Notes under the pieces: generated by a model
The model's input: the letters and a program-made list of their open reading frames with translations, nothing else
Databases searched by the model: none
Told to the model about the DNA's origin: nothing
Part shown: piece by piece, positions 1 through 64,000 of the stretch
How positions within the stretch are numbered: the stretch's first letter is position 1
Layout of the letters: the number at the start of each line of letters is the position of its first letter
Assembly (NCBI GenBank): GCA_947458455.1
Contig: CANGYJ010000007.1
Coordinates: forward strand, 186,001 to 250,000
Source: Verrucomicrobiaceae bacterium
GTDB taxonomy: Bacteria > Verrucomicrobiota > Verrucomicrobiia > Verrucomicrobiales > Verrucomicrobiaceae
Length of the DNA: 64,000 nt
Direction of reading: 5' to 3'
Made by a program: the position numbers and the translations under genes

Positions 1-1822
1 TGATCTCCTCGGTCGTGGGGAAGTCCGCGAGCTTCACGAAGGCCGCGAGGCGGGTGTTCAAATCGGGATCGGAGAAGACACCGGAGCCGAAGAAGAGATC
101 CTGCGCGGCTTTGTCACTGCCGAGAGCACGGATGGCGTTGCGGCGGAGTTTGGCGTCTTTGGAGATGAGGGCAGCCTGGTGTAGCTGCGGTGTGAGTTTC
201 CCTTGGGCGTGAAGCACCCACAGACCGTGGAGATCGGTCGGATCAGACTGATCGGTCGAATCTTCAATGCGGCGCTGCTGCTTGAGAAGGCGGCTGTAGA
301 GCGTGTTCGTGTCCTTGGCAGATCCCTTCGCGGTGATGCGGTAAATCCGCCCGCGGCTGTGATCCCGCAGCTCGTTCTCATGCGCACCACCGACGCCAGT
401 CGTCGCCACGAAGCCGCCGCGTTCTTTGCTGGGCGTGGGGTTGTGCTGAATGATGTAGTTTTCGAAATCCGCCACCCACACCGCGCCATCGGGACCGACT
501 TCGGCATGCACGGGGCTGTTCCATTCGTCGCTGCTAGCGTAGAGGTTGAAGGCATCGAGCGCCTTGTAGCCGGCACCGTCGGGCTGCACGTCCATGAGGG
601 ACACGACCTTCATTGTGGGCTCGCAGACCATCGCCATGCCCTGGAAGCGCTTGGGCAAAGCATCGCTGTAGATGAAGTTCGAGCCTGCGGCGGCGGTGTA
701 GCCGCCGAAGACGTCCACCTGGCGGAAGTTTGGCGTGATGGTGTGGCAGGTATCGACCACGTTGATCTTCTTTGCGGTCTGGCCGCGGCTGCCTTCCGCG
801 TAGGCGGTGGCGGGGATGCCGCCGAAGAAGATGGGTGCGCCATTCGCGGTGCCGCCGAATTGATCGCCGGCATCGTTGGTGCTGTGGCCCCAGGCATTGT
901 TGGTGAACTGATGCAGGAACTCGATGGCGCTGCCGTTCGCTTTAAAGCGATACGTTCCCATGGCGAACTGATGCTGCTTGCCGCCGACGTATCCTTCGAT
1001 GCCGCTGTAGCCGACGCAGCCGTAGATCCAGTTGTCGAAGCCGTAGTGCAGGCTGCTGGCCTGCGCGTGCGTGTCGCGGATGCCCCAGCAGTCGATGATG
1101 ACTTCGCGTTTGTCGGCTTTGTCGTCGCCGTTGGTGTCTTCGAGGTAGATGAACTGCGGCGGCGCGGCCACGATGATGCCTTGGCGGGCGAAAACGATGC
1201 CAGTGGGCAGGTTCAGTTTGTCGGCGAAGACGGTGAATTTGTCCGCCTTGCCATCGCCATCGGTGTCCTCGCAGATTTTCACGCTGTCCTGGCCTGCTTG
1301 ATTCTCGCTGACGCCGTGTGGATAATCCCGCGTCTCGACGACCCAGCAGCGTCCGCGCTCATCCCACGCGAAGGCGATGGGCTTCGCGATGTCCGGCTCA
1401 GCGGCGAAGAGTTTCAGCTCGCAATCGGCCGGCACTTGCGTGCGCTCCATGCTGCCTTGGGGCGAAAACGGCTTCTGGAAAGTCAGTGGCTCCGGGCGCT
1501 TCTCGTAGTTCGCGACCTGCGGATGCTTCTCACGCTGCTCGGGCTCTCTTTGGGCCAAAAAGGCTTCGTAGGCGGCTTTGCGCTCGGTGGAGAGCTTGGA
1601 GAGGATGGCCTCACGGCTCAGGTCATCGCCCGCGTTGACGACGAGGTCGTAACCGGCGTCCACCTTCGCCTTCGAGTAGTCAAAGTAGATGGCATCGCGC
1701 CCCAGATCCCGCATCGCGTTGTGCAGCGGCGCGGTGTCCGCGCCAGGGCTGTCGATGTAGAGCACGCGGATGGGATTGGCAGCGGCAGTGAGGGCTGTGA
1801 GCAGAAAGAGCAGCGGTTTCAT
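1..1822 (-). CDS. PVC-type membrane-bound dehydrogenase (glucose/sorbosone dehydrogenase-like), C-terminus beyond window
   Basis: Not in ORF track because it runs off the left edge. Reverse strand from ATG at 1822: MKPLLFLLTALTAAANPIRVLYIDSPGADTAPLHNAMRDLG...CELKLFAAEPDIAKPIAFAWDERGRCWVVETRDYPHG...CEDTDGDGKADKFTVFADKLNLPTGI; later VHAEVGPDGAVWVADFENYIIQHNPTP. Signal peptide at N-terminus. Confidence 0.85.
   Translation of the reverse strand, partial: MKPLLFLLTALTAAANPIRVLYIDSPGADTAPLHNAMRDLGRDAIYFDYSKAKVDAGYDLVVNAGDDLSREAILSKLSTERKAAYEAFLAQREPEQREKHPQVANYEKRPEPLTFQKPFSPQGSMERTQVPADCELKLFAAEPDIAKPIAFAWDERGRCWVVETRDYPHGVSENQAGQDSVKICEDTDGDGKADKFTVFADKLNLPTGIVFARQGIIVAAPPQFIYLEDTNGDDKADKREVIIDCWGIRDTHAQASSLHYGFDNWIYGCVGYSGIEGYVGGKQHQFAMGTYRFKANGSAIEFLHQFTNNAWGHSTNDAGDQFGGTANGAPIFFGGIPATAYAEGSRGQTAKKINVVDTCHTITPNFRQVDVFGGYTAAAGSNFIYSDALPKRFQGMAMVCEPTMKVVSLMDVQPDGAGYKALDAFNLYASSDEWNSPVHAEVGPDGAVWVADFENYIIQHNPTPSKERGGFVATTGVGGAHENELRDHSRGRIYRITAKGSAKDTNTLYSRLLKQQRRIEDSTDQSDPTDLHGLWVLHAQGKLTPQLHQAALISKDAKLRRNAIRALGSDKAAQDLFFGSGVFSDPDLNTRLAAFVKLADFPTTEEI
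232..262 (-). repeat. 9-bp in-frame tandem repeat F1
   Basis: Minus strand GATTCGACC GATCAGTCT GATCCGACC GATC, encoding DST-DQS-DPT-D in the PVC dehydrogenase frame. Confidence 0.75.
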
Positions 1823-1927
1823 GGTTGGGTAAGTATGCTACGGGCTGGGCGTGCTGGCTGTGCGGACAACTTTTGGGCGAAATCGGCCACTTTCCATTTG
1901 GCGAAACGCGGCCATCATCGCGGCCCG

Positions 1928-3601
1928 ATGGAATCAAAACTGCCACGATGGATGAGATGGATGCTACCGCTGCTCAGCGGCGGTCTTTTAGTGCTTGCGT
2001 TTCCCGGCTGGAATTCGCAGCTCGCGGTGTGGCTGTGGTTGTTTCCGCTGCTGGCAGTGCTGTGGCCGGTGAAGAGTTCCAAGACGAAGGTTTCAGGTTT
2101 CAGGTTGGGTTATCTTGCGGGTCTGGCATTCTTCCTGCCGAACCTGTGGTGGATCAGGCATTCGTCCCGCGTGATGCTCGGCGGGGCACGCGATGGTTCG
2201 TGGGCGGGCTGGGGGCCGGAGTTGTTGGGATTCGGCGCGGTGATCGGGCTGGCGGGCTGCTGCGCGGTGTATTTTGGTCTGTGGGCGTGGTTTGTGGCGA
2301 GGTTCGCGAGGCCTCATCACACCACGCTCACGCGTGATGCTTGGTGGCCGAGCACGCTGCATTCGTTGAGCTGCTCGTTTCTCGCGGCGGGAGCTTGGGT
2401 GGCCTGCGAATGGCTGCGCAGCACGACGGTCTTCACGGGCTTTGGCTGGAACGGTCTCGGCGTGGCCTTTCATCAAAACATCGTGCTCATTCAGGTGGCG
2501 GATACGGTGGGTGTGATGGGATTGTCTTTCCTGCCTGTCTTTGTGGCCTGCACGGCATGGAATTCTCTCACGCGCTTGCTGGCTGCCTATCACGGCCGAG
2601 GCACCTGCAAATCACGCGTCGATTTCACCGTGGCGATGGTGCTGCTGCTCGTGACGGGTGGTTACGGCATATCAAAAGTTTACCGGATGCCAAGCGACGA
2701 AACCCGCACTCGGGTCGCGATGGTGCAGCCCAACGTGTCTCAAGCGGATGCAATGACCGGTGCGATGGCCGAGCGGACGTATGAGCGCCTGCGGGATTTC
2801 ACGCGGGTCTTTGCGAAGGATCGTGATCTCGTCCTCTGGCCGGAAAGCGCCCTGCCGGTGAACCTCAATGACAAATACGGCCAACTGCCGCCCAACTGGC
2901 ATCAGGGCTACTTCGAGAGCTTCATGATGCCGAACAGCGCGAAGCTGCTCACCGGCACGGAGATTCATGTGAGCGATGAAGAAGCCTATGTGTCCGCCAT
3001 TTTGCTCGATCATGACTTCGCCAAACGCCAGGAGCATCACAAAGTGCATCTGGTGCCGTTTGGCGAATACTTACCGCTTCGCGAAGTCTGGCCGTTTTCC
3101 ATGCTGCGTCCGATTTTCCCGGCAGATTTCACCTTTGGGACGAAAACCGAGCCCATGCGGCTGAATGACAAGGTGAGCCTCATCCCACTGATTTGTTTCG
3201 AAGACACTGTGGGCCGCGTGGCGAGACGTTTCGTGCGTGAGGAGCATCAAATCATCGCCGCGATCAGCAATGATGGCTGGTTCATCGACAGCATCGAGAC
3301 AGAGATGCATCTCGCGAATGCCAAATTTCGCGCCGTCGAACTCCGTCGTCCCATGGTGCGCTGCTCAAACATCGGCGTGACCTGCTTCATCGATGACTGC
3401 GGCCGCGAAACCTCCCGCCTGCAAGATCCCGACACGAAGGATACCTTCATCGAAGGCGTGCTTCCGGGCGAGGTCATCTCTCAATACTTCCATCTCACCT
3501 TCTACGCGAAGCATGGTGACCTCTTCGCCATCTCGTTGCTTGGCCTTTGCTTGCTCATCATCGTCCTCCGCTGGAAAGGAACTCGCGCATGTCCGGTGTG
3601 A
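1928..3601 (+). CDS. lnt: Apolipoprotein N-acyltransferase
   Basis: C-terminal part of ORF 203..3601; hydrophobic N-terminus MESKLPRWMRWMLPLLSGGLLVLAFPGWNSQ then nitrilase domain (RVAMVQPNVSQ, LVLWPESALP, HKVHLVPFGEYLPLR, ICFEDTVG, ISNDGWF). Upstream part of the ORF is antisense to the PVC dehydrogenase. Confidence 0.93.
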   Translation: MESKLPRWMRWMLPLLSGGLLVLAFPGWNSQLAVWLWLFPLLAVLWPVKSSKTKVSGFRLGYLAGLAFFLPNLWWIRHSSRVMLGGARDGSWAGWGPELLGFGAVIGLAGCCAVYFGLWAWFVARFARPHHTTLTRDAWWPSTLHSLSCSFLAAGAWVACEWLRSTTVFTGFGWNGLGVAFHQNIVLIQVADTVGVMGLSFLPVFVACTAWNSLTRLLAAYHGRGTCKSRVDFTVAMVLLLVTGGYGISKVYRMPSDETRTRVAMVQPNVSQADAMTGAMAERTYERLRDFTRVFAKDRDLVLWPESALPVNLNDKYGQLPPNWHQGYFESFMMPNSAKLLTGTEIHVSDEEAYVSAILLDHDFAKRQEHHKVHLVPFGEYLPLREVWPFSMLRPIFPADFTFGTKTEPMRLNDKVSLIPLICFEDTVGRVARRFVREEHQIIAAISNDGWFIDSIETEMHLANAKFRAVELRRPMVRCSNIGVTCFIDDCGRETSRLQDPDTKDTFIEGVLPGEVISQYFHLTFYAKHGDLFAISLLGLCLLIIVLRWKGTRACPV

Positions 3602-3786
3602 GCGTCATCTGCCCCAGTTGTTTCGAGGAGTTTGAAGTGCCTGCGCCGCATTCAAGCGAGGTGCCGTGTGATGTGGACTATGATTGTGAGGTGTGTTGCA
3701 GGCCGATGCGGATCGCATTTGATGAAGATGACGGGAAAATCGTCGGGAATGCCTATGGCTTGGGTGAAAACGGGCCATGGGGCTGA
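3589..3786 (+). CDS. Small CPXCG-type cysteine-rich protein
   Basis: MSGVSVICPSCFEEFEVPAPHSSEVPCDVDYDCEVCCRPMRIAFDEDDGKIVGNAYGLGENGPWG; start overlaps lnt stop. Confidence 0.75.
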   Translation: MSGVSVICPSCFEEFEVPAPHSSEVPCDVDYDCEVCCRPMRIAFDEDDGKIVGNAYGLGENGPWG

Positions 3787-3937
3787 GCATGGCCTGTTCT
3801 CTTTGTTATCATTTTTGCGACAAAGTGATTTGCTTATTTGCAAAGGTGGAACTTGTCGTTAGTCTCGCAAATCCCGCTGCCAGTAGTCTGGTGGATGAGG
3901 ACCACACAAACACGGTTAACACCCACACACACAATAC

Positions 3938-4039
3938 ATGAAAATCGCTATCCTTACCCTCGTGGCGGCCTCCGCCCTTCTCAGCGCTTGCCAGCAGAAG
4001 GCTCCCCCTCCTCCCCCCCCAGTGGTTTCCGGCAAGTAA
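3938..4039 (+). CDS. Tiny putative lipoprotein (33 aa)
   Basis: MKIAILTLVAASALLSACQQKAPPPPPPVVSGK*: signal peptide with lipobox LLSAC. Below ORF-track length cutoff. Confidence 0.6.
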   Translation: MKIAILTLVAASALLSACQQKAPPPPPPVVSGK

Positions 4040-4089
4040 TTCGGCCGCTGCGTAACGCAGCAGCTTGATACTTCCAACCTACCTAAAAT

Positions 4090-4248
4090 ATGATTCGTTT
4101 TTCCACTGTTCTGCTGGCCGCTTCATCTCTTCTCATGGCTTCCTGCTCTGCGACGAAGAAAGATTGCGCCACCTGTGATGCCAAGGCCAAGTCCGCCTGC
4201 TGCTCGAAAGACGGCAAGGCTTGCTGCAAGTCCGGTCACAAGCACTAA
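4090..4248 (+). CDS. Small Cys-rich putative lipoprotein (52 aa)
   Basis: MIRFSTVLLAASSLLMASCSATKKDCATCDAKAKSACCSKDGKACCKSGHKH*: lipobox plus CxxC, CC, CC and H.H motifs; followed by a terminator hairpin. Confidence 0.65.
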   Translation: MIRFSTVLLAASSLLMASCSATKKDCATCDAKAKSACCSKDGKACCKSGHKH

Positions 4249-4271
4249 GAACCGAAACAGGATTCTCCATC

Positions 4272-4311
4272 GCCGTTCCCCATCCAACAGGGGGGACGGC
4301 GGTTTTTTTTT
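4272..4311 (+). terminator. Rho-independent terminator
   Basis: gccgttcccc-atccaaca-ggggggacggc stem followed by ggttttttttt. Confidence 0.85.
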
Positions 4312-4369
4312 AGCGTGGAGCAAGGGGCGCGGAGCTTGGCGCTAGAAAGGACTCGCACGAGCGCCCACG

Positions 4370-5413
4370 TTGGGCATGGGAGTAGGTGTGAACCGAGAAC
4401 TGCGAACCGAGAACTGCTTACTGGCCCTCGAAAGCTCCTGTGACGAGACGGCTGCGGCCGTGTGTGATCTCGACGGGAATTTGAAAGCCAGCCGCATCGC
4501 CTCGCAGATCGAGATTCACCGCGAGTTTGGCGGTGTCGTTCCAGAAGTGGCCTCGCGAAATCACATCCTGCATGTGCGTCCGCTCGTGCAGCAGGTTTTA
4601 AATGATGCAAACATCACGCTGAAGGATCTGGCCGCCTTTGCTGCCACGAGCGGCCCCGGTCTGGTGAGTTCGCTGCTTATCGGCACTTCCATGGCCAAGG
4701 CACTCGCGGTGGCGGAGGGGAAGCCGTTTTTGGCCGTAAACCATATGGAGGGCCATCTGCTCTCCCCTTTCATGGGCGTGAATGGTCCGGTGAGACCATG
4801 CATAGGTCTCATCGTCAGCGGCGGACACACCATGCTGGTTCGGGTGCACGAGGTAGGCTGCTACGAATTGCTCGGCCGCACTCGCGATGACGCGGCAGGT
4901 GAGGCCTTTGACAAGGTCGCCAAGATGATCGGCCTGCCGTATCCGGGCGGCCCGGAGATCGACAAACTGGCTGCGAAGGGGAATCCGGCGACATTCGCCT
5001 TTCCACGCAGCTTTCTCGATGGCAAGAGCCTCGAGTTCAGCTTCAGCGGACTCAAAACCGCCGTGCTCTACGAGCTGCCTCGGATTGATTTGAAGAACGA
5101 GCAAACCCTCGCCGATGTGTGTGCCAGCGTGCAGGCCGCCATTGTGGAGGTGTTGGTCGAAAAACTGGTTCTCGCCGCCAAGCTCACGAAGAGTCAGCTC
5201 GTGGCCGTCAGTGGCGGTGTGAGCTGCAATCGCGGCCTGCGTGCCGCTTTGCAGGCTCGCTGCAAAAAAGCCGGTCTCGAACTTCTCCTCGCGGAGCCCG
5301 CCCTATGCACGGACAACGCCGGCATGATCGCCTTTGCTGCCGCTCAGCGTTTCAAGCTCGGCCAAAGCTCCTCGCTGGAGGCCGAAGTGGATCCAAATCT
5401 GCCACTCGTCTAA
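4370..5413 (+). CDS. tsaD: tRNA N6-adenosine threonylcarbamoyltransferase
   Basis: LLALESSCDETAAAV, NHMEGHLLSPF, VSGGHTMLV, GRTRDDAAGEAFDKVAKMIGLPYPGGPEIDKLA. Exact start uncertain. Confidence 0.95.
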   Translation: MGMGVGVNRELRTENCLLALESSCDETAAAVCDLDGNLKASRIASQIEIHREFGGVVPEVASRNHILHVRPLVQQVLNDANITLKDLAAFAATSGPGLVSSLLIGTSMAKALAVAEGKPFLAVNHMEGHLLSPFMGVNGPVRPCIGLIVSGGHTMLVRVHEVGCYELLGRTRDDAAGEAFDKVAKMIGLPYPGGPEIDKLAAKGNPATFAFPRSFLDGKSLEFSFSGLKTAVLYELPRIDLKNEQTLADVCASVQAAIVEVLVEKLVLAAKLTKSQLVAVSGGVSCNRGLRAALQARCKKAGLELLLAEPALCTDNAGMIAFAAAQRFKLGQSSSLEAEVDPNLPLV

Positions 5414-5454
5414 TCCGACCCGAAATGTCAGGGAGGTTGTCGCGTTCTCAGATC

Positions 5455-8322
<2,868 letters not shown>

Positions 8323-8325
8323 GCC

Positions 8326-9750
8326 ATGAACGCCCCTTTTTTCCCCTGTGCTGGATCGCGAGCGCTGCATGCGCCCACGCGGCGTGAGTTCGTGTATGGA
8401 CTCGGAACCTCGCTCGGCAGCGTGGCTTTGACCTCCCTGCTTGCCGCTGAGCAAAAAAGTCCACTCGCACCGAAGCCTCAGATGGTGCCTGCGAAGGCGA
8501 AGAACTGCATCTTCCTCATGATGGAAGGCGGGCCGAGCCACATCGACTGCTTTGATCCGAAGCCCGTGCTCGAAAAGCTCCACCTCAAGGAGTTCACCCG
8601 CGAAGGGAAGATGAAGTCCGCGATGGAGAGCGGGAAGCGCTACTATGTGAAGTCGCCCTTCAAGTTTGCGCAGCACGGCCAGAGCGGCGCGTGGATGAGC
8701 GAGCCGTGGCAGCATCTCTCCAAGGTAGCGGACGAGCTTTGCTTCTACCGAGGCTGCCAGGTCGATTCGGTGAATCATCCCACGGCGATGTATCAAATGA
8801 ACTGCGGCAATCGCTTCGGTGGCGATCCGGCGATTGGCTCCTGGGTGAATTACGGTCTCGGCTCCGTGAATCAGGACCTGCCCGGCTTCATCGTGCTGCC
8901 GGAGATCAGCTATCCACAGGGCGGCAGCGCCAATTGGGGCAATGGCTACCTACCCGCGCACTTCCAGGGCACCGCACTGAGAGCCAAAGGATCGCCCATC
9001 CTCGATCTCCAGCCGCCGCAAGGTATCACACCGGAGCATCAGAGGGCTAATCTGGATTTGTTAGGCAAGCTGAACGCCAAACATGCCGAGGAGCACCCAT
9101 GGCATGACGAGTTGAAAGCCCGCATGAACAACTATGAACTCGCCTTCCGCATGCAGATGCAGGTGCCAGAGGTCATTGGTCTCGAAAAGGAAGATGCGAA
9201 GACCAAGGAAGCCTACGGCATCGGCACGGATGCCACGGATGCCTTTGGTCGGAAGTGCCTGCTCGCCCGGAAGCTCGTCGAGAAAGGCGTGCGTTTTGTG
9301 CAGCTCTACGCGGGCACCTGGGACAGCCACGATTACATCGAGCGGGCGCATGGGAATCTCATCCGGCAGGTGGATCAGCCTATTGCCGCGCTCATCGCTG
9401 ATCTCAAACAGCGCGGCTTGCTCGATGACACGCTCATCGTCTGGTGCGGCGAATTCGGCCGCACACCGGACAATGGCGTGCGCGGCGGCACCGCCTATGG
9501 CCGCGATCACAACCCCAAGGCGATGACCATCTGGATGGCCGGCGGAGGTTGCAAAGCCGGCCACAGCATCGGTTCCACGGATGATCGCGGCATGGAGGCC
9601 ATCGAGGAGGTGCATCATGTGCGTGACTTACACGTCACCCTGCTGCGTCTGCTCGGTCTGGATGACAACAAACTCACCTTCTATCACGGCGGCCGCTTCA
9701 AGCAGCTAAGCCAGATCGGCGGGCAGGTGATCGACAAGCTGATCGCCTGA
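8326..9750 (+). CDS. DUF1501 domain-containing protein
   Basis: NCIFLMMEGGPSHIDCFDPKP, NCGNRFGGDPAIGSWVNYGLG, FVQLYAGTWDSHDYIERAHGNLIRQVDQPIAALIADLKQRGLLDDTLIVWCGEFGRTPDNG. Three bp after the PSD1 gene. Confidence 0.93.
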   Translation: MNAPFFPCAGSRALHAPTRREFVYGLGTSLGSVALTSLLAAEQKSPLAPKPQMVPAKAKNCIFLMMEGGPSHIDCFDPKPVLEKLHLKEFTREGKMKSAMESGKRYYVKSPFKFAQHGQSGAWMSEPWQHLSKVADELCFYRGCQVDSVNHPTAMYQMNCGNRFGGDPAIGSWVNYGLGSVNQDLPGFIVLPEISYPQGGSANWGNGYLPAHFQGTALRAKGSPILDLQPPQGITPEHQRANLDLLGKLNAKHAEEHPWHDELKARMNNYELAFRMQMQVPEVIGLEKEDAKTKEAYGIGTDATDAFGRKCLLARKLVEKGVRFVQLYAGTWDSHDYIERAHGNLIRQVDQPIAALIADLKQRGLLDDTLIVWCGEFGRTPDNGVRGGTAYGRDHNPKAMTIWMAGGGCKAGHSIGSTDDRGMEAIEEVHHVRDLHVTLLRLLGLDDNKLTFYHGGRFKQLSQIGGQVIDKLIA

Positions 9751-9758
9751 GGTCGCCT

Positions 9759-9782
9759 GTAGCGGAAAACGTCCGTTTTCCG
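9759..9782. repeat. REP-like single hairpin (P5, GTAG head)
   Basis: GTAG-cggaaaac-GTCC-gttttccg between convergent DUF1501 genes. Confidence 0.8.
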
Positions 9783-9791
9783 AACACGGCC

Positions 9792-11216
9792 TCACCCCAC
9801 GATCTCTCCGATCGCCTTCCCAAAGTCGCGCTCCAATCGCTTGCGGCCGGGGATTTCGAGTTGGTGAGGGTTCAGGCCGAGGAGATGCAAAATGGTGGCA
9901 TGCACATCGGTGACGTAGTGTGGGTGCTCGATGGGGTGAAAGCCGAGTTCATCCGTCGCGCCATGAATCGTGCCGCCCTTAATGCCGCCGCCGGCCATCC
10001 ACACGCTGAAGCCATACGGATGATGGTCGCGGCCATCGCTGCCTTGCGTGCCCGGCGTGCGGCCAAATTCGGTGGCGAAGACCACGAGCGTGTCATCCAG
10101 CATGCCGCGCTGCTTGAGATCCTTCAGCAGGCCACCAATGGGCTGATCGACCTGCTGTGCTAGGCTGGTGTGATTCTTCTTCAGGCCCGAATGAGAGTCC
10201 CATGCGCCCGCGGCCCCATCGCCATGCTGGATTTGGATGAAGCGCACCCCGCGCTCCGCCAGGCGACGGGCCACGATGAGCTGGCGGGCAAAGGGACCAG
10301 TCGGTTTGTCATCGAAGCCGTAGAGTTTTTTCGTCTCGGCGCTCTCGCTGTCGAGATTCATCGTCTCCGGCACGGCGGTCTGCATGTTGAAGGCGAGCTG
10401 ATAGCTCTTCATACGAGCTGCGAGCGTTTTGTCCCCCGGATATTGCTCGGTGGCGAGGGCATTAAGCCGGTGGATGAGATCGAACTGCGCGGCTTGTTCG
10501 CCCTGGCCGATTTGAAACTCCGGCGAGGCAAAGGTGAGCGGGTTCTTCGGATCGACCTTCAGGTTCACGGCGTCGAACGCCGGGCCGAGGTAATGGCCAT
10601 CGCGCACATCGAAGTAACGCGGGCCCATATTCACAAAGGATGGCAGATTCTCCGTCATGGAGCCGAGCCCGTAGGTCACCCAGGCACCGAGCGTGGGCAC
10701 GCGAGGCTCCAGCATGTGCCGACCGCTGTGAAACTGCACTTGCGCTCCATGATTGTCATCCGTCGTCCACATGCTGCGAATGAAGGCGATCTCATCCGCG
10801 CATGAGCCGATGTGCGGAAACCAATCGCTGATCTCCACGCCGCACTGGCCGTAGCGTTTGTAGCCGGTTTGCAGCGGATAGATCACATTGCGCTGCTTGC
10901 CGTTCGCATCGTTCACCACGACCACGCGGACTTTTTTGAGTTTCTCGGGGTCCTGCACGCTGGCAAAGGGCGTCTCACCGATGGACTTGCCGGCATACTT
11001 CGTGAGCATCGGCTTCGGATCAAAGCTCTCCATGTGGCTCACGCCGCCGCGCATGAAGAGCCAGATGACCCGCTTCGCCCTCTGCGGGATCACCGGCAGG
11101 CCGCTTGGCGGCTGCCAGCCCTGCTCCGCTCGCAGCATGGATGCCATCGCGATGCTGCCCAGCCCGCCGAGAATGTCTCGGCGAAGGAAAGGCGTGTGTG
11201 GTGGGCGGTGCAGCAT
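9792..11216 (-). CDS. DUF1501 domain-containing protein
   Basis: [37 protein letters not shown]...[21 protein letters not shown]...[45 protein letters not shown]. Start chosen at internal Met with twin-Arg-like leader. Confidence 0.92.
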
Positions 11217-11247
11217 AGGAGCAATACGTCTCGCGAGGCCTGGCTTC

Positions 11248-12402
11248 TTACTCCGCACCCAGCGCAGGCAGTTCCTCACACAGCGCCAGCGCCTTCAGCG
11301 CCTGACAGGTGGCGATGTAGGTGATGTAATGGTAGTTCCCGCGATAGAGCGAGTGCATCCACCAGCGGCCCGAGACTCGCTGCTCCTTCTTCAACCATGC
11401 CACCGCCTTCTGCACGCGCTCGTCTTTTGCCGGCACGCCGCTTTGGCGCATCAACACAACTGCGAAGGCGGTCATGTAGGCATCGCTTTCCGGCTTCGCG
11501 GCATCGGGGAGGCCGGTGATGAGCTTTTGGACGGTTTCGCTCACTTCAAAGTGCCAGTCGTTCAGCGCGGAGAAGTCGCGCGTGCTCCAGCCGCCGTCGG
11601 CGTGTTGTTTGGAGGAAAGCAGCTCCAGCGCCGCATCACGTTTTTCGGCGGAAACGAGCTCCGGGAGGTAAAAGGCCAGTTGCAGGCTCAAGACGCGATC
11701 CCAGTCATTTTTCGGCTCTGCGCTGCGCAGCCAAGTTTTGAGCTTTTCGACCTTCGCGAGCAGTTTTTCGTCCTTGAGGCCCGCGAGCCATCCAGGAGCC
11801 GCCGTGATGGTGCGCACGGCTTGCAGCGAGAGTTCGAAGTCCGTCGTGATGTGCGGGATTTCGACCTCGCCATGGCTCACGAAGGCTCCGCTGGCCGCCT
11901 GGCGCTCAAACATGTCGCGAATCGACCTCTCCGTGTGCTCGCTCGTCTTGCCCGTGACATGCTTGTCCCACTCCGCGAGGCCCAGCGAGCGCCACACGGC
12001 CGAAAAAGCGCCCGGCATGTGCTTGTAGCCGCTCTTCGTGGCCGTCTCCTTCACCTCTTTGACCTCTTTCGGCACGAACTCGATGAAGTCCGCCACGATC
12101 TCCTCGCTCGGTTTGCCGAGTTGCGGGATCAACGCGGGCCGCTCGCTGAGGTATGGGCCTGTCGTGTGGCAGTTCACGCAGCTTTTTTCACGCACCCAGC
12201 ACACCGCGCCGTCTTCGAGATACTTCACCGCCGCCTTGATCGACTCCGCGCCGAATTGCTTCACGCGTGGCTCATCCGCCGTGGGGATGCTCACTTTAAT
12301 GTCGCCGGATTCGTATTGGAACGCAGGCTTCGGTTTCGGTGCGGGCGTAGTCGCCGCGAAAAGGGCCGCAGGGACAAATAGGACGGCGAGTGCGTGTTTC
12401 AT
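11248..12402 (-). CDS. Secreted squalene-cyclase-like (alpha/alpha toroid) protein with CxxCH motif
   Basis: [26 protein letters not shown]...[26 protein letters not shown]...[18 protein letters not shown]...[22 protein letters not shown] (QxxDGGW-like repeats). Confidence 0.65.
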
Positions 12403-12440
12403 GCGGCAGATAAACGCTGCCGCCGCGCGGGTCATTGCGT

Positions 12441-12773
12441 TCACGACATTGGTTTCCCATACGCCCGCTCCACCTTCGCCACGCGGAGCTTATCATCCGC
12501 ATACCACTGAGGCTTGCCTGTCTCCTGCGCAATGCGGTGCTCCGCATTCGCTTTCCAGTTGGCGATAGCCTGCGTGCTCTTCCAATACGACACGGTGATG
12601 CCGAGTCCGTCAGCACCACGTGCGCTTTCCACGCCGAGGAATCCCGGTTGCTCGGCGGCTAGCTCTACCATGCGATTCGCCATGTCTCCATAGCCTTGAT
12701 CGCCCTTCGTGCGCTGCGAGGTGAAGATGACGGCGTAGTAGGGCGGTTCAGGTGTCGAGGCGAAGGTGGACAT
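12441..12773 (-). CDS. Antibiotic biosynthesis monooxygenase-like (ABM) protein
   Basis: MSTFASTPEPPYYAVIFTSQRTKGDQGYGDMANRMVELAAEQPGFLGVESARGADGLGITVSYWKSTQAIANWKANAEHRIAQETGKPQWYADDKLRVAKVERAYG. Confidence 0.82.
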   Translation of the reverse strand: MSTFASTPEPPYYAVIFTSQRTKGDQGYGDMANRMVELAAEQPGFLGVESARGADGLGITVSYWKSTQAIANWKANAEHRIAQETGKPQWYADDKLRVAKVERAYGKPMS

Positions 12774-12916
12774 GAGATTACAGCGGTTTGTGCAGGCAAA
12801 GCCCCACGCTGACCTCTGAGCGACCAAGGCAGATCCAAGGTTGGGAGGGTGGCTGCGGGATACTGCAACGGCTGATCCCACTTGCGCCAAGGCAGGCTTT
12901 TGATTCTACTCACACC

Positions 12917-13456
12917 ATGACCGCGAACTTCGCCCTCCGATTAGCGACCCTGGAAGACATCCCGGCGCTGGAGCAGCTCATTGCTGCGTCCGTCTTTGCC
13001 TTGCAGGCCTCCTATTATTCGACCGCGCAAATGCAGGCCGCGCTGGGGCCGGTTTTTGGTGTGGATGCCCGGCTCATCCAGGACGGGACTTACTTCGTCG
13101 TCGAACAGGACGGACAAATCGTGGGTTGCGGCGGGTGGAGTCAGAGACGGGCCGTCTTTGGAGGTGACCGCCACCGCGTTGTTGAAGATGACACGCTCGA
13201 TCCGAATCACGATCCTGCACGCATCCGTGCCTTATTTGTTCGACCCGGTTGGGAGCGGCGCGGCATCGGGAAGAGAGTTTTGTCAGCGTGCGAGTCGGCG
13301 CTGACTGCCGCCGGTTTTCGGCGAGCGGTCATGGTGGCGACGCTCGCCGGAGAACCGCTCTATGCGGCTTCCGGCTACAGCATGGAAGAACGCGACGAGG
13401 TGCCGCTGGCGAACGGATTGACCCTGCCCGTGGTTCGCATGGCGAAGGCGTTTTGA
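12917..13456 (+). CDS. GNAT family N-acetyltransferase
   Basis: MTANFALRLATLEDIPALEQLIAASV...IRALFVRPGWERRGIGKRVLSACESALTAAGFRRAVMVATLAGEPLYAASGY. Confidence 0.9.
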   Translation: MTANFALRLATLEDIPALEQLIAASVFALQASYYSTAQMQAALGPVFGVDARLIQDGTYFVVEQDGQIVGCGGWSQRRAVFGGDRHRVVEDDTLDPNHDPARIRALFVRPGWERRGIGKRVLSACESALTAAGFRRAVMVATLAGEPLYAASGYSMEERDEVPLANGLTLPVVRMAKAF

Positions 13457-13912
13457 TCAAGGGGTGATGCAACTGATCGCATCGCCCACGTGGATGACAC
13501 CGTCGCTCAAGATGTCCGCTCGCAGGCCACCGCGGTCGGCGAGCGGCTTCAGCAGCGCTTGGCCGGTGACTTTGTCCAAATGCGTGCACGGAGGGCAGAG
13601 GCGGATACCCTCGATGAGCACATCGCCGATGCGGAAGCGCTTTCCGATGAGGTCATTCAGCCGCAGGCCTGAGGTGACGATGTTTCGTCGTGCCTCGGCG
13701 GCGCTGAGGCCGATCTCGGCGAGCACCTCGCGTTCGATCAGCGTGAGTTCGCGGCCTGGGCCTTTCGGTTCCCAATCCGAAAATGTGCCGCCGCCTTCAA
13801 AGTAGCGATCTCCGACGAGGCCGCGATGCGCCCGAGCCTCCGCCTCAGTCACCGCCTGCGGCAGCACGGTGGCGGATGAGCTGATGTAAATGGCGGCGAC
13901 GGTCGCGGGCAT
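13457..13912 (-). CDS. MOSC domain-containing protein
   Basis: GLVGDRYFEGGGTFSDWEPKGPGRELTLIEREVL...EARRNIVTSGLRLNDLIGKRFRIGDVLIEGIRLCPPCTHLDKVTG. Confidence 0.88.
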   Translation of the reverse strand: MPATVAAIYISSSATVLPQAVTEAEARAHRGLVGDRYFEGGGTFSDWEPKGPGRELTLIEREVLAEIGLSAAEARRNIVTSGLRLNDLIGKRFRIGDVLIEGIRLCPPCTHLDKVTGQALLKPLADRGGLRADILSDGVIHVGDAISCITP

Positions 13913-14014
13913 GCGTGATCTTGCCGCCGACTTCCGGCGGGTCAATCATGAGAAGTTCTTGAGGCAACGTGGGGTTTGGGTGCTTGAAACTCATCTGTCT
14001 GTCGTTTTGAGCAC

Positions 14015-17000
14015 ATGCATCGGTTCTTTCTCTTTTGGCTGCTCACTTCCAGTGCCTTCGCCCAGTCTCTCCTCGTCGAAAACGGCCAGCCTCGTGCCGA
14101 AATCATCATCAGCGACAAGCCCACGCGCACTCAGCGAGTCGCCGCGCATGAATTTCGGCAGCAGATCGAGAAGATCAGCGGCGCGAAGCTGCCCATCGTC
14201 ACGCAGCCTTCAGGGAAAGCGGTCAAAGTGTTCATCGGAGCCAGTGCGCACTCGCCAGTGAAGGCGGAGGGACTCAAAGAGGGCGCGTATCGCATCGCTA
14301 CGGGAGCAGATTGGATGGCGCTGATCGGCGATGATGCGGACTTCGAACCTGTGGGGCCGTTTGCGCGAAACAATGGTGACATCCCGCGAGCGCAGGCCGA
14401 GTGGGAAACGATCGTCGGAGCACCGTATGGGCTGCCAAATCCCGGTTTGTATAAGCACCGCACGAAAATCACGATGGATGGCGAAACGCTCGAAGTCTGG
14501 GGTCTCGACGAACGTGGCAGCTTCAATGCGGTGAGCGGCTTTTTGCAAAAACTCGGCGCACGCTGGTTTTTGCCCGGCGAACTCGGCGAGGTGCTGCCCG
14601 CGATGAAGACCATCGAGCTGCCCAAACTCGACGAAACCGTGAAGCCCGACTTTGCACTGCGGCAGTTCAATTTCCGCTTCGCCACCTGCGGGCCGGACTC
14701 CGCGCTGTGGGCCATGCGGCTCGGCATCCGGAATGACGAGCGCCTGCAAATCGCCCACGGCATGGCGAACATGACGAACCGTCAGGCCGTCTTCGACGCC
14801 CATCCCGAGTGGTTTGCGATCTACGGCGGCAAGCCCGACTTCAAGGCCGGCGATTCCAAGTGCCAGCTCTGCTACTCGAACGATGAACTCTTCCGCGAGA
14901 CCGTGCGCTATGCGCGAGCGCTACTCGACACCTTCCAGCTTGAAAGCGTCTCCATCATGCCGCCCGATGGTTACACCTCCATCTGCCAATGCGAGAGGTG
15001 CAAGGGCAAGGACTCGCCCGAGCGCATCGAGCGCGGCCTGCTCAGCGACTATGTGTGGGACTTCGTCAATCGCGTGGCCAAGGAGGTCGGCAAAACGCAT
15101 CCGAACGCAAAGGTGCTGAACTGCGCCTATGGCGTCTATACCCTGCCGCCGCTGAAGATCGACAAACTGGAGCCCAATGTGCTCGTCGGCATCGTCGGTG
15201 GCCGTCGCCCGATGAACATCGCCGCCTCCAAAGCCGAGGGCGAAGCTGCACCAGAAGCGCTGCGTGCCGCCTGGGCGAAAAAGACCGACAACCCCATCAT
15301 CAACTTCGAAAACTATCCCTTCACCGATCGCGGCTGGTATCTGCCCGCCTTTGCCTCGAAATCGATGGGCGACACGGTGATCGCCACCAAGGGCATGTCA
15401 CAGGGCGAGGACATCTGGCTCACTGTGCGCAACGACTTCGATAAAGTGGGCATCGGCTACAATCACTTCCTTGTCTATTTCACCGCCCGCGCTTACTGGC
15501 CCGGCTACGAGCCAACCGCAGCCCTTCGTGAGTATTGCCGCCTCTTCTACGGCCCTGCTGAGAGCGAGATGCATACCTTCTTCACCTTCTGCGAAGCCAA
15601 CTGGAAGGTGATGGATGTGGACAAGGCCAAAGCCGACGAAGCTCTCGCCCTTCTCGAGAAAGCGAAGGCCAAAACCGATGCCGCGAGCGTGTTTGGCAAA
15701 CGCCTCGCCCTCATCGACGACTTCCTCAAAGGCCTGCGCATGAAGTCGCAGCAACTCGGCCAAAAACGCGGCCGCGTGCCCACCGTGCGTCTCGTCGGTG
15801 AAGCGAAGGGCATCGTCATCGATGGCAAGCTCGATGACGAATATTGGCAAAACTGCCCCGCAGCCGCCACGGGCAAGTTCCGCGAGCTGCAAACCGGTCG
15901 CACGCCCACCTTTGGCACCTCCTTCAAAGCCGGATGGCAGGGCAACGACCTCGTTTTCGCCATCCGCTGCGAGGAAAGTGTGAGGCAGAGCTTTAGCCTG
16001 CCTTCTGTGAATCGTGTGGGGCAGGCTAAAGCACTGCCTCACTCTGCTTCTACACGCGACGACGACCAAGCCATCTGGCATGGCGATGCCATCGAGATCG
16101 AACTCGCCACCGAAACGCATTCCTACTATCAAATCGCCATCAGTCCCGCCGGTCACGTCGTTGATCTCGATCGAGGTGCGCCGCGCAGTCAGTGGTTCGG
16201 CTGGGATTCGAAAGCCGAAGTTGCCACCCAGATCGCCGACGATCACTGGACCGTGGAAATCCGCATCCCCATCACACAGGATGAAAATGATCCGCTGCAT
16301 CAAGTCATTGGCCGCCACCCCACTCAAAGTTTGCCCTGGCACATCAACCTCTGTCGCCAGCGCATTCGCGAAGACGGCCAAGAACTCAGCGCCCTCTCGC
16401 CCACCGGTACGGAAGGCTTCCACGAACCCATGAAGTTTGCCCACTTCTACGACGGTCGCTCGCATCAATTCGACGCCGATTCCAGCGTCACCGACTTCGT
16501 CATCGCCTACCGCGACGCCGCGCAAAAACGCCAACCTGAGCCCTTCCTCGCCCTCGCCTCCGGCAAGCTCTCCGACTTCCAAAAGTCCGCCGCCCTCGAA
16601 CAAGCCGCGCTGCTCGACAAAAAAGCCACCTTCATCGACCAGATCCCCATCGAAGCCGTCCGCAAGACCGCGCAGATGCAAAACCTACTCGCCAACTCCA
16701 AAGCGCCCGAAGTCGTGCAGCAATTCGGAGCCGAAGACATCAGCAAGTGGCCCTTCTGGAAGCGTGGCGATGGTTTGCATCATCGCGGCCGCGCCCACAC
16801 CATCGCCAAAAACGGCGAAAAAGCCGAAACCGACCTCAGCGCCGCCTTGGGCTTTATCGGCGACCTCCGCACCCGCGAAACGGTGCTCCTCGTCCTCGCC
16901 CAAAACCGCGAAACCAACCTCAAAGACGACTCCAAAGCCCTTGAAGCCTACGAAGCCACTCTCGAAGGCAAAACCCGCCTCGGCGGCGCCGACGAGTATT

Positions 17001-17155
17001 CCGCCTTGCTAGGCATCGCCCGCATCCAGACACGTCGCGGTCAGTTTGATGAAGCCCTGAAGACCCTGAACCGCGCCGAACTCGAAAAGCTCCAAGGCGT
17101 GTGGAAGACGAACATCGAGAAATCCATCGAAGCGGTTCAACAAGCGCGGAAGTAA
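14015..17155 (+). CDS. DUF4838 domain-containing protein with C-terminal CBM9-like/sugar-binding region
   Basis: MHRFFLFWLLTSSAFAQSLLVENGQPRAEIIISDKPTRTQRVAAHEFRQQIEKISGAKLPI; DUF4838-like core (SVSIMPPDGYTSICQCERCKG, FVNRVAKEVGKTHPNAKVLNCAYG); later VRLVGEAKGIVIDGKLDDEYWQNCPAA. Confidence 0.82.
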   Translation: MHRFFLFWLLTSSAFAQSLLVENGQPRAEIIISDKPTRTQRVAAHEFRQQIEKISGAKLPIVTQPSGKAVKVFIGASAHSPVKAEGLKEGAYRIATGADWMALIGDDADFEPVGPFARNNGDIPRAQAEWETIVGAPYGLPNPGLYKHRTKITMDGETLEVWGLDERGSFNAVSGFLQKLGARWFLPGELGEVLPAMKTIELPKLDETVKPDFALRQFNFRFATCGPDSALWAMRLGIRNDERLQIAHGMANMTNRQAVFDAHPEWFAIYGGKPDFKAGDSKCQLCYSNDELFRETVRYARALLDTFQLESVSIMPPDGYTSICQCERCKGKDSPERIERGLLSDYVWDFVNRVAKEVGKTHPNAKVLNCAYGVYTLPPLKIDKLEPNVLVGIVGGRRPMNIAASKAEGEAAPEALRAAWAKKTDNPIINFENYPFTDRGWYLPAFASKSMGDTVIATKGMSQGEDIWLTVRNDFDKVGIGYNHFLVYFTARAYWPGYEPTAALREYCRLFYGPAESEMHTFFTFCEANWKVMDVDKAKADEALALLEKAKAKTDAASVFGKRLALIDDFLKGLRMKSQQLGQKRGRVPTVRLVGEAKGIVIDGKLDDEYWQNCPAAATGKFRELQTGRTPTFGTSFKAGWQGNDLVFAIRCEESVRQSFSLPSVNRVGQAKALPHSASTRDDDQAIWHGDAIEIELATETHSYYQIAISPAGHVVDLDRGAPRSQWFGWDSKAEVATQIADDHWTVEIRIPITQDENDPLHQVIGRHPTQSLPWHINLCRQRIREDGQELSALSPTGTEGFHEPMKFAHFYDGRSHQFDADSSVTDFVIAYRDAAQKRQPEPFLALASGKLSDFQKSAALEQAALLDKKATFIDQIPIEAVRKTAQMQNLLANSKAPEVVQQFGAEDISKWPFWKRGDGLHHRGRAHTIAKNGEKAETDLSAALGFIGDLRTRETVLLVLAQNRETNLKDDSKALEAYEATLEGKTRLGGADEYSALLGIARIQTRRGQFDEALKTLNRAELEKLQGVWKTNIEKSIEAVQQARK
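15980..16042. repeat. Palindromic element inside CDS (P3)
   Basis: gtgaggcagagctttagcctgcc (15980-16002) / ggcaggctaaagcactgcctcac (16020-16042): 23-bp arms, one mismatch. Confidence 0.9.
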
Positions 17156-17179
17156 AACGCTACGAACTGGCGAAGCAAA

Positions 17180-17299
17180 GTAGCCATCACGCTCCGTCGA
17201 GATGAGCACAAGGCTTTCGCCAGCTCACAAGAATCTCCCAGCTCGCCAACCAGTGAGCTTGCCACGCGTTCAGCTCATCTCGCGGAGCGAGATGGCTAC
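17180..17299. repeat. REP-like inverted pair (P8, GTAG heads)
   Basis: GTAGCCATCACGCTCCGTCGAGATGAGC ... gctcatctcgcggagcgagatggCTAC (RC: GTAGCCATCTCGCTCCGCGAGATGAGC, hairpin catctcgc-TCC-gcgagatg). Confidence 0.85.
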
Positions 17300-17372
17300 C
17301 TTGCTGGCGCGTTTTTGGATGCCGAGACACGACGTGTGAGAAAGCCCCATCCGCCGCGTTCCCTCCGCCCGC

Positions 17373-18092
17373 ATGAAACGCCTTCTATTTGCCCTGCTCC
17401 TCACCACCACGCTGCACGCTGATCCGGTGCCGGACAAGCTGGTGGTGCTCACGTTTGACGACTCGGTGGCCAGTCAGGCGAACTATGTGGCACCGCTGCT
17501 GAAGAAGCATGGCTTTGGGGCCACGTTCTTCATCACGGAGGGTTTTGAGTTCCTGGTGGATAAGAAGAACTACATGACCTGGGAGCAGATCAAGGCGCTG
17601 CATGCGGATGGCTTTGAGATCGGTAACCACACGCGGAAGCATGCGGGTGTGACAAAGCAGAAGCCGGAGCAACTGGCGGCTGATGTGGAGTTCATCGAAA
17701 CGCAGTGCGCCAAGGCCGGCATCCTGCGTCCCGTGAGCTTTTGCTACCCCGGCTATGCCACCAGCGAGGCCGCCGCGAAGCTGCTCAGTGAACGTGGCTA
17801 CCTTTTTGCCCGCGCCGGTGGCGCGAAGGCCTTCGATCCGGCCACGGACAATCCGTTGCTCATGCCACAAGCCTTCGATGGCAAGCCGGACAGCACGCTG
17901 GAGCAGTTCAAAGCCGCCGTGGCACAGGCGAAGGATGGGAAGATCGCGGTGATGACCTTTCACGGCGTGCCGGACATCAAGCATCCATGGGTGAACACTG
18001 ATCCGGCCAAGTTCGAGAGCTACATGCAGCATCTCAAAGATGAAGGCTGCACGGTGATCGCGATGCGTGATCTGAAGAAATATGTGAAGTGA
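17373..18092 (+). CDS. Polysaccharide deacetylase family protein
   Basis: PDKLVVLTFDDSVASQANYVAPLLKKHGFGATFFITEGF...GFEIGNHTRKHAGVT...FCYPGYATSEAAAKLLSERGYLFARA. Confidence 0.93.
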   Translation: MKRLLFALLLTTTLHADPVPDKLVVLTFDDSVASQANYVAPLLKKHGFGATFFITEGFEFLVDKKNYMTWEQIKALHADGFEIGNHTRKHAGVTKQKPEQLAADVEFIETQCAKAGILRPVSFCYPGYATSEAAAKLLSERGYLFARAGGAKAFDPATDNPLLMPQAFDGKPDSTLEQFKAAVAQAKDGKIAVMTFHGVPDIKHPWVNTDPAKFESYMQHLKDEGCTVIAMRDLKKYVK

Positions 18093-18740
18093 TCATGTCC
18101 AGCGATGGATGCGGCTGTCGAGCTGAAAGACTTGGCCGCTGACCGCAGGCATCGCGTGAAGCATGAGGATGAAGCGGGCGGCGACTTGCGGAGTGTTGAG
18201 CCGGCCGAGGGTGTGCTGGGAGAGGAGGTGCTCCTTCCACGCGGCGTCTTCGAGGAGGTGCCGAGTCATCTTCGTTTCGAGGAAGCCGGGGAGGAGGCAG
18301 TTGGCGCGGATGTTTCGAGGGCCGTATTCCTTGGCCGTGGATTGCGTGAGGGCGATGAGGCCGGCTTTCGCGGCGGCGTAGTTGGCCTGACCGGCGGGGC
18401 CGCTGAGGGCGGAGTAGGAGCCGATGTTGATGATGTGGCCTTCACGCTGTCGGCTCATGAGTTTCAGGGCGGCCTGGGTGCAGAGGAAGGCACCTTTGAG
18501 GTTCACATCGAGCACGGCCTCGAAGTCTTCATCGGTCATTTTGACCAGCGGCGCATCGCGAAAGATGCCGGCGTTGTTCACGAGCAGGTCGAGGCGGTCG
18601 ATTTGAGCGAAGAAGGCCTTCGGTTGAAGCACATCGAGCTCATCGCGGCCGGGAGCGAGCACGTCCCAGCCGGCGGATTCGAGTTCCGCTCGGATGTGAT
18701 GGGCCAGATCGCCCTCGCCGCCGGTGATGAGTGCTTTCAT
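18093..18740 (-). CDS. SDR family oxidoreductase
   Basis: MKALITGGEGDLAHHIRAELESAGWDV...LDLLVNNAGIFRDAPL...IINIGSYSALSGPAGQANYAAAKAGLIALTQSTAKEYGPRNIRAN. Confidence 0.92.
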   Translation of the reverse strand: MKALITGGEGDLAHHIRAELESAGWDVLAPGRDELDVLQPKAFFAQIDRLDLLVNNAGIFRDAPLVKMTDEDFEAVLDVNLKGAFLCTQAALKLMSRQREGHIINIGSYSALSGPAGQANYAAAKAGLIALTQSTAKEYGPRNIRANCLLPGFLETKMTRHLLEDAAWKEHLLSQHTLGRLNTPQVAARFILMLHAMPAVSGQVFQLDSRIHRWT

Positions 18741-19273
18741 GCGATGGGATCAGGGCAAACGTCGCGTCGCTGGCATTTCAGGCAGTGATCGCCGAGGTAA
18801 AAGGCATCGAGAAAATCTATCACGCCGCGAATCATCGTCTTGTCCTCGGTGATGATGCCCGCCTCGAAATTCCGTCGGTGCTGGCCTTTGGCCCCGATGC
18901 CGGCTCCGGTGAGGTTGGCGGAGCCGATGTAGGCTACGCGGCCATCGGCGATGACGCACTTCATGTGCATGCGTGGGCACAAAATGCGCTCAAAGCGGTC
19001 GCTTTGGAGGAATTGCGGGAAGCGGTCGAAATCCTCGCGAAAGCGCGGTCCGGGCTCCTTGGCATGCACGAGCCGGATTTCGACACCTTCATCGAGTTTT
19101 TCGGCCAGGATTTGCAGCAGCGGCACGAAGTTCCCGCCATCGCTGGTGTAGAGATCCTTCAAATCGGCGGTGACGAGCCACAGCACCTGCTTCGCCGCCG
19201 GGATGATGCCTTGCAGCACGGCCTCGTAGGTTTCGTGGTTTAAAACAAGGCGTGTGGTGTCGGCGGCAGGCAT
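18737..19273 (-). CDS. Phospholipase D-like domain protein
   Basis: MPAADTTRLVLNHETYEAVLQGIIPAAKQVLW...MHMKCVIADGRVAYIGSANLTGAGIG (HxK..D..GSAN); overlaps the SDR gene start by 4 bp. Confidence 0.82.
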   Translation of the reverse strand: MPAADTTRLVLNHETYEAVLQGIIPAAKQVLWLVTADLKDLYTSDGGNFVPLLQILAEKLDEGVEIRLVHAKEPGPRFREDFDRFPQFLQSDRFERILCPRMHMKCVIADGRVAYIGSANLTGAGIGAKGQHRRNFEAGIITEDKTMIRGVIDFLDAFYLGDHCLKCQRRDVCPDPIA

Positions 19274-19379
19274 GGTGTTGGAACGGAAAGCGGGTGTTGC
19301 GAGCGGATCATAAGCAGCGCCGTTTGAGATTAACCTTGTATGCCGGTTCCGCAACGAAGGCAGACCGTCGAAGGCTATT

Positions 19380-19528
19380 CCCCTCACCTAACCTCTCCCC
19401 GCGTCCACCCCAACATGCTTTCGAATACTCAAAGCGGGGAGAGGAACCTGAAAGCGTACTCCCTCTCCCCGCGAAGAGTTTCCTCAAACACCTCGGACAA
19501 ACTGCGGGGAGAGGGCTGAGTTGAGGGG
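19380..19528. repeat. Family C element copy 1 (multi-hairpin CCCTCACC/CTCTCCCC repeat)
   Basis: cccctcacctaacctctccccgc ... gcggggagagg aacctgaaagcgtact ccctctccccgc ... gcggggagagggctgagttgagggg. Confidence 0.9.
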
Positions 19529-19589
19529 AACACGCCTCACGCCTCAATCTCGCGGTGTGCTTTGTGATGCTCGTTCAAGGCTTTATGCC

Positions 19590-22500
19590 TCACACCTTCG
19601 TGAGCTGGCGCTTCACGGACAATTGCACGGCGGCGACGATGAGGACGATGTTGAAGAGAATGACGAGGCTGTTGATCCAGAGGGTGTTGAATTTCGTGCC
19701 GAAGTAGACCTTCTGCGTGCCGAAGAAAACGTTCGGGCTGGCTTTGCGGCGGTAGTCCTCACGCTCCATCTCGGCCTTGGTGACGAGGTCGAGCACCTTG
19801 CGGTTCACATAGATTTCTTCGGCGCTGACGGCATCGCTTTCACTGCGCATGGATTCGAGCATGCCATCATCGAGCGTGCCGCTGATGACGGCCTCGTGCA
19901 GGCTGCCGAGGCGTTTGCGGATCTCACGCGGGTTGCGGGCGTAGAGGCCAGAGACGACAGCGAGGGATTGCTTCGTCATATCGAGCTCGTGGCGTTGCTG
20001 ATCGGTGAGTTCGACGCCTTTTGGCGGAAGCAGGGCTTGAATGCGCTCGTCGAGGAAGTCCTGGTTCTGAGTAAGCGGATTGAGCTTGGATTGAGAGATG
20101 ACGACGCCTTCATAGGACCAGCGCAGCGGCATGAACTGGCAGAAGAAGGGTACCTTGAGCTTGCTGGGGTTTTCCTCGGCGGTGATGGGCTCCTTCCACC
20201 AGCGGCTCATGGAATAGACGAGGTCGAGATTCTTGTTCATTTCCTCGTATTTGATCAAGGCACCGCCGAGGATGATCTGCGGGATGAGGATGAGCGGGAT
20301 GACGTTCACGGCGGTGCGGCTGTCCGTGACGATGCTAGAGATGAAGAGGCCGAGGCAGGCACCGGTGAGCGAGGTGAGGAACATCCACCAAAGATGCACC
20401 CAAAACATGTCGCGGATCTCCAGAATCCAGTTTCCGATGAGCAGATAGATCACGCACTGCACGAGGGCAAAGGCGGCCAGTGTGATGAGCTTTCCGCAGA
20501 GGTAGTAAAAGGTGCGCAGGTTGTGGTTTCGCTCGCGGTTCAGCGTGAAACGATCCCGGATGATTTCATCGGCGCTGTTGGTGAGGCCGAGGAACATGGC
20601 CACGACGAGGCTCATGAAGAGATACGTCGGGATGTGGAAGGCAGTGGCGAAGGTGTAATGCTCCTCCTCGCTGTATTTGAGCACGCTGGACATGAGCCAG
20701 GCGAGCAGCGGGGCCTCCAGCAGCGTAGTGAGGAGGTTGGTGCGGTTGCGCAGCTTGCTGAGGAAGGCCCGCTTCAGCAGCGTGCCAAACAAAATGCCTT
20801 CCTCACGCACGGTGTGCTTCGGCGGCTTCGGCGCGGCGCGGAAGCGGCTGGCGCTGCCGCTATCGTCATGAGGCCGCGAAATGAGGTTCGTGCTGCCGGG
20901 CATGGCCTGCTGCTTGGCCATGCTTTCCATGATGAGATGCCGTTGATAAGCATCTCGCCAGAAATTTGGCGGGAAACGCCGGGCGGCCACGAGGTGACCA
21001 TCGGCGCTGCGTTCCTGGATCACGTCACCGCTGATGTCTCGCAGCGGTGTTTCGAGCACATCGAAGACGAAATCAGCGGTGAGATTCTCCGGTGGCGTGT
21101 CGGTGGCTTTTCCCTGGCCGGTCTCGGTTTGATAAACACGCCAGAAGTACTCCAGCATGCCCTGCGGTGTGCCGTAGAAGGCCATCTTGCCGCCTTTGTC
21201 GAGCATGAGGGCTTTATCGAACATCTTCAAAAGCCGCATGCTGGGCTGATGGATGGAGATGATGACGATCTTGTTGCGGGCGAGGCTGCGGATGATCTCC
21301 AAAACATGTTCGCTGTCCTTCGATGAAAGACCGCTGGTCGGCTCGTCAAAGAGGTACACATCCGAGATGCCGATCATGTCGAGGCCGGCGTTGAGGCGCT
21401 TGCGTTCGCCACCGCTGAGGAATTTCTGCTGCGGCGTGCCGGCGAGACGCTTGCGCATGTCGGCAAGGCCAAGTTCGGCGAGCTTGGCCTCGACACGCTT
21501 GCGGCGCTCATCGGTCTTCAAATGCGGACAACGCACCGCGACACTGAAATCGAGGTTTTCCTGTACTTTGAGCAGCGGATCAAAGGCGTCCTCCTGCGGG
21601 ATGTAGGCCACATAGGGCGTGAGGTTCGGCAGGTTCGCGTAGAGCGGCATGCCATTCATGAGCACCTCGCCGCTGCGGGGCTTCATCTGACCGCCGAGCA
21701 CGCGGAGGAGCGTGCTTTTGCCGCAGCCGCTGGGTCCCATGACGCAGATCATTTCGCCACGACGGGCGAGGAAGCTGATGCCATCGAGTGCGGTCTCGCG
21801 GGCATCGAAGCGATGCTGCAAATCACGCACCTCGAGCTGGCGGATGGTGTTTCGCTCCTCCTCGATGATGCGATCCGAAAAATGGCAGCGCAGGAACTGG
21901 CCTTCGCCGAGGGTGATGGTATCGCCATCGCTCAGCGTGAAGTGATCACGCACCGGCACCTGGCCGACGTAGATCGGACGCGAGGCACGGAGCACTTCCA
22001 GCACGCCGGTCTTCTGCGCGTAGTTGCACTCGATGCGCAGGAGGATCTCGCCATCGGTGTCTTCGGAAAGCAGGATGTCGCCTTCGTCGAGCAGCTCGGG
22101 CTTGTTGGAGACGAGGTAGGTGTTGCGGCTGCCTTCGAGGCGGAACTGGCCGCCGAATTCCTGTGCTCGCAGACGCAGATCACGCAGCGCGATCTCCACT
22201 TCACCATGAGCGATGATTTTATCCTCGATGCTGGCCTCGATGACGGTGCCGGCAGAGAGCAACGTGCCATTCAGCGTGGCCTGCGTGCTGCGGATGGCCT
22301 CCACCGTGACGCCGAGACCAAAGCTGAGCCGCAAATGCGTGCCCCGTCCACGCTGCGGAGCAATTTCGGCATCGCCATCCTCGGTGAGCGTGAGGTAGAT
22401 CTGCGTGCCGGTGAGCGTCTTCTTCGCGTTGAAGTAAGAGATGAGGTCGTTGAAGTCGATGGTGACATCGCCGAGCACGACCCGCTCGCCGGGATAGAGG

Positions 22501-23231
22501 CGGGAAAAGTCTCCCGGTGGCTGCTTGCGGCTGCGGACGAGGATGTCCACGCTGCCGGTGTTTTTCAGCAGCACCATGTTTTGGAAGCGGAAGGCCACCA
22601 CGGAGCACTCCGCGGAAAGCGAGCGCAGCAGCACATCGGTGGGCTGCGTGGAGGCGATGCGCAGCGTTTCAAGCGGCTGACCTCCGCGAGTGGCAAAACC
22701 TTCCTCCGGCGGTTTATCGCCCGCGTTGAGCTGATAGACGATGTCGATCGCCTGGGCGGCGATGCCGAGATTCGTCATGAAGAGGTAGAACTCGACCATC
22801 TGCCGCTGATTCTGCTGCGAGCGGGAGATGAGCAGGTAGAGCTGCACGCCAAGCAGCACCTTTTGCTCGGAAGTGAGCGATTTCGCGAGTTCCTTCGCCC
22901 GCTGCGCGAGATCCTGCGGCTGCTGCAAGGCCTCAAAATAGATGCGGCGCATGTCCGAATAGATCGCCTCGGGGTAATCATAGCGCAGGTAGCCGAGGCT
23001 GGACTCGACGTCCTCCTCCTCCACGCTGCCATCGAGTTTGCTGAAGGCCGCGAAGACCTCGATGAGCACAGGCAGCATCGTGTTCGCGGTGGCTGCGGCG
23101 GCCGCCTGCTCAGCCGTCTGGCCCTTCCAAAGGTGCTCCCACTTCTGGAGTTGCGTCGTCCACCACGCCTGCGCGGCCTTACCGCTCTTTGAAGCGGCTT
23201 TTTTGGCAGGCGGTTTGGCTATGGAACTCAT
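19590..23231 (-). CDS. ABCG-like ABC transporter (ATPase + ABC2 permease) with N-terminal TerB-like region and central putative FHA-like region
   Basis: Walker A MGPSGCGKSTLLRVLGG, signature LSGGERKRLNAGLDMIG, Walker B VYLFDEPTSGLSS; C-terminal membrane segments; N-terminus LPVLIEVFAAFSKLDGSVEEEDVESSLGYLRYDYPEAI...SLTSEQKVLLGVQLYLLISRS resembles TerB. Confidence 0.88.
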   Translation of the reverse strand: MSSIAKPPAKKAASKSGKAAQAWWTTQLQKWEHLWKGQTAEQAAAAATANTMLPVLIEVFAAFSKLDGSVEEEDVESSLGYLRYDYPEAIYSDMRRIYFEALQQPQDLAQRAKELAKSLTSEQKVLLGVQLYLLISRSQQNQRQMVEFYLFMTNLGIAAQAIDIVYQLNAGDKPPEEGFATRGGQPLETLRIASTQPTDVLLRSLSAECSVVAFRFQNMVLLKNTGSVDILVRSRKQPPGDFSRLYPGERVVLGDVTIDFNDLISYFNAKKTLTGTQIYLTLTEDGDAEIAPQRGRGTHLRLSFGLGVTVEAIRSTQATLNGTLLSAGTVIEASIEDKIIAHGEVEIALRDLRLRAQEFGGQFRLEGSRNTYLVSNKPELLDEGDILLSEDTDGEILLRIECNYAQKTGVLEVLRASRPIYVGQVPVRDHFTLSDGDTITLGEGQFLRCHFSDRIIEEERNTIRQLEVRDLQHRFDARETALDGISFLARRGEMICVMGPSGCGKSTLLRVLGGQMKPRSGEVLMNGMPLYANLPNLTPYVAYIPQEDAFDPLLKVQENLDFSVAVRCPHLKTDERRKRVEAKLAELGLADMRKRLAGTPQQKFLSGGERKRLNAGLDMIGISDVYLFDEPTSGLSSKDSEHVLEIIRSLARNKIVIISIHQPSMRLLKMFDKALMLDKGGKMAFYGTPQGMLEYFWRVYQTETGQGKATDTPPENLTADFVFDVLETPLRDISGDVIQERSADGHLVAARRFPPNFWRDAYQRHLIMESMAKQQAMPGSTNLISRPHDDSGSASRFRAAPKPPKHTVREEGILFGTLLKRAFLSKLRNRTNLLTTLLEAPLLAWLMSSVLKYSEEEHYTFATAFHIPTYLFMSLVVAMFLGLTNSADEIIRDRFTLNRERNHNLRTFYYLCGKLITLAAFALVQCVIYLLIGNWILEIRDMFWVHLWWMFLTSLTGACLGLFISSIVTDSRTAVNVIPLILIPQIILGGALIKYEEMNKNLDLVYSMSRWWKEPITAEENPSKLKVPFFCQFMPLRWSYEGVVISQSKLNPLTQNQDFLDERIQALLPPKGVELTDQQRHELDMTKQSLAVVSGLYARNPREIRKRLGSLHEAVISGTLDDGMLESMRSESDAVSAEEIYVNRKVLDLVTKAEMEREDYRRKASPNVFFGTQKVYFGTKFNTLWINSLVILFNIVLIVAAVQLSVKRQLTKV

Positions 23232-23313
23232 GCGCGGCCCATGGATGGCGGAGGCAGGGAGAAAGACAAGCGCCAGGATGGGGTTCTTTCGGTGTGCGCG
23301 ACCTTGCTGAGGA

Positions 23314-23733
23314 TCAAAGCTGGCCTGGAGGTGGATGTCTGCCCCTCAGTTTTTCCTCCGCCCGGATGCGAACCGCGATGGGCCGGTTCATCGTGAGAGC
23401 AGCAGCGGTGGCCCTGCCAGTCGGGCTGATGCCGGTGATCTCGCAGTCGGACCAGCGGAAGTGCAGATTCCACACATCATTCCGCGGATGATATACCTCC
23501 GCAGGCTCTCCGGTAAGCGGATCAGTTGCATGGACACGGGCGGCCTTCCGCAGTGAGCACGACACACAGGCCAGCGCCAGATTCTGTAGCTCGGTCGGAC
23601 CACCGAGGCTCACCGGCTGGATGTGATCCACATGAAACACCGCCTCCTGACCTTCCTGCGAAAGGCCGCAGTATTCGCAGCGATTGCCCGCCCGCTCCAC
23701 TACCTGCCATCGCAGTGAATCGGAGATGCTCAT
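23314..23733 (-). CDS. HNH endonuclease
   Basis: RAGNRCEYCGLSQEGQEAVFHVDHIQPVSLGGPTELQNLALACVSCSLRKAAR. Confidence 0.92.
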   Translation of the reverse strand: MSISDSLRWQVVERAGNRCEYCGLSQEGQEAVFHVDHIQPVSLGGPTELQNLALACVSCSLRKAARVHATDPLTGEPAEVYHPRNDVWNLHFRWSDCEITGISPTGRATAAALTMNRPIAVRIRAEEKLRGRHPPPGQL

Positions 23734-23942
23734 GCAGCGGCACGTGCTTTGAATCCGAGGTAGGTGAGCGTGTCCGCCAGATCGACGAGGCCTTCCGCTT
23801 CGCGGCGCTCCTGATCGGTGAGCGACTCGCCTGAGTCCTGCTTGTCGAGCAGGGAGGAGAGACGCTCGTTGACGCCGGTGGGCAGCTTGAAGCGCATCAA
23901 ATCACCCGGCAGGTCAAGATCGAGATGGACGGCGGTGGACAT
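23730..23942 (-). CDS. Small conserved-type protein co-transcribed with HNH endonuclease
   Basis: MSTAVHLDLDLPGDLMRFKLPTGVNERLSSLLDKQDSGESLTDQERREAEGLVDLADTLTYLGFKARAAA; 4-bp overlap with the HNH gene. Confidence 0.72.
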   Translation of the reverse strand: MSTAVHLDLDLPGDLMRFKLPTGVNERLSSLLDKQDSGESLTDQERREAEGLVDLADTLTYLGFKARAAA

Positions 23943-24077
23943 GAAATGATTTTACCGGCCCGCCAGAAACTTCGCAACGGCAGATTTGCCACCCAACGTC
24001 CCCTCGTAACAAAGATACCGCTTCCCGTCACGCTCCGCGCTTGAACCTTGTCCCAGGCCCGGCTCTCATCGCAGCCC

Positions 24078-24992
24078 ATGAAACCCTTCGATCTCCAGGT
24101 CAATGGCTACGCCGGCTCGGACTTCAACCGCGACGGCCTCACCGCCGAGCAGTTGCACCACGCCTGCGAGTGCCTCGTCGAGGATGGCTGCGATGCCATC
24201 CTGGCCACCTTCATCACCGATGAAGTTCCCGTTTTGGAGCGGCGCATCCGCACGCTTGTGGAGCTGCGTGAAAAGGACTCGCTGGCGCAGAAAATGATCA
24301 CCGGTATCCACATCGAGGGGCCGTTCATCAATCCCATCAAAGGTTACGTCGGTGCCCATCCGCCCCACGCGGTGAAACCGGCCAATGTCGAGGACGCAAA
24401 GCGCCTGCTCGATGCCGCTGGCGGCCTCGCGAAGCTCGTCACACTGGCTCCCGAGCATGACGAGGGTTGCAAAACGACCGCATGGCTCGCCTCGCAGCGT
24501 GTCGTCGTCTCCGCCGGGCATTGCGATCCCTCGCTGGACCAGCTCCGCGCGGCCTGCGATGCCGGTTTGAGCATGTTCACCCATGTCGGCAATGGCTGCC
24601 CCATCCAGATGCACCGCCATGACAACATCATCCAGCGGGCGCTTAGCCTTCACCACCGCCTTTGGCTTTGCTTCATCCCGGATGGCGTGCATGTGCCCTT
24701 CTTTGTGCTGAAAAACTGGCTGCGCAGCACCGGGCTGGACCGCGTGATCTTCGTTACCGATGCCATCTCCGCCGCCCGCCTCGGCCCCGGCCGCTACACC
24801 CTCGCCGGTTGGGATATTTTGATCGGCGAGGACCTCGTCGCCCGCTCGCCCGATGGCAGCCACTTCGTCGGCAGCACCGTCACCGTCGCCCGGATCAAGG
24901 CGAACGCCCTCCACGACCTCGGCATGACCGAGGCCGAGCTCACCCGCGTCCTCGACGAGAACCCGCGAAAAGCAGTCGCAGCCGCGGGGTAG
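24078..24992 (+). CDS. nagA: N-acetylglucosamine-6-phosphate deacetylase-like amidohydrolase
   Basis: MKPFDLQVNGYAGSDFNRDGLT; GIHIEGPFINPIKGYVGAHP; SAGHCDPSLDQLRAACDAGLSMFTHVGNGCP; FIPDGVHVP; VTDAISAARLGPGRYTLAG. Confidence 0.85.
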   Translation: MKPFDLQVNGYAGSDFNRDGLTAEQLHHACECLVEDGCDAILATFITDEVPVLERRIRTLVELREKDSLAQKMITGIHIEGPFINPIKGYVGAHPPHAVKPANVEDAKRLLDAAGGLAKLVTLAPEHDEGCKTTAWLASQRVVVSAGHCDPSLDQLRAACDAGLSMFTHVGNGCPIQMHRHDNIIQRALSLHHRLWLCFIPDGVHVPFFVLKNWLRSTGLDRVIFVTDAISAARLGPGRYTLAGWDILIGEDLVARSPDGSHFVGSTVTVARIKANALHDLGMTEAELTRVLDENPRKAVAAAG

Positions 24993-25060
24993 TGGAGTGC
25001 TGGAATTTTGGAGTGCTGGACCCATTCTCAACCAATCCAGTACTCCATCACTCCACTGCC
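24991..25060. repeat. Family B inverted TGGAGTG array copy 1
   Basis: agtggagtgctggaattttggagtgctgga ... tccagtactccatcactccact. Confidence 0.85.
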
Positions 25061-25112
25061 CCCGCCCCGGCATTGGACAGGCGGGAAACCGTGTGCTAAA
25101 CGCGGCCTCCCC

Positions 25113-26849
25113 ATGAAAACCGCCAACCCTCTCCGTTCCCTCGCTTTCCTGGCCGCGCTGGCCCCAGCGGTCGCGTTTTCCGCTGACAAAGTGGACTTCG
25201 TCAAACAGGTGAAGCCCCTGCTCGAAGGTGCCTGCACCCATTGCCATGGTGCGAAAGAGGATAAAGGCGACTTCCGCATGCACACGCTGGAAGACATGAA
25301 AAAGGGCAACGAAAACGGCCCCGGTCTCACCCCCGGCGATCCCAGCAAGAGCGCCATCTACACGACGCTGCTGCTCGATGTTGAAGACGATATGGTGATG
25401 CCGCCGAAGAAGGAAGGCCTGCTCGAAAAGAGCCAGATCGCCGTCATCAAGACCTGGATCGAGCAAGGGGCTGAATGGCCCGCCGGTGTGACACTGGAGC
25501 AAACCCCGCGCATCACCTTCGCGAAGCATATCCAGCCGCTTTTGGAAGAAAACTGCCTCTCCTGCCACAACCCCGAAAAGGCCAAGGGCGACTGGATTGC
25601 CTCCACCAAAAAGGAAGCCTTCGAATCCGGCGAAAACGCCCCGAACATCGTCCCCTTCGACACCGCCAAGAGCGCCATCTACACGCTCGCCACCCTCGCC
25701 GAGGATGACGACGACCTGATGCCGCCGAAAAAGAGCGGCGGCCCGCTTTCCAAGGAGCAGCTCACCTTCCTCAAGCTGTGGGTGGAGCAGGGTGCCCCGT
25801 GGCCGGATGACGCCGAACTGAAGGCGAAGGAGAAAAAAGGCCCCGCCACGAACAACCCGGATACCATGGAGCTCGTGAAGAAGATTCACGCCTTCATCGT
25901 GCAGACCTCGAAGGAGCAAAAAGAGGCCGACATGAAGCCCTACGAGACCAAGGTGCCCAAAACCGGCGCTCCTTACAGCATGGTGGTCATTAAAAGTGGC
26001 GCGTTCATGATGGGCAGCCCCGATGGCGAAAAGAACCGCGCTGACGACGAAAGCCCGCTGACGAAGAAGACCATCAAGCCCTTCTGGATGGGGCAATACG
26101 AGGTCACCTGGGATGAATATGAACCCTTCCAGCTCACCAACATCGGCCGCAACAAGGACGGCAGCCGCCAGGTGTGGGCCGCCACGGACAAGCCGGAAGA
26201 CCTCATCTCCCAGCCCACCCCGCCCTACCAGCCCATGGATTTCGGCATGGGCCGCGACAAATATCCCGCCATCTGCATGACCCACCACGCGGCGAACAAA
26301 TACTGCCAGTGGCTCAGCGCCCAGACCGGTCACTTCTACCGCCTGCCCACCGAGGCCGAGTGGGAATACGCTGCCCGTGCCGGTACCAAGACCGCCTACT
26401 TCTTCGGCGATGACGCCAAGGACCTCAAAGACTACGCCTGGTTCTTCGAGAACGCCCCGAACTTCCAATACGCCAAGATCGGCCTCAAGAAGCCGAACCC
26501 CTGGGGCCTCCACGACATCTACGGCAACGTCTGCGAGTGGACGCTCGACCAGTATGCTGAGGACTCCTTCTCGAAACTCGGCGCGGATGGCCGTGCCTAT
26601 GCCAAATCCACCAAGCCTTACCCGCACATCGCCCGTGGCGGTCATTACGATGACGATCCCGAACTCTGCCGCAGCGCCGCCCGCCGTGCCTCCGATCCAA
26701 ACTGGAAGCAGCAGGACCCGCAGCTCCCGAAAAGCATCTGGTACCTCACCGACGCCACCTGGCTCGGCTTCCGCATCGTCCGCCCGCTCGAAATCCCGAC
26801 CGCGGAAGAGATGTTCGCCGCCTGGAACAACGGCGTGGCGAAGGAGTAA
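25113..26849 (+). CDS. Two planctomycete-type cytochrome c modules fused to formylglycine-generating-enzyme (SUMF1) family domain
   Basis: MKTANPLRSLAFLAALAPAVAFSADKVDFVKQVKPLLEGACTHCHGAKEDKGDFRMHTLEDMKKG; second CLSCHNPEKAKGDW; FGE motifs GAFMMGSPDGEKNRADDESP, YEVTWDEYEPF, LPTEAEWEYAARAGTKTAYFFGDD, NPWGLHDIYGNVCEWT, RGGHYDD. Confidence 0.92.
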   Translation: MKTANPLRSLAFLAALAPAVAFSADKVDFVKQVKPLLEGACTHCHGAKEDKGDFRMHTLEDMKKGNENGPGLTPGDPSKSAIYTTLLLDVEDDMVMPPKKEGLLEKSQIAVIKTWIEQGAEWPAGVTLEQTPRITFAKHIQPLLEENCLSCHNPEKAKGDWIASTKKEAFESGENAPNIVPFDTAKSAIYTLATLAEDDDDLMPPKKSGGPLSKEQLTFLKLWVEQGAPWPDDAELKAKEKKGPATNNPDTMELVKKIHAFIVQTSKEQKEADMKPYETKVPKTGAPYSMVVIKSGAFMMGSPDGEKNRADDESPLTKKTIKPFWMGQYEVTWDEYEPFQLTNIGRNKDGSRQVWAATDKPEDLISQPTPPYQPMDFGMGRDKYPAICMTHHAANKYCQWLSAQTGHFYRLPTEAEWEYAARAGTKTAYFFGDDAKDLKDYAWFFENAPNFQYAKIGLKKPNPWGLHDIYGNVCEWTLDQYAEDSFSKLGADGRAYAKSTKPYPHIARGGHYDDDPELCRSAARRASDPNWKQQDPQLPKSIWYLTDATWLGFRIVRPLEIPTAEEMFAAWNNGVAKE

Positions 26850-26860
26850 CGTGGAAAGAC

Positions 26861-26930
26861 ATTGGAGTGCCGGAGTATTGGAGTGGTGGTAGAAACTCAC
26901 TCCAACACTCCAGTTCTCCAGCACTCCGAC
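26861..26930. repeat. Family B inverted TGGAGTG array copy 2
   Basis: attggagtgccggagtattggagtggtgg ... actccaacactccagttctccagcactcc. Confidence 0.85.
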
Positions 26931-26978
26931 GGATGAGATTCCGTCCTCACGACGTGCTGCGTTCATCCCCCGTCTCCC

Positions 26979-27836
26979 ATGTCCGCCACCTTCCGCCATT
27001 CCCGCCATGCCATGGCGACGACCTTCGAGATCATCATCTCGCAGGCCGACGTGGACGAGGCCTACGCCGCGCAGACCGCGAATGCCGCCTTCGAGGAGAT
27101 CGCCCGGCTGGAGGACGAGCTCAGCCGCTTCCGCGCCAGCAGCGATATCTACCGCCTCAGCCAGCTCGACGCCGGTCAGAGCTTCCGCCTCGGCATGGCT
27201 GCCTGGGATTGCCTCTCGCTCGCCAAAGCGGTGCATGCGGAGACGAATGGGGCCTTCGACATCACCATCGGCCCGCTCATGGAGCTCTTCGTCACCCGCA
27301 CCGGCGAGCCGCGTCATGTAAATGCCTCCGTCATCGAAGAAGCCCGCCAGATCATCGGCAGCCATCGCTTTGACCTCGACGAGGCCGAGATGACCATCAC
27401 CGTGCACGCTAGCCGCATGATCTTCGATCTCGGTGCCCTCGGCAAAGGCTACGCCCTCGACCAGGCCGCCGACGTGCTCGCCATGCACGGCGTCCACAAT
27501 GCCGTCCTGAATGCCGGGGACAGCACCGTGCTCGCCCTCGGCAAGCCGGCGGACAAGGACGCCTGGAATCTCACCCTCAGCCACGGAGCCAAACAGATCC
27601 AGCTTCGCGACCGCGCCGTGAGCGGCAGCGGCTTCGCCGTGCAGGGGGCGCACATCATGAACCCACGGCTCTTCCAGCCCGTCCCAGTCAAAAACCGCCG
27701 CACCTACGCCCTCGCCCCCACCGCCGCCCTCTCCGACGCCCTTTCCACCGCCTTCATGGTCATGGACCCCGCCGAGATCTCCGCCCTGTGCGAGCGCCTC
27801 GGCCAGGTGGAGGCTTTGGAGCTCAGCGAGGAGTGA
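26979..27836 (+). CDS. apbE: FAD:protein FMN transferase (ApbE family)
   Basis: RHAMATTFEIIISQ...EEIARLEDELSRFRASSDIYRLSQ...GAFDITIGPLMELF...MIFDLGALGKGYALDQAADVL...NAVLNAGDSTVLALG. Confidence 0.9.
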   Translation: MSATFRHSRHAMATTFEIIISQADVDEAYAAQTANAAFEEIARLEDELSRFRASSDIYRLSQLDAGQSFRLGMAAWDCLSLAKAVHAETNGAFDITIGPLMELFVTRTGEPRHVNASVIEEARQIIGSHRFDLDEAEMTITVHASRMIFDLGALGKGYALDQAADVLAMHGVHNAVLNAGDSTVLALGKPADKDAWNLTLSHGAKQIQLRDRAVSGSGFAVQGAHIMNPRLFQPVPVKNRRTYALAPTAALSDALSTAFMVMDPAEISALCERLGQVEALELSEE

Positions 27837-27953
27837 TTTATGAAGGGGGCCTCCAGACAAATGGATGGCACGAGTGACTGGAATTCGTTAAAATAAAACG
27901 GAACGTCGGATCCTTGCTCAATCTCGGCATCCACACCCGTTCTCGCTTCCTCC

Positions 27954-28319
27954 ATGGTCATCGCCTCCGAAAGCTCCACCACAGCGACCTCTCTCCGCGA
28001 GAAGGCCGAGCCTGTCATCGCGGAAGCGACACGGCGGCTGGTGGCGGAGTTTGCGCCAGAGCAGGTGTGGCTCTTTGGCTCCTACGCCTGGGGTGAGCCG
28101 ACGGAGGACAGTGATCTGGATTTGCTCATGCTTGTCGAAGATGAAAGCCAGACATCAATCCAGCACTTGAGGCAGGCTCGGCGATGCTTGCGCAGCATCG
28201 ACATGTCAAAAGATGTGTTGATCCAGTCTGCGGCGACATTTGACCTCTACAAGGGTGTAATATCCTCGCTATCTCATAAAATCGCCGAGGAGGGGCGGCT
28301 TGTCTATGGCCGCGACTGA
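27954..28319 (+). CDS. MNT-type minimal nucleotidyltransferase
   Basis: LVAEFAPEQVWLFGSYAWGEPTEDSDLDLLMLVED (GSxxxG...DxD). Confidence 0.9.
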   Translation: MVIASESSTTATSLREKAEPVIAEATRRLVAEFAPEQVWLFGSYAWGEPTEDSDLDLLMLVEDESQTSIQHLRQARRCLRSIDMSKDVLIQSAATFDLYKGVISSLSHKIAEEGRLVYGRD

Positions 28320-28719
28320 TACCAAGCTCGTTCAGTCATGGCTGCTCAAGGCGGCTCACGACTTGAAGGCCGCCAAGAGGCTATCGGGTGAAGGTGACCC
28401 GCTGGACGCGGCCATCTATCATTGTCAGCAGACAGCAGAAAAAGCCGTCAAAGCCTTCCTGTCACATGCCGGTGCGCCGATTGAAAAAACGCATGATGTT
28501 GAACGGCTGATCAAGCTCGCAGCAAATCACCTGCCTGAGTTTTCCCAGTGGCTTGACGAAGCAGAGCTCATCACGCCCTACGCCACACGATTTCGCTATC
28601 CAATGGAGGACGTGCCCATCGAACCGGAGCGGGCTGAATTCGAGGAGGCACTGAATGCCTCCCAACGCCTTTTCGATTTCGTCCTCTCCGTACTACCCAC
28701 AGAAACGCATCCCGTTTAA
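28306..28719 (+). CDS. HEPN domain protein
   Basis: MAATDTKLVQSWLLKAAHDLKAAKRLSGEGDPLDAAIYHCQQTAEKAVKAFLSHAGAPIEKTHDVERLIKLA; overlaps MNT gene end. Confidence 0.9.
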   Translation: MAATDTKLVQSWLLKAAHDLKAAKRLSGEGDPLDAAIYHCQQTAEKAVKAFLSHAGAPIEKTHDVERLIKLAANHLPEFSQWLDEAELITPYATRFRYPMEDVPIEPERAEFEEALNASQRLFDFVLSVLPTETHPV

Positions 28720-28741
28720 ACTTCTTCAATCTCATTCCCCC

Positions 28742-31501
28742 ATGGTCCAAGATCTCTCCACTCTCACCGCCTTCATCGACGGCGAACCGCTCCGCTTCGA
28801 GTCCGGCGAAACGCTGCTCAACTTCATCGACCGCCACAAAGGACGTGGCTTTGTGCCGACGCTTTGTGATGCGCCGCAGCTCGAGCCCTATGGCGCATGC
28901 CGCGTTTGCAGCGTGGAGGTGGCTTTGCAGGCTGATGGGCCGCGTCGCGTGGTGGCGAGCTGCCACACGCCTTTGGCGGCTGGCATGCATGTCTTCACCG
29001 AATCGCCGAAAGTGCGGAAGCTGCGCAAAAACATCGTTGAGCTGGTGCTCACGGACCATCCGCTGGACTGCCTGACCTGCGAAGTGAGTGGCAACTGCGA
29101 ACTCCAGACCGTGGCGGCCAAAGTGGGCATCCGTGGCGTGCGTTATCCGGCGGGCGCGAATCATCTCGACCGTGCGAAGGACCATTCTCACCCTTACATG
29201 ACCAGCGAGCTGTCGAAGTGCATCAACTGCTCCCGCTGCGTGCGTGCTTGTGATGAAATCCAGGGCCAGCATGTGCTCTCGATGCATGGTCGCGGCTTCA
29301 ACGCGAAGATCATCAAGGGTCTCGACCAATCCTTCGCGGACTCGGAGTGCGTTTCCTGCGGAGCTTGTGCGCAGGCATGCCCGACCTCGGCTATTAGTGA
29401 CGTGTTCTTCTCGAAGTCCATCGAGGCCACGAAGAAGACCCGCACGATCTGCACTTACTGCGGCGTCGGTTGCAATCTCAACGTGTCCACCAAGGGCGAT
29501 CAGGTGCTCAGCATCCAGGCTCCCGTCGATGCCGAGGTGAATCATGCGCACACCTGCTTGAAGGGCCGCTTTGCCTTCAAGTTCTACAATCACAAGGATC
29601 GCCTGCGGAAGCCGCTCATCCGTCAGGCCGATGGCAGCTTCAAAGAAAGCACCTGGGACGAGGCCTACGACCACATCGTGGCGAACCTCACTCGCATCAA
29701 AAACGAGCACGGTGGCAACGCGGTGGCAGGCATCTCGTCCGCACGCTGCACGAACGAGGAAAACTACCTCATGCAGAAGTTCATCCGCCATGTGATGGGC
29801 ACGAACAACATCGACTGCTGCGCCCGCGTCTGCCATTCACCGACCGCCTGGGGCATGCAGAAGTCCTTCGGCACTGGCGCGGCCACGAACAGCTACGAGG
29901 ACATCGAGCACACCCGCTGCATCATGGTCATCGGCGCGAATCCGACCGAGGGCCACCCCGTCACCGGCGCACGCCTGAAGCAGCACATCATGAAGGGCAC
30001 GCCGCTCATCGTGATCGATCCGCGCAAGATCGAGCTCGTGCCGTATGCCAAGCATCACCTCCAGCTCCGCCCCGGCACGAATGTCGCGCTGTTGAACATG
30101 TTCGCCCGCTGCATCCTCGATGCCGGATTGGTGAAAACCGAGTTCGTCCGCAAGCGCTGCGAAAACTGGGAGGAGTTCGAAACCGGCCTCAAAGCGCTCG
30201 ATTTGCCCGAACTGGAAAAAATCACCGGCGTGCCGCTCGAAACCGTCCGCGCCGCCGCTCTCGAATACGCCAGCGCGGAGGCCGCCATGAGCTTCCACGG
30301 CCTCGGCGTGACGGAACACGAGCAAGGTGCCAAAACGGTCATGCTCATCTCTAATTTGGCGATGATGACCGGCAACATCGGTCGTCCCGGCGTCGGCGTG
30401 AACCCGCTGCGTGGCCAAAACAATGTCCAAGGTGCCGCCGACATGGGCTGCCAGCCACATCAAGGCGCAGGCTACTTTGAGATGAACGATCTCGAGGTGC
30501 AGAAACGCTACAGCGACTTCTACGGCACACCCACACCCACCGAACCCGGCTGGAAGATCCCGCAGATGTTCGATGCGGCCATCGAAGGCAAATTGAAGGC
30601 TCTCTGGCTCATGGGCGAAGATGTCGTGCAGACCGATCCCGATGCGCATCACGTCCGTCATGCCATGGAAAGCCTGGAGTTCCTCGTCGTGCAGGAGATT
30701 TTCATGACCGAGACGGCCAAATACGCCAGCGTCATCCTCCCCGCGTCCTCCTTCCTCGAAAAGAGCGGCACCTTCACCAATGCCGAGCGCCGCGTGCAGC
30801 GCGTGAACGCCGCCGTGAAACCGCTGGAAGGCACCAAGCCCGACGGCCAGATCATGTGCGAAGTTTTGCAGCGCTTCGGCTTCCCGCAGGCCGATTACAC
30901 GCCCGATGGCGTGCTCGCCGAGGTCGCCGCCATCGTGCCCTTCTTCAAAGGCATCACCTGGGCCAATCTCGACATCAACGGCAAGCAGTGGCCCGTGCAA
31001 GAAGGCGGCGTGGACACGCAAATCCTTCACCAGACCGAGTTCAAGCGCGGCAAAGGCCACTTCCATTACTTCGACTGGAAGGAGTCCACCGAGCTGAAGA
31101 CCAACGGTGCCGAGTTCCCCTTCATCCTCACCACCGGCCGCATCTTGGAGCACTACAACTGCGGCACCATGACCCGCCGCACCGGGAATAGCGAGATCGT
31201 CGCGCAGGACTATCTCTCCCTCAATCCCGCCGATGCCCAGCGCAAATCCATCCGCACCGGCGACCGCGTCCGCCTCAGCAGCGCCCGTGGCGAAGTCGAG
31301 CTCGAAGCCCGCGTCACCGATGAAGTGAAGCCCGGCATCCTCTACACCACCTTCCACTTCCCCGACGCCATGGTGAACAACGTCACCGGCCAAGGCTGCG
31401 ACGCCGACACGATGTGCCCCGAATACAAAGTCATCGCCGCCGATGTCGAATTCGTCAGCGCCGGCAAGCCGAAGAAGAAGCGGATGATGGAGATGTCCTA
31501 A
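28742..31501 (+). CDS. Formate dehydrogenase alpha subunit (NAD-type, Cys form, with N-terminal NuoG-like Fe-S region)
   Basis: [2Fe-2S] GACRVCSVEV; DCLTCEVSGNCELQ; CINCSRCVRACDEIQG, CVSCGACAQACPTSAI; CTYCGVGCNLNV; IDCCARVCHSPTAWGMQKSFG; MTGNIGRPGVGVNPLRGQNNVQGAADMG. Confidence 0.92.
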   Translation: MVQDLSTLTAFIDGEPLRFESGETLLNFIDRHKGRGFVPTLCDAPQLEPYGACRVCSVEVALQADGPRRVVASCHTPLAAGMHVFTESPKVRKLRKNIVELVLTDHPLDCLTCEVSGNCELQTVAAKVGIRGVRYPAGANHLDRAKDHSHPYMTSELSKCINCSRCVRACDEIQGQHVLSMHGRGFNAKIIKGLDQSFADSECVSCGACAQACPTSAISDVFFSKSIEATKKTRTICTYCGVGCNLNVSTKGDQVLSIQAPVDAEVNHAHTCLKGRFAFKFYNHKDRLRKPLIRQADGSFKESTWDEAYDHIVANLTRIKNEHGGNAVAGISSARCTNEENYLMQKFIRHVMGTNNIDCCARVCHSPTAWGMQKSFGTGAATNSYEDIEHTRCIMVIGANPTEGHPVTGARLKQHIMKGTPLIVIDPRKIELVPYAKHHLQLRPGTNVALLNMFARCILDAGLVKTEFVRKRCENWEEFETGLKALDLPELEKITGVPLETVRAAALEYASAEAAMSFHGLGVTEHEQGAKTVMLISNLAMMTGNIGRPGVGVNPLRGQNNVQGAADMGCQPHQGAGYFEMNDLEVQKRYSDFYGTPTPTEPGWKIPQMFDAAIEGKLKALWLMGEDVVQTDPDAHHVRHAMESLEFLVVQEIFMTETAKYASVILPASSFLEKSGTFTNAERRVQRVNAAVKPLEGTKPDGQIMCEVLQRFGFPQADYTPDGVLAEVAAIVPFFKGITWANLDINGKQWPVQEGGVDTQILHQTEFKRGKGHFHYFDWKESTELKTNGAEFPFILTTGRILEHYNCGTMTRRTGNSEIVAQDYLSLNPADAQRKSIRTGDRVRLSSARGEVELEARVTDEVKPGILYTTFHFPDAMVNNVTGQGCDADTMCPEYKVIAADVEFVSAGKPKKKRMMEMS

Positions 31502-31505
31502 ATCT

Positions 31506-31564
31506 GGAGTGGCGACGATTCGTCGCCAATTCCTCATTCCCTGCCGACGAGTCGTCGGCCCTCC
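31506..31564. repeat. REP-like inverted hairpin pair (P7, GGAG heads)
   Basis: GGAG-T-ggcgacga-t-tcgtcgcc ... gccgacga-g-tcgtcggcc-CTCC. Confidence 0.7.
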
Positions 31565-31566
31565 CC

Positions 31567-32304
31567 ATGTCACGCGTTCTCATCGCCACGGATCTCCATC
31601 AGCGGGCTGTGCTGTATGAGTCACTGGTGAGTCTGTGTGACGAGGTGAAGCCGAATGCGGTGATTCTCGGCGGTGACTTCCTGCATGGGACGGGGCTGCT
31701 GCCATATGGGAAAACGCGGCAACTGACGCCGACTCAGTGTGCGGTGGAATTGGAGCCGATTTCAGTGCCGATCTTGTTCGTGCGTGGCAATCACGAGGAC
31801 GAGAACTGGTTCGAATTTCGCTCGGCGTGGAAATCTCTGCGTCAAACGGCTCCGCTACGGCTGAACGGCTCCTTCGCCGAAATCGGGAACGTCGGCGTGA
31901 TCGGCTTCCCGTGTGCGATGGGGCAGGAGGAGGCCTTTTCGGAGGGCGAACCGCTCGGAGGCGAGCATTACGGCTTTTGGCTTCCACAACTGCTCGAAGA
32001 CCACGGCGATGCCGCACGGCAGCTTTGGGTCATGCACGAGCCACCGACGGGCACGCGGCTGTCTGCGGCCGGTTCGTTAGTGGAAGGTCATGCGTGGTGG
32101 CGGGAGGCGATTGAGGAGCATCAGCCGCGTTTGGTCGTCTGTGGGCATGATCACGGCACGAGCATCCGAAATGGCGTGTGGCAGGAGCAGATCGGTCGCA
32201 CGACGGTCGTCAATGTGGGCCAGAACATGGATGGGCCGCTGCATGCGACGCTGGTCCTTGAAAAAGATGGTGTGATGGGCTGCGAACGGCTGGTCCAAAG
32301 CTGA
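31567..32304 (+). CDS. Metallophosphoesterase
   Basis: MSRVLIATDLHQRAVLYESL...AVILGGDFLHGTGLL...LFVRGNHED...LVVCGHDHGTS. Confidence 0.9.
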   Translation: MSRVLIATDLHQRAVLYESLVSLCDEVKPNAVILGGDFLHGTGLLPYGKTRQLTPTQCAVELEPISVPILFVRGNHEDENWFEFRSAWKSLRQTAPLRLNGSFAEIGNVGVIGFPCAMGQEEAFSEGEPLGGEHYGFWLPQLLEDHGDAARQLWVMHEPPTGTRLSAAGSLVEGHAWWREAIEEHQPRLVVCGHDHGTSIRNGVWQEQIGRTTVVNVGQNMDGPLHATLVLEKDGVMGCERLVQS

Positions 32305-32377
32305 AGAGCCAACCCTGACGCATTTCGCCCACTCTTTGTCGTGGAGTCAGGCAGGCGAGAGCCGTTATGATGGGCAC

Positions 32378-34009
32378 ATGAAGCCTCTGCTCGCTCTCTT
32401 CCTTCTTTCCGCCACCTCCTTGGCCGATGACTCGGCCAAACTCAGCGCCGTGTTCGCCAAAGACGGCGTCGTGACGATTCCGGCGGGTGATTACCATCTT
32501 GATGGCACGCAGCCGATCCCGCTGCGCTCAAACACGACCGTTATGGCCAACGGCGCACGCTTCATCCTGCCGGAGACGCTGCCGGATCAGGCTCGTGTGG
32601 TGCTCTTTGCCGGGGAAAACATCGCGCACTTTGCCTGGCATGGCGGCGAGTTCGTTGGGCATGTGTTTGATCCGGCGCAGAAGGAAAACTCATGGGAACC
32701 GAATGCGAACACGAAGGGCATTGAGATCACCACCACCGTCGCGGGAGGCACGCATGACCTCTTGTTTCGCGAGGTGAAGTCGAACGGCATGGCCGCCGCG
32801 GTCATTGGTGTGCATGGGAAGTATGGCAAGAGCAGCGAGAGCGAGGTGGAGCACTATGCCGAGCGTGTCGCGCTCGAAAGCTGCACGCTTTTGCGCAGTG
32901 GGAAGTTCATGTGGGACTACGGCTACCTGTGGCAGATCATGACCTACCCCGAGGCCTACGAGCCTTGGGAGGTCGAACGGGCCAAAAAGTACTTCCGCAC
33001 CGATCTCATGCGCGACGCAACCTTCAGTGGCGATCTCGTGAAGTTCGACAACACGATCAAACCCATCGCCATCAGTGCCACTGAGGAGCCAAAAGAGGCC
33101 ATCACCTTCCTGGGAGCTGATTTGCCGAAAAACATCGTCCGCGGCCTGCAATACTTCGTCGTCGAGTCCACGCCCGAGCACATCCAAATCGCCGAAAAAC
33201 CCGGCGGAGCGCCGATTCGCTTCGAGGGCGACGGCAGCGGCGCTATGGCCTTCAACATCCAGGCCACCTACCTCGCCGCCTATGCCCCGACCGGCAGCGG
33301 ACCCGGCAAAGGTGCTTTTGACATCGTCGGCGCACGCGAGGTGCGCGTCACCGGTTGCCAGCTCAGCGCCATAGGCGACACGATGCACATCCAGCGCTGC
33401 CGGAACATCGTCTTCGCAAATAATCACATCCTCGGCAGCCGCATGGGCGCGTTCTTTTTGGCCGAGTTCTGCCAAAACGCCACCATCACCGGCAATCTCG
33501 TCGACGGCACCAACGGCAGCCGCGTCATCAGCGTCGAGAAAAGCTGCACGGACGTCACCATGACCGGCAACACCTTCCGCAACGGAGGTCGCGGTGCCTG
33601 GATCAACCAGCCCGTGAACTTCGTCATGACTGGCAACGTCTTCATCAACAACACCACCAAAAACGAGCCCGACATGCGCCGCGGTCGCATCGCCTTCCAA
33701 ACCGCGAAGCCAGGCACTTTTCCCGAGCTTTACTTCACGCTTTACGAGCCCGGAGCCTCCTACGGCCCCATCATCGTGAAGGACAACCTCTTCCAGCTCG
33801 GTGCCCACTGCCCCGAAGAAGCCGTGACCTTTGCGCCAAATGGCCATGACCTCGTTTTCACGGGGAACACCTTCCAGCGAACCGGTGAACGGGTTGGAAA
33901 ACCCGTTCTACTCAGCGTCGATCCCACCTGCACGCGCAGCGCCATCGACGACAACCTCGGTTCCACGACCGTGAAGAAGCCCGTCGATTTCAACCACGGG
34001 CGGCGTTAA
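32378..34009 (+). CDS. Secreted right-handed parallel beta-helix protein
   Basis: MKPLLALFLLSATSLADDSAKLSAVFAKDGVVTIPAGDYHLDGTQPIPLRSNTTVMANGARFILP; repeats VFANNHILGSRMGAF, ATITGNLVDGTNGSRV, VTMTGNTFRNGGRGAW, FVMTGNVFINNTT. Confidence 0.85.
   Translation: MKPLLALFLLSATSLADDSAKLSAVFAKDGVVTIPAGDYHLDGTQPIPLRSNTTVMANGARFILPETLPDQARVVLFAGENIAHFAWHGGEFVGHVFDPAQKENSWEPNANTKGIEITTTVAGGTHDLLFREVKSNGMAAAVIGVHGKYGKSSESEVEHYAERVALESCTLLRSGKFMWDYGYLWQIMTYPEAYEPWEVERAKKYFRTDLMRDATFSGDLVKFDNTIKPIAISATEEPKEAITFLGADLPKNIVRGLQYFVVESTPEHIQIAEKPGGAPIRFEGDGSGAMAFNIQATYLAAYAPTGSGPGKGAFDIVGAREVRVTGCQLSAIGDTMHIQRCRNIVFANNHILGSRMGAFFLAEFCQNATITGNLVDGTNGSRVISVEKSCTDVTMTGNTFRNGGRGAWINQPVNFVMTGNVFINNTTKNEPDMRRGRIAFQTAKPGTFPELYFTLYEPGASYGPIIVKDNLFQLGAHCPEEAVTFAPNGHDLVFTGNTFQRTGERVGKPVLLSVDPTCTRSAIDDNLGSTTVKKPVDFNHGRR
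33887..33911. repeat. REP-like hairpin inside CDS (P4, GTAG head on minus strand)
   Basis: gaacgggtt-GGAA-aacccgttc-tac; reverse complement GTAGAACGGGTTTTCCAACCCGTTC. Confidence 0.88.
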
Positions 34010-34020
34010 AACTCCCCACC

Positions 34021-34602
34021 ATGCTCTTCCGCCTCATCACCCTCCTCACGCTCGCTTTTGTCACGTCGGCTCGTGCCGAGCAGTTTGTGCTCTTTGATGT
34101 GACCTTCACCTTCACGCAGGATGACGCGTTGAACTCGAAGCCGAGCCAGTCGCACTACTATCTCAAAGACGACCGCCTGAATCCGCAGCGTCCGAAGGAT
34201 TGGACGGCACCGGTCGATTACCGCAACGGCACGGTGCATCTGCGACTCGAAGTGCTCGAAAAACCGGCGGGCGATCAGCCGACGTCGTGGAGCGTGTGCT
34301 ATATCCCTTACAAAGGCCAAAACCACGGCTACGGCTGCATCGGCACGGGGGCGTATTCGAAGACGGGCGTGATCGAGAAGGATCTCGACATGACGAAGTT
34401 CTGGCAGAACAACGACATCCTCTGGAGCGAAGGCATCAAAGAGATGCACCTCGTGCTCAAGGACGACAAAAATCTCCACGCCCACAAGCGCCCCGATCCG
34501 GAGAAGTTCTTCCCCACGAAGGTTCGCATGACGCTGATCCAGGTATCCAAGGGCGCGACGTATGATCCGAAGCTCGTGCCCGGATTGCCTGCCGCGAACT
34601 GA
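34021..34602 (+). CDS. Secreted protein of unknown function
   Basis: Signal peptide MLFRLITLLTLAFVTSARAEQ; QSHYYLKDDRLNPQRPKDWTAPVDYRNGTVHLRLEVLEKP. Confidence 0.75.
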   Translation: MLFRLITLLTLAFVTSARAEQFVLFDVTFTFTQDDALNSKPSQSHYYLKDDRLNPQRPKDWTAPVDYRNGTVHLRLEVLEKPAGDQPTSWSVCYIPYKGQNHGYGCIGTGAYSKTGVIEKDLDMTKFWQNNDILWSEGIKEMHLVLKDDKNLHAHKRPDPEKFFPTKVRMTLIQVSKGATYDPKLVPGLPAAN

Positions 34603-34665
34603 GCGAAAAAATCCGCGCTCTAGGCATGACGAACGTTGCTTTCCATGCACTGTTCGGTCGAACTC

Positions 34666-35973
34666 ATGGAACTCACTCGCAAACTCGAAATCCTGGCCGA
34701 TGCGGCGAAGTATGATGCGTCCTGCGCCAGCTCCGGCGCGGCGCGTAAGGACTCGCGGGACGGAAAAGGTATCGGCTCCACCGGCGGTATGGGCATCTGC
34801 CACAGCTACACGCCGGATGGGCGCTGCGTGTCGCTGCTGAAGGTGCTCTTAACCAACGCCTGCCTCTACGACTGCCACTACTGCATCAATCGCCGCTCCA
34901 GCAATGTGCAGCGGGCACGCTTCACGCCCGAGGAGGTCGTGCAGCTCACACTCGACTTCTACAAGCGCAACTACATCGAGGGCCTCTTCCTCAGCAGCGG
35001 CATTGTGCGCAGCGCGGATTACACGATGGAGCAGGTCATCGAGGTCGCGCGACAACTCCGCGAGGTGCATCACTTCCGCGGCTACATCCATCTCAAAACC
35101 ATCCCCGAGGCCTCGCAGGCCCTCATCGACAAGGCCGGGCGCTACGCCGACCGCATCAGCATCAACATCGAGCTGCCCTCGCAGCAGAGCCTCGACCGCC
35201 TCGCGCCGGAAAAGAACCTCACGAACACGAAGCAGGCCATGCACGGCATCCGCGAGCGCATCGACGAAAACCTCGCGGCAAAAAAAGAGTCGCGGCAGAT
35301 CGTGAACCGCCCGCGAGTCAAAGCGCCCGTCTTTGCCACCGGCCAGAGCACGCAGATGATCGTCGGCGCGGACGACAGCAGCGATGCGCTCGTGCTGCAC
35401 CGCGCCGATGAGCTGTATCGCGACTGCCGACTGCGCCGCGTTTACTACAGCGGCTTCAGCCCCATCCCCGAGCCCAGCGTGCTGCTGCCCATCAAGCCGC
35501 CGCCGCTCGTCCGCGAGCATCGTTTGTATCAGGCCGACTGGCTGCTGCGCTTCTACGGCTTCGATGTCGGCGAGCTGCTGCCCAAAGAAGATCCCAATCT
35601 CGATCTCGACCTCGATCCCAAGCTCGCGTGGGCCTTGCGAAATCGCGCCGTCTTCCCGGTGGACATCAACCGCGCCTCGCAGGAGCTGCTCTGGCGCATT
35701 CCCGGCCTCGGCACGGTGAATGTCGCGCGCATCCTCGCCGCGCGACGCTGGTCGCGTCTCACGCTCGCCGATCTCCAGCGCATGCGCGTGAACCTTAAAA
35801 AAGTGCAGCCCTTCATCATCGCCGCCGATCACCGCCCGCGCATCGCCCTGCTCGAAAGCCCGAACCTCCGCCAGCACTTCCTCCCCGGCCCCCGCCAGCT
35901 CGAACTCAATTTCACTGCCCCGCCTCCCACCACACCTGCTGATGCCGCGATGGCACTCAGTGGCCAGATATGA
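34666..35973 (+). CDS. Putative DNA modification/repair radical SAM protein
   Basis: MELTRKLEILADAAKYDASCASSGAARKDS...LLKVLLTNACLYDCHYCINRRSSN (CxxxCxxC)...C-terminal helix-hairpin-helix VFPVDINRASQELLWRIPGLGTVNVARILAARR. Confidence 0.92.
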   Translation: MELTRKLEILADAAKYDASCASSGAARKDSRDGKGIGSTGGMGICHSYTPDGRCVSLLKVLLTNACLYDCHYCINRRSSNVQRARFTPEEVVQLTLDFYKRNYIEGLFLSSGIVRSADYTMEQVIEVARQLREVHHFRGYIHLKTIPEASQALIDKAGRYADRISINIELPSQQSLDRLAPEKNLTNTKQAMHGIRERIDENLAAKKESRQIVNRPRVKAPVFATGQSTQMIVGADDSSDALVLHRADELYRDCRLRRVYYSGFSPIPEPSVLLPIKPPPLVREHRLYQADWLLRFYGFDVGELLPKEDPNLDLDLDPKLAWALRNRAVFPVDINRASQELLWRIPGLGTVNVARILAARRWSRLTLADLQRMRVNLKKVQPFIIAADHRPRIALLESPNLRQHFLPGPRQLELNFTAPPPTTPADAAMALSGQI

Positions 35974-36827
35974 CTCACGCCGCCCAAATCCAGCCCACTT
36001 TCGAAGCCTGGCGTGCCAAGGCCCGCGAGCTTCTGCGGCATGGTGTGTCGCCGGAAAACGTCGATTGGGTGGACGCCTCGCAAACCGCCAGTTTGCTCAC
36101 CGAAGAGCCAACGGAGTATCAAATCGCCCCAAACGCCTCCGTTAAGGTTCCCGCCGAGTTTTTGCGCCTCGCCGCCAACGTTTGCGCTCACACCGACGAG
36201 CGACGTTTCGCCATCCTGTATCGCCTTTTGCATCGTTTGACGCTCGGCGGCGAAAAACACCTCCTTGGCATGCCTTCCGATCGCGACGTACATCAATGCA
36301 ACATGTGGGCGAAGGCCGTGAGCCGCGACATCCACAAAATGCACGCCTTCGTGCGCTTCCGCCTCGTCGGCGTGAACGAGCAAAATGGCCGCGAGCAGTT
36401 CGTGGCCTGGTTTGAGCCCGAGTATCGCATCACACGCCTTGCTGCGCCGTTTTTCGAGAAACGCTTCGCCGGCATGGAGTGGTCGATTTTGACCCCCGAC
36501 GAGTGCGCGAGCTGGGACGGCGAAAAACTCAGCTTCATGCCTGGCATGAGCCGCCACGATGCTCCCGCCGCCGATGCGCACGACGATCTCTGGCGCACCT
36601 ACTACCGCAGCATCTTCAATCCCGCCCGCCTCAAGGTGCAGGCCATGCAATCCGAGATGCCGATGAAGTATTGGAAAAATCTGCCCGAGGCCGAAATTAT
36701 CCACGATCTGATCGCCAGCAGCGAAAAACGCGTCCGCACCATGATCGCCACCCCCGAGCGCCCCGTGAAGCCCGCGCTGGACAACGCGTATCTGAAGTCG
36801 CTGCGACAGAAGCCGCAAAAATCATGA
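35970..36827 (+). CDS. DUF4130 (TIGR03915-like) putative DNA repair partner
   Basis: FLRLAANVCAHTDERRFAILYRLLHRLTLGGEKHLLGMPSDRDVHQCNMWAKAVSRDIHKMHAFVRFRLVG...YYRSIFNPARLKVQAMQSEMPMKYWKNLPEA; ATGA overlap with the radical SAM gene. Confidence 0.9.
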   Translation: MTHAAQIQPTFEAWRAKARELLRHGVSPENVDWVDASQTASLLTEEPTEYQIAPNASVKVPAEFLRLAANVCAHTDERRFAILYRLLHRLTLGGEKHLLGMPSDRDVHQCNMWAKAVSRDIHKMHAFVRFRLVGVNEQNGREQFVAWFEPEYRITRLAAPFFEKRFAGMEWSILTPDECASWDGEKLSFMPGMSRHDAPAADAHDDLWRTYYRSIFNPARLKVQAMQSEMPMKYWKNLPEAEIIHDLIASSEKRVRTMIATPERPVKPALDNAYLKSLRQKPQKS

Positions 36828-39143
36828 TCATGGCACCAGCGGCACAATCTCCCGCGCCTTCTTCAAATCCGGCCTCGCAGGCCGAGGATCAAACCAGCGA
36901 TCCTTCGGCGTGGGCGCTTTGGCATCGAGATAGGCACCGAGACGCATTCGCAGGGCTTCAAAGGCAGGCTGTGTGTCTTTGCCAAACTGCGACTTGCCAG
37001 CGTCTTCCTCATTTTTCTTCACGAGTGTGGCGCTGAGGCCAGGAATGGCTCGCACGGCGGCCATGACGCTCTCGCGGCTCTCCCCACTGACGGCGCTGTA
37101 TTGCGTGAGATACTCGACGAGCTGCTGACCGGCGCGGAAGGTCTTCAGGCGCAGGCTGGGCACGGGGCCGTTGTCGGTGGGGTAGAGCACGGAGAGCTCG
37201 TCGGGCGTTTGCCAGGCGTCGGCTTTCCCGATGGTGTTCCAGGGCACCACGCCATCCGCGCCGAGCGACCAGGCCTCGACGCACCACGCGGCGTTGGCGA
37301 TGTTCGGCGTGCCAATGGCGTTCGCGCTGCCATACATGTAGTAGAGATTGCCGCAGTCCTTGGCGCGACGCTGAATGCGCGGCCAGTAGTCGCGCAGCAC
37401 GCCGCTGACGACTTCGACGTTCACGCAGTGATCGAGCAACTCGCGCTGCCACTGCGGGCGGGAAATGTCGGCGCGATAGGTGAGGTGGATGTTCTTGAAC
37501 GGCTCGGTGGCCTTCCAGAACTCTCGACCGTAGTGGCGGATGGCCCAAAAGTCCTGCGTGTGCACCGGTTCATCGAAAATCCACGCCGCGGTGCATTTGC
37601 GCCAGTCGTCCTTTTTGAAGTACACCTTGTTGTTGAGGTAGAATTCAAACATCGGCTCCGTCCAGCCTTTCGCTTCGAAGTGCCGCGCAATCTCCGCCGA
37701 CATCGCGCGGAACTGCGTCCAGTAGGCCTCATCGAACGCGCTCTCGATCCAGTAGCCGCCTTGGAAGTGCTCGTCGTGCTTCATCGGCCAGTTCTCGTTC
37801 AGCAGGAGGTAATACGCCTCCACCGGCACCGCGCCGCGTGGGAGATCGGTGAAGGCGCTGCCATCGAGCAGCGGGCCGAACTCGGCATCGAACTTCGTCC
37901 AGTCCCACTTCCCATCGCCACCGAGCTTTGGCGCGGGTTCGTCCACCTTGCCCGTCCAGCCGTAAGGCAACTGATTCAGCACCACGCGATGCTCATGCGC
38001 GAGCCGGTAGTAGTCACGCACATGCCCCGGCAGGCCGTAGGCGTTCATCTGCGGCAGGAACGACAGGCGATCCGGCAGCGTGAAGTTCCAAACCGTGACC
38101 GTGAAGGGCATCACGGTGCCATTCACCGTCACCGTGCCGCCGTGTTTGCCTGCGGGTGTGTTTTTGGGAATGTGGAGCTCGATGAAGGTGTCATCACCCG
38201 TGCCCGGCATGAGCGGATCATGCATGCCACCGACCTTCGGCATCGAGTAGAGCTTCACGCTCAAGCTTGGCGCTTTGACGATGGCCGGACCCGCGACCGA
38301 AAAACCCATCGTTTCGCCCTTCGCGGCGAAAAAGTGCGTGGAGGCCAGTTCGGAGCCGAAAACGTCTTTCGCGGGCAAATTCGGCTTTTCATCTGAAAGG
38401 GCGGGAATGGGCGGAAAGGTGACCGGATTGACCTGAGTGACCGGATGGACGGTTTTTGGAGCCTCCACCGCACCATCTTCGAGCCACAGCGTGAAGTAGG
38501 GCTTGTGGATGCGCTTGTCCTCGATGCTCGAAACGTAGCGGTTCACGAAATTCGTGAACTTCACCGCATCACCCTCCCGCGTGTATTCGTTGCCGATGTC
38601 GTCGATGACATAAAAGCCATGCGAACGGCCATCGAGCCTCGCCTGGGCCACTTCGGGCGCGATGGGGATGACCTGCCAGCCTTCCGCATCCGGCGCGGAG
38701 GCCTCGCCAAAGCCCCACAGCGATCCGCCTTCGCCGCAAACGACGCTGGTCATGTCGGGATCGTTGTTGCCCCAGCGCAGCTCACCGGTTTTCGCCCATG
38801 CGAAAGAACTCGCGCCCGGTGTCTTCGCGTAGCTGCTGCCGGTGCCTTCCACCCAATCCTGCGAGATCGTGGAAACCGTCGTCCGCCGCAGTGGGGCCTC
38901 TGGCGACGCGAGATGCACATGCAGTTGCGCTTTGACGATCTTCTTCCCGCGCAGCGCCACCGGATCAAAGTCGATGAGAAAGAACTCCTGGATGCCCTTC
39001 AGCTTCAGCCGGTGCGATCCGCCATTGTTCCCCTCCACCTCCTTCGAATAAGCGGAGATCCATAGGTCACGCGAGACTTCGACGCGTTGCTGCGCGTGCA
39101 AAGTGAAGGCGGTCAGGAGGGAGAGAGCGATGCGTGTGATCAT
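36828..39143 (-). CDS. DUF4091 domain-containing (GH123-like) secreted protein
   Basis: MITRIALSLLTAFTLHAQQRVEVSRDLWISAY...WNFTLPDRLSFLPQMNAYGLP...WIFDEPVHTQDFWAIRHYGREFWKATEPFKNIHLTYRADISRPQW. Confidence 0.82.
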   Translation of the reverse strand: MITRIALSLLTAFTLHAQQRVEVSRDLWISAYSKEVEGNNGGSHRLKLKGIQEFFLIDFDPVALRGKKIVKAQLHVHLASPEAPLRRTTVSTISQDWVEGTGSSYAKTPGASSFAWAKTGELRWGNNDPDMTSVVCGEGGSLWGFGEASAPDAEGWQVIPIAPEVAQARLDGRSHGFYVIDDIGNEYTREGDAVKFTNFVNRYVSSIEDKRIHKPYFTLWLEDGAVEAPKTVHPVTQVNPVTFPPIPALSDEKPNLPAKDVFGSELASTHFFAAKGETMGFSVAGPAIVKAPSLSVKLYSMPKVGGMHDPLMPGTGDDTFIELHIPKNTPAGKHGGTVTVNGTVMPFTVTVWNFTLPDRLSFLPQMNAYGLPGHVRDYYRLAHEHRVVLNQLPYGWTGKVDEPAPKLGGDGKWDWTKFDAEFGPLLDGSAFTDLPRGAVPVEAYYLLLNENWPMKHDEHFQGGYWIESAFDEAYWTQFRAMSAEIARHFEAKGWTEPMFEFYLNNKVYFKKDDWRKCTAAWIFDEPVHTQDFWAIRHYGREFWKATEPFKNIHLTYRADISRPQWQRELLDHCVNVEVVSGVLRDYWPRIQRRAKDCGNLYYMYGSANAIGTPNIANAAWCVEAWSLGADGVVPWNTIGKADAWQTPDELSVLYPTDNGPVPSLRLKTFRAGQQLVEYLTQYSAVSGESRESVMAAVRAIPGLSATLVKKNEEDAGKSQFGKDTQPAFEALRMRLGAYLDAKAPTPKDRWFDPRPARPDLKKAREIVPLVP

Positions 39144-39227
39144 GGTGGCGGGTGACAATACGAAGAGAATGCTCTCCGCATGTCATCCGAATCCATCAGC
39201 AAGCGGCTGAGTTGCGGCTTCTCGAAA

Positions 39228-39250
39228 GCGCCGGAGGCCCGGCGCACTCC
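39228..39250. repeat. REP-like hairpin (P10, GGAG head on minus strand)
   Basis: gcgccgg-aggc-ccggcgc-A-CTCC; reverse complement GGAG-T-GCGCCGG-GCCT-CCGGCGC. Confidence 0.65.
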
Positions 39251-39256
39251 AGGACG

Positions 39257-39970
39257 CTATCGCGACCATTCACCCGCTCGTGTCAGTGATGACAAGCTCA
39301 CCCGCTGATGCCCGTCAGCGTCGAAATTCGACGGGCTGAGCCACTGCTCGAAGGCGGCACGCAGCACGGGCCATTCTTTGTCGATGGCGGCATACCACGC
39401 GGTGTCGCGGTTGCGGCCTTTGCGCACGGTCGCTTGGCGAAAGATGCCTTCAAAGGACAGGCCGAGACGCAGCGCGGCCTTGTGCGAGGGTTCATTGAGT
39501 GAATCGCACTTCCACTCGTAGCGGCGGTAGCCAAGCTCGAAGGCGTGGCGCATCATGAGAAACATCGCCTCCGTGGCGGCGGGCGTGCGTTGGAGTCTGG
39601 GTGAGAAGTTCAAATGGCCGACCTCGATGCTGCCACAGTCGGGTGTGATGCGCAGGTAGCTCGCCACGCCCACTGCTTCGCCGCTCGCGGCTTCCACGAT
39701 GGCGAAAAAGAGCGGATCTGGGCCGAGGCACTGTTTTTCCAGCCACGTAACATATTCCTCAAACTCGATGAACGGCCCGTAAGGCAGGTAAGTCCAGTTG
39801 GCGCCGGTGGTGTCGAGTGCGTTCGCCTCGAAAAGCTGCCGCGCATGCTTTTCCACCTCCAGCGGCTCCAGCCGGCAAAAACGGCCCTGGATGACCTCAC
39901 GCGCCGGTGCCGGCGGCGGCTTCCAGTCGAGGACGGGTCCGCCAAGGGGCTGGTTTGGGTGGTCAGACAT
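39257..39970 (-). CDS. RimJ/RimL-like GNAT acetyltransferase
   Basis: MSDHPNQPLGGPVLDWKPPPAPAREVIQGRFCRLEPL...IEVGHLNFSPRLQRTPAATEAMFLMMRHAFELGYRRYEWKCDSLNEPSHKAALRLGLSFEGIFRQA. Confidence 0.93.
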   Translation of the reverse strand: MSDHPNQPLGGPVLDWKPPPAPAREVIQGRFCRLEPLEVEKHARQLFEANALDTTGANWTYLPYGPFIEFEEYVTWLEKQCLGPDPLFFAIVEAASGEAVGVASYLRITPDCGSIEVGHLNFSPRLQRTPAATEAMFLMMRHAFELGYRRYEWKCDSLNEPSHKAALRLGLSFEGIFRQATVRKGRNRDTAWYAAIDKEWPVLRAAFEQWLSPSNFDADGHQRVSLSSLTRAGEWSR

Positions 39971-40073
39971 GGCGTGGCATCCGTCCGCCTGTTCGTGCGC
40001 AGCCTCAAGCAATTCCCAACATCGACGCGAGAAGCTGAGATGGCATCATTCGCGCATGCAAATGCGGAAGGGC

Positions 40074-40616
40074 TTACTTCCAGTTCACCTTCACCTGCTG
40101 TTCGCGGCCGTTGCGGTCGTGGTATTTCACGAAGCCGTGCTCGACGCCGAACTCGTGGACGCATTTGGTCACCTTCACATCGTAGCAGCAGTATTCGGCG
40201 ATCTTTGCCACGAGGCCCTGCTGCCACCACTTCAATGCATCCAGGCCATCGGCGGTCTTGCCTGTGCCGAGCGTGGCAGCGGCGACGGCATCGAGCTTGA
40301 TGCGATGGCCGAGGTGTTTTTCGAGATCGACGAGGAGGTCGAAGCTGTGGAGCTGATCGCGGAAGTCGAAGAGGCTGTGGCCCATGAGCACCTCGTAATC
40401 GAAGCTGATGTGGTTGAAACCTACGACGAGATCGGCACGGCGGAGTTGGTCGATGAGAGCCTGGGTCTCGTCCTCCGTGTAGATCATGTATTCCTGCAGC
40501 TTGGTGCTGTAGGTACAGGCCACGGAGATGCCCATCAGGTGCTTGTTGCCCCAACCGCCCACATCATTGGCCGTGCGGCGTGTTTCGAGGTCAAAATAAA
40601 CGATGTCGCGGGCCAT
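40074..40616 (-). CDS. RNase H-like 3'-5' exonuclease-fold protein (YprB-like)
   Basis: MARDIVYFDLETRRTANDVGGWGNKHLMGISVACTYS...LVVGFNHISFDYEVL...LHSFDLLVDLEKHLGHRIKLDAVAAATLGTGKTADG...EYCCYDVKVTKCV. Confidence 0.85.
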   Translation of the reverse strand: MARDIVYFDLETRRTANDVGGWGNKHLMGISVACTYSTKLQEYMIYTEDETQALIDQLRRADLVVGFNHISFDYEVLMGHSLFDFRDQLHSFDLLVDLEKHLGHRIKLDAVAAATLGTGKTADGLDALKWWQQGLVAKIAEYCCYDVKVTKCVHEFGVEHGFVKYHDRNGREQQVKVNWK

Positions 40617-40639
40617 GCGCTCGGATGGAGGTGCGTGGC

Positions 40640-41125
40640 TCAGCCGATGCGGTACACGATGCGAGCCTTGTCCATGTCGTAGGGGGACATTTCGAGCTTC
40701 ACGGCATCCCCGATGACGAGGCGGATGAATTTTTTGCGCATCTTGCCGGAGATGTGGGCGAGCACTTCGTGGCCATTGCCGCGCAGTTTCACGCGAAACA
40801 TGGTGCCGGCGAGCACGGAGGAGATCACGCCTTCGAGTTCGATGGCTTCCTCTTTCGGCTTCACTTCCGGCGGTGGCTCGGGGCGACGCTGCGGCGGGGC
40901 GCTACGAGGAGGTGGAGGGGCGGGGCGAGGCTGATTGCCACCCACGATGCCACGAGGCGGACCGCTGCTGTTGCCACCGACGATGCCACGAGGTGGACCA
41001 CTGCTGCCCGTGCGGGCCGGCCCCGTGCCTCCGACGATGCCACGCGGTGGTCCACTGCTGCGGCCAGGAGGGCCGGAGCGTGAGTTGTGATTCGAGGGGC
41101 CGCGGTTCGGGGGGCGATTCTGCAT
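40640..41125 (-). CDS. infA: Translation initiation factor IF-1 with long repetitive N-terminal extension
   Basis: [93 protein letters not shown] then S1/IF-1 OB domain [69 protein letters not shown]. Confidence 0.9.
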
Positions 41126-41343
41126 AAGGGAAAGTACGAGAGAAAAACTAGGCGGGGAGGATGTACCCTCAAACGGGGATGACAAGGCGGAAAATCGCCA
41201 AAGCCCGGCGGCCAAGAGCGTCACTTTGGCATGGGTGGTCAGGAAGGCTGGACTTTGGGAGTCGGAAAAAGTGGTTGCGTCTCCTCCGAAAGTCTCCACT
41301 GTCCGCCCCCGCTCGAATCCCCACCCTTTTTCCACCCCGTATC

Positions 41344-41592
41344 ATGGCCGTCGTTATCCGTCTCCGTCAAGAAGGTGCCAGGCACCGCCCTGTCTTCCGC
41401 ATCATCGCTACCGACAAGCGCGTCCGTCGTGATGGCCGCTTCCTTGAGATTCTCGGCACTTATGATCCCCAGAAGGGCATCGAAAACGCCACAGTGAAGC
41501 TCGATCGCGTGCAGGACTGGGTTTCCAAAGGCGCCAAGCCTTCCGACACCGTCGCCAGCATCATCAAGCACGCCACCAAGGCTGCTGCCTGA
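41344..41592 (+). CDS. rpsP: 30S ribosomal protein S16
   Basis: MAVVIRLRQEGARHRPVFRIIATDKRVRRDGRFLEILGTYDPQKG. Confidence 0.97.
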   Translation: MAVVIRLRQEGARHRPVFRIIATDKRVRRDGRFLEILGTYDPQKGIENATVKLDRVQDWVSKGAKPSDTVASIIKHATKAAA

Positions 41593-41624
41593 TATTAGTC
41601 CGGCTCGATTCGACGCCTTTTTTC

Positions 41625-41666
41625 AAAGAACCCGGTGCCTGTCAATGGACCGGGTTCTTTTGTTTG
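41625..41666 (+). terminator. Rho-independent terminator after rpsP
   Basis: 12-bp perfect stem aaagaacccggt / accgggttcttt followed by ttgttt. Confidence 0.85.
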
Positions 41667-41698
41667 CTCTCTGATTCACCCGTTTCATTCTCCCCGCC

Positions 41699-42007
41699 AT
41701 GGACGCCCCTGAAGCCCTTCGCGAATTCCTCTCCTACGTCGTCGCCAATCTGATCGACCACCCCGAGCAGGCCACCATTGCCGTTGGTCCGGGATCAAAC
41801 GGGGCCACCAGCTACCGTGTGCAGCTTGCCAAAGATGACGTGCGGCATGTGATCGGTAAAAACGGCATGACCGTGAGCGCCATTCGTTCGCTGCTGAATG
41901 TGGCGGCGGAAAAGCATGGCATCAAAATCTCCCTCCGAGTGGACCCGGTGAAGGACGATGAACTGATCGCGGAAGCCTCTCCGGCATCCGAAAGCCCCGC
42001 CGCGTGA
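41699..42007 (+). CDS. khpA: KH domain RNA-binding protein
   Basis: EFLSYVVANLIDHPEQATI...DVRHVIGKNGMTVSAIRSLLNVAAEKHG. Confidence 0.9.
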   Translation: MDAPEALREFLSYVVANLIDHPEQATIAVGPGSNGATSYRVQLAKDDVRHVIGKNGMTVSAIRSLLNVAAEKHGIKISLRVDPVKDDELIAEASPASESPAA

Positions 42008-42052
42008 AGGCTGGCTCCCCGGTGAAACCACCGCATTGCTGATTGCATGCCC

Positions 42053-42079
42053 GTAGCGGCAGCGTACCCATCTGCCGCC
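42053..42079. repeat. REP-like hairpin (P6, GTAG head)
   Basis: GTAG overlapping arm gcggcag / ctgccgc with 9-nt loop, immediately upstream of the Dabb-family start codon. Confidence 0.45.
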
Positions 42080-42388
42080 ATGCTTCACAACGTCTATTTC
42101 TGGCTCAAGCCCGACCTCACCGCCGATCAACGTGCCACCTTTGAATCGGAACTCGCCCTGCTTCCGAAGATCAGCTACCTCGCCCACGGGTTCGTTGGCA
42201 AACCGGCTCCCACGGAGAAGCGCCCCGTCACGGATCACTCGTTCAGCTATTCCATCTCGCTGCTTTTCAAGACCATGGAGGACCACGAGTTTTACCAGAA
42301 GGGCTGCCCGGATCACCAGCGCTTCGTGGACACCTGCAAGACCTTCTGGGAGCGCGTCGTCGTGTATGACAGCTCACCCTTGAGCTGA
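42080..42388 (+). CDS. Dabb (stress-responsive A/B barrel) family protein
   Basis: MLHNVYFWLKPDLTADQRATFESELALLPKISYLAHGFVGKPAPTEKRPVTDHSFSYSISLLFKTMEDHEFYQKGCPDHQRFVDTCKTFWERVVVYDSS. Confidence 0.9.
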   Translation: MLHNVYFWLKPDLTADQRATFESELALLPKISYLAHGFVGKPAPTEKRPVTDHSFSYSISLLFKTMEDHEFYQKGCPDHQRFVDTCKTFWERVVVYDSSPLS

Positions 42389-42406
42389 GTTTTACCTCTT
42401 CCAGCC

Positions 42407-43747
42407 ATGTCTTACACCTTCCCCAAGTCGGCGGAGCTCTTCGCTCGTGCTCAAAACAGCATCGCCGCCGGCGTGAACAGCGGCATCCGCAAGATGGAGG
42501 CCCCCGTGCCGCTGTATTTCGATCACGGCAAGGGTTCGCGGCTCTTTGATTTGGATGGAAATGAGTACATCGACTTCCAGATCGGTCAGGGAGCTATTTT
42601 GTATGGTCACGCGCCGCAAGGCATGGCCGAGGCGATCTCCGCGCAGGCCTTCAAAGGCACCCACTGGGCCGCGCAGAGCGAGCTGGAGATCGAAGTGGCC
42701 GAGCGACTGCAAAAAATGATCCCGGGAGCTGAGCGGGTGCGCTTTAACAACAGCGCCACTGAGGTCGTCCTCTCCGCGCTGCGTCTCGCGAGGGCGCACA
42801 CGGGCCGCCCGCTCATTTTGAAGTTCGAGGGCCACTACCACGGCTGGGCCGATGAAGGTCTCGTCGGTTTCGCCCCGCCGCCTGACAAATGGGGCAGCGA
42901 AGAGGACCCCACGCGACTGCATCCCAGCCAGGGCGTCATTCCCGAGGTGCTGAACACCTTTGTTGTCGCCCGCTGGAATGATCCCGAGCACCTGCGCCAA
43001 CGCGTCAAAGAACATCACGGCCAGATCGCCGCGATCATTTTTGAGCCGGTGCTGTGCAACACCGGCTGCATGCCGCCTGTGCCCGGCATGATCGACACCA
43101 TCCGCGAGCTTTGCGATGAAAACGGCATCGTCATGATCGCCGATGAAACCATCACCGGCTTTCGCTTCGGGGCCGGCTGTGCGCAGACCTTCCTCGGCTT
43201 CAAGCCTGATCTGACCGTCCTCGGCAAGGCCGTCGGCGGTGGCGTGCCCTTCGCGGCCCTCGTCGGCAAAGAAGCATTCTTCGCCAAGATCATCAGCGGC
43301 CAGGTGGTGCATGCCGGCACCTTGAATGCCAACCCGCTCTGCCTCGCCGCCGCGAAGTGGTGCCTCGATGAGGTCATCGCCCTTGGTGACAGCCATCCTG
43401 CCGGTGTCATTGATCTCGGCGAGCAGTTGATGGCCGGCCTCTGTCAGCTCGCCCAGCAGCATGCCGTGCCCGTTCTGCCGCAAGGCTTTGGTCTCGTCTT
43501 CCACTGCACCATGCTCAAGCCCGATGTCGAGGAAGGCCCCATCCTCGATTACCGCGACTACGTCCACCGCCACGACGCCCCACGCTGGGCGCACCTCCGC
43601 CGCTGCCTCCTCGAAGAAGGCGTCCGCGCCATCGAACGCGGCCTGTGGTTCATCTCCCTCGCTCATACCCAGGCGGACATTGATGAGGCGCTCAAGCGGG
43701 CTGAGAAGGCCTTCGCAAGGCATGCAGCCGAGTGGAAGGTCGCGTGA
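42407..43747 (+). CDS. Class III aminotransferase (glutamate-1-semialdehyde aminomutase-like)
   Basis: VPLYFDHGKGSRLFDLDGNEYIDFQIGQGAILYGHAP...RVRFNNSATEVVLSALRLARAHTGRPLILKFEGHYHGWADE...VMIADETITGFRFGAGCAQTFLGFKPDLTVLGKAVGGGVPFAALVGK. Confidence 0.93.
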   Translation: MSYTFPKSAELFARAQNSIAAGVNSGIRKMEAPVPLYFDHGKGSRLFDLDGNEYIDFQIGQGAILYGHAPQGMAEAISAQAFKGTHWAAQSELEIEVAERLQKMIPGAERVRFNNSATEVVLSALRLARAHTGRPLILKFEGHYHGWADEGLVGFAPPPDKWGSEEDPTRLHPSQGVIPEVLNTFVVARWNDPEHLRQRVKEHHGQIAAIIFEPVLCNTGCMPPVPGMIDTIRELCDENGIVMIADETITGFRFGAGCAQTFLGFKPDLTVLGKAVGGGVPFAALVGKEAFFAKIISGQVVHAGTLNANPLCLAAAKWCLDEVIALGDSHPAGVIDLGEQLMAGLCQLAQQHAVPVLPQGFGLVFHCTMLKPDVEEGPILDYRDYVHRHDAPRWAHLRRCLLEEGVRAIERGLWFISLAHTQADIDEALKRAEKAFARHAAEWKVA

Positions 43748-43753
43748 TCCGGC

Positions 43754-43840
43754 TGAATATCGAATAACGAATAAGGAACTCCGAATGATGAAGGCTCAGA
43801 ACTTCAAAATTCGAGATTCATGTTCGACATTCGATATTCA
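43754..43840. repeat. Family D inverted repeat (GAATATCGAAT)
   Basis: 12-bp perfect terminal inverted arms tgaatatcgaat / attcgatattca plus internal degenerate echoes. Confidence 0.85.
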
Positions 43841-43899
43841 AACTCTGTGGTGAAAAACCATCGCAAACCTTCCGACATGCTTCAAAGGGTTCTCCCATC

Positions 43900-44595
43900 A
43901 TGCTGATCTCCGAGATCTTTTACTCTGTGCAGGGCGAAGGGACGCTTGTGGGCGTGCCTTCGGTGTTTGTGCGGACCTCCGGGTGCAATCTGCGATGCCG
44001 CTGGTGTGACACGCCGTATGCGTCGTGGAAGCCCGAAGGCACGGAGATGAGCGTGGAGGAGCTTTTGCAGGCGGTGAATGCGCATCCGACGCGCTTTGTC
44101 GTCGTCACCGGCGGCGAGCCGATGGTGGCGAAGGAGATGCCGCGGCTGCTGCAAAGGCTGCGTGAAGCAGGAAAGCACATCACCATCGAAACGGCGGGCA
44201 CCATCCCGCCGGAGGGCGTGGCCGGTGATCTGGCCTCCATCAGCCCGAAGCTGGCGCATTCGACGCCGGATGAGGCTGCCGCAGGCAAGGCCTGGGTGAA
44301 TAAACATGAGCGCTTGCGGCTTCAGCCGGATGTTTTGCGGGCCTGGTGCTCGACGTATGACTTTCAGCTCAAGTTTGTCATCGCCAGTGAGGCGGATGTT
44401 TTGGAGGTGAAGGCCGTCATCGAGTCCATCGGTATCGAAATGCCCCCGGAGAAGGTTTTGCTCATGCCGGAAGGCATCACGCAGGAGGCGCTGAAAGCCC
44501 GGCAGATGCTGCTGGTGGATATTTGCAAACGCGAGGGCTGGCGCTACTCGCCACGGTTGCACATTGATCTCTTCGGCAACAAGCGCGGCACATGA
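43900..44595 (+). CDS. queE: 7-carboxy-7-deazaguanine synthase
   Basis: MLISEIFYSVQGEGTLVGVPSVFVRTSGCNLRCRWCDTPYASWKPEG; VVVTGGEPMVAKE. Confidence 0.95.
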   Translation: MLISEIFYSVQGEGTLVGVPSVFVRTSGCNLRCRWCDTPYASWKPEGTEMSVEELLQAVNAHPTRFVVVTGGEPMVAKEMPRLLQRLREAGKHITIETAGTIPPEGVAGDLASISPKLAHSTPDEAAAGKAWVNKHERLRLQPDVLRAWCSTYDFQLKFVIASEADVLEVKAVIESIGIEMPPEKVLLMPEGITQEALKARQMLLVDICKREGWRYSPRLHIDLFGNKRGT

Positions 44596-45248
44596 GCCCG
44601 GCCTTCAAACGCAAAATCGGCCGTTTGCTCTGGACGCTGGTGCTTGTGACCTTGGTCGCGGTCGAGTTTTGGTTCCGTGCGGTTCGCGAGCCTGCGCCGC
44701 GCGAGCCTGTGGTGGAGGTTCAAATCCTCCAACCGCTCTCCGGCGTCCGCTTCATCGACGATGAGACCAACGATGGCGACAGCTTCGTCGTCGAGCATGA
44801 AGGTCAGAGGCTCGTGCTGCGGCTGTACTTCGTCGATTGCGCTGAAAAGCGGGAGTACAAACTCGTCGCTGGAAGGTTGAAGGATCAGGCCGGTTACTTC
44901 GGCGGCCTCAGCATCCCGCAGACACTGAAGCTCGGCCAGCAGGCGAAAGCCTTCACCGCCGATCTGCTGCGATCTCAGCCTTTCACCGTCTTCACCCGCT
45001 GGGAACGCGTCTATGACAGCGAGCGCATCTACACCGTCATCCGCTTCGATGATGGTGAAGATCTTGCGCACAAGCTGGTGCTTGCTGGCCTCGCCCGCAT
45101 CCACACCAAGGGCGTGAACATGCCCGATGGCCGCAAAGCCAACGACTACGCAAACCACCTCCGCGAGGTCGAAAAGGAAGCCCGCGCCGCCCAACGCGGT
45201 GCCTGGGGCATGCCTCGCCGTGCTCCGAGCGCCGCGAAGAAGCAGTGA
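44592..45248 (+). CDS. Membrane-anchored thermonuclease-like (SNase) protein
   Basis: FIDDETNDGDSFVVEHEGQRLVLRLYFVDCAEKREYKLV...GQQAKAFTADLLRSQPFTVFTRWERVYDSERIYTVIRFDDGEDLAHKLVLAGLARI; N-terminal TM; 4-bp overlap with queE. Confidence 0.85.
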   Translation: MSPAFKRKIGRLLWTLVLVTLVAVEFWFRAVREPAPREPVVEVQILQPLSGVRFIDDETNDGDSFVVEHEGQRLVLRLYFVDCAEKREYKLVAGRLKDQAGYFGGLSIPQTLKLGQQAKAFTADLLRSQPFTVFTRWERVYDSERIYTVIRFDDGEDLAHKLVLAGLARIHTKGVNMPDGRKANDYANHLREVEKEARAAQRGAWGMPRRAPSAAKKQ

Positions 45249-45300
45249 CAAGTGGATGCGAAGCCGGAGCGATGCGGCCTGACTCGGAATCGTCAGCGCC

Positions 45301-45475
45301 CCCCCCCCTCACCCCAACCCTCTCCCCCGGCGTAAACTTGAACTGCGTTGGTGAGTCGTTGGCGGGGAGAGGGAGTGCTCTTTTCGGTCCCTCTCCCCGC
45401 GATCAGTATGCGGCGACTTCACCGCGTGATGCGGGGCTAGCGAAGCGCCGCGAAGCGAAAGGTTGGGTGAGGGGA
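45301..45475. repeat. Family C element copy 2
   Basis: cccctcaccccaaccctctccccc ... ggcggggagagggagtgctcttttcggtccctctccccgc ... ggttgggtgagggg. Confidence 0.9.
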
Positions 45476-45541
45476 AGTGCCGCTCGTGACCGAAAATGAC
45501 AGCCCGGCCATTTTCCGCCGTATGAAGCTACCGACTTTCCC

Positions 45542-46972
45542 ATGCACTCACCGCTATTTCGTCCATCAATGGACCGCCGGGCCTTTTTGACGGCTTCGAC
45601 GGTGGGATTGGCATCGCTGGGATTCAAGGGTGGTGTGAAGGGTTCTACCGCGCCGACGGTTTCGCTGCCCACGCTGGCGAAACCGGCCAAATCGACGGTG
45701 CTGTTCTTCCTTTGCGGCGGCTCCTCGCACATCGACATGTGGGACATGAAGCCGGACGCGCCGCTGGAGTATCGCGGCGAGTTCAAACCGATCCGCACGA
45801 CCGGCGAAGACATCGTTTTGTGCGAGCACCTGCCGCTGCTCGCCAAACAGGCGCATCGCTTTGCCATGATCCACGGCATCACCGATGGCGGTCGTGCCAC
45901 GGGCGATCACCACGCCGGTTATTACTACAACCTCACCGGCCACGCCCCCGATCCCACCTTCAAGCAGCAGGGTAATGACCGCCGTCCCTATCCCGAGGAC
46001 TGGCCTTACATGGGCAGCGTCGTCTCGATGAAGCGTCCGCAGCATCCCACTCTTCCTTCGCTCATCACACTGCCGCACAAGCCTAGCAAGCTGCCCTTCA
46101 CGCGACCCGGCCAGTTCGCCGGACGCATCGGCATGGAGTTCGATCCGTTTTTGCTCAATGGCAGCTTCGAAGAGCCGCTGAACTTCGCCGCGCCCACCAT
46201 CAGCATCGGCGGTAGCATGACCGCCGCACGCATGCAGGACCGCCAGGGCCTGCTCGCCGCTTTAAACAGCGCCCGCCGCGATCTCGATCACGAGGTGGCC
46301 ATCCAAAACTATGCCAAGCAGCAGGAGCGAGCCTTTGATCTGCTCTCCTCCAGCAGCACGGTGAATGCCTTCGACATCCAATCCGAGCCACTGGCGCTGC
46401 GTGAGCGCTACGGGCAGGACATCAACGGCATGAGTCTCCTCATGGCCCGCCGCATGGTCGAGGCAGGCGTGCCCTTCATCACCGTCTTTTGGAAAGAGGA
46501 CGAAGGCCTGCACAAGAAATGCAAAAGCGCCGGCGGCTGGGACACGCACGGAAACAACTTCAACTGCCTCCGCGATGACCTGCTGCCGCAGTTTGATCGC
46601 GGTTTCTCCGCCTTCCTCGAAGACCTCGCCTCGCGTGGATTGCTCGATGAAACGCTCGTGCTCGTCACCAGCGAGATGGGCCGCATGCCGAAAGTCGGAG
46701 ATCGCCGCAGCGGCGGCCCGCTCGGCGCAGGTCGCGATCACTGGACCGCTTGCATGAGCGTCCTTATGGCCGGTGCTGGCATCAAAGGCGGCCAAGTCGT
46801 CGGCGAGACCGATGCCCGCGCCGAACTGCCCAAAGACCGCCTCATTTACCCCGAGGACATCACCAAGACCGTCTATTACGCCATGGGCATCGACAACCTC
46901 GACGCCAAAGACAAACTCGGCCGCACCTACAACCTCCTCGAAGAGGGCAAAGCGCTCACGGAGCTGTTTTGA
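45542..46972 (+). CDS. DUF1501 domain-containing protein
   Basis: MDRRAFLTASTVGLASLG...VLFFLCGGSSHIDMWDMKPDAP...GDHHAGYYYNLTGHAPDPTF...GWDTHGNNFNCLRDDLLPQFDRGFSAFLEDLASRGLLDETLVLVTSEMGRMPKVGDRRSGGPLGAGRDHW. Confidence 0.92.
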   Translation: MHSPLFRPSMDRRAFLTASTVGLASLGFKGGVKGSTAPTVSLPTLAKPAKSTVLFFLCGGSSHIDMWDMKPDAPLEYRGEFKPIRTTGEDIVLCEHLPLLAKQAHRFAMIHGITDGGRATGDHHAGYYYNLTGHAPDPTFKQQGNDRRPYPEDWPYMGSVVSMKRPQHPTLPSLITLPHKPSKLPFTRPGQFAGRIGMEFDPFLLNGSFEEPLNFAAPTISIGGSMTAARMQDRQGLLAALNSARRDLDHEVAIQNYAKQQERAFDLLSSSSTVNAFDIQSEPLALRERYGQDINGMSLLMARRMVEAGVPFITVFWKEDEGLHKKCKSAGGWDTHGNNFNCLRDDLLPQFDRGFSAFLEDLASRGLLDETLVLVTSEMGRMPKVGDRRSGGPLGAGRDHWTACMSVLMAGAGIKGGQVVGETDARAELPKDRLIYPEDITKTVYYAMGIDNLDAKDKLGRTYNLLEEGKALTELF

Positions 46973-47053
46973 AGGAAGTTGGCAGGTCGCATTCGCCCTC
47001 GGATTTGGCCTTGCGCGGGTTTGTTTTGGCGGGCAGTCTCCGCGCCCTTTCCC

Positions 47054-47992
47054 ATGTCAGACTCTGCGAAAACCTCCATCGGCATCGATTTCGGCGGCAC
47101 CTCTGTAAAGCTCGGCGTTTGCCGCGGCGATGAATTGCTCGTCACGGATGCCCCCATCCCCACCGCGAACTTTGCCGGCCCTGCGGCCCTCATCGGCGAG
47201 ATGGCGGCCCGCGTGAGCAAGCTGCGTGAAGCCTACCCGGACATCTGCGCCATCGGCGTGGGCGTGCCGGGCCTCGTGGATTTCGATCACGGCTTCGTGC
47301 ATGAGCTGACGAACGTCCCCGGCTGGAAGCATGTGCCGCTGAAGGCCATCCTGGGTGAAAAGACCGGCCTGCCCGTGCTCGTGGAAAATGACGCGAACGC
47401 CATGGCGTATGCGGAGTTCCGTTACGGAGCGGGTCGCGGCCTGAAGAATGTCATTGGCCTCACGATGGGCACCGGCATTGGCGGTGGCGTGGTGCTGGAT
47501 GGGAAGATGTTTCGCGGCAGTGGCTTCGCCGCGGGCGAGATCGGCCAGATGAGCATTCACTTCGACGGCAAACCCGGCCACTACGGCAATCTGGGTGCCC
47601 TCGAAAAATACACCGGCAATCAGCAGATCGCCGAGCATGCCGTGCTGCGCTACGCCGAAGCTGGCATCACGAAAGACATCGACGACTGCACGCCAAAAAT
47701 GATCGCCGCCGCCGCTCAAGCCGGTGACGACATCGCCCGCCAGATCTGGGGTGAGATCGCCGATTGGCTAGGCACCGCGATCTCCAGCATCGCGTGGCTT
47801 TTAAATCCCGACGCCTTCGTCATCGGTGGTGGTGTGGCCCAGGCCGGCGACCTCATCTTTGATCCGCTGAAGCGCAAGGTGCAGAGCATGCTCAGCACCG
47901 TGGTCTGGGAGCGTCTGCAAATCGTGCCTGCCCGCTTTAGCAATGAAGCCGGCATCATCGGCAATGCCGCCCTCGCGGCCGATGCGGTGTAG
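47054..47992 (+). CDS. ROK family sugar kinase (glucokinase-like)
   Basis: MSDSAKTSIGIDFGGTSVKLGVCRG...GVPGLVDFDHGFVHELTNVPGW...PVLVENDANAMAYAEFRYGAGRGLKNVIGLTMGTGIGGGVVLDGK. Confidence 0.95.
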   Translation: MSDSAKTSIGIDFGGTSVKLGVCRGDELLVTDAPIPTANFAGPAALIGEMAARVSKLREAYPDICAIGVGVPGLVDFDHGFVHELTNVPGWKHVPLKAILGEKTGLPVLVENDANAMAYAEFRYGAGRGLKNVIGLTMGTGIGGGVVLDGKMFRGSGFAAGEIGQMSIHFDGKPGHYGNLGALEKYTGNQQIAEHAVLRYAEAGITKDIDDCTPKMIAAAAQAGDDIARQIWGEIADWLGTAISSIAWLLNPDAFVIGGGVAQAGDLIFDPLKRKVQSMLSTVVWERLQIVPARFSNEAGIIGNAALAADAV

Positions 47993-48006
47993 AGAAGCGC
48001 CTCGGT

Positions 48007-48606
48007 ATGACGCCCCTTTTCGTCCCCTCAGATCACTTCCGTGAGCTCGCTCCGAGCGACCTCTTCCCCGATGCCTCGCGTCCGCTGGAGATCGATCTCG
48101 GCTGCGGAGATGGCACTTTCCTTCTCGGCATGGCGGCGCATCACCCGGAGCGTGATTTTCTCGGGCTGGAACGCATGCTGGGCCGTGTGAGCAAAACGGC
48201 GCGGAAGATCGCGGTGCAAAAGCTCTCGAATGCTCGCATCATGCGTCTCGAAAGCGCCTACACCGTCGCGTGGCTGCTGCCACGAGCCAGCGTGAGTCGG
48301 CTGCACCTGCTCTGTCCTGATCCGTGGCCGAAAAAGAAGCACGCTGCCCGCCGCCTGGTGAATCAGGCCGAGTTCCTCGATGGCCTCGTGCGCACCTTGA
48401 AGCCAGGAGGCGAGTTTTTGCTCAAGACGGATGACCAACCTTACTTTGAAGATGCGCTGCTCAGCCTCGAATCTCGTGCGCATCAGTTTGAACGGCTCGA
48501 TTGGCCCGAGGATGCCTTCTTTTATCCCACCACGGACTTTGAGCAAAGCTGGCTCGATGTCGGCCGCGTCATTCACCGGGCACGTTGGAGGCTGAAATCG
48601 GCCTGA
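48007..48606 (+). CDS. trmB: tRNA (guanine-N7-)-methyltransferase
   Basis: PLEIDLGCGDGTFLLGMAAHHPERDFLGLERM...LHLLCPDPWPKKKHAARRLVNQAEFLDGLVRTLKPGGEFLLKTDDQPYF. Confidence 0.95.
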   Translation: MTPLFVPSDHFRELAPSDLFPDASRPLEIDLGCGDGTFLLGMAAHHPERDFLGLERMLGRVSKTARKIAVQKLSNARIMRLESAYTVAWLLPRASVSRLHLLCPDPWPKKKHAARRLVNQAEFLDGLVRTLKPGGEFLLKTDDQPYFEDALLSLESRAHQFERLDWPEDAFFYPTTDFEQSWLDVGRVIHRARWRLKSA

Positions 48607-48697
48607 GGCGGCCGCTCGCAAGGGAAGTTCATACCGATTTGCCCGGATGAGCATTCCACAGTGGATTTCAGCGGGTGGAAATGTTTCACTCCGCCAC

Positions 48698-50140
48698 ATG
48701 CTCCGAACTGCCTTCGCCCTCCTCGCTCTTGTTTCGACCGTTTTCGCCCGCCAGCCGAATGTGGTGCTCATTTTGGCGGATGACCTCGGCTATGCGGACC
48801 TGGGTTGCTTTGGCTCTCGCACGATCCAAACGCCGCACCTTGACAAGCTGGCGGCGGAAGGCGTGAAGGGGACGAGCTTTTATGTGTCGCAGGCCGTGTG
48901 CAGCGCCTCGCGGGCCTCGCTGATGACGGGCTGCTACGCGAACCGCGTGGGCATGCAGGGAGCGCTGAATCACACCAGCCGCGAAGGTTTGAACCCCTCC
49001 GAATGGACGCTGCCGGAGATGCTGAAGGAGAAAGGCTATGCCACGGCGGCCTTTGGCAAATGGCACCTGGGCACGCGGATGATGTTTCATCCGATGAAGA
49101 ACGGCTTCGATGAGTTTCTGGGCATCCCTTACTCGAACGACAACACCAAGTACCATCCCTCGCTCGCCAAAGAGATGCCGCCACTGCCGCTCTACGATGG
49201 CCTGAAGGTCATCGAGAACGATCCCGATCAGAGCCTCTTCACCCAGCGCTTCACCGAGCGGGCCGTGGCTTTCATTGAGAGGCACAAGGCGGAGCCGTTC
49301 TTCCTTTATGTGCCGCATGTGATGCCGCACGTGCCCATCTTTGCCTCCGAAAAATGGCGCGGGAAATCCGGCGCCGGGCTTTACGCGGATGTCGTGCAGG
49401 AGCTGGATGATTCCGTGGGCCAGATCGTGGATGCCGTGAGCCGCTGCGGGCTGGGTAAAGACACGCTGATCCTCTTCTTCTCCGACAACGGCCCCTTCCT
49501 CAGCTACGGCAATCACGCTGGCTCCGCCAAGCCGCTGCGTGAGGGCAAGCTGACGAGTTTCGAGGGCGGTGTGCGCGTGCCTTTCATCGCCCGCTGGACC
49601 GGTCGCCTGCCTGCGGGCCGCGAATGCGCGGAGCCAATGATGGAGACGGATCTGCTGCCAACTGTCGCCGCGCTCGTCGATGGCAAGATGGTGGAAAAGA
49701 AGATCGACGGCCAAAACATCCTGCCCGTGCTCGAAGGCGGTGCGTCACCGCATGAGGCGCTTTATTTTTACAGCGGCGATGAATTGCAGGCGGTGCGCAG
49801 CGGCTCGTGGAAACTGCATTTTGCGCATCCCTACATCTCCGTGGATGGCGAACCGGGCCGCGATGGCAAACCAGCCCGTTTTGGTCTGATGAAGCCGAAG
49901 TCGATCACGCAAAGCGGCATCGACGGCATCGCCACGCGTCATGGGTATGCGGTGAAACAGCAAAAGACGGTGCTTTACGATCTCAGCCGTGATCCTGGCG
50001 AGTCGGAGGATGTGGCCGCGCAGCATCCCGAGATCGTCGAGAAGCTCCAAAAGCTCGCCACCGGCATGCGCGGCGATCTCGGCGATGCGCTGACGAAGAC
50101 CAAAGCCACCGGCGCGAGGCCCGTGGGACGTGACAACTAA
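48698..50140 (+). CDS. Sulfatase (arylsulfatase family)
   Basis: MLRTAFALLALVSTVFARQPNVVLILADDLGYADLGCFGSRTIQTPHLDKLAAEG...VCSASRASLMTGCY (C-x-A/S-x-R)...LILFFSDNGPF. Confidence 0.95.
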   Translation: MLRTAFALLALVSTVFARQPNVVLILADDLGYADLGCFGSRTIQTPHLDKLAAEGVKGTSFYVSQAVCSASRASLMTGCYANRVGMQGALNHTSREGLNPSEWTLPEMLKEKGYATAAFGKWHLGTRMMFHPMKNGFDEFLGIPYSNDNTKYHPSLAKEMPPLPLYDGLKVIENDPDQSLFTQRFTERAVAFIERHKAEPFFLYVPHVMPHVPIFASEKWRGKSGAGLYADVVQELDDSVGQIVDAVSRCGLGKDTLILFFSDNGPFLSYGNHAGSAKPLREGKLTSFEGGVRVPFIARWTGRLPAGRECAEPMMETDLLPTVAALVDGKMVEKKIDGQNILPVLEGGASPHEALYFYSGDELQAVRSGSWKLHFAHPYISVDGEPGRDGKPARFGLMKPKSITQSGIDGIATRHGYAVKQQKTVLYDLSRDPGESEDVAAQHPEIVEKLQKLATGMRGDLGDALTKTKATGARPVGRDN

Positions 50141-50158
50141 TCTGCCCCCTTCCAAATC

Positions 50159-50611
50159 ATGCGCCTCGTCATCCAACGCGTCTCTGAAGCCTCCGTCACC
50201 ATCGACAACGCTGTCACCGGCCGCATCGGGGCCGGTTTGATGATCCTTTGTGGCATCAAGAACGATGACACCGCCGAGGATGTGGCCTGGCTGGTGCAGA
50301 AGGTCACGCAGATGCGCATCTTCAGCGATGCGGAGGGAAAGATGAATCTCAGTGTGAAGGACATCTCTGGCGGACTGCTCGTGGTGAGCCAGTTCACGCT
50401 GCACGCCAGCACGAAGAAGGGAAACCGCCCCAGCTTCATCCGCGCCGCGAGGCCGGAGCAGGCCATCCCGCTGTATGAGCAGTTCATGAGCGCCCTGGAG
50501 TACGACACTGGCCGGAAGGTCGAGCGCGGCGTCTTCGGCGCTGACATGAAGGTGGCCCTCATCAACGACGGCCCGGTGACCATCCTGATCGACTCGCGGG
50601 CACGCGAGTAA
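50159..50611 (+). CDS. dtd: D-aminoacyl-tRNA deacylase
   Basis: [33 protein letters not shown]...[30 protein letters not shown]...[24 protein letters not shown]. Confidence 0.97.
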
Positions 50612-50615
50612 CCTT

Positions 50616-50770
50616 GCCCCCTCACCTAACCTCTCCCCCCGACTCATACCGATCTGATTGTCGTTGGCTTTTCACGGGGGAGAGGAACCTGAAAGCGCAC
50701 TCCCTCTCCCCGCGAGAAACTTGCGATGCCATCTCGGATTTCATTGCGGGGAGAGGGCTGGGGTGAGGGG
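50616..50770. repeat. Family C element copy 3
   Basis: ccccctcacctaacctctcccccc ... gggggagaggaacctgaaagcgcactccctctccccgc ... gcggggagagggctggggtgagggg. Confidence 0.92.
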
Positions 50771-50869
50771 CCGATCATGCCATCCCGCAACATCCAGCCA
50801 TGCATGCCCAAGCCACGCGGAGCAGGAAGAGTGTGCCTCGGCAAGGTTGAGCCACCACCCAACCCAACC

Positions 50870-51289
50870 ATGAAACGCAACGATCCCATCTCCCACCTCA
50901 TGACCCGCAACGTGATCACCGTGCATCACGGCGATCCGATCTCGAAAGTCCGCTCTCTCGTCCGCCAGCACGGCGTGCATCACCTCCCCGTCGTGAATGG
51001 CGATCAGCTCATCGGCATCATCACCTGGAGCGACATCCTCCGCGTGAGCTTTGGCGATGCCTTTGGCACCGACGAACGCACCGTCGATGCCACGCTGGAC
51101 CACACTCTCACGCTTGAGCAGGTCATGAAGAAAGATCCCGTCACGCTCCCCGAGACGGGCACCATCCGCGAAGCCGCTGAAATCCTCGCCAAGAGTGAGT
51201 TCCATTCCCTCCCCATCGTTAACGGCGGCAAGGTCGTCGGCATGGTGACCTCGACGGACCTCATCCGCTATCTGGTGGATCAGTTTTAG
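50870..51289 (+). CDS. CBS domain pair protein
   Basis: ISHLMTRNVITVHHGDPISKVRSLVRQHGVHHLPVVNGDQLIGIITWSDILR...VMKKDPVTLPETGTIREAAEILAKSEFHSLPIVNGGKVVGMVTSTDLIRYL. Confidence 0.95.
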   Translation: MKRNDPISHLMTRNVITVHHGDPISKVRSLVRQHGVHHLPVVNGDQLIGIITWSDILRVSFGDAFGTDERTVDATLDHTLTLEQVMKKDPVTLPETGTIREAAEILAKSEFHSLPIVNGGKVVGMVTSTDLIRYLVDQF

Positions 51290-51323
51290 CCTCACTCGCC
51301 GAGCGGCTTGCACGCTCGGTTTG

Positions 51324-51412
51324 CCTCAGAGGGGAGGAGGAGCAAAGAACGCAGAGTTTGGTTCCAAACAAAACTTCGCGCCCTCTGCTTCTTTGCCTCT
51401 TTGCGGCAGAGA
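51324..51412. repeat. Family E inverted repeat copy 1
   Basis: cctcagaggggaggaggagcaaagaacgcagagt ... gccctctgcttctttgcctctttgcggc. Confidence 0.75.
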
Positions 51413-51515
51413 CAAGTTTTGGGATAAGGTTAGCCCATCAGCGCTACCGCGATGGGCTTGGCCAAAATGTTGTTTATTCGGATGAGTCATTGCGGTAAAA
51501 AACGGGAAGAAACAC

Positions 51516-51785
51516 ATGGATACACCGACTTCCTCCCCTTCTCTCTGGTTCATGGCTCCTGGCATGATCGGTTTTGCGATAGCCTTCGTCGTCCAATTCA
51601 AGCTCAAACATCATGTGGATCGGGAGAAGGTAGTGAATCTGAGCGACATGTCCGAATTGTTCACGAACGGCATGCCACCCAAGAAAGTGCTTACGGAGCA
51701 AGGGTGTAAGTATCTTTGGTGGTTCCGCATTGGAGCCGGACTCTTTGTCGCCAACGCCCTGCTGCTCGTTCTTCTTGATCCTTGA
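51516..51785 (+). CDS. Small membrane protein of unknown function
   Basis: MDTPTSSPSLWFMAPGMIGFAIAFVVQFKLKHHVDREKVVNLSDMSELFTNGMPPKKVLTEQGCKYLWWFRIGAGLFVANALLLVLLDP; two TM segments. Confidence 0.65.
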   Translation: MDTPTSSPSLWFMAPGMIGFAIAFVVQFKLKHHVDREKVVNLSDMSELFTNGMPPKKVLTEQGCKYLWWFRIGAGLFVANALLLVLLDP

Positions 51786-51788
51786 TGG

Positions 51789-52877
51789 TCACCCCATCAG
51801 CGCCACGGCGATGGGATCAACGAGTGGTTTACCTGTCCGGGTGAGCCAAACGAAAGCCTTGTCATACCCCAGCAAGCCCTGATCACGCAGTGTGTCGAGC
51901 ATGCGGCGTTGATCGGGGGCGATGAGATCGAGGGGCAAGCCACGCTTCGTGCGTAGTTCGAGGCCGAAGCGTTCCGTGCGGCGGTTTTCATCGGTGAGCA
52001 CTTCGACATCCGTCGCGGTGTTTTCACCGGCGAGGGTGAGGGCGATGTAGCGATCTGTATCCGGCACGTTTTTCCAGCGGCGGCCTTCGACCGTCGAGAA
52101 CGCTCCGGGGCCGATGCCGAGGTAATCCGCGCCGAGCCAGTAGGCCTCGTTGTGCTGGCTGCGATGGCCGGGCTGGGCGTAGTTGGAGATTTCGTAGTGC
52201 TCGAAGCCGCCGGCTTCGAGCAGGTCGATGGCCAGATGGAAAAAATCGGCATCACGACCTTCATCGGTGCGGAATTCACCTTTTTGGAGGCGACGGAAAA
52301 AGTCGGTGTCCTCCTCATAATTGAGGTTGTAGGCCGAGATGTGGTCGGGCTTGAGCGAAAGCGAGTGTTCGAGGGTTTGACGCCAGGTTTCCAATTCCTG
52401 GCCGGGTATCGAAAACATCACGTCGAGGTTCAAACTGGGAAATTTCGCCTCGCGAAGCACCTGCCACGTTTCTTCCGCTTCGGCGGGCGAGTGATCGCGA
52501 CCTAGCGTTTTGAGCGTGGCGTCATCCCAGGCCTGGATGCCGAGGGAGATGCGTGTGACGCCCATCTCACGCATCAGCGCCGCTTTGGAAGGCGTGACGG
52601 TGCGTGGATTGGCCTCCATGGTGAATTCGGCCACCTCGCTAAAGTCCACCCGCTCACGCAAGCCACGCAGCAGGCGCTCCAGATGCGTGTCACTGAGCAT
52701 CGTGGGCGTGCCGCCGCCGAAAAAGATCGTCTTCGGCTTCAGCGGCTGCTTGGAGGCCTCTTTGAGCAGCGCATCGACAAACGCCGTCATGTCCGTCCCG
52801 CCCGGCGTGTGCTTGTGAAAGCTGCAATACGGGCAGATGCGGTGGCAAAAAGGGATGTGGACGTAGAGGTGGCGCAA
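51789..52877 (-). CDS. hemW: Radical SAM heme chaperone HemW
   Basis: MRHLYVHIPFCHRICPYCSFHKHTPG...FGGGTPTMLSDTHLERLL...ISLGIQAWDDATLKTLGRDHSPAEAEETW. Confidence 0.95.
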   Translation of the reverse strand: MRHLYVHIPFCHRICPYCSFHKHTPGGTDMTAFVDALLKEASKQPLKPKTIFFGGGTPTMLSDTHLERLLRGLRERVDFSEVAEFTMEANPRTVTPSKAALMREMGVTRISLGIQAWDDATLKTLGRDHSPAEAEETWQVLREAKFPSLNLDVMFSIPGQELETWRQTLEHSLSLKPDHISAYNLNYEEDTDFFRRLQKGEFRTDEGRDADFFHLAIDLLEAGGFEHYEISNYAQPGHRSQHNEAYWLGADYLGIGPGAFSTVEGRRWKNVPDTDRYIALTLAGENTATDVEVLTDENRRTERFGLELRTKRGLPLDLIAPDQRRMLDTLRDQGLLGYDKAFVWLTRTGKPLVDPIAVALMG

Positions 52878-52890
52878 GGGGAACGAGGCG

Positions 52891-52964
52891 GTGGAGTAAT
52901 GGAGTGGTGGAGTGATGAGGAGATGCTATAGCACGACTCCATCACTCCACTACTCCAACACTCC
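52891..52964. repeat. Family B inverted TGGAGTG array copy 3
   Basis: gtggagtaatggagtggtggagtgatga ... gactccatcactccactactccaacactcc. Confidence 0.88.
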
Positions 52965-52977
52965 TGTTCCCAGCCCG

Positions 52978-53952
52978 ATGTCCGACGAAACCCATCATGA
53001 ACGCGAGCTTGGCGGCCAGTTGCTGGCGGCGGTGTCGCGGTCGTTTTATCTCACGCTGAAGGCGCTGCCGAAGGAGCTGCGGGAGCCGATCTCACTCGCC
53101 TACCTGCTGGCGCGGACGGCAGATACCATCGCGGACACGGCCAGCGTGAGCGAAGCGGTGCGGCTGGATTGCCTGGAGCAGTATCGAGCCTTGGTCAGAG
53201 ATGGCGGTGGCGGTGAAAACCTCGCGGCGGTGCTTCGCGAGCAGTTTTGCCCCAAGCAGAGCGATGACGCGGAGCGGCGGCTGATGGAAAAATTCGCCGA
53301 TGGCATCGCCTGGCTGCGCACGATGGCTCCGCGACCTCTCGCAGCGATCCAGAGCGTGCTGGAGCACATCATCGACGGCCAGATGCTCGACATCCGCCGC
53401 TTTCCATCGGATGGGAAACTGCGTCGCCTGACGAATGACACGGAGCTGGATGACTACACCTGGCTCGTCGCGGGCTGTGTGGGCGAGTTTTGGACGCAGC
53501 TCTGCGCCAGCGAGCTGCCTGCCTCGCTCGATCCGGCGGTCACGACGGCGCAGATGCAGGCCTGGGGTGCTCGCATGGGCAAAGGCCTCCAGCTCATCAA
53601 CATCCTCCGCGACATCGGCGAGGACACCCGCGATGGCCGCTGCTACCTGCCGTGCGAGCCGGAGCAACTCCAGGCCGAATGGCGGCGCTGGCTGCAAACC
53701 TGCATCGAGCATCTCGAAGGCGGCCTACGCTATGTGCAGCACGTTTCCCACGGCAAACTGCGCTACGCCACCGCCCTGCCACTGCTGCTGGGCATTCAAA
53801 CCGTCGCCAAAATGCGCTCCACCGCCTGGGAGCAGTTACTCCAAGGCGTGAAGATCTCCCGCCTCGACGTGGCCAGCATCCTCGCCCAAGCGATGATCGC
53901 CTGCCGCAGCCCCGAGGCGTTGGAGAGGCTGTATCGGAAGCTGGGGGCGTGA
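52978..53952 (+). CDS. Squalene/phytoene synthase family protein
   Basis: SRSFYLTLKALPKELREPISLAYLLARTADTIADT...GKGLQLINILRDIGEDTRDGRCYLPCE. Confidence 0.95.
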   Translation: MSDETHHERELGGQLLAAVSRSFYLTLKALPKELREPISLAYLLARTADTIADTASVSEAVRLDCLEQYRALVRDGGGGENLAAVLREQFCPKQSDDAERRLMEKFADGIAWLRTMAPRPLAAIQSVLEHIIDGQMLDIRRFPSDGKLRRLTNDTELDDYTWLVAGCVGEFWTQLCASELPASLDPAVTTAQMQAWGARMGKGLQLINILRDIGEDTRDGRCYLPCEPEQLQAEWRRWLQTCIEHLEGGLRYVQHVSHGKLRYATALPLLLGIQTVAKMRSTAWEQLLQGVKISRLDVASILAQAMIACRSPEALERLYRKLGA

Positions 53953-53960
53953 TGCATGGG

Positions 53961-54143
53961 CCCCTCACCCCAGCCCTCTCCCCCGGAAGTACCCAAGAGC
54001 TCATTCACGCGCCTCGCGGGGGAGAGGGAGTGTGCTTTTTAAATGCCTATAGCGTGGAGATGGACCAGGAGCGTCCTCCCTCTCCCCGGCAAAGGGTCTC
54101 GCTTGCTTCTCGATCATGTTCTGGGGAGAGGGCTGGGGTGAGG
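53961..54143. repeat. Family C element copy 4
   Basis: cccctcaccccagccctctcccccg ... cgggggagagggagt ... ccctctccccgg ... ctggggagagggctggggtgagg. Confidence 0.9.
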
Positions 54144-54161
54144 TGGGGCACTGACGATCAC

Positions 54162-54554
54162 TCACCGCGTGGCCTCCCAAATGACGTTCAGCACGGTGTC
54201 GGTATCGCGAAGCATCTCATGATTGGTGAATCAAAGCGTTCGAATGCCCTTTTGACGTAGAAAAGCTTCACGAATGGCGTCCTTGCGATGGCCTCTCGCT
54301 TCGTTGTGCTGACCTCCATCCAGTTCGATGCAGAGGTTCAGCTCCGCGCAGAAGAAATCGAGCACGTAAGGCTCCACGGGATGCTGACGTCGAAACTTTC
54401 GACCGCGGACACGACGGCCTCGCAGGATGCTCCAGAGATACGATTCGGCATCGGTGGCCTCCTGGCGGAGTTTTCTCGCGAAGGCAATGAGTCCGAGTTT
54501 TTCGTCATGGACTGACATGCGTAAATGATCGCGGGTAGGGCTTTGGGGCGTCAA
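54162..54554 (-). pseudogene. DUF559 (Vsr-like) endonuclease gene interrupted by one in-frame TGA
   Basis: 54554->54231: MTPQSPTRDHLRMSVHDEKLGLIAFARKLRQEATDAESYLWSILRGRRVRGRKFRRQHPVEPYVLDFFCAELNLCIELDGGQHNEARGHRKDAIREAFLRQKGIRTL*; same frame continues FTNHEMLRDTDTVLNVIWEATR* to 54162, the expected family C-terminus. Confidence 0.82.
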
Positions 54555-54588
54555 GCAGCATTCTTGGTCGGACGAAACACTTCAAATG

Positions 54589-54735
54589 CCCCTCACCTAA
54601 CCTCTCCCCGCAACGACGCATAGAAGCTATCGAATACCTTCAGCGGGGAGAGGGATCTGAGAGCGTACTCCCTCTCCCCGGCGCTGAGCTTGGCAGATTT
54701 CTCGGTGCTGTTCCGGGGTGAGGGCCGGGGTGAGG
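54589..54735. repeat. Family C element copy 5
   Basis: cccctcacctaacctctccccgc ... gcggggagagggatctgagagcgtactccctctccccgg ... ccggggtgagggccggggtgagg. Confidence 0.9.
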
Positions 54736-54815
54736 AGCGATGATGGCTTTAGGCTGACAAAGTCTCGTTGCCTCACTGCACCTTCGATGCTCCATGCTGG
54801 CGACTTACCCCATCC

Positions 54816-55925
54816 ATGAAAGCCCTCGTCCTCACCGCCCCCTGCGAGTTCAACTTCGACACCCAGTTCCCCGAACCCACGCCCGCCGCGGGTGAGGTGC
54901 TGATCCAGGTGAAGGCCTGCGGCATCTGCGGCAGTGACATTCACGGCATGGACGGGCGCAGCGGTCGCCGCCAGATGCCGATCGTGATGGGTCATGAAGC
55001 AGCCGGTGAAATCATCGCGCTGGGCGAAGGCGTGACCGATTGGAAGCTCGGCGAGCGGGTGACCTTTGATTCCACCGAATACTGCGGCGAGTGCGATGAA
55101 TGCCAGTCTGGCTTTGTGAATCTATGCCCGAACCGCAAGGTGCTCGGCGTGTCTCCCGGCACCTACCGCCGTCATGGCTGCTTCGCGGAACGCATCGCCC
55201 TGCCAACGCGCATCCTTTACCGCATCCCGGAGGCGCTTTCGTATGAGAAGGCCGCGTTTGCCGAGCCGGTGAGCATCGCTTTGCACGCCGTGAACCTCGC
55301 GGATGGCGTGGAAGTGGGTGAGGCCTTCACGGAGGCCGAAGAAGGCCATTGCGGCGAAGGCTGCGAATGTCACCCGGAACAAAAAGGCGGCACGGCGGTG
55401 GTCGTGGGCGCAGGATTGATCGGATTGCTCGTCGTTCAGGCGCTCAAGGCTCGTGGCTGGGAGCGGGTGATTGCCGTGGATCTCGATGAGAAGCGTCTCG
55501 AATTGGCCAAAAAGCTCGGCGCGAGCGAGGCCTTCCACGCGAAGCAGGAAAATCTGGCGAACCACATCCGCGAGATTTGCGGCGGTGATGGTGCGGATGC
55601 GAGTTTTGAGGTCGTGGGAGCTGCCGCGCCACTGGATCTCGCCATTCGCAGTGTGTGCAAAGGCGGTCAGGTCATCCTCATTGGCAATTTGCAGCCGAAC
55701 ACGCCTTTCCCGCTGCAAGAAGTCGTCACCCGCCAGCTCACCATCAAGGGCTCCTGCTCCTGTGCTGGCGAGTATCCCGAGGCCATCCGACGCATCGAGG
55801 ACGGTAGCATCCAGGTGGAGCCGCTGCTCAGTGCCTCCGTGCCGCTTTCCGAAGGTGCCGATTGGTTCCAGCGCCTCTATGACAACAAAGAAGGCCTTCT
55901 CAAAGTGGTGCTGAAGCCGGAGTAA
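54816..55925 (+). CDS. Zinc-dependent medium-chain alcohol dehydrogenase
   Basis: ACGICGSDIHGMDGRSGRRQMPIVMGHEAAGEIIALGEGVTDWKLGERVTFDSTEYCGECDECQSGFVNLCPNRKVLG...VVVGAGLIGLLVVQALKARG. Confidence 0.95.
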   Translation: MKALVLTAPCEFNFDTQFPEPTPAAGEVLIQVKACGICGSDIHGMDGRSGRRQMPIVMGHEAAGEIIALGEGVTDWKLGERVTFDSTEYCGECDECQSGFVNLCPNRKVLGVSPGTYRRHGCFAERIALPTRILYRIPEALSYEKAAFAEPVSIALHAVNLADGVEVGEAFTEAEEGHCGEGCECHPEQKGGTAVVVGAGLIGLLVVQALKARGWERVIAVDLDEKRLELAKKLGASEAFHAKQENLANHIREICGGDGADASFEVVGAAAPLDLAIRSVCKGGQVILIGNLQPNTPFPLQEVVTRQLTIKGSCSCAGEYPEAIRRIEDGSIQVEPLLSASVPLSEGADWFQRLYDNKEGLLKVVLKPE

Positions 55926-55934
55926 GCCGACGCC

Positions 55935-57383
55935 ATGCTTTTCAACTCAAGCATCTTCCTTTTCGTCTTCTGGCCGGTGACGCTGCTCGTCACCTGGGCC
56001 TTGTCGAAGTGGTGGAAGGTGGCTGTGGCGCAGGGCTTTCTCGTGATCGCCTCGCTGTTTTTCTATGGCTGGTGGAATCCCTCCTACGTGGTGCTGCTGG
56101 CGGGCTCCATCGTGGTGAATTACGGCCTCGGCTGCCTCATGCTCGCCTCGCGTGGAGGCACTCGGACGGCCTGGCTGGCGCTGGGCATCGTGCTGAATCT
56201 CGGCCTGCTGGCCTACTACAAGTATTGGGGCTTCCTTGGCACGAATTTCGGCTCCGGGCCGCCGATGGAAACCATCGTGCTGCCGTTGGCGATCTCGTTT
56301 TTCACCTTCACGCAGATCACCTACCTGGCGGACATCCGCAGCGGGAAGATCGAGAGCAATGGCTTCCTCGATTATGTGCTCTTCGTGGCCTTTTTCCCGC
56401 ATCTCATCGCGGGGCCCATCGTGCATCACCGGCAGTTGATCCCGCAGTTTCGCGAGCCGGAGGCCCTGCGGCCCACGCTGGCAAGCATCGTGCCCGGACT
56501 GGCGCTTTTTATCCTCGGTCTCTCGAAGAAGATGCTGGTGGCGGATTTGTTCGCTCCGTATGCGGATCAGGTGTTCCAGCAGGCGGCCAGCGGCAGCGGC
56601 GTGCCGATGCTCCAGGCCTGGTATGGCATCGCGGCCTACGCGTTGCAGATTTACTTCGATTTCTCCGCCTACTCGGACATGGCGCTGGGCATCGCGATGA
56701 CCTTTCACCTGCGCTTTCCGGTGAATTTCTTCTCGCCTTACAAAGCCGCGAGCGTGATCGATTTCTGGCGGCGCTGGCACATGACGCTTTCACAGTTCCT
56801 GCGGGACTATCTGTATATCCCGATGGGTGGCAGCCGCCATGGTCTGCCACGCATGCTGGCGGCGCTCATGATCACCATGCTCATCGGTGGGCTATGGCAT
56901 GGGGCAAACTGGACCTTCGTCTTCTGGGGTGGGTTGCATGGCCTCTTCCTCATCGTGAACCACCTCTGGCTGCGCTGGCGGATAAAAACGGGTCGAGCAC
57001 CTCTTCCGCGCCCGCTGGGCATGGCGATCACCTTTGTCTGCGTGCTGGTGACGTGGGTCTTCTTCCGCGCCGGTAGCTTTTCGGAGGCATGGTCCTTGCT
57101 GGGTTCGATGATCGGCCTCGGCGGCGGTGGTTCGCCGTTTCCGATCAAGTTTTGGACCGTGGTGTTGATGGTCGCCGGGCTTACGATGGTCTTTCGCGGC
57201 CCGAACACGATGCAAATCATGCGCCACACCCGCCCGGCGATTGACCCTATCGAGGATGATGGCACGCCTCCACGACTCACCTGGGTGCTCGAGCCACGCT
57301 GGGCGTATGTTTGCGGTGCATTGTTTGCCGCCTGCATCATCCGGCTGAACCAGCCTAGCCCGTTCATCTATTTCCAATTCTGA
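55935..57383 (+). CDS. MBOAT family O-acyltransferase (AlgI-like)
   Basis: MLFNSSIFLFVFWPVTLLVTWAL...ISFFTFTQITYLADIRSGK...YFDFSAYSDMALGIAMTFHLRFPVNFFSPYKAASVIDFWRRWHMTLSQFLRDYLYIPMGGSRHG...LIGGLWHGANWTFVFWGGLHG. Confidence 0.96.
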   Translation: MLFNSSIFLFVFWPVTLLVTWALSKWWKVAVAQGFLVIASLFFYGWWNPSYVVLLAGSIVVNYGLGCLMLASRGGTRTAWLALGIVLNLGLLAYYKYWGFLGTNFGSGPPMETIVLPLAISFFTFTQITYLADIRSGKIESNGFLDYVLFVAFFPHLIAGPIVHHRQLIPQFREPEALRPTLASIVPGLALFILGLSKKMLVADLFAPYADQVFQQAASGSGVPMLQAWYGIAAYALQIYFDFSAYSDMALGIAMTFHLRFPVNFFSPYKAASVIDFWRRWHMTLSQFLRDYLYIPMGGSRHGLPRMLAALMITMLIGGLWHGANWTFVFWGGLHGLFLIVNHLWLRWRIKTGRAPLPRPLGMAITFVCVLVTWVFFRAGSFSEAWSLLGSMIGLGGGGSPFPIKFWTVVLMVAGLTMVFRGPNTMQIMRHTRPAIDPIEDDGTPPRLTWVLEPRWAYVCGALFAACIIRLNQPSPFIYFQF

Positions 57384-57385
57384 CG

Positions 57386-58348
57386 ATGACCACGAGCACA
57401 CCCGGCAAGCACCTCCTGCAAATGACCGCCGCCGTCGTGGCGGTCATCGCGCTGATGATTCTCGCCACGCTGCTGATCGATCCCTACCGCGTGTTTGGCA
57501 TCACGAGTTGGAACCAGAAGAACTTCATGCCCAATTCGCGCTACCTGCAAATTGAGGCGCTGAAGACGAGATCGGCCGAAGCCTATGTGATCGGCACCTC
57601 GCGGGTGAATTATTACACGGTCAAAGACTTCCAGGAGCTGACCGGCCTCACCTGTTACAACCTCACCACGCCGAACGGCACACCGCAGGAGAACCTTCTT
57701 GAGCTCCAATGGCTGCTGGCTCGGCAGAAGCCGAAAATGGTCCTCATGGGGCTAGATTATGACATCCAGTTTCTCAACACCCCACTGACGGAGTCCTATC
57801 TTCAAAAGTGGATGCACCCGGAGACCACCGGCACCCCGCTGTGGCGCTTTCGGTTGGAGTACCTGCGCTTCGATGTCGAATCGACCTGGCTCGCTATCAA
57901 ACGAAACTTCTTCGAGCGGAAGGTCACCTACCGCTTCGATGTCGAAACCGGTCACTACAGCCTGCCGAAGCGTGATGATGACATCCGGGATAACTGGCCC
58001 GCCTATGAAGCCGCTCAGTTTCAAGGTCAGCCTCCTGAGAAACGCCGGGCGAACCGCGAGCATGATGACGCCGTGCGCCAGATCGTGGCTCTTCTGAAGA
58101 AACATGGCGTCGAGGCACGCTTCGTCTTCACGCCGATGCATCGCCTCACGCTCGCCACGTTTGACCGGCCTGACTATGAGGCGTGGAAGGCACGGATGCG
58201 CGAGATCTGCGGCACGGTGGCGGATTTTTCCGAAGATCCGGCCATCATGAACCAGAACCGCCTTTTCTATGAACCGGTGCATTTCAGGGCCGAGGCCGGA
58301 CGCATGGTGCTCGAAAAGCTCTTCGCGAAGGAGCCGAAAGCTCCCTGA
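57386..58348 (+). CDS. Membrane-anchored SGNH/AlgJ-like partner of MBOAT
   Basis: N-terminal TM; ALKTRSAEAYVIGTSRVNYYTVKDFQELTG...MVLMGLDYDIQFLNTPL; starts 2 bp after the MBOAT stop. Confidence 0.65.
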   Translation: MTTSTPGKHLLQMTAAVVAVIALMILATLLIDPYRVFGITSWNQKNFMPNSRYLQIEALKTRSAEAYVIGTSRVNYYTVKDFQELTGLTCYNLTTPNGTPQENLLELQWLLARQKPKMVLMGLDYDIQFLNTPLTESYLQKWMHPETTGTPLWRFRLEYLRFDVESTWLAIKRNFFERKVTYRFDVETGHYSLPKRDDDIRDNWPAYEAAQFQGQPPEKRRANREHDDAVRQIVALLKKHGVEARFVFTPMHRLTLATFDRPDYEAWKARMREICGTVADFSEDPAIMNQNRLFYEPVHFRAEAGRMVLEKLFAKEPKAP

Positions 58349-58453
58349 AGCCCATTTTCCTGCCAGAAATCGGCGGCGCGGGGTGTTCTTCTTTCCCCGT
58401 TGACCTGATCCCCGGCCAGCGGCACAGAACCTCCCCCCTTTCGCCCCCGTTTA

Positions 58454-59608
58454 ATGCTGGAGAGACCCATCAGGCTCGAACACACCCACCGCATCCTTTT
58501 CACCAGGGAGGCTTTTCATGTCCGCAACAACGCCGTGCGGGATTTGGTGACGCTCCAGAAGCCGCACAAGCTACCTCGCGTGCTCGTCTTTGTCGATGAA
58601 GCTGTCGCTACCGCGAACCGTGATCTGATCGACGACATCGTGGCCTATGGCGAGGTGCATGCGGATGCCTTCACGCTCGCGGACACGCCCATCACCCTGC
58701 CCGGTGGTGAGGCCTGCAAAAACGATCTCCGCCTCGTCGAGTGCTGCTGGGATGCCATCAATGAAGCCGCGCTGGACCGTCACAGCTACGTCTTCGTCAT
58801 CGGTGGCGGTGCGGTGCTCGATCTGGTCTGCTTCGCCGCTTCCACGGCGCATCGCGGCATTCGTCATGTGCGTTTTCCCACCACCACGCTCTCGCAGGGC
58901 GATGGCGGCGTGGGCGTCAAAAATGGCGTGAACTACTTCGGGAAGAAAAACTGGATCGGCAGCTTCGCCGTGCCCTACGCGGTGGTGAACGACTTCGCCT
59001 TCCTAGAATCCCTCCCCGCTCGCGAACGGCGCAATGGCATCATCGAGGCCATCAAAGTGGCCCTCATCCGCGATGGGGCCTTCTTTGAGCAGATCGAGGC
59101 CATGGCTGCCGATCTCGCTGAGCTGAAGCAGGAGGCTTTGGAGAAGGTCGTTCAACGCAGCGCCGAGCTGCACGTCGAGCACATCGCCACCAGTGGTGAT
59201 CCTTTTGAGCTCGGCTCCGTCCGCCCGCTCGATTTCGGCCACTGGGCCGCGCATAAGCTGGAGCAGATCTCCAAATTCGCCGTCACCCATGGCGAGGCCG
59301 TCGCCATCGGCATCGCCGTCGATCTCGTGTATTCCCGCATGCAGGGCCTTCTCGATGCCGAGACCTGCGAACGCGTGCTGAAGCTCATCGAGAGCATCGG
59401 CTTTGCCACCTACTCGCCGCACCTCATGGAAAACGGCCGCAGTGGCGAGCCCGCCATCCTCGAAGGCCTGGAGGAGTTCCGTGAGCATCTCGGCGGGCAA
59501 TTGACCGTCACGCTCGTGCCGAAAATCGGCGAGAAGATTGAAGTCCATGAGATGAACCGCGTGAAGATCCTCAACGCCGTCGTCGAATTGAGGCAGCGGC
59601 AGTCTTAA
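58454..59608 (+). CDS. 3-dehydroquinate synthase-like sugar phosphate cyclase
   Basis: LVFVDEAVATANRDLIDDI...YVFVIGGGAVLDLVCFAASTAHRGIRHVRFPTTTLSQGDGGVGVKNGVNYFGKKNWIGSFAVPYAVVND...VRPLDFGHWAAHKLEQISKFAVTHGEAVAIGIAVD. Confidence 0.88.
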   Translation: MLERPIRLEHTHRILFTREAFHVRNNAVRDLVTLQKPHKLPRVLVFVDEAVATANRDLIDDIVAYGEVHADAFTLADTPITLPGGEACKNDLRLVECCWDAINEAALDRHSYVFVIGGGAVLDLVCFAASTAHRGIRHVRFPTTTLSQGDGGVGVKNGVNYFGKKNWIGSFAVPYAVVNDFAFLESLPARERRNGIIEAIKVALIRDGAFFEQIEAMAADLAELKQEALEKVVQRSAELHVEHIATSGDPFELGSVRPLDFGHWAAHKLEQISKFAVTHGEAVAIGIAVDLVYSRMQGLLDAETCERVLKLIESIGFATYSPHLMENGRSGEPAILEGLEEFREHLGGQLTVTLVPKIGEKIEVHEMNRVKILNAVVELRQRQS

Positions 59609-60102
59609 CTAATCTCAATCGTCCGGCCCACGGCGGCCTCGACGACCTGATGGAGTTCGAAGGTCTGTCTCGCGCCGAGTTTTTGACCCATCTGCGCGGA
59701 GAAATACAGCCCCAGTGCCGCCGCCACCATCGCCCCAAAGATCCACAGGCCCCATGGCGAGTCGCCGATGCACAGCTGACAGGCACCGAGCAGGCCGGAG
59801 AAGAGCCCCACGGAGCCGACGATGAGGTAGCCATACAAAAATGAGGCCCACATGTTCGTGTTCGGCCCGTAAATGCCCGCGAGGGAGGTCTGCCCCTCGT
59901 CCGCATCGAGGCTGATCTGCAATTGAGGCGACCAGTATTGCTGCTCAGCCTCCGGGACGCGGAGGCTCAGATAGCCTGGAAAGCTCTTCACATCGAATTT
60001 CTCGCCATGCCTCTTCAAATCCTCCGCCAACTGCTGCCGCACCGCATCCACCGCCCCCGGCAGATGAATCGAAAATTGAGGCCGGAGGCGAAAACTGCTC
60101 AT
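59605..60102 (-). CDS. Membrane protein of unknown function
   Basis: MSSFRLRPQFSIHLPGAVDAVRQQLAEDLKRHGEKFDVKSFPGYLSLRVPEAEQQYWSPQLQISLDADEGQTSLAGIYGPNTNMWASFLYGYLIVGSVGLFSGLLGACQL. N-terminal extension in the track runs into repeat E2 and is rejected. Confidence 0.75.
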   Translation of the reverse strand: MSSFRLRPQFSIHLPGAVDAVRQQLAEDLKRHGEKFDVKSFPGYLSLRVPEAEQQYWSPQLQISLDADEGQTSLAGIYGPNTNMWASFLYGYLIVGSVGLFSGLLGACQLCIGDSPWGLWIFGAMVAAALGLYFSAQMGQKLGARQTFELHQVVEAAVGRTIEIS

Positions 60103-60245
60103 GCGGGCATTTTGCCCAGAAAGCCGGCGCGAAGTCAAGACTCTCGCTGCGGCTTGTCTTGAAGGTTTCACGGCACCTTCGGAATGGATGCAATTGGTCT
60201 CCTTGTCCGCGACAGACCTGCTGCACCACTCTGGATACGATGGTG

Positions 60246-60335
60246 GCCGCAGAGGGGCAGAAGAGCAAAGGGCGCAGAGTCGGTTATTCTTTTTGATCTC
60301 TGCGCACTCTGCCTCTTTGCCCCTCTGCGGCAAAA
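60246..60335. repeat. Family E inverted repeat copy 2
   Basis: gccgcagaggggcagaagagcaaagggcgcagagt ... actctgcctctttgcccctctgcggc. Confidence 0.85.
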
Positions 60336-60345
60336 ACGAATGCCA

Positions 60346-60376
60346 GAAGGGCGGGCAGGAGTGCCCACCTCACTTT
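60346..60376. repeat. REP-like hairpin (P9), minus-strand copy of P1 unit
   Basis: Reverse complement AAAGTGAGGTGGGCACTCCTGCCCGCC vs P1 AAAGTGATGCGGGCACTCCTGCCCGCA. Confidence 0.75.
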
Positions 60377-63300
60377 TAAGCCGCTGCTTCAGCCTGCGGG
60401 CGGAGGCGGATGAACTGGCCTGCACGGCCGGCGAGGCGGGTGAGGTCATCCAGCACCATGTAGCACATGGGGACGAGGTAGAGGGTGATGACGGTGGCGA
60501 AGAGGCTGCCGTAGCCCATCGCCACAGACATGGGGGTGAGGAACTGGGCGCTGGTGGCCTGGGCGGTGCGGTTGTCGCCAAAAATCCAGACGAGGATCTC
60601 GTGCAGGATGGGCGGCGCTTTGTCGATGGCGGGGCCGAGATTGAAGATGAGCGGCACGAGGCCGACGAAGGTGGTGATCTGCGTGAGGAAGATGGCGCGG
60701 AAGCGGGAGGCGCCGCCCTCGGTGACGGCGTGCGCCATGCTGCCGCCGTCATCGCGGAGTTCATTGATGCGATCGACCAGGACGAGTGTGTCATTCACGA
60801 TCACGCCGGAGACGGCGAGGATGCCGCAGAGGCTCATGAGGCTGAGCGGCATGTCGTGGAAGAGATGACCGAGTGTGGCACCGACGATGCCAAAGGGGAT
60901 CAAGATGAGCACGATGAGCGGCTGGAGGTAGCTCTTCAGCGGGATGGCGATCAGCGCATAAAGGCTGAACAGCACGAGCAGGGAGGAGACCATCAGCGCG
61001 GCCTGGCTTTCCTTTTCGCTGCGGGCTTCGCCTTCGAAATTCCAGCCGATGTGCGCGTGCTGGGCCATGAGTTCTTCGAGGAAGGGCACCAGCGATTCGC
61101 GGACGACACCGGGGTTCGTGGTGGCCTTGTTGACATCGGCGGTGATGTTGAGAGCGCGGCGGCGGTCCACCCGCTTGATGGAGGTGAAGCCCTTGCCCAC
61201 TTTGGCTTCCGCCACGCGGGCGAAGGGGATTTCGAGGCCGTTGGAGGCTCGCACGCGCAGCGTATCGAGCGTGGCGAGGGATTTGCGATCCTCTTTGGGA
61301 TAGCGAAGCATGACTTTGACCTCGTTGCGGCCACGCTGGATGCGCTGGACCTCATCGCCGAAAAAAACGCCACGCACCTGCCGTGCGAGGTCATTGACGG
61401 TGAAGCCGAACTGCTGCGCTTCCGGCTTCAACCGAAGCTGAATCTCGTTTCGACCCGAGTCGAGGCTGTCAGACACATCATACACACCGGCGATGGTGCC
61501 GAGGCGCTCTTTGATCTGCTCGGAAAGGGCAAGCAGTTCATCGGGATTCGTGCCGGTGAGCTGGATGTCGATAGGATCACCACTGCGCATGATTTCAGCG
61601 CGGAAGGTGAGTTCCTCGGCTCCGGGGATGCTTTTGGAGCCGTAGGCTTCTTCGATGCGCTTTCGCCAGTCGGCGGCCATCTCGACGGTGTTGGCCTGCA
61701 TGCTGCGTTCCTCGGGTCCGTAGGTCTCGATGGTCACTTCACCGCGATGACTGCCGCTGCCGCCGGAGGAGCCTCGGGAGCTGCTGGTCATGCCGGTATT
61801 GGAAATGATGCTGCGGATGACTGGCCGGCCATCGGGACCGACGTAGTCTTTGCGCATCTGCTCGGCGAGATCGTAGATTTTGGCGATGTGGCCATCGGTG
61901 GTCTCAAACGGTGTGCCATCGAGCATGCTGAGGCGGCACTCGATGCGCTCGGAGGCCACACGCGGGAAGAAAGTCGTGGGAATGCGGTCGCTGAAGTAGA
62001 TGGCGAAGAGCACGCCGAGACCGCCAAAGACCGCCGCGAGCACGGAGTAGCGAAAATGAATGCAGAAGCGCAGCGAGGGCCGGTAAACCGCCTTCACAAA
62101 GCGATGCAGCAAACCTTCCGAGAAGCGATGCACCGGATCGAGAGCATCCGCCGCCGTGCTGAGAATGGGGAAACGATGCGCGAGATGGCTGGGAAGGATG
62201 AATTTCGTCTCCAGCAGCGCCAGCAGCATCACGCTGATGAAAATGATGGCGATGGGCTGGAACATCACGCCGAAGTCACCAAAGCCCGCCGCCATCGGCG
62301 AGAACGCGGCGATGGTGGTGAGCACACCGAAGGTGATGGGCGCAGCGAGGCGCTGCACACCCTCGATGGCGGCATCCAGCGCCGATCTTCCTTCCTGTTT
62401 AAAAGTATCCACCTGCTCGGCGGTGACGATGGCATCATCCACGACGATGCCGAGAACGAGGATGAAGCCGAAGACCGAGCTCAGATTGATCGAGAGATCG
62501 AACAGCGGCATCAGCGCAAAGGCGCCGAGGAAGCTCATGCACATGCCCACCGCCACCCAGAACACCGCATCGAAGCGCAGAAACAAACCCACGCAGATGA
62601 AGACGAGGATGAGGGAGCTGCGGGCGTTTTGCAGCAGGAGCTGGATGCGGCCCTTCACGATCTTCGAGCGGTCGTTCCAGAACTCCAGCCTCACGCCATC
62701 GGGTAGCTTGCTGCCTTTGGTGAGGATGTAGTCCTTCACGTTTTGGGCGATCTCGATGGCGTTCTGCGATTTCTCCCGCATCACGGTGATGGAGACGCAG
62801 CGTTTGCCATCGAGCCGGGAGATGAGCGGGTTCTCATTGAAGCCATCCGCGATCTTCGCCACCTCGCCGAGCGTGAGCTTCGTGCCATCGGGCCTCGTGA
62901 GGATGACGACGCGGGCGTAATCCGCGCCGCTGTAGGCACGGCCTCGTGTGCGAATGGAAACATCTCCCGCCTCCGTCTGCACGACACCGGCGGGCAGGTC
63001 GATGGCACTGCCACGGATGGCGGCGCTGATTTGATCGAGCGTGAGGCCGTATTTGCGCAGCGTGGCCTCGGGGATCTCAATGCTGATCTCGTAAGGCCGC
63101 ACGCCGCTGAGATTCGCATGCGAGATGCCGGGCAGCGCAGCGATCTCATCGCGAATTTGTTCACCCAGGCGGCGCAGGTCACGCTCGGCCATATCGGCGG
63201 CCAGCATGACGCTGATGACAGAATCGAGGTGGTCATCCTGCTGGATGATGGGCCGCTCGGCGAGGCTGGGGAAGTTCGGGATGGCATCGACGCGGATTTT

Positions 63301-63633
63301 GATCTCGTCGATGATGTCGCGCGCCTGATCGGGATCATTGATCTCGATCATCACCATGCCGCCGCTGGAGGAGGCGGTGGAAACGATGCGCTTGATGCCC
63401 GTGACCTGCTGGATGGCCTCCTCGATGCGCAGCACGATGGTTTCCTCGACCTCCTCCGGCGTGGCACCGGGATAGGGCACATTCACCGAGAGGAAGCGGG
63501 ATGGCATGTCCGGGAACACTTCCAACGGAATGCGCCCGGTGAGCAGTGTCCACAAGCCCAGCCCCATGATGGCAAGCATCAGGAGATTGGCGGCGACGGA
63601 ATTGCGGGCGAACCAGGAGATCATCTGGGCCAA
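60376..63633 (-). CDS. RND efflux transporter permease (AcrB/HAE1-type)
   Basis: MAQMISWFARNSVAANLLMLAIMGLGLWTLLTGRIPLEVFPDMPSRFLSVNVPYPGATPEEVEETIVLRIEEAIQQVTGIKRIVSTASS...VLGIVVDDAIVTAEQ...CGILAVSGVIVNDTLVLVDRINELR. Confidence 0.95.
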   Translation of the reverse strand: MAQMISWFARNSVAANLLMLAIMGLGLWTLLTGRIPLEVFPDMPSRFLSVNVPYPGATPEEVEETIVLRIEEAIQQVTGIKRIVSTASSSGGMVMIEINDPDQARDIIDEIKIRVDAIPNFPSLAERPIIQQDDHLDSVISVMLAADMAERDLRRLGEQIRDEIAALPGISHANLSGVRPYEISIEIPEATLRKYGLTLDQISAAIRGSAIDLPAGVVQTEAGDVSIRTRGRAYSGADYARVVILTRPDGTKLTLGEVAKIADGFNENPLISRLDGKRCVSITVMREKSQNAIEIAQNVKDYILTKGSKLPDGVRLEFWNDRSKIVKGRIQLLLQNARSSLILVFICVGLFLRFDAVFWVAVGMCMSFLGAFALMPLFDLSINLSSVFGFILVLGIVVDDAIVTAEQVDTFKQEGRSALDAAIEGVQRLAAPITFGVLTTIAAFSPMAAGFGDFGVMFQPIAIIFISVMLLALLETKFILPSHLAHRFPILSTAADALDPVHRFSEGLLHRFVKAVYRPSLRFCIHFRYSVLAAVFGGLGVLFAIYFSDRIPTTFFPRVASERIECRLSMLDGTPFETTDGHIAKIYDLAEQMRKDYVGPDGRPVIRSIISNTGMTSSSRGSSGGSGSHRGEVTIETYGPEERSMQANTVEMAADWRKRIEEAYGSKSIPGAEELTFRAEIMRSGDPIDIQLTGTNPDELLALSEQIKERLGTIAGVYDVSDSLDSGRNEIQLRLKPEAQQFGFTVNDLARQVRGVFFGDEVQRIQRGRNEVKVMLRYPKEDRKSLATLDTLRVRASNGLEIPFARVAEAKVGKGFTSIKRVDRRRALNITADVNKATTNPGVVRESLVPFLEELMAQHAHIGWNFEGEARSEKESQAALMVSSLLVLFSLYALIAIPLKSYLQPLIVLILIPFGIVGATLGHLFHDMPLSLMSLCGILAVSGVIVNDTLVLVDRINELRDDGGSMAHAVTEGGASRFRAIFLTQITTFVGLVPLIFNLGPAIDKAPPILHEILVWIFGDNRTAQATSAQFLTPMSVAMGYGSLFATVITLYLVPMCYMVLDDLTRLAGRAGQFIRLRPQAEAAA

Positions 63634-63774
63634 GGGCTAAGGGCGAAGGGCGGAGAGGTCAAGGCAGTGCGGGAATCGAATGTGTGTTCCAATTCCCGTG
63701 GCCGCCAGCTTGGTGAACGAAGGTGGAGAAGTTTGGTAAGGAGCCAAGAGCCTTGCTCAAACGGGCGTTATGTC

Positions 63775-64000
63775 ATGCACATGACCTTGCGCCTACCTTT
63801 TCTCCTACTCCTCGTGGCCTCGCTGCACGCGGAGGACATCACCTGGCAGATTCAATACGACGCCAAATCCCTGCCCGGCGAGGTTTGGAAGGCGTCCGGC
63901 ACTCCAAAGGCCACGCTCGAAGCCGATGGCCTGCGTTTGATCGATGATGACAAGGATTTCGCGAACTTTCGTGCCGCGTTTAAACCGGAGGCTGATAGCG
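63775..64000 (+). CDS. Secreted protein, truncated by window end
   Basis: MHMTLRLPFLLLLVASLHAEDITWQIQYDAKSLPGEVWKASGTPKATLEADGLRLIDDDKDFANFRAAFKPEADS; signal peptide; open to window edge. Confidence 0.65.
   Translation, partial: MHMTLRLPFLLLLVASLHAEDITWQIQYDAKSLPGEVWKASGTPKATLEADGLRLIDDDKDFANFRAAFKPEADS

Follow-up and report, generated by a model that had tools for sequence, protein, structure and literature searches.

A GTAG-footed REP family found largely inside genes in a Verrucomicrobiaceae bacterium and its relatives

Results

P4 and P2 are copies of one dispersed family

The P4 hairpin belongs to a REP family with a GTAG foot, and the members of this family occur mostly as inverted pairs (REPIN/BIME). 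The family forms dimers, flanks a RAYT gene in a REPtron arrangement, occupies sites that are empty in other orthologues, is read in frame within genes, accumulates at a hot spot and covaries in its stem. We are highly confident of the reading in which P4 is a GTAG-type member served by the RAYT encoded on contig 5 and in which in-frame copies of the family most likely survive in tolerant linkers.

The window, by which we mean the entire 64,000-nucleotide stretch analysed, is contig 7, 186001-250000, of the genome studied (G000). It contains the following members of the family and their host genes.

32336..34009, + strand: P4 host gene, right-handed beta-helix / NosD-like protein, 557 aa
33887..33911, - strand: P4, single GTAG-footed REP of the GC-pair subfamily; ERVGKPVL in frame on the + strand; empty site in 16 orthologues
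5119..8322, + strand: P2 host gene, PSCyt1-PSCyt2-PSD1 (DUF1549/DUF1553) protein; REP pair in the PSD1 linker after a conserved Tyr-Arg
7547..7571, + strand: P2, a REP of the AT-pair subfamily and left half of an inverted pair; in frame, RRTSFPTRS
7578..7602, - strand: right-hand partner of P2, in partial decay (GTAGGACGAGTTTTCTGACTCGTCG); G016 and G042 have it intact

The initial annotation described P4 and P2 as two 25-mers of common ancestry that differ by one stem pair and lie in unrelated genes. Both were found where it placed them (reverse complement of 33887-33911, GTAGAACGGGTTTTCCAACCCGTTC; 7547-7571 on the + strand, GTAGAACGAGTTTTCCAACTCGTTC), and they differ at positions 9 and 20 alone, two bases that are partners in the 9-bp stem. 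They are the sole matches in the window at three or fewer mismatches (expected 0, from 100 dinucleotide shuffles), and as single-stranded DNA they fold at -9.6 and -8.6 kcal/mol, with z about -5.5 and -6 for P4 and P2, respectively. Each lies in frame in a long ORF, P4 being read as ERVGKPVL in a beta-helix (NosD-like) protein and P2 as RRTSFPTRS in a PSCyt1-PSCyt2-PSD1 cytochrome-type protein. The proposed common ancestry holds, as both are copies of one family dispersed in G000, in many congeners and in one MAG of another order. P2 proved to be the left half of a head-to-head pair that had been overlooked; this pair folds end to end as one long hairpin (-15 kcal/mol, z -6.6), as a REPIN does. 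P4 is a single REP and is therefore not a REPIN by itself.

A pattern search of both strands of G000 returned 48 matches, some of which are one hairpin read from the other strand and many of which stand in inverted pairs; the reversed control pattern returned 0. Reading these regions resolved 42 copies in 24 clusters, many of them head-to-head pairs with the foot outermost. The comparison was extended to ten genomes, a chosen sample of REP-rich relatives of which several are incomplete. The genus of this group is Prosthecobacter in NCBI terms, and one member (G005) is the named isolate Brevifollis (now Prosthecobacter) gellanilyticus NBRC 108608. Of the 237 copies in the ten genomes, 187 have a GTAG foot and 35 a GTAA foot; the loop is TTCC in 196, and the stem is 9 bp. 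A GTAG foot on a short palindrome and many dispersed copies, often as inverted dimers, are the marks of a GTAG-type REP. Chance palindromes were rejected as an explanation. The RAYT had no match in PHROG and exact members of the family were absent from viral contigs, so a phage origin of the family was set aside.

A RAYT-like gene is flanked by the family

PF01797 has 12 matches in G000, and the one at C5:353280 falls in a RAYT-like gene. This Y1_Tnp gene (contig 5, 352905-353558) carries family members upstream, downstream and within its 3' end, and thus has the organisation of a REPtron, a Y1/HUH transposase gene flanked by its cognate REP. Its translation contains an HVH motif and a YIANNP tyrosine segment; alignment rows L133, L136 and L286 were left out of any residue argument. 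The protein passes the PF01797 Y1_Tnp model (32.5-33.9 bits, cut-off 23) and scores 65.6 bits (E 4.4e-18) against NCBIfam NF047646 REP_Tyr_transpos. As the latter score is below the equivalog cut-off of 80, we name the gene only a Y1/HUH RAYT-like transposase.

Orthologues with 67-85% identity in G005, G039 and the Chthoniobacterales MAG have the same REP on their flanks, and this MAG has 42 matches on both strands, equivalent to about 30 or more copies. A relative with 58% identity is accompanied by a diverged hairpin with a similar core, and near more distant RAYTs the hairpins were unrelated or none was detected. No RAYT above about 45% identity was found in G008, G011, G016, G040 or G042, each of which has at least 13 REP matches. 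We read this pattern as loss or assembly gaps: in these genomes the cognate enzyme was either lost or missed in incomplete assemblies, or another mobiliser also exists.

More than half of the clusters lie inside genes

Taken literally, the term REP implies a location mostly between genes, and this family departs from it. Intragenic clusters account for 14 of 24 in G000 and 76 of 144 in the ten genomes, the latter at 39 independent host sites. A cluster was called intragenic from codon usage on both sides and ORF length, with Pfam confirmation for the G000 hosts only, and gene-end clusters labelled '5end?' or '3end?' by codon usage were excluded from these counts. The P4 REP is an in-frame addition of 18 nt in G000, G006 and G015 and is absent in 16 orthologues, where the empty site reads NTFQN-KPATIVVDP. 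In a glycosyltransferase gene on contig 5, about 21 nt have given way to a REP pair; G016, G040, G042 and others have the empty site. Some hosts carry the REP between domains, for example in an ADH-GFO fusion.

Two further hairpin families

Two other families of hairpins were found in the window.

6400..6424, + strand: family-2 REP (AGTGATGCGGGCACTCCTGCCCGCA), left member of another in-frame pair within the P2 host gene, SDAGTPAR
6438..6462, - strand: family-2 REP, right half of that pair, AGKSARIT
9759..9782, + strand: family-3 GTAG-footed hairpin (GTAGCGGAAAACGTCCGTTTTCCG), just 3' of ORF 8326-9750

Family 2 (GCGGGCACTCYTGCCCGC, foot AGTGA) has 60 pattern matches in the genome and flanks two other RAYTs (C7:60598-61194 and C16:77526-78119). 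Its clusters are intragenic in 22 of 43 cases and are read as SDAGTPAR...AGKSARIT; the pair at 6400-6462 (AGTGATGCGGGCACTCYTGCCCGCA) shares the PSCyt/PSD1 gene of P2 and is likewise in frame. Family 3 has 16 matches genome-wide, and its copy at C5:69108 is near another Y1_Tnp gene. One gene, for a DUF7133/FG-GAP/HEAT protein (L046; C8:301722-306701 in G000), contains family-1 REPs (the P4 family) in two locations and, in a further one, a family-2 pair; all are read in frame. Elsewhere in the window we observed a degenerate family-2 hairpin at 60350-60374 (- strand), near the end of a long ORF, and hairpins at 38541-38559 and 52198-52222 that have GTAG beside one foot, lie in ORFs and are single copies within the window.

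A PSD1 linker is an insertion hot spot

Different PSD1 (DUF1553) paralogues harbour seven of the 14 intragenic clusters in G000 (7/24 of all clusters), each time in the same linker just after a conserved Tyr; 0.02 would be expected from 58 PSD1 matches with 25 linker codons each. Across the ten genomes this linker holds 37 of 144 clusters, about a quarter, in 15 independent paralogue groups. PSD1 hosts were called with a profile built from REP-free PSD1 sequences, and REP residues were masked. One way to arrive at this concentration is inheritance from a REP-bearing ancestral PSD1 gene that duplicated, and many sites are indeed common to several species as orthologues. However, left REPs are often identical between paralogues that share about 35-50% identity, and many species have orthologues of the P2 gene and of the C8:83357 gene without a REP. 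The junctions also differ by 0-4 codons, which shows that the insertions are not one inherited event. We therefore rejected inheritance within the gene family as the source, leaving it the smallest chance of any alternative considered here.

All REPs at PSD1 sites are read as RTSFPTRS and/or NELENSFY. This strong frame bias would be expected if the repeat were selected as a peptide motif, a protein linker whose DNA symmetry is secondary. Against this, other copies are read in other frames (VERVFQLV, ERVGKLVL, TSWKTRS), many copies are intergenic, and two-sided stem changes alter the peptide while keeping the pairing (RTSFPTRS to RTSFQARS). Selection for the peptide is accordingly very unlikely.

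In REP-free orthologues the PSD1 linker is hypervariable. Hairpins are 35 times as dense in the linker as in the flanking gene, in a set that includes the family-1 REPs themselves. Orthologues of the P2 gene have family-2 palindromes in this linker in G001 and G017 and a degenerate one in G023. The presence of other palindromes in the same linker favours tolerance over target choice, and we infer that tolerance is the cause of the hot spot. A match of CG-T-A-G to the Tyr-Arg codons could add a target preference; an upstream C at position -1 is also common at non-PSD1 insertion sites. The linker may alternatively be a true landing site, to which RAYT-driven REP pairs are steered or where their product is favoured; the mobile palindromes would then continually supply in-frame variation to the linkers of a large extracytoplasmic enzyme family and would be rewritten in concert in each genome. 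We regard this last proposal as rather unlikely. By eye, empty orthologues of the C8:83357 PSD1 gene (L357 in G008, L347 in G016, L346 in G006) contain other short inverted repeats in the linker, possibly further palindrome families.

Stem pairs covary across copies

The A-T to G-C difference between P4 and P2 had been taken as a compensatory change and as a sign of selection on the stem, with the prediction that paired substitutions would exceed unpaired ones among copies genome-wide. This prediction held. Among 91 distinct copies, gathered by similarity and without a pairing filter, there were 66 paired two-sided changes against 10.9 +/- 2.8 after shuffling, and only 0-5 two-sided pair-keeping changes when the partner was slid. 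In the eight inner pairs, pairing survives 62 two-sided changes and is broken by 1. The stem-pair difference is a subfamily marker present in many copies; it therefore reflects copying from two masters, and compensation by two mutations in these genes is not required. The strong covariation supports constraint on the hairpin, but not selection acting through the host genes, and it does not single out a specific agent, as selection for mobility and hairpin-templated correction predict the same result.

Strong covariation would also follow if the hairpin were retained for a role in the mRNA (as an attenuator, a stability signal or a pausing signal), as selection on RNA structure yields such changes; the fold is stable on either strand, and the loop on the P4 coding strand is GGAA, of GNRA type. 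Against this, copies are found in either orientation, within unrelated genes as well as between genes, and the hairpin is missing from most orthologues. One-sided G-U pairs in the inner stem are rare (9 cells versus 62 two-sided Watson-Crick changes), and no Rfam family matched anywhere in the window. We consider an RNA element highly improbable.

At orthologous host sites, a curated count from which three double counts were removed gave 12 paired two-sided changes, 12 one-sided changes and no unpaired double change. G011 carries the variant pair GAGCTTCCAAGCTC + GAACTTGGAAGTTC or a near form at three unlinked sites, namely the P2 orthologue, a second PSD1 gene and the glycosyltransferase insertion, where sister species have the common REP form. 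The occurrence of one variant pair at three sites indicates that a stem changes as a whole, whether through conversion, replacement or re-insertion. Both observations are compatible with pairing that is kept passively, by hairpin-templated (quasipalindrome) correction or inter-copy conversion and without selection. Passive maintenance leaves the constant GTA foot, the loop preference and the RAYT association unexplained; it has perhaps a modest chance of being correct, and can act together with selection for mobility. The loci with the G011 variant pair (L328 in G011, L104/L105 in G007/G011, and L220) look like concerted replacement or re-insertion.

Proposed mechanism

RAYT-driven insertion with survival of harmless in-frame copies is the likeliest mechanism, judged from sequence comparison. 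The RAYT would recognise the foot together with the folded single-stranded hairpin, would excise or copy the REP pair during replication, and would join it into target DNA that is probably also single-stranded. Insertions that break genes would be lost. Those in tolerant linkers may survive if the REP frame is open and mostly hydrophilic (RTSFPTRS...NELENSFY), because five of the six REP reading frames are free of stops. The largest such tolerant site would be the linker of the PSD1 paralogues, of which each genome has roughly 60, and it has been struck repeatedly. P4 was probably inserted in the common ancestor of three related species.

Discussion

Whether such insertions are harmless debris or shape proteins has been a question since intragenic REPs and RPEs were described. 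The 39 independent in-frame host sites with empty and filled orthologues, together with 15 parallel insertions into homologous linkers of related species, make target choice and survivor bias distinguishable by comparison. The family also offers naturally covarying REP variants together with a matching RAYT, which should be useful for recognition studies. Annotators should be aware that the repeated predicted peptides RTSFPTRS and NELENSFY are mobile DNA read as protein.

GTAG REPs with RAYTs have been described in the PVC group (Di Nocera et al. 2013, PMC3733652). That study reported sub-families whose stems differ by alternative complementary bases, noted that REPs occupy nearly the same position in two Xanthomonas recB genes, and described intragenic GTAG REPs, most of them in Opitutus terrae, so the kind of element is known. 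Our literature search found no paper on REPs in Prosthecobacter; within the literature searched, this REP family, its intragenic majority and the repeated arrival of in-frame copies in a single linker of a paralogous family look new.

The closest known systems are the REPtrons (PMC3733652), which share with the present family a GTAG foot, a 6-13 bp stem, a short loop, head-to-head dimers and a RAYT flanked by its cognate REP, as well as alternative complementary stem bases between subfamilies, some in-frame copies and a verrucomicrobial host. The REPs in that study are mostly intergenic, whereas here more than half of the sampled clusters are intragenic and the PSD1 linker alone accounts for the quarter noted above. 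The REPINs of Pseudomonas fluorescens SBW25 are likewise inverted REP doublets that fold as one larger hairpin, and in both cases the doublet behaves as the mobile unit, but only 14 of 1,067 repeat 16-mers overlap genes in SBW25 (Bertels and Rainey 2011, PMC3116915).

TnpA-REP enzymes cut single-stranded REPs at CT or CA and use GTAG both for recognition and as a guide (PMC8266576). The systems studied in vitro (E. coli, S. maltophilia and Marinomonas) resemble ours in the HUH enzyme and the GTAG guide, and the perfect palindrome corresponds to their group 3, whereas the stem and loop sequences differ and the present enzyme is known from its sequence alone. Rickettsia palindromic elements (RPE; summarised in PMC3733652) are palindromes inserted in frame into numerous unrelated genes, where they persist as protein segments. 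The same source places RPE-4 and RPE-6 in the CGTC type, which has no known dedicated transposase (PMC3733652); the present family shares their in-frame insertion but has a GTAG rather than a CGTC foot.
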